Shown here: one piece after another, positions 1-35,484 of the stretch
How the letters are laid out: every line of letters begins with the position of its first letter
How positions within the stretch are numbered: the stretch's first letter is position 1
Source of the DNA: Bacillota bacterium
GTDB lineage: Bacteria; Bacillota; Sulfobacillia; Sulfobacillales; Sulfobacillaceae
Direction: 5' to 3'
Assembly: GCA_021841025.1 (NCBI GenBank)
Contig: JAKBWA010000045.1
Span: 1 to 35,484 of the forward strand
Length of the DNA stretch: 35,484 nucleotides
Notes under the pieces: generated by a model
What the model was told of the DNA's origin: nothing
Seen by the model: the letters and a program-made list of their open reading frames with translations, nothing else
The model's database searches: none
Program-made: the position numbers and the translations under genes

Positions 1-239
1 ACATGAAATTCGCACTCACCATAAACGGCGCGGCTCGTCGTCAGTGTTCCCTCTTAGACCGGAGATAGACTAAAACCCCTCAAGAAACCGCTATTTCTAG
101 GTGAAAACCCTTAACCTGACAGCATTGGGTTAATGCCCCCTAATTTCTATCAAATCTTACTATTTACCTCACACACATACACAAGCGATGCCCTTTTTCT
201 CTTGTTTTGAATAGATTGGACACTGGGATTCGAACCCAA

Positions 240-1922
240 TCAGGGTGCTGTGCTATCAATGCCATAAAGTCGATAGGAGGTACCATCAACGTTGTTAAAT
301 TGACGGATGAGATGAACCCATGATACTTTACCGTACCACATTGTGGGATAGTATCTGTTGATGTCAACAAGATGGCCCGCGGCTCCAGTGGGTTGTGGGA
401 CTAAGAACGCCGAGGCACGTCCTCGTGGATTAAGAAGAATGGATTTGTAGTCGTAGTCCGAGGTAATAATAAATTGCCTGGGATTATTGACTTGGATGAC
501 AACAGGGACACCAGTGGTAAAATCATCCGTCAATACGATCATATGGGGATGGTGGTTCATGAACCGAATTAGTGCTAGGCTTCCTGGGGTTATTGATGTC
601 ATGCTTTTATTCTCCAGTGCCATACGGACAATGGCGCCGTCTGGACTTCCCAATTGCGAAGTTTGAAGAGCATAGTAAGTTCCGAAGGATCCTGAGAGCA
701 AAAGCAATGTGATGAGACCCCATCCAAGAAACGGCCGCTTTATCAGGCGGGGAAATATATGGGCAATTTTGGCCGCAATATAACACACTAGTACGAATCC
801 AGTAGGGATGTAATAAATGAAGTAGCGGTCCCATGGAGCCAGATTTCCCTTGAGAAGAAGGGTAAAGTCCAGCAATAGAGGCCCGATAAGTCCTCCTAAC
901 ACGACAGGAACAAAAGTGTCTGAACCGCGTCTTCCTAGCAAGAAAATGCCCATCGCAATTCCGAGTATTAGTGGCCAGAAGAACAACGTGAAATGGCTGA
1001 TATATAGTAACGAATTGATGGGATGAGACATTTCGTGCGTTCGTATGTACTGTTCGTATCCGCTTAACTTGGTTTGCGCAATGTTACTGTATGTGCCGTC
1101 AAGGAAATAAAACGGGTTTTTCATGATAAGCCAATTGAAATACAGCCATAGAGCCCCACCTGCCGTCAGGGGAGCCAGCAAAAGAATGCCGGTACCCCGA
1201 ATTACCGACCATGACTCCCGGCCTATGATTTGCGAGATGGCTACTCCCAACGCCACCATGATACCAAATGGTATGGCTTCATATCGGACACCGAGGCCCA
1301 CCACAAGCCAAAACGCTGCGGAGGTGAGAGCCTTGAGGGAACCAACTTGAAGATAGGTAAAAACGCCGTAATAAGTTGCGATAACACAGGCAGCCAACAT
1401 GCCGTCCGTCATGCCGTTGGCACTATACAAGAGAATCATGGGATTAAGCATATATATGAGAACCATACCCGTCCGCCATGGTTGGGGAATGTTGAATCGT
1501 ATTAAGAGTTTGGTTAGATAGTATGTGCCAATCCCGGAAAACAACGCACTCACAGGAATACCGGCGATGCCTTCGCGTACCAATTGAGGCCATAGTGGGT
1601 AAAAGACGACAATGGGTAGAGATAGAATGCTCGATAAAGGGGTCCACACGAATCCGATTGCACCTAAATGAGGGTCCCGGCTCCATAAAACAAAAAAAGC
1701 GTGGGCAACCCGCGATACCGCATCATAGGACATGTAATGAAGATGCAAGGTTAGGTAGGCACCTAGTGCCAGTCCAAGAACAAAAGCACTGAATCCTAGC
1801 CATTTTGCGTCGTTGGACATTGTTTGCGTTTGAAGCGGTATTGGCGCAAGACCTCGTGAACGTGAATTCACAAAGTCTTTTTGAATGGCGTTCTGGTGCG
1901 TCGTCATGATCTCCAAATTCAT
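240..1922 (-). CDS. Polytopic membrane glycosyltransferase-like protein (PMT/ArnT type)
   Basis: A 560-residue integral membrane protein with about ten hydrophobic segments and a short C-terminal extracytoplasmic part. The layout (first loop with FVWTPL-type residues, repeated aromatic/Pro-rich membrane helices, a WDRYFIYYIP segment late in the protein) resembles C-type lipid-phosphate-sugar-dependent glycosyltransferases of the PMT/ArnT group, but I see no decisive catalytic motif, so the substrate is unknown. The start at 1922 is chosen because a perfect GGAGG lies 8 bases upstream (1931-1935); the open frame extends 40 codons further without a comparable site. It is divergent from the secreted glycosidase at 2305 and shares its intergenic region, which suggests a joint role in surface or exopolysaccharide glycan metabolism. 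The glycosyltransferase call is an inference from topology; an unrelated polytopic membrane protein is possible. Confidence 0.6.
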   Translation of the reverse strand: MNLEIMTTHQNAIQKDFVNSRSRGLAPIPLQTQTMSNDAKWLGFSAFVLGLALGAYLTLHLHYMSYDAVSRVAHAFFVLWSRDPHLGAIGFVWTPLSSILSLPIVVFYPLWPQLVREGIAGIPVSALFSGIGTYYLTKLLIRFNIPQPWRTGMVLIYMLNPMILLYSANGMTDGMLAACVIATYYGVFTYLQVGSLKALTSAAFWLVVGLGVRYEAIPFGIMVALGVAISQIIGRESWSVIRGTGILLLAPLTAGGALWLYFNWLIMKNPFYFLDGTYSNIAQTKLSGYEQYIRTHEMSHPINSLLYISHFTLFFWPLILGIAMGIFLLGRRGSDTFVPVVLGGLIGPLLLDFTLLLKGNLAPWDRYFIYYIPTGFVLVCYIAAKIAHIFPRLIKRPFLGWGLITLLLLSGSFGTYYALQTSQLGSPDGAIVRMALENKSMTSITPGSLALIRFMNHHPHMIVLTDDFTTGVPVVIQVNNPRQFIITSDYDYKSILLNPRGRASAFLVPQPTGAAGHLVDINRYYPTMWYGKVSWVHLIRQFNNVDGTSYRLYGIDSTAP

Positions 1923-2056
1923 ATGGTTTACCTCCAAATGCGTTACCATCATGGTAAAATTTTTTGGCAGATTTTTCAGTCTCATCTGCAGTCTCATCGA
2001 AGGCTCGGTTGTTGCCAGCGCGAGACAAATTGGAGTTCGCAAATGGTTCTTAAATT

Positions 2057-2086
2057 TTGCTTTGTGTTACGTTATGACGGTACGAT
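2057..2086 (+). promoter_or_regulatory. Putative sigma-A promoter of the riboswitch-glycosidase transcript
   Basis: TTGCTT at 2057-2062 and TACGAT at 2081-2086 are separated by 18 bases. The predicted transcription start, about 2093, is just before the first base of the cyclic di-GMP aptamer. The hexamers are moderate matches only. Confidence 0.4.
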
Positions 2087-2103
2087 GCGGTTAACCAAGG
2101 TTT

Positions 2104-2202
2104 CGCGCTCAGAGCAAAGCCACCGAGAGGTGGCGACGCAAAGCCACGGGCCCATGAAATCAAGAATCGTGATGCATATGGGTAGCCGGGTTGCCGAGAA
2201 GC
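2104..2202 (+). promoter_or_regulatory. Cyclic di-GMP class I riboswitch (GEMM-I)
   Basis: The aptamer has the GEMM-I hallmarks in order: GAGCAAA at 2112-2118, a P2 stem GCCACC/GGTGGC closed by a GAGA GNRA tetraloop (2119-2134), the conserved GACGCAAAGCC (2135-2145), a P3 arm with GCCCAT pairing ATGGGT, and the closing GTAGCCGGGTTGCC (2182-2195). This family binds cyclic di-GMP between P2 and P3 and controls surface, motility and exopolysaccharide genes. It lies about 100 bases upstream of the secreted glycosidase start at 2305. The segment in between can form short hairpins (for example GCCT/AGGC near 2230-2241) but has no clear U-run, so I cannot say whether the switch is ON or OFF or whether it acts on transcription or translation. 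Confidence 0.9.
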
Positions 2203-2304
2203 CGAGTGAGGCAAGTAGTCTTTATAGAGCCTAGTAAGGCTTACTGTCTCATAATTCGCTGAACGCGTTTCCATGGAATTGTATTCCAAGGGAGCACGAA
2301 TCAA

Positions 2305-4434
2305 ATGCGAGTGTTTCACTCAGTGCTTAATTCCATTCGCTGGTCTTTTGCCCGAAAAATGCTTGCGGGCATGACCATAGGATTATTAGGAACCGCGACC
2401 ATACGATTTCTACCGCCGGTTTTGAACACCGTTGCCCAGCCCATTATTCCCGTGCCAGCGGTTACTGGTATTTCTGTCACCCCATCAATGTTTGGGGCCA
2501 ATGTGAGTGGGTGGGATCCATGGATGCTCAGTCCGTCAGGCGTATCTGCCATCAAGTCGATGGGATTCACTGTGCAGCAATTCCCCAATTGTCCTTGGAT
2601 CTATAACTGGTCCACGAATCAAAGTCTCAATGGCGGAAAATGGTATCCGATTCCCGTCTCCTTAAACCAATGGAGCCAGGAACTGACACAAACCCACAAT
2701 ACTGGACTTTATATCGTTCCTTATGGATTTAATCGCTCTGGTACCGGCGGGGCTACGGTTTCGAGTGTCCAGAATCTTACAGAATACATTGTTCAGCATC
2801 ATGAGCCCATCTCCGCCATGGTCATCGGTTCCGAGCAATACGGAAGTTGGGCTCAAAATCTTCACCATCGGCAAACTGCGTTGCGCTATGCGCAACTGTC
2901 CGTGAAAATGGCTCAAGCCATTCACGCTATTGATCCGGCGATGAAAGTGGGCGTCGATTATGAGTTGCCCGCTAATATTACTCAGGCTGACTTTAAGAGT
3001 ACATTATGGAATAAAACCGTTATTTCCATGACCGCCCCTTACGTTCAGTTCGTCAGCGTTCACATCTATCCCTTGAATCAGGTGCAATCCAATGTTTCGT
3101 TGCTCCAAAGTTTGTACGCCGAATTGGCATCCGATATGCGTTACGTCAACCAGCAAGTCCAACAGTTCAGCGGGAGCTCTGGGAATCACCTCGCGCTCTG
3201 GGTCACGGAGTTCAACCCTTATGGGCTGGAAAGTGCTCAAAGTGTCCAACCCGTCTTCGGGGCCGCGTTGGTGCAAAGCTATCTGGAAATGATGAGTTTG
3301 GGCGCCAAGCAAGTGGATTGGTGGGCAATGTACGGAGACGCCCACATTCCGCAGTCACCGGGGAGTATTGCCACCAATACACCTTTGGCAACCGGTTCGC
3401 AGGCCACTTTTGCCAGCAACGGGTTGGCTAGCGAAGCGATTGCCCCGCAGCCGCAGCCCGAGAATAGTCTGTATTCTACGGGTGTTGCTTACAGGCAGAT
3501 GATGCAGTTAATCGGGCGTGGGGCGACGCTCTTCGTCGATTCACCGCTTTATCACACGTATCATGTTTTTGCGGCACGCATTCGGCACCAAAACTCGGAA
3601 GACTGGATTGTCATCAATGACAGCCATCATACAGCCACTGTGACGGTGTCAGGACAACAACACTCTCTTGCTTCGGCGGCTATGACCATATTCTCTGGTG
3701 TTCTCCCATCGTCCACTCCGCAAGTGTCGGGTGTTCCTGTTCATTCGCCCACAATTCTTACCAGCGCCCAGTGGAACGCTCATACCCACCAGTTAACCAT
3801 CACGGGCCAAGGATTTGGTGTGACACCGTCATCCGGTTCTCCAGCTCCCGGACAAGGGATTGACCAATCCCGGCTGATGGTGACTGATAACACGAGTACA
3901 GCAAACTACGGATGGGCTTTTCCCGGGGTAAACACCGATTGGTACGGGATCACCCCTGTGACATGGTCTAACACGTCCATTGTTCTAAAACTCGATGGAC
4001 CGATGCCGAATTCCGGCGACTCGCTCCATGTGAGCTGGTGGAACCCTATCGGCTTCATGGATGTTCCAACTCATCAAATTCCTGTCAGGTGGATTCCGTC
4101 GTCTCCGATACAGCCGGTAGCCTCGATTGCCATATCCAGCGCCACATACTCGCCGACCACGCGTATATTAACAATATTGGGCAATAATCTGGGCAGTTTG
4201 CCCCAAACTGTAGCCGCACGCGGAGGAGGTTATGACCAGGAAGATTTTGCGATCTTAATTCGGGGATCCAACATTCAGTACGGATACGAGGGTAACAACG
4301 ACTGGTATGGCGTGGTGATCAAGCAATGGACCTCGTCGAAGATTGTTGCCGAATTAGTTACGCCACCTGCGGCCGGTCAACCCGTACAAGTGACGTGGAT
4401 AGCCACTAACCAGAGTATCATTGCCTCGTCCTGA
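2305..4434 (+). CDS. Secreted or anchored clan GH-A-like glycosidase with two C-terminal IPT/TIG-like repeats
   Basis: A 709-residue exported protein. Residues 17-35 form a hydrophobic export signal or anchor after a basic N-terminus. Residues about 55-400 look like a (beta/alpha)8 glycosidase of clan GH-A (arabinofuranosidase/GH39-like): candidate acid/base Glu177 in GSEQYG, VHIYP at 252-256, candidate nucleophile Glu302 in WVTEFN. Residues about 405-465 resemble the beta-sandwich that often follows such barrels. Two related modules follow (about 487-579 and 612-700), each with LTI-type strands, a DWYG motif (545-548, 666-669) and a following Trp, like IPT/TIG immunoglobulin-like folds. The usual Asn before the acid/base Glu is Ser176. 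The start has AGGGAG about 10 bases upstream. A cyclic di-GMP riboswitch sits in the leader, so a role in remodelling exopolysaccharide is likely; the substrate is unknown. Confidence 0.7.
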   Translation: MRVFHSVLNSIRWSFARKMLAGMTIGLLGTATIRFLPPVLNTVAQPIIPVPAVTGISVTPSMFGANVSGWDPWMLSPSGVSAIKSMGFTVQQFPNCPWIYNWSTNQSLNGGKWYPIPVSLNQWSQELTQTHNTGLYIVPYGFNRSGTGGATVSSVQNLTEYIVQHHEPISAMVIGSEQYGSWAQNLHHRQTALRYAQLSVKMAQAIHAIDPAMKVGVDYELPANITQADFKSTLWNKTVISMTAPYVQFVSVHIYPLNQVQSNVSLLQSLYAELASDMRYVNQQVQQFSGSSGNHLALWVTEFNPYGLESAQSVQPVFGAALVQSYLEMMSLGAKQVDWWAMYGDAHIPQSPGSIATNTPLATGSQATFASNGLASEAIAPQPQPENSLYSTGVAYRQMMQLIGRGATLFVDSPLYHTYHVFAARIRHQNSEDWIVINDSHHTATVTVSGQQHSLASAAMTIFSGVLPSSTPQVSGVPVHSPTILTSAQWNAHTHQLTITGQGFGVTPSSGSPAPGQGIDQSRLMVTDNTSTANYGWAFPGVNTDWYGITPVTWSNTSIVLKLDGPMPNSGDSLHVSWWNPIGFMDVPTHQIPVRWIPSSPIQPVASIAISSATYSPTTRILTILGNNLGSLPQTVAARGGGYDQEDFAILIRGSNIQYGYEGNNDWYGVVIKQWTSSKIVAELVTPPAAGQPVQVTWIATNQSIIASS

Positions 4435-4479
4435 CCGAAGCGGGAACTTAATCCCACGAAACGAGGCATGATCAAACCG

Positions 4480-4547
4480 CCTGTCTGAAGTGTGACCACT
4501 TAAGAGCCGATCTGTCCCACGGATTGGCTCTTAAGACAACAGACAGG
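4480..4547. terminator. Bidirectional hairpin between convergent genes
   Basis: A near-perfect stem of CTTAAGAGCC (4499-4508) with GGCTCTTAAG (4526-4535) is flanked by a second arm, CCTGTCT (4480-4486) with AGACAGG (4541-4547). It lies between the convergent glycosidase and small membrane protein genes. There is no long U-run, so it may act as a barrier for both transcripts rather than as a classical terminator. Confidence 0.55.
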
Positions 4548-4551
4548 AGCC

Positions 4552-4815
4552 TTACTCTTTATCGGCGGTGCCAAACTGGTCAGGTAACGGTTTCTCGCCG
4601 AGATCAGACGTGATAGGCTTCTGGGGCACCTTTCGGGAGGTTAACACCACGTAAGCGGCTCCCACGCCCAAAAATATTATCAGAGGAGCCAGGTCTATAA
4701 GCCAAAAAATTACAATTACCAGAAACAATCCAATTGCCACAATGGCGACGCTATGTAAGACATGGCGTAATAGAGATGGTTTCTGAAGATGATCTGCCGT
4801 CGCTTTCTGTCTCAT
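4552..4815 (-). CDS. Small two-helix membrane protein downstream of the GT2 synthase
   Basis: An 87-residue protein with a basic N-terminus, two hydrophobic segments (about residues 21-42 and 44-59) and a polar C-terminal tail. It starts 2 bases after the stop of the glycosyltransferase gene, and its ribosome site (a GGGAGGGAGG run) lies inside the end of that gene, so the two are almost certainly co-translated. Small membrane partners are common next to processive GT2 synthases, where they may assist assembly or export; that role is only inferred here. I recognise no family. It is followed by the hairpin at 4480-4547. Confidence 0.7.
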   Translation of the reverse strand: MRQKATADHLQKPSLLRHVLHSVAIVAIGLFLVIVIFWLIDLAPLIIFLGVGAAYVVLTSRKVPQKPITSDLGEKPLPDQFGTADKE

Positions 4816-4817
4816 CG

Positions 4818-7025
4818 TTAACGGCCTCCCTCCCGACTAACAGCACTTGTTAATTTCGTTGGTCCAGCAAGTTTGTTCCAGTCGACTAACCCATGTTTGG
4901 TCTTTTCCCAGTGCGAGGGCCGGGTAACAAGCTGGATGAGAGCTTTCCACGAGGCTAGGGACATCATGCTCCAGTAAATCGGGGTGAGGATCGTGTAAGG
5001 CACGAGATCCCAGTGCCCGCGTTTGGCGGCACCCACACTATTGAGATAGGTGAAGGCGAAATTGCCCGCTAAGAGGTTCATCATCCCGAGATAGTAAATA
5101 CCGGGCGGGAATAGGTGCGGGATGATGCCCCAGTGGGTCATAAACCACAGTGAGGTGATAAACCAGTACAAAGGATTTAAGATAAACATTAAGGGAGTGC
5201 CTAAAATGGCCAGTTGGAAACCCCAGAAACCCTTACGTCCTAACTGCCGGCGGAGCTGAAGAGGATGGCGCATGTGCACGAGCCAGGTTTGCAAGTAACC
5301 CTTAATCCAGCGGGAGCGCTGTCTGATCCAGTTGACGAATTCGGAGTTGGCTTCCTCGTAAGTGATTGAATCAATGACTGCCGTCCGGTATCCAGCCTTG
5401 TGTAAACGAATTCCCAGATCGGCGTCTTCGGTGACGTTGTACGGATCCCAGGCTCCGATTTCTTTAAGCACCCGGGTGCGGAAGTGATTGGAGGTTCCAC
5501 CCAGTGGGATCGGCATGCCCGCGGCATGGAGGGCGGGGAGGAGCAAATCAAACCAGGCGCCGTATTCCGCCGTGAACCACCGGGTTAGAAGGTTTTGCCC
5601 TGCATTAAAATAGGATAACTTGGCTTGGACGCAGCCAAGGCGACTATCGCTTTGCTGAAAAGCCAGCAGCGCTTTCTTGAGTTGGGATGGATCAGGCAGG
5701 TCTTCGGCGTCATAGATTGTAATAAATTCTCCTTGGGCTCGTTGCAGTCCAAAGTTGCAGGCCTTGGGCTTGGTTCGGGGATCGGATACCGGAACCACCA
5801 CGATTTCGACAAAATGAGGAAGATGTGCCTGTCGGGCGGCGGTAATGGTTTCTACATCATCGTCTTCCAACAAAAGTTTGACATCGAGACGATCCGGAGG
5901 ATAATCCAGTTGTTGCAAGGCCTGAGCCATAACCGGAAGCACGGAGGCTTCATCGCGTGCCGGGATCAAAATGGTATACATGGGAAGATCCGAGTCCTTA
6001 AGCTGTTGCAAATCTTCCGGAGTAAAGCTGAGGTCATTGTTGGATTTTGTGCCTTTGTTAATAATCCACAACCGATGAACGACTAAAATGGCGTAACACA
6101 GAATCAATAGGCTGCTTGTCACCGACAATGCCGTTACGGGATGCCATATCGTGACGACCGCCAAAAACAGGATGGTGAGGACAAGGGCGAGAGTTTGTCT
6201 AGGGGTCAGAGTCCGGATGGCGGAGTTGTCCGGACTCGTGGTGAAAAGATGCGAGCGGCTTATTGTCAGATCTTGTTCCTGATAGTGGCGGGCCAGTTGG
6301 GCGGCAATGTCCCTTTGTCCCGTTACCGTGACGGTTATGCGTTTGGCGGTTTTTGCTCCTAGGGACATGGGCCCTCGGTTGTCAAAGGGATTGGCGACAG
6401 CGACTACGATTTCCTTTAACGTATCGCTGACGGGGACCATGGCATATTGTCTCCATTCATCTTTCGTCATCAGTGACCAAATGGCATTGAGAGTATGATC
6501 ATCATGAGACGGATTGTCTAGCAGATTTGTTACGGGTATGCTTGTTTGTTCGCCCAGCACGTTTGCCACCTGCCAGGAATTTAGGGCTTTGATCGAGAGG
6601 CAGATTTGCCCGAGTGTACCCCCTTGCCGATTTTGAATTTCGAGAGCGCGGTTCAGCAGATGAGGACTCAGACCATATTTGTTGACCGCGATATCGCCGA
6701 AGAGTGGCCGATTGTCGCCAGGGGAACCGTAAACCTTCCATTGGGCTACCAGTAGGTTCGCCAGAACTGTTCGGTAGATACGAACGGGGCCTAAACGATC
6801 GAGCAGGGCCCAGGCTGCAGGGGAAAGGGGTTCGGCCGCAGCGACCCACAAGCAGCCATCTTCTCGGCGAAAGGGCAGAATCCCGGCATCTCGGGCCTGA
6901 TCTGGTTTTAGTAAGAATGCTGCGGAGAGGTCAATGTCTTCGACAGCGGTGCCCCGAGGATGATTGTCTGTGGCCAAGGTGATGGCGGGAACTTGACTCC
7001 AAAGTTCTATCGGACTAACACTCAC
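4818..7025 (-). CDS. Membrane GT2 polysaccharide synthase with N-terminal MshEN-type cyclic di-GMP-binding region
   Basis: A 735-residue fusion. Residues about 30-250 match the T2SSE_N/MshEN architecture: two copies of the A-x-LP...L-x-VA...P subdomain (about 32-105 and 178-248) flank two consecutive 24-residue-like MshEN motifs, LFGDIAV..G.....LNRALEIQ (108-131) and TLGQICLS...LNSWQVANVLGEQ (137-160). Two membrane helices follow (about 277-322), then a GT2 domain (about 348-590) with the nucleotide-sugar DAED (439-442), TED (532-534) and the RQRSRW acceptor motif (568-573) of processive synthases, then more membrane helices. MshEN motifs bind cyclic di-GMP in MshE and NfrB-type enzymes, so allosteric control of polymer synthesis is the likely design. 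The first motif has Pro-Leu-Phe-Gly instead of the usual Arg-Leu-Gly, so binding may be altered. The GTG start has GAGGGA about 7 bases upstream. It lies 153 bases after the exosortase gene. Confidence 0.85.
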   Translation of the reverse strand: MSVSPIELWSQVPAITLATDNHPRGTAVEDIDLSAAFLLKPDQARDAGILPFRREDGCLWVAAAEPLSPAAWALLDRLGPVRIYRTVLANLLVAQWKVYGSPGDNRPLFGDIAVNKYGLSPHLLNRALEIQNRQGGTLGQICLSIKALNSWQVANVLGEQTSIPVTNLLDNPSHDDHTLNAIWSLMTKDEWRQYAMVPVSDTLKEIVVAVANPFDNRGPMSLGAKTAKRITVTVTGQRDIAAQLARHYQEQDLTISRSHLFTTSPDNSAIRTLTPRQTLALVLTILFLAVVTIWHPVTALSVTSSLLILCYAILVVHRLWIINKGTKSNNDLSFTPEDLQQLKDSDLPMYTILIPARDEASVLPVMAQALQQLDYPPDRLDVKLLLEDDDVETITAARQAHLPHFVEIVVVPVSDPRTKPKACNFGLQRAQGEFITIYDAEDLPDPSQLKKALLAFQQSDSRLGCVQAKLSYFNAGQNLLTRWFTAEYGAWFDLLLPALHAAGMPIPLGGTSNHFRTRVLKEIGAWDPYNVTEDADLGIRLHKAGYRTAVIDSITYEEANSEFVNWIRQRSRWIKGYLQTWLVHMRHPLQLRRQLGRKGFWGFQLAILGTPLMFILNPLYWFITSLWFMTHWGIIPHLFPPGIYYLGMMNLLAGNFAFTYLNSVGAAKRGHWDLVPYTILTPIYWSMMSLASWKALIQLVTRPSHWEKTKHGLVDWNKLAGPTKLTSAVSREGGR

Positions 7026-7178
7026 GAGGATTCCCTCATTTCGTTAATTTTTAGAGATCCTGCGACAGCGCAAGACCGGCGGATTGCCAAATGTTTGACA
7101 ACCTACATGACCCCGTACGCCAATGAAGAGAGGTGATGGGTCTGAATGATCTGAAACCATCTCACATCGTGAAATGTG

Positions 7179-8810
7179 TTACGTTTGTGCCGGAGTTTTG
7201 AGGCTTTGGTGAAAAATTTTCCGGGCAATAGCAATCAAAGTGGTGCGTGTTTTCAACAGTGTGGGGCTCCAATGGCCCTGGGAAGCTGGTGCCACCATGG
7301 ATTGAACCACTGACAACGGTTCCATGGACGACTGGGTGCCGAATCCCTTGGGGAGAGAAGGCTTGTTCCCGGGAAACGCCGCAATTGACCAGCGCATATA
7401 TCGAATGTGCCCGTGCACGGTGACCGCATCACTCCATTCGATATCCACATAGGTTGAGCGGGCGCCTCCGACATAATTTGGGGGCAGTGTAACGCCGTAA
7501 GCGGTGGCAATGACCCCGGGTACTAACTGAAATGATTGTACGGCGCTCAAAGAGTCACCATGGTACAAAAGACAGGCATGAAATCCGTACGTCGCCAGTT
7601 TGGTGGCGGACGGCGTACTCCACATCTCGACCAATGCTTGACCGGTCCCTGATTGCATGGAGTACATATCGGCTTGAGTGGCCGAACCTAAACCCAAAAC
7701 CGAGGATTCGTTGGCGTAATAGACTGGGGTTTGGATAAATGCTGTCAATCGTGGCAGAAAGGTTCGGGGGTTAAAAACCGGTACGGACGATGGATTGCCG
7801 AAAGATCCCTCCGGCAGGGAGAACAGTGGCCACAGCAGCAAAAAGATGATTCCGGCCAAAATCACCGCACTTCCCATTCGCCCCCACTCCGGTTTTCTGA
7901 GATGAACGGCGGAAGATACGGGTGGAATCGTCAAGCCAAAGGGCCGGCACAATAGCATAAGAGCTGCCGCCAGAATGGCAAACAGCAAAAAACCAAGAAC
8001 GGGATGAATGTAGGAAAAAGTGATGCCAGGACCTATGATGTGGACCGAAAGAACGATAACAGCCAGACGAATCCAATTAATAATGAGAGCTCCGATGAGT
8101 GCAATGAGGCTAATTAGAATTTTGTTGCGGAGACTTCCTTTGAAGGCGAACCACAAAACCGGAATCACAATAGCCGAACCCAACAGGCTGTCCGCTCCGC
8201 TGCAAGCCTGAGCCACAACGACCAAAACGGGACGGCTGTGGTACCAAACGGAGAAGGTTCCGGCCGGCAAAGAGGGGGCCAGCCACTGAACATGATGAGA
8301 AAGAAAGGTCAAAACGCCTACGGCCCAGTGGACCAGCACATTTTGGGTGGCGTTGGCCAGAGCTTGAAAAATGGGTGGCCAGACCAACAGTAGATAGGTT
8401 AGAGGAGCCAGAATAGCTCTTGTGGCTGCCAAGCCCCAAAATAGCCAACTCATCGCTAAAATCCAAAATGGCCATAACAACAAACCGGCATGGTTGTGAA
8501 CGAAGAGAGCCGGCCACCTTTCAGGCGCTAAAACCAGTGCCGTTCCGGTAATGATGGCCAGCATGCCTCCCAATATCAGGTTGATCTCGCCGTCGTCCGG
8601 TTGCAGAGGATCGCCAGAAAGGATATTCCATAGGGCCCATCCTAATGCAATAATCGGAATCCAGATGAGGTCGGCAATCGGTGTGTCAGCCAGCAAATTG
8701 TTCCATAAGGGACTGGCATAGGCCAGAAGCGGAACGACAGAAACGATCATCCATAATATCCAATATGCCGACAGTCGAGTCATGACGCCGGATTTTCCGA
8801 TATCAGTCAC
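7179..8810 (-). CDS. Exosortase/archaeosortase-family transpeptidase with a C-terminal extracytoplasmic domain
   Basis: A 543-residue polytopic protein. The exosortase core spans about residues 15-290 with the full catalytic set: Cys203 in ACSGADSL, Arg248 in NWIRLA and His269 in YIHPVLG, each next to a membrane helix. Exosortases cleave C-terminal PEP-CTERM-type tails of exported proteins and are typically found with exopolysaccharide genes. After another helix (about 308-325) comes a roughly 200-residue soluble region with an HACLLYHG segment that weakly recalls the EpsI-type domain fused to or encoded beside some exosortases. The GTG start has GAGGAGG about 7 bases upstream. The gene lies directly downstream of a gene for a small protein with a matching sorting tail and upstream of the GT2 synthase, the expected context. 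The length exceeds that of most exosortases because of the C-terminal domain. Confidence 0.88.
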   Translation of the reverse strand: MTDIGKSGVMTRLSAYWILWMIVSVVPLLAYASPLWNNLLADTPIADLIWIPIIALGWALWNILSGDPLQPDDGEINLILGGMLAIITGTALVLAPERWPALFVHNHAGLLLWPFWILAMSWLFWGLAATRAILAPLTYLLLVWPPIFQALANATQNVLVHWAVGVLTFLSHHVQWLAPSLPAGTFSVWYHSRPVLVVVAQACSGADSLLGSAIVIPVLWFAFKGSLRNKILISLIALIGALIINWIRLAVIVLSVHIIGPGITFSYIHPVLGFLLFAILAAALMLLCRPFGLTIPPVSSAVHLRKPEWGRMGSAVILAGIIFLLLWPLFSLPEGSFGNPSSVPVFNPRTFLPRLTAFIQTPVYYANESSVLGLGSATQADMYSMQSGTGQALVEMWSTPSATKLATYGFHACLLYHGDSLSAVQSFQLVPGVIATAYGVTLPPNYVGGARSTYVDIEWSDAVTVHGHIRYMRWSIAAFPGNKPSLPKGFGTQSSMEPLSVVQSMVAPASQGHWSPTLLKTRTTLIAIARKIFHQSLKTPAQT

Positions 8811-9011
8811 GCCAAGTCCTCCTCTAAGACACTATGCCTAACATTTGAGTCCATGCTATGGCAAGGCACTGCCCTCCGACAGTCCCGCTGACGGTCTCAA
8901 GCTGGGTATCAAGGAGAGATAGCGTGTTTGTTTCGTGAACGCCACTGCGAAGGACAAAAGCAAGAAGCCAGGCCCAGGCCAGGTGCCAAGCGCACGGCGG
9001 GGAACGCATTG

Positions 9012-9052
9012 AAAAAGAAAAGCCCGCGAATCTCAATGATTTCGCAGGCCTT
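9012..9052 (-). terminator. Rho-independent terminator after the exosortase-substrate gene
   Basis: Read on the minus strand, a stem of GCCTGCGAAATC with a GATTCGCGGGC partner and a four-base loop is followed by TTTTCTTTTT. It is placed 18 bases after the stop of the sorting-tail protein, which separates that highly expressible gene from the exosortase transcript. Confidence 0.85.
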
Positions 9053-9069
9053 GGAAGGGGGCGGGATAT

Positions 9070-9543
9070 CTAGGTGCGAGCGGCACGACGCTTTATGGAT
9101 ATCCCCAAAGGAATCAATAACAAAAGAGGCAATCCGGCCGCCAAAGGGACTTCGGGCAGCTGGCCGCTGGCAAAGCCCGATTCGGACATTTCCACCTCGG
9201 TGTTCGTCCACGTGTCGCCTTGGGGCAATGTGATATTGGTGGTATATTGGCCAGCCTTCGTCACCTGACCGGAACTCTTGGGAAGCAGTGTGGTGTTCGA
9301 CGGGTTGGTTTTGGGTGCCGCATATACAGAAACGTATTGCCCCACCGCCAAACCTGACCAAGTCCATGTGGCCGTACCCTGCGTTGCGCTCGTCTCGGTA
9401 ATGCTAATGGATCCGTTACCGCCATTCGCACTACGGACCATTTCCGTCGCTGTGGCTGCCATGGACGATCCACTCATGCCCAGCATTAGAGCGCCGGTAA
9501 CTCCTAAGGCTCCCACAGCACGCCAAATTGCAGTCGATTTCAT
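9070..9543 (-). CDS. Small secreted protein with PEP-CTERM-like C-terminal sorting signal (probable exosortase substrate)
   Basis: A 157-residue protein. Residues 1-30 form a signal peptide ending in an Ala-rich cleavage region (SSMAATA). Residues about 35-125 are Thr/Ser/Gly-rich with alternating hydrophobic residues, as in a beta-sandwich. The C-terminal 29 residues are a tripartite sorting tail: LPEVPLA (129-135), a hydrophobic helix (LPLLLLIPLGI) and a basic end (KRRAAR). This is the layout recognised by exosortases. The start at 9543 is preferred over the ATG at 9561 because AAAGGA lies 9 bases before it. The gene has its own terminator, and the exosortase gene follows 260 bases downstream. 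I recognise no family for the mature domain; it may be an abundant surface or matrix protein. Confidence 0.8.
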   Translation of the reverse strand: MKSTAIWRAVGALGVTGALMLGMSGSSMAATATEMVRSANGGNGSISITETSATQGTATWTWSGLAVGQYVSVYAAPKTNPSNTTLLPKSSGQVTKAGQYTTNITLPQGDTWTNTEVEMSESGFASGQLPEVPLAAGLPLLLLIPLGISIKRRAART

Positions 9544-9822
9544 CGAGATCGTTCCTTTCATGAGCCTATTCGATTAATGCACGAGCCACCCAGACCCTCT
9601 ATGGTGACAAGCACACTATAAGGACCGATTGCACAGTTGGCAGTGCCGCAGATGGTGTCAAATGAGGTCTCGCATTAATCGTGATCCACTTCAGGTTATC
9701 ACCAAAATAGAGACCTCAAGTGAGACTCTCTGTCTGTCGGCGCTTTGCTATACTGCTAGAAAAGTCTCGGCTCAGCAAAATTCCCGGGGACGGGGTCAGA
9801 ACATCAGGAAGGACGTCGTAAT
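9544..9822. promoter_or_regulatory. Divergent promoter region with a long inverted repeat
   Basis: The 279 bases separate the divergent sorting-tail gene and the GGDEF-EAL gene. A perfect 9-base inverted repeat, TGAGGTCTC (9663-9671) and GAGACCTCA (9710-9718), encloses an inner GTGAT/ATCAC pair. Toward the plus strand there is an extended -10 box, TGCTATACT (9746-9754). Toward the minus strand there is a TTGACA-like box (complement of 9656-9661) and a TATAGT-like box near 9615-9620, but their spacing does not fit one promoter. The repeat is a candidate operator or RNA structure serving both genes. Confidence 0.45.
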
Positions 9823-11580
9823 ATGTTGTCGTTCAAATCGACGGTGTTAACACAGACACCAGAAAGTGGGCTGGCGTTACGGTTTTGCTGCTGGTCGGAG
9901 AAAGATGCCGAACAGATGGCAGAGATGCCCTGGCAGGCCATTATGGACCGAGCTTTGGCAGGGCCTGGCGCCATGTTGAACCGAATCGGCCAAACCAAGG
10001 ATACGGTTAACCTGCCATCAGGTGCTGATGAGGCCGCCTTGGCGGCTGTCCGCGAGTTGTGCGAGCGGATCCAGAAGAATCCCGAACCCCAGTGGATGCG
10101 ACTTTCCCACGAACCAGAGGAAGGCACGTCCCGCTATGCACGGGATTTTCCCAGTGATGGCAATTTCAGCGGATATTGGCTAATGATTGCCGCCATCATT
10201 GACGAGTTGTTCGAATCCCAAACATCCGCGTCTGTTGTTCGGGAGTATCTAAAGACGGCTCTGAAACGGGTGCTGCTGGACGTTCACGTAAGCAGGGCAC
10301 AACATTTTACGGATTATGCCTTTCGTGACGTTGTCACGGCGTGCGCCAATCGTCTGGCCACACAGTTGCAACTGGACACGCTATTGGCTCAAAAGCACCC
10401 GTTTGTGTTGATTTCGGCCGATTTAGACGGATTTAAAGCGATCAATGACACATACGGTCACGCAGCTGGGGATGACGTCCTGAATACGGTGGCACAAAGG
10501 TGGCAGCGACTGATGCGCCAATCCGACTGGCTGGGGCGCTGGGGAGGCGATGAATTCGTGATGATTCTGTCCAACCCCTTGAGCACCGAGGCCGTTGTTC
10601 GTTTCGGGAACCGGATTCGTCAGACTTGTGAGGAACCCATCGTTCTGCCGCGATTCGGTGCTGTGCAGGTGTCGTCTTCTTATGGTTATGCGCGGTATCC
10701 GGAAGAAGGCCAAGACATGGCTCAAATTTTGTCGGTAGCCGACCAGAGGCTTTACACGATGAAACGATTTTTGGCATGCGGCATGGACCCGGCAGGGGCC
10801 GATGCCGGTGAGAGTGTGAAGTGGTCGGACCGTATTCGCCGAGCACTGGAAACAAATCGTATTGATGTGTACTACCAGCCGATTTTACGCAGCGATGTCA
10901 ATGTGCCCTTTCAATGGGAAGCTCTGGTTCGATACCGGGACAGGAATGGGGAAGTTCATTATCCGGCGGAGTTTTTGCCTGTTCTGCCCTCCGACGTGGT
11001 GCAGCAAATGGATCAGGCTGTTCTTCGACACGTCTTCGAAGATTTGAGCCGATGGCGCCTGCAAGATCACCGATGGACGGTGGCTATCAACGTTGACCCT
11101 GCCAGCTTGTCATCCGCCCGGTGGCAAGCGGATTTAATTCGGCTGCATCGGGACTTTCCTTTGGTGCAGTCGGAAGATATCACGTTCGAGATTCAGGAAT
11201 CTCAGAGAGTCGAAAGCCCTCACCTCCTGGACGCCTTTTATCGAATGCAGCAGCAGGGATATCAGATTGCACTGGATGATTTTGGCACAGGGGACAGTAC
11301 CTTGTCCCGATTGCAAAAGATGCCACTCAATACGATCAAAATTGATTCCACGGTGACTAGACAATGGCACTCAGATTCAGGACGAAGACTCATTCAGTCC
11401 ATCATTGGACTGGCTCGACCCATGGGTTTGGCTGTGGTTGCGGAAGGCGTGGAGAGCGCCGCACAACAAAACGTTTTGCGTCAGTGGGGCTGTGAGGCGG
11501 GGCAGGGCTGGTTTTACAGTGCCGCCATTCCCGCCGGGGACGTGGCAGGTTGGACGTTCGGCGGTGATTCGGGCCTGTGA
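9823..11580 (+). CDS. GGDEF-EAL cyclic di-GMP turnover protein
   Basis: A 585-residue soluble protein. Residues 1-165 form a domain I do not recognise. The GGDEF domain (about 180-315) has an intact GGDEF active site (241-245) and an intact RxxD inhibitory site (RQSD, 232-235), so diguanylate cyclase activity with product inhibition is possible. The EAL domain (about 335-575) keeps the residues needed for phosphodiesterase activity: EAL (366-368), Asn423, Glu456, DDFGTG (485-490), Lys506 in IKID, Glu541 in AEGVE and Gln561. Both halves therefore look competent; the net activity cannot be told from sequence. The start has AGGAAGGA about 9 bases upstream. It is divergent from the exosortase substrate gene and lies in a locus with a cyclic di-GMP riboswitch and an MshEN-type synthase, so it may set the local signal. 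Confidence 0.93.
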   Translation: MLSFKSTVLTQTPESGLALRFCCWSEKDAEQMAEMPWQAIMDRALAGPGAMLNRIGQTKDTVNLPSGADEAALAAVRELCERIQKNPEPQWMRLSHEPEEGTSRYARDFPSDGNFSGYWLMIAAIIDELFESQTSASVVREYLKTALKRVLLDVHVSRAQHFTDYAFRDVVTACANRLATQLQLDTLLAQKHPFVLISADLDGFKAINDTYGHAAGDDVLNTVAQRWQRLMRQSDWLGRWGGDEFVMILSNPLSTEAVVRFGNRIRQTCEEPIVLPRFGAVQVSSSYGYARYPEEGQDMAQILSVADQRLYTMKRFLACGMDPAGADAGESVKWSDRIRRALETNRIDVYYQPILRSDVNVPFQWEALVRYRDRNGEVHYPAEFLPVLPSDVVQQMDQAVLRHVFEDLSRWRLQDHRWTVAINVDPASLSSARWQADLIRLHRDFPLVQSEDITFEIQESQRVESPHLLDAFYRMQQQGYQIALDDFGTGDSTLSRLQKMPLNTIKIDSTVTRQWHSDSGRRLIQSIIGLARPMGLAVVAEGVESAAQQNVLRQWGCEAGQGWFYSAAIPAGDVAGWTFGGDSGL

Positions 11581-11604
11581 GCTCTGGGCTTGGGAGTGAG
11601 GATC

Positions 11605-11648
11605 CCAAGATTTTAGGTCCGGCGGACGCAAGCCGCCGGGATTCTTGG
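11605..11648. terminator. Strong bidirectional hairpin terminator
   Basis: CCGGCGG (11619-11625) pairs with CCGCCGG (11633-11639) over a 7-base loop, extended by CCAAGA (11605-11610) with TCTTGG (11643-11648). It lies between the convergent GGDEF-EAL and TauE-family genes. Confidence 0.7.
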
Positions 11649-11694
11649 CAGAATGATGCATAATGCGTCAAGAACATTCTCTTCAGGCTGAAAT

Positions 11695-12435
11695 TTAGGG
11701 AATGACCAGTTTTATACCCACCAAGGCCAGAACAACCAACACCAGATATTGAAAAGGTTTAGGTTTGATGCGAAAATGCAGTATGTTTCCGCTGACAAGG
11801 CCAATACCCACGGCTGGGAGGAGCCATGCTGCCGTGAGTACGGTATGCCTATTAAGCAATCCCAGAAAAAAATACAGAGCCCCTCGCACTACTGCATCAG
11901 TGACGGCAATAAACTGGAAAGACGCCCGGAAAGCCCGCTTGTTCAAGTGACGCATTTGCAGGTAAGCCACAATGGATGGCCCTCCGCCTCCGTAAAGACT
12001 TCCAATGACGCCCCCTAGGAACCCCAACGGCGCACCCCAGAATCTGGCAACGGATGGCATGCCTTCCGGTTTGGTTATTAGGGCATACAGCACGTACACT
12101 AAGATAAAAATACCCAACAGAACCGTGACACTTTGTGTGGGGAGTGCCTTGAGGATCCATGCTCCTATGATTAATCCGAAAATTGTAAAGATCCACAGCC
12201 ACGGCATTTCTGCCCAGGCGACTTCTTTAAAGTCATAGGATCCCAATGCCAGGGCCGCAACGGCACCGAGGAGAAAAACAACGGGCACGACTTCTTTAAT
12301 CGGTAAGAAAAAAATCAGCAAAGATACGGAGATCAACCCGGAACCGAACCCAATCATTCCACGGATGGCAAAAGCGGCCACAATTATGACACAGCTTATG
12401 ATGTAAGCGTCAAGCGCAAAATATCCGAAGTGCAC
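11695..12435 (-). CDS. TauE/SafE-family membrane transporter (sulfite/organosulfonate-type exporter)
   Basis: A 246-residue membrane protein with about seven or eight helices and the family's internal repeat: GMIGFGSGLISV in the first half and FLGGVIGSLYGGGGPSIVAYL in the second. Members move small anions such as sulfite, sulfoacetate or thiosulfate-related compounds; the substrate cannot be assigned. In a sulfur-oxidising acidophile a sulfur anion would fit, but that is inference. The GTG at 12435 is chosen because GAGGAGG lies 8 bases upstream; the longer frame begins with TTG and has no ribosome site. It appears to be a single-gene unit flanked by hairpins. I found no recognisable riboswitch in its leader. 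Confidence 0.85.
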   Translation of the reverse strand: MHFGYFALDAYIISCVIIVAAFAIRGMIGFGSGLISVSLLIFFLPIKEVVPVVFLLGAVAALALGSYDFKEVAWAEMPWLWIFTIFGLIIGAWILKALPTQSVTVLLGIFILVYVLYALITKPEGMPSVARFWGAPLGFLGGVIGSLYGGGGPSIVAYLQMRHLNKRAFRASFQFIAVTDAVVRGALYFFLGLLNRHTVLTAAWLLPAVGIGLVSGNILHFRIKPKPFQYLVLVVLALVGIKLVIP

Positions 12436-12668
12436 CGCCACAGCCTCCTCGCCCAAGACCCCGGGTCCCAATTACTGTAATTTTATGTCCGCAGTGAAAG
12501 TCTGGCAATGAGTTCTCGCGGGTGCCAGAATATTCGCGATCCTCGTTAGCCTGAGTTCTGTCCACCGGATAATGGTCATGGACCTGGGGAAGTTGCCGGA
12601 GGCTCCTAAAGAAGAGGACCGGTAAAGGCTTCGCATTCATACGCGGATATCCATTTTGCTGATAAATT

Positions 12669-12708
12669 ATGACGGCTCCGCGGCCAGGAGGACGCCCGGA
12701 GCCGTCAT
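12669..12708 (-). terminator. Hairpin terminator after the formamidase gene
   Basis: A perfect 12-base inverted repeat, ATGACGGCTCCG (12669-12680) and CGGAGCCGTCAT (12697-12708), is followed on the minus strand by an AT-rich AATTTAT stretch. It lies 36 bases past the formamidase stop and upstream of the TauE gene. Confidence 0.7.
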
Positions 12709-12743
12709 GAGGATGTGAAGATGGGGTTCTCTATCGCCCAGCA

Positions 12744-13907
12744 TTAACGGGGGAGGATATCGCGATCAAAAATCTCCATCGGGATTCCTAACGAAACGCA
12801 AGCATTGGGAATATCCACAACGCCTCCAATACGTCCTTCGACGGGGGCGGCACTGAGCAGGAGATAGGCCTGTTCTCGGCTAAAGCCGAAGTTTGTCAGG
12901 TAATGAATCGCTTGGAGAGCTGCCTGACGGTAGGCGACGGTGGCATCGAGATAATAGTTTTGGCCGTTTTCCACCGAAATCCCTTCAAAACTCAGATATC
13001 GCGAGTACCGGGGCTCGACCGGACCCGGCTGAAAAATCGGGCTGCTGACTCCGTACCGGCTCATCCCGCCTCGTATAATGTCAACCCCCAATTCAATCCA
13101 TCCCGACATTTCGATGGCGCCGCAGAAGGTCATTTCACCGTCACCCTGGGAAAAATGCAAGTCACCGACAGACAGTAAGGCATCTTTGACGTATACCGGA
13201 AAAAAGATGCGGGTACCTCGCGACAGGTTTTTAATGTCGACATTGCCTCCGTGTTCTCTGGGCGGGATGGTGCGGGCAGCCTCCTCCGCTGCGCGTTCGC
13301 GTTCCCTTCCTTGAAGCGTGCCCAATAGTGCATTGTCCGGCAGGGGCGGCAGACCTAAGGGGGGAATCCGGTGGGGATTGGTGGCTATGAGTTCTCGTTC
13401 GCGTTGGTTCCAGGTGTGGAGAAGATCATGGGACGGGGCACAGCCCATGAGACCCGGATGGGAAATTCCGGCAAAGCGAACGCCCGGGAGATGTCTTGAC
13501 GTCGCGTAAATGCCATGAAAGTCCCAAATGGCCTTGCGGGCTTCCGGGAAATAGTCTGCAAGAAAGCTCCCGCCGTTATTCTTGGAAAAGATCCCGGTAT
13601 ATCCCCATCCCTCCAGGGACCCGATGTCAAGAATGTCAACGACTAGAAGATCGCCGGGCATGGCACCTTTGATGGCGAAGGGTCCGCTCAGCATATGGGC
13701 GCGGGATAGATCAACCTGTTCAATGTCGGTGGCGCTGTCGTTGTTGCGAATTTGTCCGTCCGTCCATTCCAGACATTCGACTCGAAAGTCGTCTCCCGGG
13801 GCGACGGCGATTTCCGCAGGAATATCGGGGTGCCAACGGTTATGGCCGGGCAATTCCTGTTCAGTCATGGATTTAGCGGGATCCACATGAAATAGGGTTC
13901 GGGGCAT
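12744..13907 (-). CDS. Formamidase/acetamidase (FmdA/AmdA family)
   Basis: A 387-residue cytosolic hydrolase of the FmdA_AmdA family, which splits formamide (or acetamide) into the acid and ammonia. Family signatures are clear: a GAMPGDLLVVDILDI segment, a GGNVDIKNL segment, VGDLHFSQGDGE with its His and acidic residues, an EMSGW segment and a C-terminal VDIPNACVSLG. The length is about that of typical formamidases (near 400). The ATG start has AAAGGA 9 bases upstream. It lies 101 bases after the NCS1 transporter gene on the same strand, so uptake and hydrolysis of an amide-type nitrogen source is the simplest joint role. Whether formamide, acetamide or a formylated heterocycle is the real substrate cannot be told from sequence. 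Confidence 0.92.
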   Translation of the reverse strand: MPRTLFHVDPAKSMTEQELPGHNRWHPDIPAEIAVAPGDDFRVECLEWTDGQIRNNDSATDIEQVDLSRAHMLSGPFAIKGAMPGDLLVVDILDIGSLEGWGYTGIFSKNNGGSFLADYFPEARKAIWDFHGIYATSRHLPGVRFAGISHPGLMGCAPSHDLLHTWNQRERELIATNPHRIPPLGLPPLPDNALLGTLQGRERERAAEEAARTIPPREHGGNVDIKNLSRGTRIFFPVYVKDALLSVGDLHFSQGDGEMTFCGAIEMSGWIELGVDIIRGGMSRYGVSSPIFQPGPVEPRYSRYLSFEGISVENGQNYYLDATVAYRQAALQAIHYLTNFGFSREQAYLLLSAAPVEGRIGGVVDIPNACVSLGIPMEIFDRDILPR

Positions 13908-14008
13908 CGACAGTCATCCTTTCGTTTGGCACAATTTGCGTGATGCGTCCAACGGAAATTCATTTCCGGTCAATTGTCATAAGGGCTTTGTGAGAACACG
14001 TTGTGCTC

Positions 14009-15688
14009 TCAAACATCTTCCTCGCCAAGTTCCGGGTCTGATCCCTTGAGAGGTTCCCGGTGCCGGGAACCAATCTGGACAAGTTGACCTTGGGTTTTAC
14101 ACTGGTCGTGGCAGGCGGCTTCGAGACTGCAACATAATGAACACACTGTGCCGTCGTGATGGGGACACTGCATCATGTCGCGGGGCTCGAAAGAAAAGTC
14201 GCAGACTTGACAGCTTACCTCATTAGGGTGCCCCGCGATTTCAGGGCTGGTTCGGGCAATGTAATAACGGCCCCGGGTGATTACGGCGATCACAGGCGAA
14301 AGGACGAAGGCGAGAAGTAAGGATAAAAAAGGCGAAAAGGCTGCAAAGGTTGCACCGAACGCTCCAAAATAGGCGGCGATAGCGATAGCGGAGGCGATAA
14401 TCATCGACCCGAATCCGACGGGGTTGAAATGATACAAGTGCCCCCGCTTGAATTCGATATAGCTGGGGCTTAATTTCAACACAGGCTTGTTAATTACCAA
14501 GTCGGCGACAACGGCCCCAATCCAGGCCACGGCGACGTTGGAATAGAAGCCCAGAACCGTATTGAGAAAACTAAACACCCCGAGTTCCATCAGAGTCAGA
14601 GCAATTCCCACATTCAGCATCAACCATACAACGCGTCCCGGATGGGCATGGAAGATGCGGGAGAAGAAATTGGACCACGACAAAGACCCTGAGTAGGCAT
14701 TAGTCACATTAATCTTGACCTGGGATATCAGCACGAAAAATGTGCCAATGGTTAAGGCCATCGCGATGCTGGGGATCCACAAGTGCAAAGCATGTAAATA
14801 CATTTGGATAGGCTCATCCGCTTTGACGGGACCAACTTGAGGCGCCACAAAAGAGGCGAGAACCGAACCGCCGATTTGTTTTGCGGCTCCTAGAATGACC
14901 CACCCCGGACCAGCCAAAATGACTGCCCGCCACCATGCCCGTTTATTGCTTTCGGTCAAATCGGGCATGAATCTGAGGTAGTCGACTTGTTCCCCGATTT
15001 GGGCAATTAAAGACAAAACCACCCCGGCAGCGGCACCAAAGAGCAGAGCGTTAAAGGTTCCGTGCCCTTGGCTGCCGGCAAAGTGTGTCCAGTGACTGAA
15101 TATCGCGGGCTGTTTGGTGGCGATAACGATTAATGGCAACACCAGCAGTGCGAGCCAGACCGGTTGGGTCCAGACTTGCAGTTTAGACAAGAAGGTCATG
15201 CCATATATGACCAGGGGAATAATGGACACGGAGGCAATCAAGTAGCTCAACGCCAGCGGAATGCCAAAGTAGGCGGTAAGTGCTTGGGACATCACCGACC
15301 CTTCCAAAGAAAAGTAAATAATGGTGAAGGACGCATAGATCAAAGAAGTCAGGGTGGATCCGTAGTAGCCAAAACCCGCTCCACGGGTCAACAGATCCAT
15401 ATCGATATTATAACGTGCCGCATAATAGGCTATTGGGATCCCCGTTAGGAAGATGATAGCCGCTACCACAAGAATAGCGGTTAAGGCGTTGGAAAAGCCG
15501 TAACTTAGGGTAATGGAACCGCCAATGGCAAAGTCGGCGAGATACGCAATCCCTCCCAGTGCTGAACTGGCCACCGCAAATTCAGTCCAACGCCGGAATG
15601 ATTTTGGAGCATAACGTAACGCGTAATCCTCCATGACAGGATTGCTGACCAGGGAATTGAACCGCCTTTTGGAAAGCTTATTCACCAC
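14009..15688 (-). CDS. NCS1-family transporter with a cysteine-rich C-terminal tail
   Basis: A 559-residue protein with about 12 membrane helices, related to the nucleobase:cation symporter-1 group (nucleobases, allantoin, hydantoin and similar nitrogen compounds). The first 460 residues form the transporter. The last 78 are cytosolic and unusual: eight cysteines (493, 496, 508, 516, 519, 520, 526, 530) with three His residues, arranged as CxxC, a single C, CxxCC and CxxxC, like a pair of zinc-ribbon knuckles or a cluster site. Most NCS1 proteins end soon after the last helix. The start is a GTG-GTG pair; the first has a GGGGG tract about 6 bases upstream. The formamidase gene follows 101 bases downstream, so the two probably form a nitrogen-scavenging unit. 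The tail could sense metal or redox state or bind a partner; this is speculation. Confidence 0.82.
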   Translation of the reverse strand: MVNKLSKRRFNSLVSNPVMEDYALRYAPKSFRRWTEFAVASSALGGIAYLADFAIGGSITLSYGFSNALTAILVVAAIIFLTGIPIAYYAARYNIDMDLLTRGAGFGYYGSTLTSLIYASFTIIYFSLEGSVMSQALTAYFGIPLALSYLIASVSIIPLVIYGMTFLSKLQVWTQPVWLALLVLPLIVIATKQPAIFSHWTHFAGSQGHGTFNALLFGAAAGVVLSLIAQIGEQVDYLRFMPDLTESNKRAWWRAVILAGPGWVILGAAKQIGGSVLASFVAPQVGPVKADEPIQMYLHALHLWIPSIAMALTIGTFFVLISQVKINVTNAYSGSLSWSNFFSRIFHAHPGRVVWLMLNVGIALTLMELGVFSFLNTVLGFYSNVAVAWIGAVVADLVINKPVLKLSPSYIEFKRGHLYHFNPVGFGSMIIASAIAIAAYFGAFGATFAAFSPFLSLLLAFVLSPVIAVITRGRYYIARTSPEIAGHPNEVSCQVCDFSFEPRDMMQCPHHDGTVCSLCCSLEAACHDQCKTQGQLVQIGSRHREPLKGSDPELGEEDV

Positions 15689-16659
15689 GAGCGCCCCCTA
15701 TTAATAAAGTTGCATACAATTTCTTGAGTCTTTTCAAGAATAGCGAAACGATGAGAAAAATTTTTGTGTCAGACGAACAAAAAGTAACTAGACAACAATG
15801 ATTAACCAATAGGTGTACTCGGATGCTTCTTCGGCACGCGGGATTGTTCGTCAATGCTAAAAAGAGAAAATTATCAGGGGCCGGAATGAAATGTGAAGAT
15901 TTACCGACGAAGGAGAGAGACATGCTCCATTAATAGGAACCGGGTTGAACCAGCCCTGGGAAGAAAAAATTGGCACCAAAGTAGGCCAATACTAACCGTG
16001 GTGGAGAAAACATGGGAGGATGTCACTCATGGAGGAGAAAGGCGTATGTGTTCACCCTCGGGAAGAAGGGGCGCAGCCGGTGATGACTTCGCATGAGGAA
16101 TTTCAGGCGATCACCGCCCTCATGATAATTATTAACCCTAATAGTCATATCTAGCTCCTGGGTACTCTTATGAGGTGTGTTAAAACGGATTGACCAGAAC
16201 AAAACGAGCCACGTTGAGAGTCGCATGTCGCCTGCTTGTGCCATCCTTGTGGAATTAACCCTATTGAGAATTTGACATAAGGTACTATGAGGGTTGGCTG
16301 GTCACCTAATCTGATTATGCAACGACATAAATGGCCATCATTGTGATCGAGAGGGATTTCGCTGGGAAAAACCCAGACAAACAAACGCGATCCATGGACA
16401 GTGCGAATTTTCCTTCCAATTCCGAAGGAATTCGTTTGCTCTGTCGAATATCCTAGAAGCTCAAACACGCTGCTCACCGCGCAAGACCTTTAATCCGCTA
16501 GCAGGCGGATAGTCCCTGGGCCTAACAAACGGGGCTTAAGCTATTTGGTAAGGTTTGAGTCAAAAATTCGAAGGGGAGACTCGTTGCTACGAGAGAACAG
16601 GTCAGCTAAGGTACGAGGCCCAGTTGTGGTTAGAAACTCCCCGCGCCCTGAAACTGAAG
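15689..16659. other. Gene-poor interval with a possible operator and a structured short ORF
   Basis: No confident gene lies between the two NCS1 transporter genes. Just upstream of the proximal one, TTCTTGA and TCAAGAA (about 15721-15740) form a perfect 7-base inverted repeat with a 6-base spacer, a plausible repressor site. A 41-codon plus-strand frame with a good ribosome site occupies 16029-16154 (listed separately). From 16155 to 16659 there are only short frames; a 108-codon minus-strand frame (16151-16477, GTG start) lacks a good ribosome site and shows no known family. Confidence 0.5.
16029..16154 (+). CDS. Possible 41-residue small protein in a structured region
   Basis: The frame begins ATGGAGGAG with GGGAGG about 9 bases upstream, and ends in TAG at 16154. 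The product has charged N-terminal and hydrophobic C-terminal halves (ALMIII). The same bases form an RNA-like structure: CATGAGG (16092-16098) pairs with CCTCATG (16118-16124) around GGCG/CGCC (16106-16118). It could be a small protein, a leader peptide or a non-coding structure. I recognise no homologue. Confidence 0.25.
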   Translation: MEEKGVCVHPREEGAQPVMTSHEEFQAITALMIIINPNSHI

Positions 16660-18045
16660 TCAATTTGTCGGCGAATTGGATATTTCTGCTTGTTTTAGAG
16701 GCCATATCAGAGACCACAACAGATAAATTCCCAGAGCTATTGTAAATCCCAAAAAGTATCCTAATGACGAGATACGAAAGATGCCCACTGCCAGCGGACC
16801 AGTGAAAATGCTCGTTGAGGTCGTACATAGAGCCGCTATGACGCCGGCAGCCCAGGAGATCATCGCTGCAGAAGCAGAGGTCCTGGGAGATCGTGCAACG
16901 TTGACTATGGCAATGGCGGCCCATGGAGCCAGCAAGCCGGCAATTAGGGTGAGAAATGCCTCGAACGAAAACAAGAATTGCTGTGATACCAGCACAACGT
17001 ATAGAGTCGCGGAAATAGACACGATGGCGTCGACGCCAATGGTCCGGGACCTGGGGATTTTTACACCGGCAGCTAAGAGACTCAGTCCCGAGGAATACGC
17101 ATCCAAAATTCCTCCCGCGATGATGCCGATCATCGTGACGAGTAAATACGGAATCTCTGCCCATGCCGGCATCCATTTGAGCAACAAGGCAATGGGATTG
17201 ACAGCGGAAGCGAGTCCCGGGGCGCTTTGTCCCAAAATTAGGCCGGCCAGCATCATAATACCCGTCGAGGTAACCGATCCCCAAAAGGCGGCATGCACAA
17301 CTTTGGCTCCGGGAATTTTCCGGGGCAAGTGGCGGGTATAGTCGGAGGCAGTTGTGACCCAGGAGAGCACGCTCGCCGCCACGACGATAGTCGCGGCCGG
17401 AATAAATCCGGACAGCCACGGGCCGGAAGTCTTGTTGAGTATCGCCTCCCAGCTGATATGGGGCATGAAAGCCAAAAGCACTACGAGAGTCAGGGTACCA
17501 AAAATATAAGAAAACCACTGTTGAAATCGTTCAATGAGAGCGTGGCCGACAAACGCAATGGATAATTCTAATACAGCCGATATCAGCAGGGAAAGCAATA
17601 TCCAGCTCACCTTTGGGGAGACTCCCAACAGCAGTTGCAAAATCGTCTCCATCGAATAAGTGGCAATGACCAGCACGACCGTTTCCCATCCCAACATATT
17701 CACCCATGAAACCACGGCCATGAAGCGGTTGCCACGCAGGCCAAAGTAGCGGGCAGAATAAGCCATTGTGGGAAGTCCGGTTCTTTGTCCAGGGAGCCCC
17801 AGATAGCCGATAATCCAATATGTGGACAAGCCCGCGATTAACGCAAGAACACTTTGCCACAAGGACAGTCCAAAAGTCCAAATGACGGCTCCTATGACCA
17901 GATAGGCAAAGGACAAGTTTCCGGCGAACCAGACCCAGAACAAATTTTTGGCTCCCCCATACCTGTGGGAATCCGGAACAGGTTCAATCCCAATGGATTC
18001 GACGGTAAAAAGTGGTGACGGGACTTTGCTTTTACGGGAAATCAT
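16660..18045 (-). CDS. cytX: NCS1 permease under TPP riboswitch control, probable thiamine-pyrimidine (HMP) transporter
   Basis: A 461-residue, about 12-helix permease of the purine/cytosine (NCS1) group, with N-terminal GAKNLFWVWFAGNLSFAY and GLPTMAYSARYFGLRGN segments typical of the cytosine-permease branch. The start at 18045 has AAGGAG 7-8 bases upstream; the longer frame runs back into the leader. The leader carries a TPP riboswitch, so the gene is controlled by thiamine status. NCS1 permeases with that control form the CytX group, proposed to import hydroxymethylpyrimidine, the pyrimidine half of thiamine. The CytX label therefore rests on family plus riboswitch; direct thiamine uptake is the main alternative. 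No other thiamine gene is in the window. Confidence 0.82.
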   Translation of the reverse strand: MISRKSKVPSPLFTVESIGIEPVPDSHRYGGAKNLFWVWFAGNLSFAYLVIGAVIWTFGLSLWQSVLALIAGLSTYWIIGYLGLPGQRTGLPTMAYSARYFGLRGNRFMAVVSWVNMLGWETVVLVIATYSMETILQLLLGVSPKVSWILLSLLISAVLELSIAFVGHALIERFQQWFSYIFGTLTLVVLLAFMPHISWEAILNKTSGPWLSGFIPAATIVVAASVLSWVTTASDYTRHLPRKIPGAKVVHAAFWGSVTSTGIMMLAGLILGQSAPGLASAVNPIALLLKWMPAWAEIPYLLVTMIGIIAGGILDAYSSGLSLLAAGVKIPRSRTIGVDAIVSISATLYVVLVSQQFLFSFEAFLTLIAGLLAPWAAIAIVNVARSPRTSASAAMISWAAGVIAALCTTSTSIFTGPLAVGIFRISSLGYFLGFTIALGIYLLWSLIWPLKQAEISNSPTN

Positions 18046-18141
18046 GTTGCATTCTCCTTGCCAAGAAATGGAATGCGGCAAAAGGAGTGATTCTCGGTTC
18101 GACGGCCGGAAAGGTCCGTAGGTTGAGAGGACATGAAAAAA

Positions 18142-18219
18142 CATTGTCCTTTGCCAGAATTACCTGGCCAAGTTCAAGGGTTGGCCTAAAGCCTCTCAGC
18201 GTGTGAGCACCCCTCATGT
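18142..18219 (-). promoter_or_regulatory. TPP (thiamine pyrophosphate) riboswitch
   Basis: On the minus strand the THI-box hallmarks appear in order: GAGGGGTGC (from 18215), GCTGAGA (18200-18194), ACCCTTGAAC (about 18182-18172, near consensus ACCCTTTGAACCTGAT) and the closing CTGGCAAAGGAC (about 18157-18146). ACAT and ATGT at the ends can form P1. Immediately downstream, GGACAATG, a run of six T and CATGTCC can form an alternative hairpin that may be part of the expression platform. It precedes the NCS1 permease by about 100 bases. Confidence 0.92.
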
Positions 18220-18226
18220 CAAGTTC

Positions 18227-18255
18227 ATCTTACCCGTCTGGCGAGTTGTTGACAA
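18227..18255 (-). promoter_or_regulatory. Sigma-A promoter of the TPP-controlled permease
   Basis: On the minus strand TTGTCA (18255-18250) and TAAGAT (18232-18227) are 17 bases apart. The predicted start, about 18220, coincides with the first bases of the TPP aptamer. Confidence 0.65.
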
Positions 18256-18445
18256 TAAGGCTAAGCGGTAGATGAAGATTTTAGAGACTCTTTTGCGAAA
18301 CCAGGTGGTTTTGGCGTCCCTTCCATAATTTTTCACAGCCCGTTCGTCATCCGGGTATAGCGAAGCCAACCCTGAGTATCTGTGGGACTTTAGTCGCAAG
18401 GAGTTGTTCGCAACGTTGAGAGACATTTGGAATGAGGCATTGTCT

Positions 18446-19351
18446 CTAAGAGGCATCAAAATGGGTTTCCATGGCGTGGATCAATTGAGTTAAAGCCTCA
18501 TGGGTAGGTGCCTGGAGGCTAACCGTACGCGCCGTGCGAATGATATAGCCGTTAATCGCATCGATTTCCGTCATTCGGCGGCGTTCGATGTCCTGAAGCA
18601 TTGACGATTTATTAGAGGCGGTCATTTGACAGAGCTGGGACACCCGGAAATCCAAATCGGACGGAAGAGCCATGCCAATGGCGTGGCTCACTTTCCGAGC
18701 CTCTTCCAGCAAGGACCGCGACAAAGTCCATAGTGGGATTCGAGTAATCTCTCCGTTAGTCACGTTGGCAAGCGCCGTGAGAGGATTAATTATGCTATTT
18801 TGAATGAGTTTGACCCAGCGTTCCCGGCGGACAGCCTCGGCAGAAAGAAACTTCCACGAACCCCACAGACCCAAATCTTTGAGTTGTTGTTGCCAAAAAG
18901 GTACTAAAGGGTGGGGAATGAGAGGCATGAGACAGTGTCCTACAGCGGTGACACGTGCCGCCGGCAAGCCGCTTTCATCGTCATGGTCTAGGGTGACGGC
19001 ATCCGTTGTGACTCCCACCATCAGTTGTTCCGGAGAGAGCGGCGGGATTAGCGCCTCTTCTTGTCCCATTCCGTTCATTAAAGAAATGACCAACAGATCC
19101 GATCCGGCATCTTTAAAGAACGATTGTACGAGTGGCATGGCGGGCCACTTGACGGCTACAATGACAAGATCGAATAGTGAAGAATGGGCTACTGTCCAAT
19201 GTAAAAACTCCGGCGTGACAATAGATCTGTCCCTGTCCTGACTCAATACGTAGGAACCGCCCTGTCGGCCCACCATCACAGGGTTCAGGCTTGCAAATAA
19301 TTTAGCATAATAACGGGCCATGGCTCCTGTTCCCAAAATTGCCAGTCTCAT
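18446..19351 (-). CDS. panE: 2-dehydropantoate 2-reductase
   Basis: A 301-residue cytosolic oxidoreductase (ApbA/PanE family) that reduces ketopantoate to pantoate with NADPH in pantothenate/CoA synthesis. The N-terminal Rossmann motif GTGAMARYYA (residues 7-16), VAVKWPA, the NGMGQ loop, RERWVKLIQNSIINPLTAL with the catalytic Lys and Asn, and the C-terminal SSMLQDIERRRMTEIDAINGYI signature are all present. The ATG at 19351 has GGGGG 6 bases upstream and is preferred over the GTG at 19369. It starts 24 bases after the panB stop, so panB-panE form an operon for consecutive pathway steps. An inverted repeat, AGAGACA/TGTCTCT (18419-18447), overlaps the stop and may help terminate the transcript. 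Confidence 0.93.
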   Translation of the reverse strand: MRLAILGTGAMARYYAKLFASLNPVMVGRQGGSYVLSQDRDRSIVTPEFLHWTVAHSSLFDLVIVAVKWPAMPLVQSFFKDAGSDLLVISLMNGMGQEEALIPPLSPEQLMVGVTTDAVTLDHDDESGLPAARVTAVGHCLMPLIPHPLVPFWQQQLKDLGLWGSWKFLSAEAVRRERWVKLIQNSIINPLTALANVTNGEITRIPLWTLSRSLLEEARKVSHAIGMALPSDLDFRVSQLCQMTASNKSSMLQDIERRRMTEIDAINGYIIRTARTVSLQAPTHEALTQLIHAMETHFDAS

Positions 19352-19375
19352 CGCTCGCCCCCACTGCACGGAACC

Positions 19376-20206
19376 TTAGTCCTTATATTCTGCTAAAAAG
19401 CGTTCCCATTCCCGATCAGGGATGTGATAGGTTTCGGCATCACTGGGAAAAGATCTGCCTAAAACCGCATTGCGGTAATCCTCAAGGCCGTGAATCATGT
19501 CGTCGCGGACGTGGGCAAACGGTCGGGCGAACTTCGGTAAGTTGGGGCTTAATCCCAGACAGTCATGAAATACCAAAACCTGGCCGTCCACGTGAGATCC
19601 GGCTCCGATGCCTACAGTCGGCGCATCCACGTGGTCAGTTACAAACGCCGCGACCCGGTCGGGGATGCCTTCTAGAACTATGGCACTGACACCATGGTCA
19701 CTTAATTCACGGGCGTCGGCGATTAAGCGTTCAATGGCGGCAGAGGTTTTGGCCTGAACCTTGTACCCCCCCATGGTGTGGATGCTTTGCGGGGTAAGTC
19801 CCAAGTGGCCGATGACGGGGATTTTTTCCCTAATCAAGGCATCGACTACGGCGATGATATCTCGCCCTCCCTCCAGTTTGACGCCATTGGCCAGGGTTTG
19901 CTGCATAATGCGGGCAGCATTTCTCAATGCGGTGGGGATGTCGGGATACGTTAAAAACGGAAAATCGACAATCATCATGGTGTGAGTAGCCCCACGGCGA
20001 ACCATGGCGGCATGATGGATCATGTCGTCCAAAGTGACCGGGATCGTGGTGTCATAGCCCATGGTGGTCATGCCCAAGGAGTCGCCTACCAGGATCACAT
20101 CAATTCCTGCCTCCTCGGCCACTTGAGCCTGGACCACATCATAAGCTGTAATCCATACCGAAGGTCTTTGCCCTTTGAGAGCGCGTAATTCAGGTGAAGT
20201 AAGCAT
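19376..20206 (-). CDS. panB: 3-methyl-2-oxobutanoate hydroxymethyltransferase
   Basis: A 276-residue cytosolic enzyme that transfers a hydroxymethyl group from methylene-tetrahydrofolate to ketoisovalerate to give ketopantoate, the first committed step of pantothenate synthesis. Motifs include [19 protein letters not shown] with the metal-binding Asp, [29 protein letters not shown] and the IVLEGIP region with the catalytic Glu, and [14 protein letters not shown]. The start at 20206 has GGAGG 8 bases upstream; an upstream extension of 26 codons lacks one. The length is typical. panE follows directly. It is divergent from the acyl-CoA catabolic operon. Confidence 0.96.
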
Positions 20207-20370
20207 GGGAAATCCTCCATTTGATGCTGAATTATGTTGTTTCCGGTGATGCTGGGATATGTACGAATGTCGACTATCTGACAATTTTCCGGACTGCTTT
20301 CAATTATAGTCGCTACGGAACGATTCGCGGTAGAATGAATTTGAAATTGACCTATAAAGGAGAAATCTAT

Positions 20371-21510
20371 TTGAACTGGGATTTGACGGCTGACGAGCAG
20401 TTGATTCGGGACACGGTGCGAGAGTTTGCCCAGGAAAAAGTAGAACCGGGAGCCAGTGCGCGCGACGAGACCGGAGAGTTTCCGTGGGCCATTATGCAGG
20501 AAATGGGGAAACTAGGTTTTTATGGTCTGCCGTTTTCGGAAGAGTGGGGAGGGTCTGGGGGCAGCACCATCAGTTATGCCTTGGCAGTTGAAGAAATTGG
20601 GCGGGTAGACGCCTCGCTAGGGCTTGGATTTGCGGCACATGTCTCACTAGGATGCTCGCCCGTTTATTTGTTTGGCACAGCCAAACAAAAGGAACAGTAT
20701 TTGCTTCCGGCTATACGCGGAGATTTTTTAGCAGCTTTTGGTTTAACTGAGCCCGAGGCTGGTTCGGACGCGGGAGGAACCAGAACATTTGCCGAGAGAG
20801 ACGAGGATGTCTACCATATTTCGGGCACGAAGATTTTTATAACGAATGCCAAACATGCCGGATATATTGTAGCCACGGCTCGAACGGACCGAACAGAGCG
20901 GCACATCTCTTCCTTTGTGATTCCTCAAGGTATCCGGGGACTGCAGGTGACAGCGAACTATAAGAAAATGGGGATGCGATCCAGCGAAACCTGTGAGGTC
21001 TTCATGGACAATGTGACGGTTCCTCACGAAAATATCTTAGGGGAACCCGGCAAGGGATTTCATCAATTTCTTGATATTCTGGATGGAGGGCGGATCAGTA
21101 TTGGCGCTTTGGGTGTTGGAGTTGCGCAAGGATGTCTTGACGCATCACTCAGTTACAGTCGTCAACGCAAGCAATTTGGGAAGACCTTGAATCATTTTCA
21201 GGCTATCCAGTTTAAGCTGGCGGACATGGCGATGGAGGTGGAATTGGCACGGATGATGGTGCTGAAAGCCGCCTGGCTGAAAGATCAACATCGTCCTTTT
21301 GCTCAAGAAGCAGCCATGGCCAAGTTGTTTGCGTCCGAAACAGCCATGCGCGCTGCATTGCAGGCGGTACAAATCCATGGGGGCGCGGGGTATATGAATG
21401 ACTTCCCTGTAGAACGCTTCATGCGGGATGCCAAACTTCTTGAGATTGGGGAAGGCACATCCGAAATTCAACGGATGGTCATTGCCCGCAATCTGGAGCC
21501 TAAAGATTAA
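20371..21510 (+). CDS. Acyl-CoA dehydrogenase
   Basis: A 379-residue FAD-dependent dehydrogenase that introduces an alpha-beta double bond into an acyl-CoA. The TTG start at 20371 is chosen because AAAGGAGA lies 7 bases upstream and it gives the usual family length; a frame open 50 codons further upstream has no ribosome site. FAD/substrate motifs [12 protein letters not shown] and FITNA, and the C-terminal QIHGGAGY and EGTSEIQ, are present. The catalytic base is Glu361 in EIGEGTSE, the position used by short/medium-chain enzymes; isovaleryl-CoA dehydrogenases place it elsewhere. A short or branched-chain acyl-CoA is therefore likelier than a true isovaleryl-CoA enzyme, although the downstream genes resemble a leucine pathway. 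Its stop codon overlaps the start of the next gene (TAATG). Confidence 0.95.
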
Positions 21511-22217
21511 TGGTCATGACAGCAAGGGTATTGACGGGGTTTTTCCCAAGCCATGATTTTGTTATCGAGACAAGCGAGAACGCTCTTAAGTATTGGGGAC
21601 GGAAGCGGCATTATTCTTTTCTTCCCGAGTGTTCCGCAGATATTGTGGCCGGTTGGATGCAGGGCTGTATGTTTTCCATTGACCGGCCTGGTTCTTGCAT
21701 GCCTGAACTTTCTTCCGCGAGAAGGGCGGTTGCGAAGAGTGGTACGGTCGACCTAGGCTGGGGACTGACCTCCCGTGCTTTTGGACAACACCTTTGGCTG
21801 TTTTCCCACCGGGCCTTTCATGCCGCTGTCGCGGCATTGGAGGCATGGAATATAGGCCGCATTGTTGGCGGCCCATTTTCTGTGCGTTGGATAAACATGT
21901 TTGGTTCCGAAGATTCCTCTAGGCCCACTTTTGTTTATGGCCCTTCTCCTGTTCCAGGTTTTTGGGCTTATCGGAACGGGGAGCAGACAATATTGTGGCA
22001 TCCATTGATCTTGGGGCCTGCAGGGCTGTGGGATAAAGGGGATATTCGCCCTTCTTTAGGATTAGCCGCCAGATTAGACGGCAGCAACAGTTGGTTGTGG
22101 CGGGGGGAAGCCGTCACCGACGGTACCTGGAAAGCTGACGGATTTCATCCGCTCTTAGCCCCGGATGGATGGTTTTCGGAAAAATCTATAAGAACTAAAG
22201 GAGAGTCGCGTATATGA
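21510..22217 (+). CDS. Protein of unknown function inside the acyl-CoA catabolic operon
   Basis: A 235-residue, probably cytosolic protein, rich in Trp (about 14) and Gly. It has no clear membrane helix or signal. I do not recognise a family; the C-terminal half has segments (GPAGLWDKGDI, APDGWFSEKS) only vaguely like acyl-CoA-ligase loops, too weak to use. Both ends are translationally coupled: its ATG overlaps the stop of the dehydrogenase gene and its TGA overlaps the ATG of the biotin-carrier gene. Such tight packing means it is a real gene and probably serves the same pathway. It stands where a biotin carboxylase would be expected, but it is half the size and lacks any ATP-grasp motif. 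Confidence 0.75.
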   Translation: MVMTARVLTGFFPSHDFVIETSENALKYWGRKRHYSFLPECSADIVAGWMQGCMFSIDRPGSCMPELSSARRAVAKSGTVDLGWGLTSRAFGQHLWLFSHRAFHAAVAALEAWNIGRIVGGPFSVRWINMFGSEDSSRPTFVYGPSPVPGFWAYRNGEQTILWHPLILGPAGLWDKGDIRPSLGLAARLDGSNSWLWRGEAVTDGTWKADGFHPLLAPDGWFSEKSIRTKGESRI

Positions 22218-22432
22218 CGAGTATTGTCGCAAGTTTGGCGGGTACGGTGTTTAAGGTTTTGGTGTCTCCCGGTGATGTGATTAATCCGGGACAAGAGGTG
22301 GTACGTCTGGAGTCGATGAAAATGGAAATTCCTATTGAATCCGAAACTGCGGGAGTTGTGAAAGAGGTCGTCGTGCAGGAAGGGGATTTTGTCGACGAAA
22401 GTGCTCCGCTCATTATTCTGGAAGAGCAATGA
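22214..22432 (+). CDS. Biotin carboxyl carrier protein (single biotinyl domain)
   Basis: A 72-residue protein that is a complete biotinyl/lipoyl domain and nothing else. The biotinylation motif ESMKMEIP places the target Lys at residue 36, flanked by two half-repeats (SPGDVINPGQEV and VQEGDFVDESAPL) as in all such domains. It would carry carboxybiotin between a biotin carboxylase and the carboxyltransferase encoded 176 bases downstream. It overlaps the previous gene by four bases (ATGA). Free-standing carriers of this size are known in some acyl-CoA carboxylases. Confidence 0.95.
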   Translation: MTSIVASLAGTVFKVLVSPGDVINPGQEVVRLESMKMEIPIESETAGVVKEVVVQEGDFVDESAPLIILEEQ

Positions 22433-22607
22433 GACGAAGAAGACAGCAAAGCCCTCGGATCTGCCAGTTCTCTCGGCTGAGAAGAGGCGGGGCTGTTCTA
22501 TTGGCCTGATGCGAGCAGAATCATAGCATGCCGTCCAGAAACACTAAGACGCGCAACATAAAGACCTGTGCGGAATTATCGTGATTTTCGAAAGGCGGAA
22601 GATAATT

Positions 22608-24128
22608 GTGACACCAGATGAATTGGCAAAAATGCGTAGTAGAGCCTTGGCGGGGGGATCGCCAAAATACCACGAGAGGCTGAAGGCCACTCAAAAGTTA
22701 TCTGTGCGGCAACGCCTGGAATTATTACTGGATCCGGGCTATGTCGAAGACGGATTGTTTGCCAATGCACTAGCAGACGATGACCTGGCAGCGGACGGTG
22801 TGGTTACGGTAACGGGAACCATTGACGGCAGAACGGTCGTGGTCATGGCCAATGATCCCACGGTAAAAGCGGGGTCATGGGGAGCCAGAACGGTTGAAAA
22901 GATTCTCAGGATTCAAGAGAAAGCGATGGATATGAATTGTCCCATTTTTTACCTAGTCGACTCGGCCGGCGCAAGGATTACCGACCAGGTCGAGATGTTT
23001 CCCGGACGGAGGGGAGCGGGACACATTTTTTACAATCAGGTGAAACTTTCTGGGCGGGTTCCCCAAGTCTGTGTCCTATTTGGTCCTTCTGCGGCCGGAG
23101 GCGCCTACATTCCCGCGTTCACCGATGTGGTGATCATGGTGGATGGGAATGCTTCCATGTATCTGGGATCTCCTCGCATGGCAGAGATGGTCATTGGTGA
23201 AAAGGTGACGCTGGAGGAGATGGGTGGAGCCCGCATGCATTGTTCCGTAAGCGGAAGTGGAGATTTATTGGCAGCGGACGAAGAACAAGCGATTGTGTGG
23301 GCCAAACAATATTTGGAATATTTTCCGAGCCATTATTCCGAAAAACCACCAACACGCCCCTCGAGACAGCCTGTGGCGGTGAACTGGGATCGCCTGGTTC
23401 CAACTAACCAAAACGTCCCCTTTGACATGCAGCAGATAATTTTGGGACTGGTTGATGACGGAAGCTGGTTTCCCATAAAACCGCTATTTGCCCAGGAAAT
23501 TATTGTAGGATTCGCGCGGATGGGCGGAGAGGCGGTGGCCATCGTAGCAAACCAGTCCAAAGTTAAAGGCGGGGTGTTATTTGTGGACTCGGCCGACAAG
23601 GCGGCAAGATTTGTTAATTTGGCCGATGCGTTCAATATCCCGTTGCTGTTTCTGGCCGATGTTCCCGGCTTCATGATTGGGACCAAAGTGGAGCGACAAG
23701 GTATCATTCGCCATGGCGCTAAACTGATTGCAGCGGTGTCGGAAGCGACCGTTCCCAAGATTAGTGTCATTGTTCGGAAAGCCTACGGGGCCGGACTGTA
23801 TGCCATGGCGGGCCCGGCTTTCGGGTCGGATGCCGTGTTGGCTTTGCCGACGGCCCAGATTGCCGTTATGGGTCCGGAAGCCGCGGTGAACGCTGTGTAC
23901 TATAACAAAATTCAGGAATTTGAGGGAGAAGAACGGCAGGAGTTTATCCGAGAACGTCAGGAATCATATCGCCGGGACATTGACATAATGCGTTTGGCAT
24001 CGGAACTGATTGTGGACGACATTGTTGAACCGCACAATCTACGTGACGAAATTGTGCGGAGATTTCATCTTTATCGCAATAAATCTCGGGACTTTAGCAC
24101 TCGTCGGCACCCTGTCACGCCTGTGTAA
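22608..24128 (+). CDS. Acyl-CoA carboxylase carboxyltransferase subunit (propionyl-/methylcrotonyl-CoA type)
   Basis: A 506-residue cytosolic subunit that moves CO2 from carboxybiotin to an acyl-CoA. Two crotonase-like halves are visible; the N half has DSAGARITDQVEMFPGRRGAGHIF and FGPSAAGGAYIPAFTD, with the Gly-rich acyl-CoA oxyanion site, then YLGSPRMAEMVIGEKVTLEEMGGARMH; the C half has FLADVPGFMIGTKVERQGIIRHGAK and RKAYGAGLYAM. The GTG start at 22608 has GGCGG about 9 bases upstream, better than the GTG at 22581. The neighbours suggest methylcrotonyl-CoA as substrate, but propionyl-CoA cannot be excluded. No biotin carboxylase subunit is encoded in the window. Confidence 0.92.
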   Translation: MTPDELAKMRSRALAGGSPKYHERLKATQKLSVRQRLELLLDPGYVEDGLFANALADDDLAADGVVTVTGTIDGRTVVVMANDPTVKAGSWGARTVEKILRIQEKAMDMNCPIFYLVDSAGARITDQVEMFPGRRGAGHIFYNQVKLSGRVPQVCVLFGPSAAGGAYIPAFTDVVIMVDGNASMYLGSPRMAEMVIGEKVTLEEMGGARMHCSVSGSGDLLAADEEQAIVWAKQYLEYFPSHYSEKPPTRPSRQPVAVNWDRLVPTNQNVPFDMQQIILGLVDDGSWFPIKPLFAQEIIVGFARMGGEAVAIVANQSKVKGGVLFVDSADKAARFVNLADAFNIPLLFLADVPGFMIGTKVERQGIIRHGAKLIAAVSEATVPKISVIVRKAYGAGLYAMAGPAFGSDAVLALPTAQIAVMGPEAAVNAVYYNKIQEFEGEERQEFIRERQESYRRDIDIMRLASELIVDDIVEPHNLRDEIVRRFHLYRNKSRDFSTRRHPVTPV

Positions 24129-24210
24129 GGAGACTGAACTTTTGTTCACCTTTTACGATTCCGGCGTGAATATGGGGAAAATCACATTGCGATGAGAGGA
24201 GTCGGTGACA

Positions 24211-25137
24211 ATGGGATGGGAATGGCGGGAATCGTCTTTCGTATGGTTTCGGGATGTATCGCCCAGGGACGGTCTTCAGGCGGAACATGTTGTGTTGAAA
24301 ACCGAAGACAAAGTGCAGCTAGTGAACGGGCTGGCTCGGGCGGGATTGCCGCGGATTGAGGTCACATCGTTTGTCAGTCCGCAGTGGCTTCCGCAGATGG
24401 CTGATGCGGAAGAGGTTATGGCAGCTATTGATCGGAAGCCGGGTGTCGTTTATTCCGTGTTAGTCCCTAATCCTAAAGGAGCAGAGCGGGCTATTGCAAC
24501 GAAACCGGATGAAATGACGGTGTTTGTATCTGCTAGCGAAACCCATAATCAAAAAAATGTGCATCGTTCGATTGCGGAGTCCCTTAAGGGATTTCAGGAT
24601 GTGTGGGCCATGGCGAAGCCTCGTGGAATTACGGTGTCGGCAGTCATTGTGACCGCGTTTGGCTGTCCCTATGAAGGCGTTGTTTCCCTGGACGCGGTGT
24701 TGGATCTTGCAGGGCGGCTACGAGATCTGGGTATTCATGAGATAGCTTTGGGTGACACGGTAGGGGTCGCTCATCCGAAGCAGGTTGCTGGTATGGTTCG
24801 CGCGTTCCGGGAAAAACTTCCCGATGTGCAACTGGCTTTGCATTTCCATGATACTCGGGGGACGGCGCTGGCAAATTTACTGGCTGCTGTCGGCAGTGGG
24901 GCTACCCGGTTTGAAACAGCGTTAGGCGGTATCGGCGGTTCGCCGTTTTCACCGGGGGCCGGAGGAAACTTGTCAACGGAAGACAGCGTTTATTGCCTGA
25001 CGGAAATGGGGATTCAAACAGGAATTGATTTAGATCAGTTACTGACCATTACCCGGTTTCTTGTGGAGAAATTAGGGCATGACGTTCCATCCAAAGTATT
25101 TCATGCCGGAGGGAAAATGGTTCCGGTTAATAAGTGA
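24211..25137 (+). CDS. Hydroxymethylglutaryl-CoA lyase-like protein with the catalytic Cys replaced by Ser
   Basis: A 308-residue TIM-barrel protein of the HMGL-like/DRE-TIM family; HMG-CoA lyases cleave HMG-CoA to acetyl-CoA and acetoacetate, the last step of leucine breakdown. RDGLQ (residues 19-23), the TAFGCPYEG segment, metal-binding HFHDTRG and a C-terminal GGIGGSPFSPGAGGN loop are all in place. In characterised lyases that loop reads GGCPY and its Cys takes part in catalysis; here it is Ser244 (codon 24940-24942). Activity may be lowered or the substrate changed. The ATG at 24211 has GAGAGGAG about 8 bases upstream; a GTG at 24205 is too close. Its stop lies about 50 bases before the hydratase start. 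Confidence 0.88.
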   Translation: MGWEWRESSFVWFRDVSPRDGLQAEHVVLKTEDKVQLVNGLARAGLPRIEVTSFVSPQWLPQMADAEEVMAAIDRKPGVVYSVLVPNPKGAERAIATKPDEMTVFVSASETHNQKNVHRSIAESLKGFQDVWAMAKPRGITVSAVIVTAFGCPYEGVVSLDAVLDLAGRLRDLGIHEIALGDTVGVAHPKQVAGMVRAFREKLPDVQLALHFHDTRGTALANLLAAVGSGATRFETALGGIGGSPFSPGAGGNLSTEDSVYCLTEMGIQTGIDLDQLLTITRFLVEKLGHDVPSKVFHAGGKMVPVNK

Positions 25138-25187
25138 GGGAAACGTATGGGTGGCATTTCGTTTTGTGGAAGGGATCTGGTTGTGTG

Positions 25188-25970
25188 ATGAATATTCGAG
25201 TTGAACGTAACGCAATTAGTCAGGTGACGTTGAATCGTCCGCAGGTTCGCAATGCCCTTAATCAGGAAACTATTCGTGAATTAATCGAGACCTTTTCGGA
25301 GTTAGGGCGTGATCCTGGCGTGCAGGTGATTATTTTGCGGGCTGAAGGAGAAAAGGCGTTTTGTGCTGGCGCGGATTTGAATGAAGTAGCCACTCTGGGA
25401 ACGGTGGAATCCATCCGCCAGTATTTTTCGTTAATGGGAACATTAATTGAAACCATTCATGGCTTGCCGATTCCCGTCATAGCAGCCACCTTTGGCTATA
25501 CCCTTGCCGGAGGAATGGGACTCGCTGCGGCCTGTGATTTTGTGATTGCCTCCGAAGACGGACATTTTGGTTTGCCTGAAGTCAAAATCGGCTTATTTCC
25601 TATGGTTGTCATGGCTCCCATAACACGTCTTATTGGCCCTCGGAGAACGTTGGAATTGGCCTTGACAGGACGGTTAGTGACATCTCGGGAAATGGATCAG
25701 TGGGGCTTTTGCAATGCGGTCGTGCCCTTTGAAAAAGTTGACACTCAGGCCAGGGAGCTGGCCGAACTGATTAGCCTGGGTAGTCCCTTTATTACCCGTA
25801 TGGGAAAAGAGGCGTGGTATCAAGTCCAGGATATGGAATATCATAAGGCCATCGAGTATCTGCAAAATATGGTCTCGCTTATTGCTCTGTCGGACGATTC
25901 TCGCGAAGGCATCAAGGCCTTTCGGGAGAAACGTGCACCTGTTTGGCCATCAGTTCGCTCACCTGGTTAA
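25188..25970 (+). CDS. Enoyl-CoA hydratase/isomerase family protein (possible methylglutaconyl-CoA hydratase)
   Basis: A 260-residue crotonase-fold enzyme. The oxyanion-hole segments KAFCAGADLNE and YTLAGGMGLAAACDF are intact, and the catalytic Glu region is FGLPEVKIGLFP. Crotonases in this setting hydrate a trans-enoyl-CoA; methylglutaconyl-CoA would link the carboxylase and the lyase of the leucine pathway. The ATG at 25188 is preceded by GGAAGGG at some 13 bases; a GTG one codon earlier is nearly as good, so the start is uncertain by one residue. It is the last gene of the operon, followed by a strong terminator 17 bases past the stop. Confidence 0.9.
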   Translation: MNIRVERNAISQVTLNRPQVRNALNQETIRELIETFSELGRDPGVQVIILRAEGEKAFCAGADLNEVATLGTVESIRQYFSLMGTLIETIHGLPIPVIAATFGYTLAGGMGLAAACDFVIASEDGHFGLPEVKIGLFPMVVMAPITRLIGPRRTLELALTGRLVTSREMDQWGFCNAVVPFEKVDTQARELAELISLGSPFITRMGKEAWYQVQDMEYHKAIEYLQNMVSLIALSDDSREGIKAFREKRAPVWPSVRSPG

Positions 25971-25987
25971 GGAGTCTTTATTTTTCA

Positions 25988-26023
25988 GCCTGGAACTTTG
26001 GCCGAAAAGTTCCAGGCTTTTTT
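25988..26023 (+). terminator. Rho-independent terminator of the acyl-CoA operon
   Basis: GCCTGGAACTTT (25988-25999) pairs with AAAGTTCCAGGC (26006-26017) over a short loop and is followed by at least six T. This is a textbook terminator that insulates the following SOS operon. Confidence 0.95.
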
Positions 26024-26025
26024 AA

Positions 26026-26081
26026 TTGATAAAACGGCAGAGGGGGGGTATAATGAAACCGTTGATGCGAACAAATGTTTT
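26026..26081 (+). promoter_or_regulatory. SOS-regulated promoter: consensus sigma-A site with a LexA box
   Basis: TTGATA (26026-26031) and a perfect TATAAT (26049-26054) are exactly 17 bases apart. Just past the predicted start, CGAACAAATGTTTT (26068-26081) matches the Gram-positive SOS box CGAACRNRYGTTYC at 13 of 14 positions. LexA bound there would block initiation, so the whole ImuB-DnaE2 operon should be induced by DNA damage. Confidence 0.88.
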
Positions 26082-26208
26082 CACTAAGGCTTTCGCAGAC
26101 CGTTCCGAGGTCCTGAAGCGGAGCGCAAGCAACAACAAAAGGGAGCTGTACTTAAGCTTGGATAAGTTTTCCGTAACGGGAAAGAGCAGTTTCATTGACC
26201 CTTATTGA
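26065..26208 (+). CDS. Possible 47-residue leader ORF overlapping the SOS box
   Basis: A frame from an ATG four bases after the predicted transcript start to TGA at 26208, 26 bases before imuB. The product would be basic and Ser/Lys-rich. There is no ribosome site, so it would have to be leaderless. It resembles no family I know and may be chance. Confidence 0.2.
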   Translation: MRTNVFTKAFADRSEVLKRSASNNKRELYLSLDKFSVTGKSSFIDPY

Positions 26209-26233
26209 CCCTGAGTAGGAGTGAGGGACAACA

Positions 26234-27370
26234 ATGATTATTCACTGGCATTTAGGACATATTGCCCGATCCGGCCGTCTAATCCAAGAACCTTACATCG
26301 TTGTCAAAGACCATATGGTCTTTGACACGGATAGTCAAGGATGGGATCTGGGGATTCGATCCGGGATGGCGGTTAAAGAAATTAAGTGGCATTATCCTCA
26401 AGCCCAGTGGATTCCCTGGCGTTCTCAAGACTATCAGGAAACCTTTAACCGTTTATCGGTATGGCTGGAACAACACACGCTCTCTTACTGGCTGGAGGAG
26501 GTGGGAAAAGGGTATTGGCAGCAACCGGATATGGATTGTGACGAGTGGAGACAAGTGATTAAAGAGTTCATTCCACAGAGAGCGTTACGGATACAAATGG
26601 GAATATCTGAGAACTCTCTGCTTTCTCGGTGGATATCTGTTTATGGGGACCGCTATCCCGAGTGGACAGAACGCTGGCAGGATAACGCACAGATTGCCTA
26701 TGTCCTCCCCCGGAAAAACACCAATAAGATGTGGGAAGAACTGCCTTTGACATGGCTTAGCCATTTACCTGTTCGTACTGTTCAGGAATGGAAAAAACGA
26801 GGATGGGAAAGAGTCGGCGATGTTCCTCATTTCCGTCAGATTGTAGAAGATCAGCAAAAGCAGTCATCTTGGATGTTGCATAAGTCTGGGGAGCCGATTT
26901 GTGTCAAAAGGAGTTTTGAAGAGCCGCTTCAGCAAGGATTTTATGATCTCGTCCGTTTTTTGGCCACGGAGATAGGCGAAGTGTTACAAAAAAATCAGCA
27001 AGGGAGCCGATATTTGCGTATTATTTGGCAAAATGACAAAGACACCGTGGTTTACGAACGCAAATGGCCTTTACCAACTCGCAGTATTCGGCAGGTTGTG
27101 ACGCGTTTTTTGTCGTTGATTCTGACGATTCCTTCTGTTGACCTTGTGCAACTAACCTTAGAGGCCCATCAGCCAGAGATTTTAACCATGGATCAACTCA
27201 TGTGGTGGGGATCCACTCTCGCTCGGCCCAGTGATATGGTGTCTGGCCTATCAACCATTTCTCGGCGTGCACAATTGTTGCAATATTGGGATCCCTGGCG
27301 CCGTCAAACCGATTGGAAAACGCAGAGATCAGAACAGCCTCAAGCATCACAGAGAATTTTGGGACAGTGA
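26234..27370 (+). CDS. imuB: Catalytically inactive Y-family polymerase-like mutasome protein (ImuB-like)
   Basis: A 378-residue protein. The N-terminal third follows the Y-family palm pattern: a first strand, the GIRSGMAVKEIKWHYPQAQWIPW segment like the A-x-GI-x-GM...A...P region, and a second strand segment. Yet the metal-binding acids are gone: the D-x-D strand reads HWHLG (residues 4-8) and the S-x-DE segment reads SYWLEE (about 84-89). That is the signature of ImuB, the non-catalytic scaffold that brings DnaE2 to lesions. A helix-hairpin-like LSHLPVRTVQEW...GWERVGDVPHF follows, then a little-finger-like region. It is shorter than most ImuB proteins (about 500 residues). The start has GTGAGGG about 6 bases upstream. 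It is the first gene after the SOS promoter; dnaE2 lies further down the same strand. No ImuA-like gene is present. Confidence 0.72.
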   Translation: MIIHWHLGHIARSGRLIQEPYIVVKDHMVFDTDSQGWDLGIRSGMAVKEIKWHYPQAQWIPWRSQDYQETFNRLSVWLEQHTLSYWLEEVGKGYWQQPDMDCDEWRQVIKEFIPQRALRIQMGISENSLLSRWISVYGDRYPEWTERWQDNAQIAYVLPRKNTNKMWEELPLTWLSHLPVRTVQEWKKRGWERVGDVPHFRQIVEDQQKQSSWMLHKSGEPICVKRSFEEPLQQGFYDLVRFLATEIGEVLQKNQQGSRYLRIIWQNDKDTVVYERKWPLPTRSIRQVVTRFLSLILTIPSVDLVQLTLEAHQPEILTMDQLMWWGSTLARPSDMVSGLSTISRRAQLLQYWDPWRRQTDWKTQRSEQPQASQRILGQ

Positions 27371-27471
27371 TTCTGGGGCGAATTTGGGTTCCAGAAGAGG
27401 CTTTCTCAACGGATTGGCATCCGGGGAATAGCGGCCTTTTCGGCAAGATACTTTCAATAAATAAGGACTAA
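27367..27471 (+). CDS. Possible 34-residue coupled ORF ending at the IscB insertion
   Basis: A GTG overlaps the imuB stop (GTGA) and opens a 34-codon frame ending in TAA at 27471, about 12 bases before the left-end hairpin of the IscB element. The overlap suggests translational coupling. The product (starting MILGRIWVPEEAF) has no known family. It may be a short real gene, or the stump of a longer gene interrupted by the insertion; the stop codon before the hairpin argues for the former. Confidence 0.3.
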   Translation: MILGRIWVPEEAFSTDWHPGNSGLFGKILSINKD

Positions 27472-27483
27472 ACCGGTCAATAA

Positions 27484-27721
27484 CTCCCCACTTAAACTCT
27501 CACGAGTTTTGAAGTGGGAGCTTGCAAAAAAGCTCTCGTTGACTAGCCTCAGCACTTTGGTGCGACGTTGGCATCGTCACGACACCGGGGGATGCGCGTC
27601 CTAGTCCCTTGCTCTGTCCGTCCGTGGTTAAAAGTCCTGTGGAGTAGGGACGGTGCTGCGGACATCACAAGCGATGCCAACCTTGGCGAAGGACCATTCA
27701 CTCCGAAAGGAGAGAGACGCC
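27484..27721 (+). ncRNA. Putative omega-RNA of IscB
   Basis: The 238 bases between the left-end hairpin and the IscB start have no protein-like frame and are rich in self-complementary segments (for example 27484-27535). IscB proteins use a 5'-guide, 3'-scaffold RNA transcribed from exactly this position. If the boundary is right, the guide would be the flanking bases just left of 27484. The fold beyond the first hairpins is not worked out here. Confidence 0.6.
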
Positions 27722-28948
27722 ATGTTCGTCTACGTACTAAACAAACACGGAAATCCGTTAATACCTTGTTCACCACGCAAGGCCAGGATTCTTCTCAAAG
27801 CCGGGAAGGCAATCGTCGTCAATCGTACCCCGTTCACGGTTCAGCTTTTATATGGCAGTAGTGGCTATAAGCAGGAAGTCTCGCTCGGTGTCGATGCCGG
27901 CACAAAGCCCGTTGGACTCTCAGCGACCACGGAGAAACAGGTCTTGTACGAAGCGGAGGGAGAGCTGTGCACTGACATCCCCGCGTGGCTAGCCATGCGT
28001 CGAGAATTCCGTAGGAACCGCCGCCCTCGCAAAACACGGTACCGCCCAGCCCGGTTCCCTCATCGCAGACGGAAAGCAGGCGGGCTGCCCCCTGCGATTC
28101 AGCACCAGGTCGCTACGCATGTGAAAGTGATCAAACAAGTCACCAAGATCCTGCCGATCATGGGTATCACCGTGGAAGTCGCACAGTTTGATACGCCATT
28201 ACTCAAGAACCCTGAAGTCAGCGGTGCGGCCTACCAGCACGGTGAGCAGATGGGGTTCTGGAACGTGCGCGAGTATGTCTTCTACCGTGATCATCACACC
28301 TGTCAGGGGTGTCAGGGTAAGTCAGGTGACAAGATTCTCCATGGGCATCATCGAGAGAGCAGGAAGACAGGTGGGGATGCACCCAACAACTTAGTCACAT
28401 GGGGTGAGACATGCCACCACAAGATTCACCAAGAAGGCTTAGAGGATCAGATCCAACGCAAAACCGCCAGCCTGCGTGATGCGACGCAGATGACGATATT
28501 GCGGTGGTTCATCTACCACGGGATCACAGCAGAGTACCCCCAAGCGAAGCTGACTGACGGCTATATCACGAAGAATACCCGGATGACTCATGGATTAGCC
28601 AAAAGCCACATAGTAGACGCTCGTTGTATCAGCGGGAATCCTGATGCGATTCCCATTGCACAGACGTTTTTGATCAAACAGGTACGAGGGCAGAACAGGC
28701 AATTGCACAAAGTCACTATCCTCAAAGGAGGTGTGCGGAAAGCCAACAAAGCCCCGCGCCACGTGTTGGGGTTCCCACTGTTCGACAAGGTGTGCGTTAC
28801 CACGGTCGGGAATGTTTCATCTTTGGAAGGCGTTCCAGCGGTTACTTTGATCTGCGACTACTCGATGGGACAAAAGTGTCTGCCGGGGTCAGTTACAAGA
28901 AACTCACGTGGGTTGAGACAGCCTCGACATTTTGAACAGAATCACTAA
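27722..28948 (+). CDS. iscB: IscB RNA-guided nuclease, C-terminus frameshifted
   Basis: The 408-residue frame has the IscB order: a PLMP-like N-terminus (NPLIPCSPRKARILLKAGKA, residues 11-30, with Ile for Met), RuvC-I Asp58 in LGVDAG, an Arg-rich bridge helix (93-117), RuvC-II Glu152, an HNH domain (CQGC at 194-197, HGHH at 207-210, NN at 222-223, CHH at 231-233) and RuvC-III KSHIVDA (His296, Asp299). All nuclease residues are intact. At 28790-28796 (GTGTGCG) the frame shifts: the expected C-terminal domain (RYHGRECFIFGRRSSGYF...) continues in another frame to a TGA at 28933-28935, which a two-base GT duplication would explain. The present reading ends in unrelated residues. The target-side DNA recognition domain is thus lost. 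AAGGAG lies upstream of the ATG. Confidence 0.9.
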   Translation: MFVYVLNKHGNPLIPCSPRKARILLKAGKAIVVNRTPFTVQLLYGSSGYKQEVSLGVDAGTKPVGLSATTEKQVLYEAEGELCTDIPAWLAMRREFRRNRRPRKTRYRPARFPHRRRKAGGLPPAIQHQVATHVKVIKQVTKILPIMGITVEVAQFDTPLLKNPEVSGAAYQHGEQMGFWNVREYVFYRDHHTCQGCQGKSGDKILHGHHRESRKTGGDAPNNLVTWGETCHHKIHQEGLEDQIQRKTASLRDATQMTILRWFIYHGITAEYPQAKLTDGYITKNTRMTHGLAKSHIVDARCISGNPDAIPIAQTFLIKQVRGQNRQLHKVTILKGGVRKANKAPRHVLGFPLFDKVCVTTVGNVSSLEGVPAVTLICDYSMGQKCLPGSVTRNSRGLRQPRHFEQNH

Positions 28949-28964
28949 AAAAGAAGGAGCGAAA

Positions 28965-29001
28965 GGCGCATTCCTCTCCGCCTAAGAGGGTCTCCTGCGC
29001 C
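28965..29001 (+). repeat. Right-end imperfect hairpin of the IscB element
   Basis: GGCGCA and TGCGCC form the base and CCTCT/AGAGG the tip. It ends 7 bases before the ATG of the next gene, so the element end abuts its translation start region. Confidence 0.7.
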
Positions 29002-29008
29002 AAATCCG

Positions 29009-29275
29009 ATGAACGAAACATATTTTGGACTAGGTGATCATCGCCGACCATTTGTAAAAGTTGAGTTGAGAGACAGAGTGCCTCATCGATTTCAGTGGCG
29101 TGGAGCATCATATAATATTATCCGCATTATTGATTATTGGCGGGATGTTTCGGAATGGTGGCGAGGTGAACCGGAGCTTTGGTTTTGGAGAGTATTAACG
29201 CACACTCAAGGGGTCTATGAGCTGGTTTGTGATCCTCAGAGCAATCAATGGTGGATTTATCATGTTTACGATTAG
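29009..29275 (+). CDS. DUF6504-like small protein of the ImuB-DnaE2 mutasome
   Basis: An 88-residue, Trp-rich protein. RFQWRGASYNIIRIIDYWRD...WW...FWRVLTHTQGVYELV...WWIYHVYD follows the pattern of the DUF6504 domain, which occurs near or fused to actinobacterial DnaE2/Y-family polymerase genes. A role in the translesion complex is inferred from that and from its place between imuB and dnaE2. No ribosome site lies near the ATG: the preceding bases belong to the IscB right-end hairpin, and the nearest purine run (GAGGG) is about 17 bases away. The insertion may therefore have removed its native translation signal. Confidence 0.65.
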   Translation: MNETYFGLGDHRRPFVKVELRDRVPHRFQWRGASYNIIRIIDYWRDVSEWWRGEPELWFWRVLTHTQGVYELVCDPQSNQWWIYHVYD

Positions 29276-29296
29276 ATAGAAAGGCGGTTGATATTA

Positions 29297-29455
29297 ATGG
29301 GAAAGGTTATTGTTTTTCCAACGATCACTCCTACACATTCGGCTCCTATTCGTATCGGTCGTTATATATTCCGCATTCGTAAAAATTCTCCGTTAGATTA
29401 TCTTTATGTTCATGCGTATCCCTTGATAAAAACACTGCAAGACATTTTGTCGTAG
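29297..29455 (+). CDS. Unannotated 52-residue basic protein in the mutasome operon
   Basis: A frame from ATG at 29297 to TAG at 29455, 21 bases after the DUF6504-like gene and about 30 before dnaE2. The product begins MGKVIVFPTITP and has an IRIGRYIFRIRK basic strand-like middle and a C-terminal amphipathic helix-like LIKTLQDIL. AAAGGCGG lies about 10 bases before the ATG. Codon use resembles the flanking AT-richer genes. I recognise no family. The operon position suggests a small partner of ImuB or DnaE2, for example an adaptor, but nothing in the sequence proves it. Confidence 0.5.
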   Translation: MGKVIVFPTITPTHSAPIRIGRYIFRIRKNSPLDYLYVHAYPLIKTLQDILS

Positions 29456-29486
29456 ACATTATTAATGGCGGGAGTCATTGCGTAAA

Positions 29487-32400
29487 ATGGCAACATCGAG
29501 GAAATCAGGGGCACATTTGCATGTTCATTCCGCCTTTTCATTTCTGGAAGGGGCGTCATTACCCCGGGACTTAATCAAGCAGGCTGCTGCAGCGGATATT
29601 TTCACAATGGCTCTGACGGATGTCCATAGAGTATCGGGAATTGTGACATTTTTAAATGAGGCCAGACAGTTTGGCATTCGGGCCATTGTGGGAGCTGAGG
29701 TGGAGTTAGAAAGTTTAGGGCATCTTATTGTGTTGGTGCCTGACACCGGCAATTATGTAAAATTGGTATCGCTATTATCGGAAGCTCATTTGCAGTCGCC
29801 ACGATTAAAACCCCGGGTAACATGGGAGATGTTAGAGCGTTGGGGGCCGGGATTAGTGACCCTGACTGGAGATCGCCTGGGGGTTTTAGGGCAGGCATGG
29901 TTTCAGCGCCAAAAAAGCCGGATACCTTTTATTCTTGATCGGCTAATACAGATTTTTGGACGACATAATACATTTATTGAATTGGCGGCTAATTATCTCC
30001 CGGGTGACGGAACGTTTTTTCGTACGTTAACGGATTTGTCGGAATGGAAAAAAATTCCGACAGTGGCTACGGCGGCCGCTCACTATGCTGAGAAAAAGGA
30101 TTTCGGGACATTTGATTTATTGACTTGCATCCGGATTGGCCAAAAGATTGAAGAAATTGATCCGGCAAGGCATCTGAATGCCGAAAACTATATCAAGCCG
30201 TGGCCGGCTATGGAGACAGCGCTGAGCCGTTGGCCCGAAGCGTTGCAGAACACCCTGCAGTTAGCGGAGCGTTTGGAGCCGCCAAATATTTTGAATCAGC
30301 GTTATGCTCCGCATTTCACTCTACCTCCTGATGGCGTTAGTGCCGGAAAATATCTTAGAGAATTAGTAAAAAAAGGCGCACGGTGGCGCTATGGGGATCA
30401 GATAAAGAAAGTCTGGCCGCGCATTCAACATGAACTCCAAATTATTGAAGCTTCCGGTTTCACTGAATATTTTCTGGTGGTCTGGGATGTGACGCGCTTT
30501 GCCCGGGAACGGCATATCCGGTTTGCAGGGCGCGGTTCGGCGGCTGATTCGGTTGTAGCCTATTGTCTGGGTATTACGGAAGTAGACGCTTTTGCTCGTA
30601 ATTTGTTGTTTGAGCGGTTTATGAGTCCGGAACGGCAGGAAATGCCGGATATTGATATTGATTTTGATACCCGTTACCGGGATAAGGTTATTGCTTATGT
30701 GCAAGAACGTTATGGAGAAGATCATGTGGCCCGGGTAGCGACTTATCAAACTTTTCGGCAGCGTTCCGCTTTGCGTGAAGTGGGAAAGGTGTTAGGGTTT
30801 CCGGCTAAAGAATTAGATCATTTGGCTAAATCGCTTCCTGAAGGATCTCTTGCGGCTATTTTGACAAGATGGCAAGAAATTCCTGAACTTCGGCAATATT
30901 CCGAGAGCCACAAACTGAAAACCATTTTGCAATGGGCGTCTAAAATTGAAGGGCTGCCTCGCCATATTGGCACCCATTTGGGTGGAGTGGTAATTAGCGA
31001 GCGTCCTTTATCTCAAATCAGTCCGCGGGAAATGTCGCAAAAAGGTGTTCAAATTATTCAATTCGATAAGCGCGACGTGGAGACGTTAGGGTTGTTGAAG
31101 TTAGATCTATTGGGATTAAGAACTTTTACGGCGGTGGACATTGCCGCTCAAACGCTTGCGGAAGACATACCGGATTTTTCCTATAATGCCATCCCTTTGC
31201 ATGACACCGCTACGTATGAACAGCTTCAGCAAGGGGACGCCATTGGAGTGTTTCAGCTGGAAAGCCCGGCTCAGCGTTCTTTAGCAGTAAGACTACATCC
31301 GGATCGCTGGGAGGACATTGTGGCGAGTTTGGCGCTTATTCGCCCGGGGCCGATTAAAGGGAATATGGTGGATCCGTTTATTGCCCGGAGGAAGGGACGA
31401 GAACCCGTCAGTTATCTACATCCGGCATTGGAACCGATTCTGTCCAAAACTTACGGTGTTGTACTTTTTCAGGAACAGGTGATCGCTATCGCCAGTACTC
31501 TAGCGGGATTTACTCCGGGGGAAGCCGACGCCTTAAGGCGGGTGATGACCCATTCGCGATCTTCGGAAGATATGCAGGAAATCGGGGCAATGTTCAAAGA
31601 CAAGGCGCAGGCTTGTGGGGTGTCTATAGAGGTTGCCGATGCCGTGTTTCAACAAATTGTCGGCTATGCCAGTTATGGATTTAATGAAGCTCATGCAGCG
31701 GCTTTTGCCGAAACCGCTTACCGGACTGCTTATTTGTTAACGCATCACCCGACAGAATATTTTATGGGATTGCTCAATGCCGAGCCTTTGGGGTATTATC
31801 CGATTGATGTGCTCATGGTGGAAGCCAGACGCCGTGGTGTCACCATTCTTCCCATAGATATCAACCAAAGCGATGTTGGGATCAAAAAAGAGGGGAAGGA
31901 GACGCTAAGAGTCGGACTGGGATTTATTAAGCATCTTGGATCAGATTTGGCTTCCCGGATTGTTGATAGGCGGCCGGAAGAAGGATTTCAGTCACCCCGG
32001 CAGTTGCGGGAACTGGGATTGGATGTGACACAAGTGGCCGCGACTATTCATCTGGGCGCTTGGGACAGTCTGAATATCTCTCGCGAATCACTAATGGAAG
32101 AATTGATGTTACCGCGAGGTCTTTATTTAAAAGCCCGGTCACAGCCTTTGCGTTCCATTTCGGCAAGATTGCAAAATGCGTGGGACTATCAATATTGTGG
32201 GTTTGGCCAACATCAGCAATGGTTGGCTCCCTGGCGGCAATATCTTCAGAGTCAAGGCTTTGCCTCCGTGTCGGAATTACGGCAGAAGACCGGACGTTTT
32301 GCCCGTTGTGTAGGATTATTAATTCGCCCTCACCGGCCACCGACGCGTAGCGGGAAGACGGTAGTGTTTTTTTCGTTATTGGATGAAACGGGGGTATTGG

Positions 32401-32591
32401 AGGCCCGTTTATCATCTCAAGGCTATCAACAATTTGGGCACTTATTATTCGGCTCGGCGACAGGGGTGATTATGGTCGGAGGACGGATGGAGAACCAGGG
32501 GATGGATGTACGCGTTATTACTCCGTGGCCTCAGCCGGATATTCATAAAAAACATGATCATGTATCGATGACACAGGAAGGGGACAAGTGA
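29487..32591 (+). CDS. dnaE2: Error-prone DNA polymerase III alpha subunit (DnaE2/ImuC type)
   Basis: A 1034-residue C-family polymerase. The PHP domain is N-terminal (HLHVHSAFSFLEGAS, about residues 10-24). The palm carries the catalytic acids in PDIDIDFD (about 386-393) and KLDLLGL (about 537-543), with FAGRGSAADS before and SYGFNEAHAAAFA in the fingers (about 728-740). A C-terminal OB-fold segment follows. At just over 1,000 residues it is shorter than replicative DnaE1 (about 1,160), as expected for DnaE2. It acts in damage-induced translesion synthesis with ImuB, and the SOS promoter at 26026 fits. The ATG at 29487 has GGGAG 12 bases upstream; a TTG at 29478 is too close to it. Its stop overlaps the start of the next gene (TGATG). 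Confidence 0.92.
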   Translation: MATSRKSGAHLHVHSAFSFLEGASLPRDLIKQAAAADIFTMALTDVHRVSGIVTFLNEARQFGIRAIVGAEVELESLGHLIVLVPDTGNYVKLVSLLSEAHLQSPRLKPRVTWEMLERWGPGLVTLTGDRLGVLGQAWFQRQKSRIPFILDRLIQIFGRHNTFIELAANYLPGDGTFFRTLTDLSEWKKIPTVATAAAHYAEKKDFGTFDLLTCIRIGQKIEEIDPARHLNAENYIKPWPAMETALSRWPEALQNTLQLAERLEPPNILNQRYAPHFTLPPDGVSAGKYLRELVKKGARWRYGDQIKKVWPRIQHELQIIEASGFTEYFLVVWDVTRFARERHIRFAGRGSAADSVVAYCLGITEVDAFARNLLFERFMSPERQEMPDIDIDFDTRYRDKVIAYVQERYGEDHVARVATYQTFRQRSALREVGKVLGFPAKELDHLAKSLPEGSLAAILTRWQEIPELRQYSESHKLKTILQWASKIEGLPRHIGTHLGGVVISERPLSQISPREMSQKGVQIIQFDKRDVETLGLLKLDLLGLRTFTAVDIAAQTLAEDIPDFSYNAIPLHDTATYEQLQQGDAIGVFQLESPAQRSLAVRLHPDRWEDIVASLALIRPGPIKGNMVDPFIARRKGREPVSYLHPALEPILSKTYGVVLFQEQVIAIASTLAGFTPGEADALRRVMTHSRSSEDMQEIGAMFKDKAQACGVSIEVADAVFQQIVGYASYGFNEAHAAAFAETAYRTAYLLTHHPTEYFMGLLNAEPLGYYPIDVLMVEARRRGVTILPIDINQSDVGIKKEGKETLRVGLGFIKHLGSDLASRIVDRRPEEGFQSPRQLRELGLDVTQVAATIHLGAWDSLNISRESLMEELMLPRGLYLKARSQPLRSISARLQNAWDYQYCGFGQHQQWLAPWRQYLQSQGFASVSELRQKTGRFARCVGLLIRPHRPPTRSGKTVVFFSLLDETGVLEARLSSQGYQQFGHLLFGSATGVIMVGGRMENQGMDVRVITPWPQPDIHKKHDHVSMTQEGDK

Positions 32592-33139
32592 TGGATACCG
32601 GAGCGAAATTCGACTGGACAGAACCGGTTTATAATTTTAGACGGCGGGGAACTTTTATTGTGTCCACATCAGATGGTCAAAAAAGTCATATGCATAACGG
32701 ATGTTGGATTAGTCCAATGTCTCACAAACCACCTCGAATTGGTATCGCTATGGCCAAAGAAATGGAAGGGGCAGCTATTGTCGAAAGAAGCCGGAGAATC
32801 GGTTTGTCACTTTTGGCTGATGATCAGCACGACCTTCTCATTCGTTTTCTTCAAGGCGCCCACACACCAGAGCAGCTTGGAGTCGATGAAATTGTCTATG
32901 GAGAAAACACGGGAGTGCCCTTATGGGCCAAAGCAGTCGCCCATTTCGAGTGTTGGTTGGATGAATCAGTGGATCTGGGTGACTTTTACTGGCTGATCGG
33001 GCGAACGGTGACAGCTAAGGTTAACCGGGAAGTTCCAGATTTGCTGGTCAATGATATCGGTCCTGTCAATCGGGTCAAAATGCCATTCCGCGGTTATGTT
33101 GACGTACGCCCACTGCCACCTTACCCGGGAAGTGAATAA
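32591..33139 (+). CDS. Flavin-reductase-like (FMN-binding split-barrel) protein
   Basis: A 182-residue protein with the pattern of the flavin reductase-like domain: a TFIVSTSDG strand, HNGCWISPMSHKPPRIGIAMAK (like the N-x-x-T/S-x-SP-FMN loop), SLLADDQHDLLIRF, then AHFECWLDESVDLGDFYWLIGRTV, which matches the domain's typical C-terminal strand pair. Such proteins bind FMN and reduce or use flavin. The ATG overlaps the dnaE2 stop, and AGGAAGGGG lies about 8 bases upstream, so it is co-translated with the mutagenic polymerase. Why a flavoprotein belongs to a damage operon is unknown; it may simply have been captured at the operon end. Confidence 0.75.
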   Translation: MDTGAKFDWTEPVYNFRRRGTFIVSTSDGQKSHMHNGCWISPMSHKPPRIGIAMAKEMEGAAIVERSRRIGLSLLADDQHDLLIRFLQGAHTPEQLGVDEIVYGENTGVPLWAKAVAHFECWLDESVDLGDFYWLIGRTVTAKVNREVPDLLVNDIGPVNRVKMPFRGYVDVRPLPPYPGSE

Positions 33140-33243
33140 TTTAATCAATATTTGTAGAAATTTTTAGAGGATTTCAGGATACGATCTCGAACAGTACATA
33201 ATATATCAAATTTCAAATGGATGAATTGTACTGGGAGAGAACA

Positions 33244-35223
33244 ATGCGTGAAAATTCAATATGGCGCCGTTATGAAGTCAATGATGTAATTTGGGCAACC
33301 CGCGCCTTGGAGTGGACATTAGCTGCGATTTTCGCGATACTTGTGCCATTTCGGTGGATTATATGGATGATGGCTGTTCTCTATTGGGTTATTTCTTTAT
33401 GGGTAAGAAAGCGTCAAAAGGGACCAAACGCTCATGGTCTCGCACGATTTAATCAAGTGATGATTCCAGTGGATATCTTTCTTCTCTCCCTGGTTGTAAG
33501 TGTCACCGGAGGACTTCAGAGTCAGGCTTTCATTCTTTACTCGGTTGAGATCGTTTTTCTGTCGATATATTCGTCTATCTTCTGGTCCCTGTGGGGAATC
33601 CTGGCTATCTGGATCAGTTACGGGCTGGCTTGCGGGAATTGGACGAATCCGGAGTTGTGGTGGCGAGAATTCATGCTGGCGTTTTTGGCCATGGCGGCCA
33701 CTCTTCTGGGACTGTCTTTGCGTCAGACAATAAAAAAACTCTACCAAAATAGCCTGCATATTGAACAGCTGAGGGCTTTAAAAACTTTGCAGGAGTCGGT
33801 GGTCAAAGTTTCGAGTCTGCCGGCTTCGGTTGACACTATTCTTCAAACCGGCATTCGCTTACTCGATACGGAGGCGGGATACGTTTGCCTAAGAACACCC
33901 GCACACAAGCTCCAGTTGATTAGCCAAGTCGGACTGGGCGCGGAAGAAGGACGGGATCTCTGGGAGAGCTACGAATTACAGGCGTTGAGCCGGGGCGTGA
34001 CGATGTATTACCGCAATTTGGAAAATCATGAACCGGCACAGGTGTCTCGTGGACTTTTGGCACGGGGGCAACGGGAATTAGTTTTGGTTCCTTTGCGTGA
34101 TCAAGAGACGATTATTGGTATCTTGGGATTTGCTGGAGTTCAGAAAAAGACGCCTCTGATGGACCATGAAGTCATTCTTAACGGCCTGGCTGAAATGGTG
34201 ATCAATCAAATTCGGTTTGATAGCGCTCAGGCCAGTTCGCTGAAACGGGGACGCCTCTTGGCGGTTCTGGAACGGGTGGGGAGAATAGTGACCAGTAACC
34301 TGGAAATGAACACTCTGTTGCGGTCTTTGCACCAGGCTGTGGCTGAGGAGCTGGAAACCGATTCTTTTTTCGTGGCGCTAACCATACCGGACGACCCTGA
34401 GAACATCCTCATGCAATATTTATTCGACGATGGGAAAGAATACCCTCCGGAGATCATGGACATTGGAGTCGGCACACCCACCGAACATGTGCTGCTAAAA
34501 CAAGAACCGCTGCTGTTAAAGGACAGCATGGATTCGTCGCAGCCGACCGGTTCGTTGCGGATTCCTAAAAGTGCTATCATTGCACCCTTAGCCCATGAGG
34601 GACAGATTATTGGAGCGATGTCGGTGCAGTCCTATCGTATCTGTTATGACGAGGACCACATGGAATTCGTGTTGTCGGTGGCATCACAAGCGGCTATTGC
34701 CATTCAGAACGCTCAGTTATACCAACAAACAGAATCTATTGCCTTGACAGATTACTTGACCAATCTGGGCAACTCACGGCGATTTTCGATCATGTTGCAA
34801 AAGGCTGTAGGTCATGCGTCCAGAACGGGATCGTCACTGTCATTGCTTGTGATTGATTCAGACAGTCTGAAACAGATTAACGATCACTACGGGCACATTG
34901 CAGGGGATACCCACTTGCAAATTGTGGCCAACGTCATTCGCCGCAATATCCGGGACAAAGACATAGCCTGCCGGTATGCGGGCGATGAATTTGCCGTCAT
35001 TTTACCGGGCACTCGCCTCAACGAGGCGGTGGCGGTAGGGGATCGCATTCGCCGGGAAATGGACGGAAAGTTTGCCTGGAAAGATTCGATGATTGGCACT
35101 ACTATCAGTGTCGGAGCTGCTGAATTTAGTGTTCCCATGACGAGCGAGGAATTATTTGCAGCGGCTGACCGTGCGATGTACGACGCAAAAAAGCAAGGAA
35201 AAAACCGCGTGGCTGTGCCGTGA
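33244..35223 (+). CDS. Membrane-bound GAF-GAF-GGDEF diguanylate cyclase
   Basis: A 659-residue sensor. Residues about 20-170 hold five or six membrane helices, a possible MASE-like sensory region. Two GAF domains follow (about 195-330 and 345-490). The GGDEF domain is C-terminal (about 500-655), with LTNLGNSRRF, DSDSLKQINDHYGHIAGD, an active-site AGDEF (579-583) and an RxxD inhibitory site (RDKD, 570-573) exactly five residues before it. It should make cyclic di-GMP in response to a membrane or small-molecule signal and be subject to product inhibition. The ATG at 33244 has GGGAGAG 6 bases upstream; an ATG nine codons earlier has none. It is monocistronic by position and precedes tRNA genes. 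Confidence 0.93.
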   Translation: MRENSIWRRYEVNDVIWATRALEWTLAAIFAILVPFRWIIWMMAVLYWVISLWVRKRQKGPNAHGLARFNQVMIPVDIFLLSLVVSVTGGLQSQAFILYSVEIVFLSIYSSIFWSLWGILAIWISYGLACGNWTNPELWWREFMLAFLAMAATLLGLSLRQTIKKLYQNSLHIEQLRALKTLQESVVKVSSLPASVDTILQTGIRLLDTEAGYVCLRTPAHKLQLISQVGLGAEEGRDLWESYELQALSRGVTMYYRNLENHEPAQVSRGLLARGQRELVLVPLRDQETIIGILGFAGVQKKTPLMDHEVILNGLAEMVINQIRFDSAQASSLKRGRLLAVLERVGRIVTSNLEMNTLLRSLHQAVAEELETDSFFVALTIPDDPENILMQYLFDDGKEYPPEIMDIGVGTPTEHVLLKQEPLLLKDSMDSSQPTGSLRIPKSAIIAPLAHEGQIIGAMSVQSYRICYDEDHMEFVLSVASQAAIAIQNAQLYQQTESIALTDYLTNLGNSRRFSIMLQKAVGHASRTGSSLSLLVIDSDSLKQINDHYGHIAGDTHLQIVANVIRRNIRDKDIACRYAGDEFAVILPGTRLNEAVAVGDRIRREMDGKFAWKDSMIGTTISVGAAEFSVPMTSEELFAAADRAMYDAKKQGKNRVAVP

Positions 35224-35295
35224 ATGTTGACCGCCACTGAGGGACATGATAAAATATCGTGTGTTGCGACGCTATGGAACGAGCCCAAAAAAGTC

Positions 35296-35324
35296 TTGAC
35301 CACAGACCATGAGGTCATTATACT
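35296..35324 (+). promoter_or_regulatory. Sigma-A promoter of the tRNA-Ala/tRNA-Glu unit
   Basis: TTGACC (35296-35301) and TATACT (35319-35324) are 17 bases apart, with the first tRNA beginning 37 bases further on. Confidence 0.85.
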
Positions 35325-35361
35325 AAATGAGCGCGGTTGGCGTGGAGCAATGTAGGTAAGT

Positions 35362-35437
<76 letters not shown>

Positions 35438-35440
35438 AAT

Positions 35441-35484
35441 GACCCCATGGTCTAGAGGCCTAGGACATCACCCTTTCAAGGTGG
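35441..35484 (+). tRNA. tRNA-Glu (TTC), cut by the window end
   Basis: The first 44 bases of a tRNA, three bases after tRNA-Ala. The anticodon arm CACC-CTTTCAA-GGTG gives anticodon TTC. The T-arm and 3' end lie beyond the window. Confidence 0.93.

Follow-up and report, generated by a model that had tools for sequence, protein, structure and literature searches.

Introduction

The 2006 survey that defined the PEP-CTERM/EpsH system found it in outer-membrane bacteria only and in none of the Firmicutes (PMC1569441). EpsH carries the motif set C-x-G / N-x-x-R / H-x-x-x-G described by Haft, and in some EpsH proteins an EpsI region is fused to the C-terminus (PMC1569441). PEP-CTERM work has shown roles in cell-polysaccharide adhesion (PMC12188702). 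In Lactiplantibacillus, the exosortase XrtG, its Firmicu-CTERM partner and associated glycosyltransferases are already annotated, so an exosortase in a Firmicute is not in itself new (PMC12854382). In Haloferax, archaeosortase A couples cleavage with lipid attachment (PMC7157517).

Here, we analyzed contig C106 from an assembly totaling 3.39 Mb. This 35,484-nucleotide stretch of DNA (the window) carries an exosortase gene beside the gene of an exported protein with a C-terminal tag. A preliminary description had read the pair as a dedicated exosortase with one substrate in a probable Firmicute with a single membrane, suggesting a separate subtype. Sequence comparisons make it likely that the pair belongs to an exosortase-type system that sorts several surface proteins.

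Host organism and cell envelope

The exosortase was 100% identical to that of PXYT01000023.1 from Sulfobacillus benefaciens AMDSBA1, and along its entire length the window matched a contig of the same strain (G006:C72) at 99.86% identity. The organism is therefore a Sulfobacillus (Bacillota), in agreement with the Firmicute that had been proposed to hold the exosortase and its C-terminally tagged substrate. Omp85/BamA was not found in four Sulfobacillaceae genomes, while seven control genomes were positive, so a single membrane is likely and a diderm host was rejected. The host is probably a monoderm, acid-loving Sulfobacillus, its envelope being judged by Omp85/BamA alone. The preliminary description would have been undone by a host that was diderm and carried the standard PEP-CTERM set; a check of part of this gave no sign of such a host.

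The same assembly contains a contig (G000:C116; loci L003 and L151) on which much of the window recurs in synteny at 71-84% identity, including its own exosortase (79% identical) and its own substrate. Because the rest of the assembly lies near S. benefaciens, as seen for the window and for contig C92 (99.75% identity to G006 in a 4-kb comparison), C116 is more likely to have strayed in from a different Sulfobacillus than to be a paralogous locus.

Organization of the locus

The features of the locus are collected in Table 1. In the exported protein, a signal peptide is followed by a mature part about 95 residues long and by a C-terminal sorting tail, and the C-terminus reads QLPEVPLAAGLPLLLLIPLGISIKRRAART. 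Considering that the inner ATG has the better ribosome-binding site, with AAAGGA upstream, the 157-residue form (9070-9543) is more probably correct than the 163-residue form. The mature part contains 31% Ser+Thr and no Cys and is predicted to be a beta-sandwich, for which a structure search returned only weak beta-sandwich matches. Between the substrate and exosortase genes, a hairpin is followed by CUUUUCUUUUUC.

Several details of the preliminary description could be compared directly with these results. The 157-residue exported protein ending in LPEVPLA, a hydrophobic helix and KRRAAR was recovered as described, as was the adjacent MshEN-GT2 synthase, which recurs in related loci. The strong terminator assigned to the substrate fared less evenly: the 65 nucleotides between the two genes fold at -18.8 kcal/mol (z -2.7), which supports it, but the hairpin was not listed by a simple consensus terminator scan. 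In a sigma-70/terminator scan of positions 6900-9900, matches were no more numerous than in shuffled sequences.

Table 1. Features of the window, with positions on the forward strand
Feature	Positions	Strand	Basis or remark
PMT/GT39-like membrane glycosyltransferase, 600 aa	240-2042	minus	profile; conserved neighbor
c-di-GMP-I-GGC riboswitch (RF03167)	2104-2199	plus	ahead of glycosidase-like gene
Exported protein, 709 aa, weakly glycoside-hydrolase (GH79-like)	2305-4434	plus	E 0.0064, below cut-off
Membrane protein, 87 aa	4552-4815	minus	ORF; weakly conserved beside GT2 gene
MshEN-GT2 glycosyltransferase, 735 aa, processive-synthase-like	4818-7025	minus	profiles; conserved neighbor of exosortase
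Exosortase, GTG start, 543 aa	7179-8810	minus	ORF, Pfam PF09721 and NCBIfam TIGR04178
Hairpin with U-rich tail, terminator-like, in the gap separating the substrate and exosortase genes	within 9005-9069	minus	fold
Tagged substrate, 163 aa	9070-9561	minus	ORF; alternative 157 aa from ATG at 9543
LPEVPxA-CTERM tail, GQLPEVPLAAGLPLLLLIPLGISIKRRAART	9073-9165	minus	tail profile
GGDEF-EAL protein	9823-11580	plus	profile; neighbor in closer relatives
HEARO (HNH endonuclease-associated) RNA	27476-27701	plus	121 bits against gathering score 83

Membrane core and C-terminal domain of the exosortase

The exosortase matched PF09721 (E=2.4e-15, 57.1 bits against a cut-off of 25.7) in Pfam and TIGR04178 (45.1 bits against 23) in NCBIfam. 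Both scores exceed the curated cut-offs and place the protein in the exosortase/archaeosortase superfamily; PF09721 was likewise found in 24/24 homologues tested. Cys203, Arg248 and His269, which the preliminary description had singled out at the correct positions, were invariant in alignments of 24 and later of 35 homologues. They lie in C203-S-G205, N245-x-x-R248 and H269-x3-G273, all invariant in the 35 sequences, which reproduce the motif set of EpsH. In the predicted structure, this set is carried by successive membrane helices (residues 205-222, 227-258 and 261-288), and the membrane core with Cys203, Asn245/Arg248 and His269 spans approximately residues 15-325. No relative of solved structure was found by sequence, or by Foldseek at E<=0.001.

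A separate extracytoplasmic domain was predicted with high confidence at approximately residues 345-540 (pLDDT 87), which bears out the extra C-terminal domain described earlier, while its distinctiveness had been overstated given the fused C-terminal domains of some EpsH proteins (PMC1569441). A Cys-x3-His-Gly motif in the region of residues 413-417 and Arg473 occur in all long homologues, with Cys413, His417, Gly418 and Arg473 invariant in 32/32 sequences having the domain. Scans of 24 exosortase members gave no match to the EpsI family in Pfam (E<=1) or in NCBIfam (E<=0.01), and the domain may still be remotely related to EpsI (TIGR02914). Its best structural neighbors were DcrB, Mog1 and PsbP, three proteins of one general fold (Z 7.9-8.5); these scores are borderline, as unrelated models reach an equal level, and we did not use them as proof. 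A role of the domain in the transfer step is speculation.

Shorter exosortases without the C-terminal domain occur in L130-L134 and in L025, L026 and L028. In L025, L026, L028 and L132, a small protein with an [LVT]PETPYA tail adjoins the short exosortase, a possible second tag subtype within the same order.

Conservation of the tail and its co-occurrence with the exosortase

We built a profile from 32 tails, partly from loci beside exosortases, and searched it genome-wide in 61 related genomes. The tail of the window's substrate was found with E 1.9e-14, far beyond chance. Of 97 tail-bearing frames gathered, 85 were kept with a signal-peptide-like start, and these 85 proteins align only at their ends, being otherwise dissimilar. 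The commonest motif is QLPEVPWAA or QLPEVPYAA, and P136, P139 and P145, the prolines of PE-x-P and of the following L-P, are invariant among the tagged proteins.

With the tail counted as present at E<=1e-4, 21 of the 61 genomes had both tail and exosortase, 3 the tail only, 5 the exosortase only and 32 neither; the Fisher test, uncorrected for kinship, gave p = 1.4e-8, which overstates independence because the genomes are related. The tail without a detected exosortase was seen in G017, G023 and G024, which are drafts of 93-97% completeness, and in G024 the substrate lies at a contig end; G036 and G037 have an exosortase without a clear tail. Tail genes adjoin the exosortase even where the enzymes are only 33-42% identical. 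Of 398 genomes sampled evenly across the phylum, 10 matched the exosortase family and 4 carried the tail; these four were among the ten and belonged to the same class. Since the six other exosortase genomes carry no LPEVPxA tail, the tag is specific to this clade. A tripartite C-terminal tag is thus present on several exported proteins and co-occurs with the enzyme, as expected of an exosortase/CTERM system.

The plain hydrophobic helix and basic residues of the tail would suffice for anchoring, and the tail could in principle be an uncut C-terminal membrane anchor, with the exosortase acting on something else. We regard this as improbable, since a pure anchor has no need of PE-x-P, while proteins with nothing else in common have kept PE.P.A, and only exosortase-bearing lineages carry the tail. 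It is still harder to see the tail as an LPXTG-like signal for a classical sortase. Both kinds of signal share a tripartite layout and an LPE start, the LPXTG model weakly matches 6 of the 85 tagged proteins (best E 0.01), and classical sortases are present in G006, G005 and G011. However, the LPE of the tail is not followed by Thr-Gly, the motif being LPEVP, and tail genes adjoin exosortase genes. The window's assembly is 97% complete and encodes four tagged proteins, but a search for a PF04203 sortase gave no hit in it; on this missing hit and the motif, the sortase reading was rejected.

Number of substrates

The number of substrates, in the window's assembly and in its relatives, rests on these profile searches. 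The genome-wide search that the preliminary description had called for found four tagged proteins in the window's assembly (E 1.7e-15 to 1.3e-6), the next hit (0.19) falling outside the set. Among relatives, a genome holds about 2-7 tagged proteins, mostly unlinked to the exosortase gene; most profile matches were unlinked although some tails in the profile came from beside exosortases. The claim of a dedicated exosortase with a single substrate is therefore wrong, given four tagged proteins here against six in S. benefaciens AMDSBA1. In the closest relatives (L101-L106), the gene directly beside the exosortase usually belongs to one substrate family, and in some distant genomes tandem exosortases each have their own tail gene (L118-L121), but a single exosortase faces six tails of the same motif in AMDSBA1 (G006) and five in the complete genome of S. 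thermotolerans Kr1 (G005), so that one dedicated substrate, with the other tagged proteins accidental or handled otherwise, is hardly credible and was rejected on the genome-wide tail search.

Gene neighborhood and c-di-GMP

We compared 36 named loci. The MshEN-GT2 gene is present nearby in most long-exosortase loci with enough flanking DNA, often together with a PMT/GT39-like gene; gene order and strand vary. In close relatives, the exosortase-substrate pair is flanked by a GGDEF-EAL gene, and the secreted glycosidase-like protein recurs among related loci. Motifs of processive synthases (DAED, TED and QRSRW) are present in the MshEN-GT2 protein. Its MshEN motif reads FGD/LGQ, and c-di-GMP binding is uncertain because the arginine of the usual RLG is lost.

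In seven clusters, namely the window and L102, L109, L110, L115, L121 and L003, the glycosidase-like gene is preceded by a c-di-GMP-I riboswitch at a distance of 48-231 bases; in L104 and L108 a riboswitch lies near the locus end. Based on these predictions, the link of the locus to c-di-GMP is solid for the glycosidase-like gene alone and not for the exosortase operon. c-di-GMP probably coordinates the locus via the riboswitch and possibly via the MshEN domain.

In L118, L119, L120, L121 and L124, two or three exosortase genes are clustered, and several of these genes have a tail gene of their own. These clusters in distant relatives suggest duplication and specialization of enzyme-tag pairs.

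Comparison with described systems

The profile check against known exosortase and archaeosortase subfamilies, another proposal of the preliminary description, assigned the enzyme to the superfamily and to no named subtype. No curated cut-off of an NCBIfam exosortase subtype was reached, including those of XrtA, XrtV and XrtG. The scores were 56.3 bits against 105.55 for the EpsH subfamily (TIGR02602), 38.8 against 208 for XrtA (TIGR03109), 29.3 against 102.75 for XrtG (TIGR03110) and 24.6 against 100 for archaeosortase C; the glycosyltransferase model of the XrtG system gave 30 against 364. A search of four genomes with Firmicu-CTERM (TIGR04145) returned nothing at E<=1, and XrtG/Firmicu-CTERM membership was ruled out by the curated cut-offs. 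The CTERM tag models of NCBIfam and Pfam (PEP, VPLPA, PEF, VPDSG, PExPT, MYXO and others) did not match the 85 tagged proteins consistently, at most 9 touching any one NCBIfam model (best E 0.0086) and Pfam behaving likewise. The separate subtype proposed earlier thus stands, as no curated enzyme or tag model fits. The rarity claimed for a Firmicute was right as to the presence of an exosortase and overstated as to novelty, given XrtG in Lactiplantibacillus (PMC12854382).

The Sulfobacillus system resembles PEP-CTERM/EpsH (XrtA and relatives, of diderms) in its exosortase core, its triad, its tripartite PE-x-P-like tag, its many dissimilar Sec-exported Ser/Thr-rich substrates and the exopolysaccharide-type glycosyltransferases nearby (PMC1569441). 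It differs in that the host is probably monoderm, the tag is LPEVP[WYL]A instead of VPEP, each genome has about 2-7 substrates and the C-terminal domain is not recognized as EpsI. With XrtG/Firmicu-CTERM of Lactobacillales and other Firmicutes, it shares a monoderm exosortase, a tagged neighbor and GT2 glycosyltransferases (PMC12854382), whereas the several substrates, the extra C-terminal domain and the c-di-GMP link set it apart. Archaeosortase A/PGF-CTERM of Haloferax volcanii serves as a model of how it may work, since there a Cys-dependent enzyme cleaves a tripartite tail and a lipid is attached, again in a cell with one membrane (PMC7157517); the sequence relation is only remote, the motif is different, and the lipid acceptor known there is a candidate here. 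Taken all together, the Sulfobacillus system is, by sequence, a new exosortase/CTERM subtype, multi-substrate and c-di-GMP-linked. In the literature searched, a multi-substrate PEP-CTERM-like exosortase with an LPEVPxA tag in Sulfobacillia appears to be undescribed.

Proposed mechanism

The cleavage and transfer steps of the proposed sorting system are modeled on archaeosortase A (PMC7157517) and on PEP-CTERM adhesion work (PMC12188702). Tagged proteins would be exported by Sec and would stall in the membrane through the C-terminal helix and basic tail. On the outer face, Cys203 of the exosortase, with Arg248 and His269, would cut near LPEVP[WYL]A and form a thioester, and the new C-terminus would be passed to a surface acceptor that carries an amine. 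The analogy with archaeosortase A, which acts in another single-membrane cell, makes a lipid the most likely acceptor, with a cell-wall or exopolysaccharide sugar as the second candidate. The PMT-like neighbor probably decorates the Ser/Thr-rich mature proteins, which probably act in adhesion or in the matrix. It is rather unlikely that the whole forms a c-di-GMP-coordinated monoderm pathway joining surface proteins to a lipid or local polysaccharide with the Cys413-x3-His417 domain acting in transfer.

Significance

The acceptor of exosortase substrates is still an open question in the field. A probably monoderm, culturable Sulfobacillus removes export across the outer membrane and would make this question simpler to test; S. 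thermotolerans Kr1 combines one exosortase and five candidate substrates with a complete genome. A comparative study that included Sulfobacillus and covered three species occurring together reported the PEP-CTERM exosortase system for Leptospirillum alone (PMC5418355). LPEVPxA-CTERM provides a named tag for annotating the surface proteins of Sulfobacillus, a biomining genus.
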